A stretch of 7,429 nucleotides of DNA, taken from Candidatus Cloacimonadota bacterium. GTDB lineage: Bacteria; Cloacimonadota; Cloacimonadia; JGIOTU-2; B8-G9. Under the pieces are notes generated by a model, which had not been told where the DNA came from, made no database searches, and saw only the letters and a program-made list of their open reading frames with translations. Shown here piece after piece: positions 1 to 7,429 of the stretch (position 1 is its first letter; every line of letters begins with the position of its first letter). The stretch spans positions 1 to 7,429 of the forward strand of contig QMNM01000061.1 in NCBI GenBank assembly GCA_003647765.1. The letters are read 5' to 3'. A program made the position numbers and the translations under genes.

Positions 1-2484
1 CTCACCTGGATCAACTTTGCCATCGCCATTGCCTTGTGTATCATCAATTGTGAATGAGTCATATTCTAATATTGGTGCATGTGCAACCAATGAGAAATTA
101 CTTTCCCATACAAAAGTATCGGATACTGCTTGAACATTGAATAAAATATTATGAAAATCAGGCACATCATCTGCAACTGTGAAAGCAAAGCCATTTGTTA
201 TCATCACAGAATCCTCTGCTGGAATTGTTCCATAATTCTCTGTATCATCTATGATTGTTATGTAATCATCATCAGAAGATATACTTACAACAACATCTGT
301 AGCATCATCTGAACCCGCATTATACATTTCTAATGATAATCCAATATCCTCGCCAAAGTCAATCAATCCATTATTATTGCCTGTAACATCATCTATAATA
401 TTGCTTGAATAGATGACATATGGACCTGCAGCAGGAGCAACTGTAACAGTTCCAATAAACGGTTGTTTATTTTGTTTTGTAATAACAACTTCAGCAATTC
501 CTGGTATTGTGAATGGCTCTATTGATACAACTGCTATTCCGGTTTCATCAGCCAAAGCTGCACCGTGCAATTCACCATCCATAGAAATAGCCACATAAGC
601 ATTTGGTTCTGTTGTAACTGTAAATTCGTCAATTCCAATAGGAAGCATTGCATTGTAATTTGCAGTCATTACAGGCGGTTCAGAATAATATACCATTAAG
701 GATGGGTCGCCCATAAGATGATAGATTTCCCAATAATATTGAATTCGTGAAGAGCCAGATTCAGTAACTGCCAAATTGCCTGCATAAATCATTCCGTCTT
801 GGGTGGCATACCATTCTTCTTGTGGTTCACCATGGTCGTGGAATGTTCTGTCATAAGCACCAAGTCCTGTCTGTTCATAAGTTGGATTGGCAGAAACAGC
901 ACCATAGCCAACACCCCACCAATAATCTTCATCCCAATAAGTGCTAGCAGAACCACCAATATAGCCAATTGCACCTTTATTCTCGGCACGCAGTAATGCC
1001 TCACCAAAACAAGTACCTCCGAACTCATTTGTAGAACAAGCATTGCCAACCATAAGTGGATATTTACTTTGATTCTGCAAAGTAGCGATGTCTGAAATGC
1101 TAAAACTCGGATTAGCCCAGCCACTTGAACTCCCGTGTGCAGTATAATTTGCATAAGCAACTCCATTACTTACATCCTGGATTATCTGAGGTCCACTACT
1201 ACCTGACTCTGGATAAAGGTAAGTATGAGAAGTTATTCCATGAGCTTCATTGAAATAGTAATCTGTTCCATAATTGATTTGTCCATTACCCCATGTTGGA
1301 GCATGTCCTGCATCCACGCCAGAAATCATTACAACTTCATTTAAGAATGATGGGTCTGGCATAAGATATTGCTCATATTCTAATGTCTTATCAATTTGTG
1401 GTTGTAATTCTGTCAGATTATTCGCTGAGAATCTACCATAAAATAGTTCTGGCAAATAATCACCAGTATATTCACAATAATATAAATCAGTAACATGTCC
1501 ACCACTGCTAAAGGCAGGCACTTGATTTACATCACCAACAAGCAAAACAAAAGAAGGAGCTGGATCATCTGGCGTGCCTTGATTATACAAATCCTCCAAA
1601 TATGCAGAAATAGAACTTGTAGTACTACCAACAGCCGGATCATCTGTATAGCCCTCAATTACATAAAAGCCCTTCTTCTGCTTCCATTGAATAAATGGCT
1701 GTAATGCATCCTCAAACATCGGGTCAGATATTATCACATATTTAATCGGATATTCTATAATTGTGTCTTTCCCACCAGAAGTATCCAATGGCTTATAATT
1801 GAATATTTGACGATATATCCCTTCAAAAAATGGGGAATATGTGCTTTTTTTCAACATTTCAGTTTCTATAATATCCGCACCAACAAAATGAATTTCAACT
1901 TTGATATTATTGAACACTTTGATTTTATTTTTCACAGGATTATATTGGATAGGTGCAATATTTAACCGCCCTATTCTTACACCTCTCATTATGCCCAATA
2001 CATCTACGGTTACCAAGTCCTGCCCACTATATTCATCAAGTTGATAAGCAGATGGATTATATTGAAATTCAATTTCATCTGGATTTTTGTCCTTTGGAAT
2101 CGGTGGCTGAGCAGGAATTAAAGGATAAGTAATTCCATATACATTCAGGTCATACTCCTCAACATCATAACGAACTAGTTTCACTTCAACTTTTGCATCC
2201 AATGGAATTTCAATTAACTTTCTTATAACTGGAAGTTTCGGCTCACCAATAATATTACTTCCACCATAACCTAAGATAAGTAGTTCGTCAAATACACCTT
2301 TTTCTGTGCGAACTTCAATGAATCTTGCACCTGATAATGAATTGGTAAAGTTCAATGCATTATAGGTGTTCCCAGTAATTTTAATGGCAGTTTCTGTTGC
2401 GTTAAAATTCAAATCATTAGCAAACAAAGTGAGTGAACCAACAAAAAGCAACAAGAACACAACCATTATTCTTAACCCTTTCAT
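1..2484 (-). CDS. Secreted gingipain-type C25 cysteine peptidase, 5' part (C-terminus beyond window)
   Basis: The frame is open from the ATG at 2484-2482 to the window edge, giving 828 residues with no stop. Residues 1-22 form a Sec signal peptide (KGLR, then a hydrophobic core, cleavage likely after LFA). About 25-220 resembles the C25 propeptide. The catalytic domain runs about 248-600 with YTAHGSSSGW (His450) and VGNACSTNEF (Cys483). The His-Cys distance of 33 equals that of His211/Cys244 in gingipain RgpB, and HLMGDPSLMV near 589-598 closes the domain as in RgpB (WTVFGDPSLLV). An Ig-like domain follows at about 607-684. Then come modules starting IIDDVTGNNNGLIDFGE (696-712) and TIDDTQGNGDGKVDPGE (812-828). 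The product is probably an exported, self-activating endopeptidase. A type IX sorting or other anchoring domain would lie beyond the edge. Substrate preference is unknown: the residue matching the RgpB Arg-binding Asp163 appears to be Gln402. It is transcribed divergently from thiL, with no evident functional link. Confidence 0.93.
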   Translation of the reverse strand, partial: MKGLRIMVVFLLLFVGSLTLFANDLNFNATETAIKITGNTYNALNFTNSLSGARFIEVRTEKGVFDELLILGYGGSNIIGEPKLPVIRKLIEIPLDAKVEVKLVRYDVEEYDLNVYGITYPLIPAQPPIPKDKNPDEIEFQYNPSAYQLDEYSGQDLVTVDVLGIMRGVRIGRLNIAPIQYNPVKNKIKVFNNIKVEIHFVGADIIETEMLKKSTYSPFFEGIYRQIFNYKPLDTSGGKDTIIEYPIKYVIISDPMFEDALQPFIQWKQKKGFYVIEGYTDDPAVGSTTSSISAYLEDLYNQGTPDDPAPSFVLLVGDVNQVPAFSSGGHVTDLYYCEYTGDYLPELFYGRFSANNLTELQPQIDKTLEYEQYLMPDPSFLNEVVMISGVDAGHAPTWGNGQINYGTDYYFNEAHGITSHTYLYPESGSSGPQIIQDVSNGVAYANYTAHGSSSGWANPSFSISDIATLQNQSKYPLMVGNACSTNEFGGTCFGEALLRAENKGAIGYIGGSASTYWDEDYWWGVGYGAVSANPTYEQTGLGAYDRTFHDHGEPQEEWYATQDGMIYAGNLAVTESGSSRIQYYWEIYHLMGDPSLMVYYSEPPVMTANYNAMLPIGIDEFTVTTEPNAYVAISMDGELHGAALADETGIAVVSIEPFTIPGIAEVVITKQNKQPFIGTVTVAPAAGPYVIYSSNIIDDVTGNNNGLIDFGEDIGLSLEMYNAGSDDATDVVVSISSDDDYITIIDDTENYGTIPAEDSVMITNGFAFTVADDVPDFHNILFNVQAVSDTFVWESNFSLVAHAPILEYDSFTIDDTQGNGDGKVDPGE

Positions 2485-2487
2485 CTT

Positions 2488-2493
2488 TCCTCC
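2488..2493 (-). promoter_or_regulatory. Shine-Dalgarno site of the C25 peptidase gene
   Basis: On the minus strand GGAGGA lies three bases before the ATG at 2484. The spacing is tight, but the match is strong and no other in-frame start gives a signal peptide, so this fixes the start. Confidence 0.7.
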
Positions 2494-2619
2494 TATTCTT
2501 TAATTTTAATAGTGCATAAAACACTGATTTCTAAATGTTTTTATATTTCAAAAAAATTTGAGCAAAAGATGTCTTTACTGAATTATTAGTCAAGAAAAAA
2601 ATTTTATATATCCGATAAT

Positions 2620-2649
2620 TTGACACAATAATTTAATCTATTTCAATAT
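2620..2649 (+). promoter_or_regulatory. Candidate promoter for thiL-thiC
   Basis: TTGACA at 2620-2625 matches the sigma-70 -35 consensus exactly. The possible -10 elements at 17-19 bp spacing (around CAATATT, 2644-2650) are weak, with 3-4 of 6 matches. An A/T-rich stretch upstream (2594-2611) could act as an UP element. The -10 part is guesswork, and the promoter preference of this organism is unknown. Confidence 0.3.
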
Positions 2650-2653
2650 TGAA
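2642..2653. repeat. 12-bp perfect palindrome upstream of thiL, possible operator
   Basis: TTCAATATTGAA is its own reverse complement. It overlaps the place where the -10 element of the candidate thiL promoter would fall, 59 bp before the start codon. That position suits a repressor operator, but AT-rich DNA yields such palindromes by chance fairly often. Confidence 0.3.
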
Positions 2654-2702
2654 TACTTTATATGCTTATGTTTTAACAATAAATAAATTAACCGGAAATA
2701 AT

Positions 2703-2706
2703 AGGA
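2703..2706 (+). promoter_or_regulatory. Shine-Dalgarno site of thiL
   Basis: AGGA lies six bases before the ATG at 2713 in the context AATAATAGGA. The same ten bases precede thiC, so the two genes share a similar translation start region. Confidence 0.55.
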
Positions 2707-2712
2707 TTAGTT

Positions 2713-3726
2713 ATGAAATTTGAGGAAATTGGTGAATTTAAATTTATTGAAAAAATAAAACGCCATATACTAACATATCGGAAGAATAATATTCTTAAAG
2801 GGATAGATGATGATTGTAGTGTTTTTAAGGTGCCAGGTGCAAAAAAATTAAATGTTATTACTACTGATGCTTTGATAGAAAATGTGCATTTTATAAGAGA
2901 TAAGATTAGTCCAGAGGATTTAGGTTATAAATCGCTAGCTGTGAATTTAAGTGATATTTCTGCAATGGGTGCTACACCTTTAGATGTATATATTTGCCTC
3001 TGTATTCCAAAAGATATTGATGTAGATTTTTTTGACAGATTCTATCAAGGTATAAGAATTTTGTTAAATAAATATAATCTAAATTTGCTTGGAGGAGATA
3101 CCAGCTCTTCAAAGAGCGATTTATTTATTACTATCACTGTTTTTGGTGAAGTTGATGAACAAAATGTAATATATAGAAATGGTGCGAAGCCTGGTGATGA
3201 CATCTTTGTTACAGGGAATTTAGGTGATTCTGCTGGAGGATTGGAAATTTTACTGAACGATTGCTCAATTTCTACAAAAGACAAAAATTATTTGATAAAT
3301 TGCCACAATCATCCTAAATTATATATTACAGAAAGTGAATTTCTAACAAAAAATTTACACCCTAATGCAATGATTGATATAAGTGATGGCCTTTCTTCTG
3401 ATTTACTACATATCACTTCTCAAAGTAAAGTTGGAGCAATAATTTTTGAAGAAAAATTGCCTATTTCAGATTCATTAAAAAAGTTATCCACTAAATCTGG
3501 GACTGATCCTTTAAGCTATGTATTTAATGGTGGTGAGGATTATAAACTGCTTTTTACCACTCCAAAAAAATATTCTGAACAAACGATAAAGTATTATTGG
3601 CAAAAATTTAAATTGCCATTGTTCAAAATTGGGGTAATAACAAAAAATAAAAAAGTAATTTCTGTTTCTCAAACAGGTGATGTAAAAAAGATATTAAGAA
3701 AAGGATGGGATCATTTTAAAATGTAA
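2713..3726 (+). CDS. thiL: Thiamine-monophosphate kinase ThiL
   Basis: ThiL phosphorylates thiamine monophosphate with ATP to give thiamine pyrophosphate, the last step of de novo thiamine synthesis, in the cytosol. The 337 residues match the usual family length. The family motifs appear in order: GIDDDCSVF (30-38) and TTDALIENVHF (50-60) for Mg/ATP and substrate binding, GYKSLAVNLSDISAMGA (71-87), LGGDTSSS (126-133), RNGAKPGDDIFVTGNLGDSA (155-174), IDISDGLSSDLLHI (221-234), and NGGEDYKLLFT (272-282). The GWDHF near the C-terminus is also typical. The acidic clusters that bind magnesium and phosphates are all kept, so the enzyme should be active. The start follows an AGGA site. thiC begins 45 bp downstream in the same direction, so the two are probably co-transcribed. 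Confidence 0.96.
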   Translation: MKFEEIGEFKFIEKIKRHILTYRKNNILKGIDDDCSVFKVPGAKKLNVITTDALIENVHFIRDKISPEDLGYKSLAVNLSDISAMGATPLDVYICLCIPKDIDVDFFDRFYQGIRILLNKYNLNLLGGDTSSSKSDLFITITVFGEVDEQNVIYRNGAKPGDDIFVTGNLGDSAGGLEILLNDCSISTKDKNYLINCHNHPKLYITESEFLTKNLHPNAMIDISDGLSSDLLHITSQSKVGAIIFEEKLPISDSLKKLSTKSGTDPLSYVFNGGEDYKLLFTTPKKYSEQTIKYYWQKFKLPLFKIGVITKNKKVISVSQTGDVKKILRKGWDHFKM

Positions 3727-3761
3727 AAAAATGTATGCTTTACTCGGTTTCTTAAAATAAT

Positions 3762-3766
3762 AGGAG
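3762..3766 (+). promoter_or_regulatory. Shine-Dalgarno site of thiC
   Basis: AGGAG lies five bases before the ATG at 3772, a good ribosome binding site that supports this start. It sits in the 45-bp thiL-thiC gap, which shows no promoter or terminator. Confidence 0.7.
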
Positions 3767-3771
3767 AATAA

Positions 3772-5034
3772 ATGACTAATTTAGAATATGCAAAACAAGG
3801 GATAATTACAGAAGATATACAGCAGGCAGCAAAATATGACAATGTTTCACCAGAATGGTTATGTAAAGAGATGGCACAAGGGCATATTGTTATTCCTAAA
3901 AATAAAAAGAGGACATTCTCAGCAATAGGAATTGGCAAGGGTTTAACAAAGAAGATAAATGCTAATATTGGCACTTCTATGGATCATTACGACATTGAAG
4001 AGGAATTAGAGAAATTAAAAACAGCAGTTGCTTATGGCACTGATAGTGTGATGGATTTATCAACAGGCGGTGATTTAGACAAAATTAGAAAAGCAATATT
4101 AAAGCAATGTCCTGTTATGCTCGGAACTGTACCAATTTATAGTTTATCAGCAAAATTAGCAATGGAAAATAAACCAATTCCCGGTTTTTCTGTTGATGAA
4201 CTATTTGATTCTATTGAATATCAATGCGAGCAAGGAATTGACTATATCACAGTTCATTGTGGCGTTACTCAAAAAATTAGTGAAATGCTAAAAAATTCCA
4301 ACCGCTGTATTAAAATAGTAAGTCGTGGTGGCTCTATTTTGTTAAAATGGATGAGAAGGCACCACAAAGAAAATCCTCTTTACGAGTATTTTGATAGATT
4401 ACTAAATATTGCTTATAAATATGATGTTACATTAAGTTTAGGCGATGGCCTACGACCAGGAGCAATTTGCGATGCTACTGACGATGTGCAAATAGAGGAA
4501 CTGATTACTCTTGGGAAATTAGGTAAAAGAGCATTAGAAAGGAATGTGCAAGTGATGATAGAAGGTCCTGGCCATATTCCATTGAACGAAATAGAAGCAA
4601 ATGTCAGATTGGAGAAATCACTCTGCCAGGGCATGCCATTCTATGTATTGGGACCATTGACAACAGACATTGCACCTGGTTATGACCATATTACAGGTGC
4701 AATTGGAGGTGCATTATCCGCTTATTTCGGTGCTGACTTCCTCTGTTATGTAACACCAGCAGAGCATCTCTCACTTCCAACTGTTGAAGATGTAAGACAG
4801 GGCGTGATCGCTTCCAAAATAGCTGCACATTCTGCTGATATTGCTCTCGGTATAAAAGCTAGTATGGAAAGGGATAATATCATTTCCAAAGCCAGAAACA
4901 AATTGGATTGGGATACAATTTACAAAACTTGTCTTGACCCGATTCTTGCCAAACAAAAAAGAATGAATAGCGAAGATTTTGATACTGATGTATGTACAAT
5001 GTGTGGAAAATTATGTGCTATCAAAGGAGAGTAA
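3772..5034 (+). CDS. thiC: Phosphomethylpyrimidine synthase ThiC (short form)
   Basis: ThiC is a radical SAM enzyme that rearranges aminoimidazole ribotide (AIR) into hydroxymethylpyrimidine phosphate. Seen here: MDLSTGGD (94-101), the SRGGS segment, DGLRPGAICDATDDVQIEEL, IEGPGHIP with His268, GPLTTDIAPGYDHITGAIGG (294-313), and YVTPAEHLSLP with His332. His268 and His332 are 64 residues apart, as are the two zinc-binding histidines of Caulobacter ThiC (His417/His481). The C-terminal cluster motif is C408-x2-C411-x3-C415, one residue tighter than the Cx2Cx4C of E. coli ThiC. At 420 residues it is the short form, without the long N-terminal domain of proteobacterial and plant ThiC. The paralogues BzaA, BzaB and BzaF use AIR to make 5-hydroxybenzimidazole for cobamides, so they are the main alternative. 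Direct neighbours thiL and thiD favour ThiC. Confidence 0.94.
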   Translation: MTNLEYAKQGIITEDIQQAAKYDNVSPEWLCKEMAQGHIVIPKNKKRTFSAIGIGKGLTKKINANIGTSMDHYDIEEELEKLKTAVAYGTDSVMDLSTGGDLDKIRKAILKQCPVMLGTVPIYSLSAKLAMENKPIPGFSVDELFDSIEYQCEQGIDYITVHCGVTQKISEMLKNSNRCIKIVSRGGSILLKWMRRHHKENPLYEYFDRLLNIAYKYDVTLSLGDGLRPGAICDATDDVQIEELITLGKLGKRALERNVQVMIEGPGHIPLNEIEANVRLEKSLCQGMPFYVLGPLTTDIAPGYDHITGAIGGALSAYFGADFLCYVTPAEHLSLPTVEDVRQGVIASKIAAHSADIALGIKASMERDNIISKARNKLDWDTIYKTCLDPILAKQKRMNSEDFDTDVCTMCGKLCAIKGE

Positions 5035-5081
5035 AATAACAATACACCAATTGTTAGGTTAAAATTGAAAAAGTGATAAAT

Positions 5082-5126
5082 ATGAAACATAAATTTACAG
5101 CAGTTATAGAAAAAGAAGGTTCGTAA
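5082..5126 (+). pseudogene. Possible hicB antitoxin remnant (first 14 codons only)
   Basis: An ATG at 5082 opens a 14-codon frame reading MKHKFTAVIEKEGS before a stop. This matches the usual first strand of HicB-type antitoxins, which often begin KFTAVIEKEGDWYVA. No frame downstream in the 205-bp thiC-thiD spacer continues the family, and no HicA toxin is visible. I read it as a decayed or interrupted hicB start. A chance match of 14 codons or a short leader peptide before thiD remain possible. The rest of the spacer (5127-5239) shows nothing I recognise apart from an imperfect CTATAAAGT duplication at about 5138 and 5180. Confidence 0.4.
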
Positions 5127-5239
5127 GATTCTTGCTAACTATAAAGTGAATTTGCAGTATAACCCTTTATGTGAAAATGCTATAAAGTAGTAGCGACAAA
5201 TTAGTCAAATATACACTGCTAAAATAAGGTTATTTCCAA

Positions 5240-5968
5240 ATGAAATATGCTTTAACCATCACAGCCACAGATACAAGTTCAGGTGCCGGAATTTATCGTG
5301 ATTTAGAAGTGTTTCAAAAATTGAACTTATGGGGTCTGAATGTAGCTACTGGCGTAACTGTTCAAAATTTTGATAAAGTAGAAAAAATATTTCCGTTCTC
5401 ATCGTATATAGTTGAAGACCAGTTAAAATTTATACTTCAGCAATTTCCTGTTTCTGGAATTAAAATAGGCATAACATTTTCCAGAAATAATATGGAGTTA
5501 ATTAAAAATTATTTAATAAAATATTCTGGTTCAATTGTCATTGACCCAATAGTTGCTTCCAGCTCTGGCTATTGTTTCGTAAAAAAAGAAGATATGAAAT
5601 ATTTTTGTGATGATTTTTTATCCATAGCAGATGTTATTACACCGAATATTTCAGAATTAGCATTTTTATCTGGTGTAAAAATAAAGGATGAGAAAGATAT
5701 AATCAGATTAGGACAGGATTTACAAAAAAAATATCAAAATGTAGTATTAGTTTCAGGCGGACACAAAAGTGCTAAATTTATAAGCAATTGGATATTTTAT
5801 GAAGATGGTTATAAAATCATTGAACATCCCAGAAAGAAGTTGAGCATTTCACACGGAACAGGCTGCAGATTATCTTCAGCTATTTTAGGAAAGATTATTC
5901 ATTTAAAAGAGACAATAAAAGCAGTTTCAGAGGGGATAAAATTTACTTGGCAGGAACTAATGGATTAA
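5240..5968 (+). CDS. thiD: Hydroxymethylpyrimidine/phosphomethylpyrimidine kinase ThiD, divergent
   Basis: ThiD phosphorylates HMP and HMP-phosphate to the pyrophosphate that is coupled to the thiazole. The ribokinase-fold motifs are recognisable: ALTITATDTSSGAGIYRDL (4-22), TGVTVQN, VSGIKIGI, VIDPIVASSSGYCF, ITPNISELAFLSG, VLVSGGHK (169-176), and SHGTGCRLSSAI with the anion-hole loop and cysteine. At 242 residues it is shorter than the usual 260-270. Two sites depart from the norm: the N-terminal AGSD motif is TATD, and the Lys of the VKGGH motif is Ser172. The shorter length and the DPIxxSSG motif recall the divergent ThiD branch of Bacteroidota. An in-frame stop at 5225-5227 rules out a longer N-terminus. 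The ribosome site is weak (AAGG, ten bases upstream). A 205-bp gap separates it from thiC, so it may have its own promoter. The thi neighbourhood makes the pyrimidine kinase role likely. Confidence 0.88.
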   Translation: MKYALTITATDTSSGAGIYRDLEVFQKLNLWGLNVATGVTVQNFDKVEKIFPFSSYIVEDQLKFILQQFPVSGIKIGITFSRNNMELIKNYLIKYSGSIVIDPIVASSSGYCFVKKEDMKYFCDDFLSIADVITPNISELAFLSGVKIKDEKDIIRLGQDLQKKYQNVVLVSGGHKSAKFISNWIFYEDGYKIIEHPRKKLSISHGTGCRLSSAILGKIIHLKETIKAVSEGIKFTWQELMD

Positions 5969-5985
5969 AAAATAGTCAACTTAAC

Positions 5986-6076
5986 TAAGTGAGATTAGAC
6001 GCTAACCAAACACTAACTTTACAAACTCATCGCAAAATATAATTTCTAATTTTATAAAAAATGTGAAAAGGTTCAC
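5986..6076. repeat. Intergenic repeat, family 1, copy A (degenerate)
   Basis: The first 50 bases from 5991 match copy B at 7213-7262 in 47 positions, same orientation. Shared landmarks are GAGATTAGACGC, CTAACTTTACAAACTCATCG and a following A/T-rich stretch. The inverted arms seen in copies B and C have decayed here: only AACC (6004-6007) and GGTT (6070-6073) still pair. It lies in the 255-bp gap after thiD. Confidence 0.85.
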
Positions 6077-6123
6077 AATAATTAAAACTATAAATTTGAC
6101 AAAAATAATATTGGATTTCTTTT

Positions 6124-6207
6124 GAGTGAGATTTAGCCACAAACACGCAGATGACACAGAGAAGAAAAAGTAATAAAACTCCATGATTTCTGTGATTATG
6201 TGGCAAA
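6124..6207. repeat. Intergenic hairpin repeat, family 2 (GCCACA/TGTGGC arms)
   Basis: The left arm begins GCCACA at 6136 and continues as a CACGCAGATGACACAGAG-type sequence. The right arm ends TGTGGC at 6204 after TTTCTGTGATTA. The two arms pair imperfectly over about 24 bases around an A-rich centre. This resembles the widespread bacterial intergenic repeats with TTTAGCCACAGAG and CTCTGTGGC ends. It stops just before the ribosome site of the following gene. Its 5' end (AGTGAGATT, 6125-6133) is shared with family-1 copy A (5988-5996). Confidence 0.65.
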
Positions 6208-6210
6208 AAA

Positions 6211-6215
6211 GGAGG
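6211..6215 (+). promoter_or_regulatory. Shine-Dalgarno site deciding the start of the FGE-like gene
   Basis: GGAGG, eight bases before the ATG at 6224, is the strongest ribosome site in the window. It selects 6224 over the in-frame GTG at 6200, which lies inside the repeat and has no such site. Confidence 0.8.
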
Positions 6216-6223
6216 AAACAATA

Positions 6224-7132
6224 ATGCAAAATAAAAGGATAGGGTGTTTATTAATTGTATTTTTTTTAGTCATCATCTATGTAAATACAAATGCACAAGA
6301 GAATGTGATTAAACTTTATGGACCGAATAACGAATTAAAAGATATTCCTGTGGAGTTAATTAAAGTAGAAGGTGGAGTTTTTGAAATGGGTAATAAATTT
6401 AGCAATGATTATGAGGATGAAATCCCTGTTCATAAAGTAAAAGTGAATACATTTTATATTGGCAAATATGAAATCACAACAGAGCAGTTTTGTACTTTTC
6501 TTAATAGTATGGAAAAGAATCAGCAAAATGAAGCAAAAATTAAAGAATGGATTGAGATAACAGGAGAACATAGCCTTATTGAAAAAATAGATAATGGATA
6601 TAGAGCCAAATTTAAGTATGGTAAACATCCGATGATTAAAGTTACATGGTATGGAGCAAAAGCATTTTGTAATTGGATAGATTGTAGATTGCCTACAGAA
6701 TCTGAATGGGAATATGCGGCATGCAATAGAGGTGAGAAAATCATATTTCCTTGGGGAAATTCAAAAAACACCAAATATGCTAATTCTTGGAAATATTCTG
6801 GGAAACTGACTTCCATTTTAGTAATGCCTGATTTATTCAATAGTCGTGGCACAGTTCCAGTTGGAAGTTTTTCTCCGAACAAATTAGGACTTTATGATAT
6901 GGCAGGGAATGCAGAGGAATGGTGCGTGGATTGGTATGACGCAAATTATTATAAAGAAATATATATAAAAGATACTCCTGTTGTAAATCCACAGGGTCCT
7001 GAAAAAGGTGATACGAAAGTAGTGCGCGGAGGTTCATGGTTTGATGAAATTAGTAGATTGCGAGTTGCTAACCGTGAAGCAAGATATCCAGACCTACTCA
7101 GCAATACAATCGGATTTAGAGTTTGTAGATAA
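6224..7132 (+). CDS. Secreted FGE/SUMF1-fold protein lacking the catalytic cysteines
   Basis: The 302-residue product starts with a signal peptide (MQNKR, hydrophobic 6-20, likely cleavage after NTNA at 24). There is no lipobox: Cys8 lies before the core. The rest is one formylglycine-generating-enzyme-like domain (FGE-sulfatase/SUMF1): GGVFEMG (50-56), PVHKVKVNTFYIGKYEITTE, VTWYGAKAFCNW, RLPTESEWEYAA (155-166), PWGNS, GLYDMAGNAEEWCVDWY (222-238), VRGGSW (267-272) and a GFRVCR end. In true FGE two cysteines follow the GGS motif (human Cys336 and Cys341). By simple alignment Asp274 and Leu279 stand there, so sulfatase activation is unlikely. The fold is reused in many secreted proteins, including GldJ/GldK of the type IX secretion and gliding machinery, and in ligand-binding proteins. 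The precise role here is unknown. Intergenic repeats lie on both sides of it. Confidence 0.9.
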   Translation: MQNKRIGCLLIVFFLVIIYVNTNAQENVIKLYGPNNELKDIPVELIKVEGGVFEMGNKFSNDYEDEIPVHKVKVNTFYIGKYEITTEQFCTFLNSMEKNQQNEAKIKEWIEITGEHSLIEKIDNGYRAKFKYGKHPMIKVTWYGAKAFCNWIDCRLPTESEWEYAACNRGEKIIFPWGNSKNTKYANSWKYSGKLTSILVMPDLFNSRGTVPVGSFSPNKLGLYDMAGNAEEWCVDWYDANYYKEIYIKDTPVVNPQGPEKGDTKVVRGGSWFDEISRLRVANREARYPDLLSNTIGFRVCR

Positions 7133-7205
7133 AGTAATTTTGATGAATTGTTTTGTGTATTATACTAATATCACTATTTTTATACAACAATTTATGCTCT
7201 TAATT

Positions 7206-7305
7206 AGTTAAAGAGATTAGACGCGAACCAAACGCTAACTTTACAAACTCATCGCAAAAGATTTATAAAATGGATAAAAAATGTTCGCGTAAGTTCGCAT
7301 AGTTC
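7206..7305. repeat. Intergenic repeat, family 1, copy B
   Basis: This is the best preserved copy. Its left arm ACGCGAAC (7221-7228) is the exact reverse complement of GTTCGCGT (7283-7290), giving an 8-bp stem around 54 bases. The core at 7213-7262 matches copy A in 47 of 50 and copy C in 43 of 50. The 23 bases at 7283-7305 are identical to 7407-7429 in copy C. The 73 bases between the FGE-like gene and this copy (7133-7205) show no clear terminator or gene. Confidence 0.88.
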
Positions 7306-7309
7306 ATAT

Positions 7310-7335
7310 AAGTTCGCGATTGCAAGTTCGCGATT
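7310..7335. repeat. Short tandem duplication between repeat copies B and C
   Basis: AAGTTCGCGATT occurs at 7310-7321 and again at 7324-7335, a 14-bp period. The AGTTCGC core is also present at the right end of copies B and C, so this looks like an extension of the repeat's right arm. Confidence 0.8.
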
Positions 7336-7429
7336 AAGTAAGAGATTAAACGCGAACAAATCGCTAACTCAACAGACTCATCGCAAAGGATTTAATTTAT
7401 AAAAAGGTTCGCGTAAGTTCGCATAGTTC
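7336..7429. repeat. Intergenic repeat, family 1, copy C (runs to window edge)
   Basis: This is a tandem neighbour of copy B, offset by 129 bp at the core (7342-7391 against 7213-7262). Left arm ACGCGAAC (7350-7357) pairs exactly with GTTCGCGT (7407-7414), so the stem is kept although the enclosed sequence has diverged. The copy reaches the last base of the window, so the array may continue. Confidence 0.86.

Follow-up and report, generated by a model that had tools for sequence, protein, structure and literature searches.

A multi-copy intergenic repeat family of inverted, helically phased words in a Cloacimonadota genome

Small palindromic repeats of bacteria are usually classed as REPs or MITEs, and are presumed to act as hairpin or terminal inverted repeat (TIR) substrates. 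The ERIC (or IRU) element is imperfectly palindromic. About 127 bp in length, intergenic and dispersed, it is counted as a bacterial MITE, and its listed features are TIRs of 7 bp, TA termini and target-site duplications (PMC2229807). REPs of the GTAG and CGTC types are 20–40 bp in length, with stems of about 6–13 bp and a GTAG or CGTC tag, the stem of the CGTC REP being 8–9 bp; they are intergenic palindromes that are clustered and occasionally nested in other palindromes (PMC3733652).

The repeat described here is also intergenic. It is roughly 115 bases in length, and is built of a short word that recurs approximately every ten bases and is then inverted. The window analysed, of 7429 bases, is the entire contig C87 of a fragmented Cloacimonadota metagenome-assembled genome (MAG; 360 contigs, 1.97 Mb; completeness 88.8%). 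The genes around the repeat encode a C25 peptidase, an AIR-synthase-like protein, ThiC, a phosphomethylpyrimidine kinase and a protein with a sulfatase-modifying-factor (FGE) domain. Between thiC and the kinase gene there is a gap of ∼200 bp with no listed ORF (5041–5239). Short-sequence and topic text searches of open-licence PubMed Central papers found no published description or name for the architecture of the repeat.

Copies in the window and in the genome

The features of the repeat within the window are itemized in Table 1. The first-pass annotation had placed three copies here in one orientation, and A, B and C all lie at those positions, although A has lost its right arm. The core of B (G000:C87:7213–7326) is matched by the covariance model with 125.5 bits. 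B and C are identical at 43 of 50 core positions, exactly as first counted, and share the identical 23-base string GTTCGCGTAAGTTCGCATAGTTC (7283–7305 in B and 7407–7429 in C). This string had been taken as the right end of the element; in C it coincides with the end of the contig, and B continues beyond GTTCGCGATTGCAA. The two proposed stem arms ACGCGAAC and GTTCGCGT are present, but are paired differently from the original proposal, the outer partner of ACGCGAAC being the last GTTCGCG (7312 in B) and not that at 7283. The AT-rich loop differs in length and sequence from copy to copy.

Table 1. Features of the repeat in the 7429-base window
Feature	Position	Strand	Details
Copy A, left arm and loop; right arm decayed	5991..6075	+	
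Copy B, complete	7213..7333	+	nhmmer family profile; core 7213–7326, then one extra GTTCGCG word
Left arm of B	7222..7248	+	CGCGAAC 7222–7228, CGCTAAC 7233–7239, TACAAAC 7242–7248 (direct reading)
Inter-arm region of B	7249..7282	+	TCATCGCA and AT-rich loop
Right arm of B	7283..7332	+	GTTCGCG 7283, GTTCGCA 7293, GTTCATA 7302, GTTCGCG 7312, extra GTTCGCG 7326
B-to-C linker	7334..7341	+	context GCGATTAAGTAAGAGATTA; present in most arrays
Copy C, tandem to B, cut at contig end	7342..7429	+	start-to-start 129 bp

In the interval from copy A to the FGE gene there is a second, decayed palindrome (6136–6204; GCCACAAACACGCAGATGACACAGAG...CTGTGATTATGTGGC). It contains the words CACAAAC, CGCAGAT and CACAGAG, and its matches elsewhere in the same genome are weak.

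The suggestion that the family extends beyond this locus is borne out, the copies being genome-wide, intergenic and of REP/MITE-type size. BLAST against the genome of origin returns 55 matches with E-values down to 9.4e-66, and an iterated nhmmer profile finds ∼54 non-overlapping copies of at least 29 nt, the complete ones mostly of 100–125 nt; the repeat is thus far beyond chance. Further decayed copies are added by the covariance model. The copies are either solitary or form direct tandem arrays with a period of about 110–130 bp, found on contigs C230, C281, C24, C109, C179, C288, C33 and C199 in addition to B and C of C87. About twenty copies touch a contig end (counted by eye), suggesting that the assembly was interrupted by the repeats at those points. 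With arrays merged there are 41 separate places in the genome, nearly all of those inspected being intergenic. At 21 places the repeat and its downstream gene are co-directional and at 6 they are opposed (p 0.006); no bias was seen for the upstream gene in the same set of 41 places.

The left end of the element reads (A)GATTA[G/A]ACGCGAAC and the right end GTTCGCG[TC/AT]TGCAA, beyond which one or two additional 14-bp GTTCGCG words often occur. Integron attC sites (tandem repeats with GTT/AAC ends) were considered and rejected, because the ends, judged by eye, do not fit RYYYAAC/GTTRRRY. The repeat has no match in phages, plasmids or IMG/VR. The right-arm pattern of the CGCNAAC family has zero matches in the GTDB r220 contigs, and this dialect is therefore known from this genome only. 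A different word dialect, typically CACAAAATTACACGAAAAAACACAAA, has ∼50 matches in the same genome (for example C9:3183–3218, C2:18229 and C24:1796).

Words, phasing and base pairing

The conserved unit is a 7-bp word, CRCNAAC, that recurs at intervals of 9–11 bp in one arm and is inverted in the other. Each arm comprises three or four words, the order being inverted about an AT-rich centre. Across the family the spacing is 9, 10 and 11 bp in 39, 66 and 23 intervals respectively, with the extra end words at 14 bp. In copy B the start-to-start distances are 11 and 9 bp in the left arm, and 10, 9, 10 and 14 bp in the right, where Tandem Repeats Finder independently reports a period of 10 with the unit GTTCGCATAA (7283–7317). 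The most variable word position across copies is the fourth (0.143), followed by the second (0.106; G/A), giving the consensus C-R-C-N-A-A-C. Most of the changes at word centres within the family are C to T or G to A in a CpG context, and mutation bias may contribute in part to the variation at the fourth position.

In 26 full copies the mean column identity is 0.88 and 0.93 in the two arms and 0.48 in the loop, so that the arms are far better conserved than the drifted loop, as had been proposed from B and C. What is conserved in the ‘stem’ is the set of words in inverted order, rather than stem pairing as such. A check for compensatory change in the same 26 copies finds three pairs altered on both sides, compared with 3.2 in shuffles; the covariation scores of the family and of its shuffles are 0.064 and 0.063, and RNAalifold detects no covariation in the family. 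The window copy folds no better than its dinucleotide shuffles (DNA z −0.18, RNA z 0.52), and the folding z-scores of other copies in the genome range from 0.55 to −3.2. The elements of related genomes, chosen with a stem-containing model, are strong hairpins (z about −6 to −7), and the hairpin may have a role in these.

Related elements at orthologous places lead to the same view of the words. One pair (genomes G002 and G008) lies before the isoleucyl-tRNA synthetase gene, and a second (G016 and G008) beside a GxxExxY-type gene, both genes being named by eye. In the two pairs all four substitutions within intact words fall on the centre base, and none is compensated in the other arm. Cross-arm complementarity in Cloacimonadota elements is 22/74 at word centres and 44/111 at linkers, compared with 26.3 and 50.1 in shuffles; in Treponema and others it is 91/132 and 96/198 (shuffles 91.6 and 92.6). 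The Acidobacteria MAG alone shows matched linkers (219/261, against 203). The elements are therefore palindromic because the words are laid in inverted order, with centres and linkers that in Cloacimonadota, and in Treponema and others, are complementary no further than in shuffles. The conservation of words and helical phase without that of cross-arm pairing separates the hairpin idea from the word idea, and points to a protein.

In the G008 element before ileS (L074/L187) a palindrome, TTTACCCTGTGAAATAA...TTATATTTCACGGGGTAAA, sits inside the word element, and the G002 counterpart is intact. In L151 and L211 it is the word element that lies inside a similar palindrome, giving palindromes nested in palindromes.

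Relatives in the order, the phylum and beyond

When a covariance model trained solely on the present copies is run on same-order genomes, it recovers relatives that are weak but clear; the best, in G002, has E 6e-8. These relatives share the layout, with the word CACNAAC and usually three words per arm; in these model-picked elements the spacing is 10 bp in 38 of 42 intervals. A third dialect, CGCAGAT/CACTGAT, occurs in genome G001. The pattern CCACNAACNNNCACNAAC gives 51 matches, spread over 6 of the order's 18 genomes; the reversed control gives none. A looser pattern, CRCRRA three times at 10 bp, is matched in 17 of these 18 genomes. Across the phylum 65 of 103 genomes match it, and hardly any matches are seen for the reversed control. 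The genome of origin has 53 matches to the looser pattern, mostly of the CACAAA/CACGAA dialect.

The two-arm pattern occurs in at least 120 stretches of the GTDB r220 contigs. Among the matches listed are Cloacimonadota, many termite-gut Treponema MAGs, Candidatus Lindowbacteria, an Alphaproteobacteria MAG, Asticcacaulis sp. AC460 and others, together with one Acidobacteria MAG that has dozens of copies. Isolated single hits, for example in Microbacterium and Chloroflexi, look like chance, and the three-word pattern is not matched in the Chloroflexi genome. The CACNAAC hairpin pattern has no match in IMG/VR. The family studied here is one dialect of a superfamily, the dialects across genomes being CACNAAC, CGCNAAC, CACGAAT, CACGGAT, CACAGAT and CGCAGAT.

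Counts of the looser three-word pattern are patchy even between siblings, with 39, 36 and 19 matches in some members of genus g11 against 0, 0 and 0 in others, and 55 against 0–5 in genus g10. Gain and loss of a mobile element would give such a distribution; a changed word dialect, rather than loss, could account for part of it. Some elements occupy orthologous places across genera, and thus not all can be recent insertions.

In the Acidobacteria MAG (RPQK01 contigs) the word elements are centred in inverted repeats that are longer and specific to each locus, with unique flanks mirroring one another over ∼19–66 bp (L140, L161:1987–2053, L178, L197, L229, L239:2176–2245 and L240), and some of these are mismatched and far from contig ends. 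Perfect mirrored cases at contig ends (L155, L173 and L216) may be fold-back assembly artefacts.

Candidate explanations and comparison with known systems

On balance we favour a non-autonomous intergenic family, resembling MITEs or ERIC in size and placement, whose phased, inverted CRCNAAC words are most likely read by a putative DNA-binding protein, the likeliest candidate being a transposase or recombinase. The functional unit would be the 7-bp word, placed about one helical turn from the next and read on double-stranded DNA, and several copies of the protein might align along a single face of the helix, to either side of the AT-rich centre. The candidate transposase or recombinase would spread the elements in trans, and the direct tandem arrays may have grown locally, probably by unequal exchange or replication slippage. 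The family would then work like a non-autonomous mobile element or a multi-site protein target. Of the possibilities raised by the first-pass annotation it is thus the protein-binding site that we infer, given that the words are kept without cross-arm pairing. The proposed rule of recognition is simple and testable (CRCNAAC every 10 bp, inverted), and the patchiness in siblings offers a presence–absence route to the partner protein.

The words could instead be fixed, non-mobile sites of a nucleoid-structuring or regulatory protein that have been duplicated and are kept by selection. Constraint at the level of the word without base-pair constraint fits this, as do the orthologous placement conserved between genera and the co-directional downstream genes. 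We consider it unlikely, however, since a range from dozens of elements to none within one genus, and occurrence in unrelated phyla, resemble spread rather than housekeeping.

Somewhat less probable again is an ordinary MITE of a DDE-type insertion sequence with TIRs, having an autonomous partner that is outside the assembly or lost. The family has the expected form, being 109–125 bp in length, AT-rich and without an ORF, with an imperfect terminal inverted repeat (A)TTAGACGCGAAC / GTTCGCGTCTGCAA. Yet target-site duplications do not exceed background, the longest word shared by the flanks having a mean of 5.85 compared with 5.84 for mismatched flanks. Moreover the arms are arrays of words rather than one terminal repeat, and no transposase-like gene family recurs beside the elements among the 1253 ORFs of the loci fetched, in a genome divided into 360 contigs.

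Mobilization in trans by a RAYT (TnpA_REP, Y1_Tnp), as for REPs and REPINs, had also been put forward, and is improbable. The family is intergenic and palindromic with BIME-like clustering, and 17 of the 18 genomes in the order have Y1_Tnp genes, as do 13 of the 22 in the sibling contrast. The genome of origin has one such gene above threshold, but it lacks the ends of this repeat beside it. Its 3′ flank carries a different, classic REP-type hairpin, GTAG-CCCAGTCG-TTTA-CGACTGGG, and there is no copy of the repeat in the flank on that contig, the 5′ flank ending at the contig end. A second REP, GTAG-AACGACCTTNNAAGGTCGTT, is represented by six exact cores in the genome, and all five of those inspected have GTAG at the foot. 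GTAG REPs are thus separate from the family, and one of them (GTAGAACGACCTTCCAAGGTCGTT) is inserted in a copy of the repeat at the junction of left arm and loop (G000:C33:1280–1430; L028/L055). GTAG is absent from both ends of the family, and a CGTC string is found at the right end of only part of the copies (GCGTCTGCAA compared with GCGATTGCAA); moreover the unit of ∼115 bp is not the 20–40 bp of a CGTC-tagged REP. Membership of the REP/REPIN class was therefore rejected, with neither GTAG nor a similar tag at the foot of a short hairpin and no repeat in the RAYT flank. Among the Y1_Tnp loci of relatives inspected, only two have at least two word pairs in the fetched flank, one of them ∼1.4 kb away. 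Nor does the number of RAYT genes follow that of the elements (siblings rho 0.23, p 0.29; order rho 0.44, p 0.07).

Finally, a structured RNA element or terminator within transcripts is most improbable, for despite the orientation bias toward the downstream gene and the strong hairpins of relatives, there is no covariation, the window copy folds like its shuffles, and the window has no Rfam match (three weak hits all score below the gathering threshold and lie elsewhere).

If the preferred reading of phased words recognized by a protein is extended to the relatives, they might tentatively be placed in one cross-phylum class of elements that is defined by architecture and not by sequence. Its members would be inverted arrays of bipartite C-R-C-N-R-A words one turn apart, in genome-specific dialects, each with a putative reader of phased words on double-stranded DNA instead of a hairpin or single terminal repeat. 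The breadth over phyla suggests one overlooked mobilizing or DNA-organizing system that may shape intergenic DNA in many uncultured bacteria. No known mobilizing enzyme could be linked to the word elements.

Compared with described systems, the family is a short, non-coding repeat with many dispersed intergenic copies and imperfect inverted ends, as in MITEs, but departs from these in showing no excess of target-site duplications. ERIC is alike in size and layout, as compared by description only; here the ends are word arrays, no duplication is seen and direct tandem arrays are common. RUP, Correia/NEMIS and Nezha are likewise non-coding and AT-rich, of about 100 bp, with imperfect terminal inverted repeats, but have a single, insertion-sequence-like TIR and target-site duplications, neither of which is seen in the repeat. 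The likeness to GTAG/CGTC REPs, BIMEs and REPINs lies in being intergenic, palindromic, clustered and sometimes nested; the repeat is 3–5 times longer than REPs, is built of phased words and has no GTAG tag, and true GTAG REPs coexist with it. The layout is shared with the CACNAAC elements of same-order genomes such as NIOZ-UU1, AUK079 and CSMAG_1562, of termite-gut Treponema and of the Acidobacteria MAG, in which words 10 bp apart are inverted around a loop. These differ from the repeat in having CACNAAC instead of mainly CGCNAAC words, an exact 10-bp spacing and stronger hairpins.
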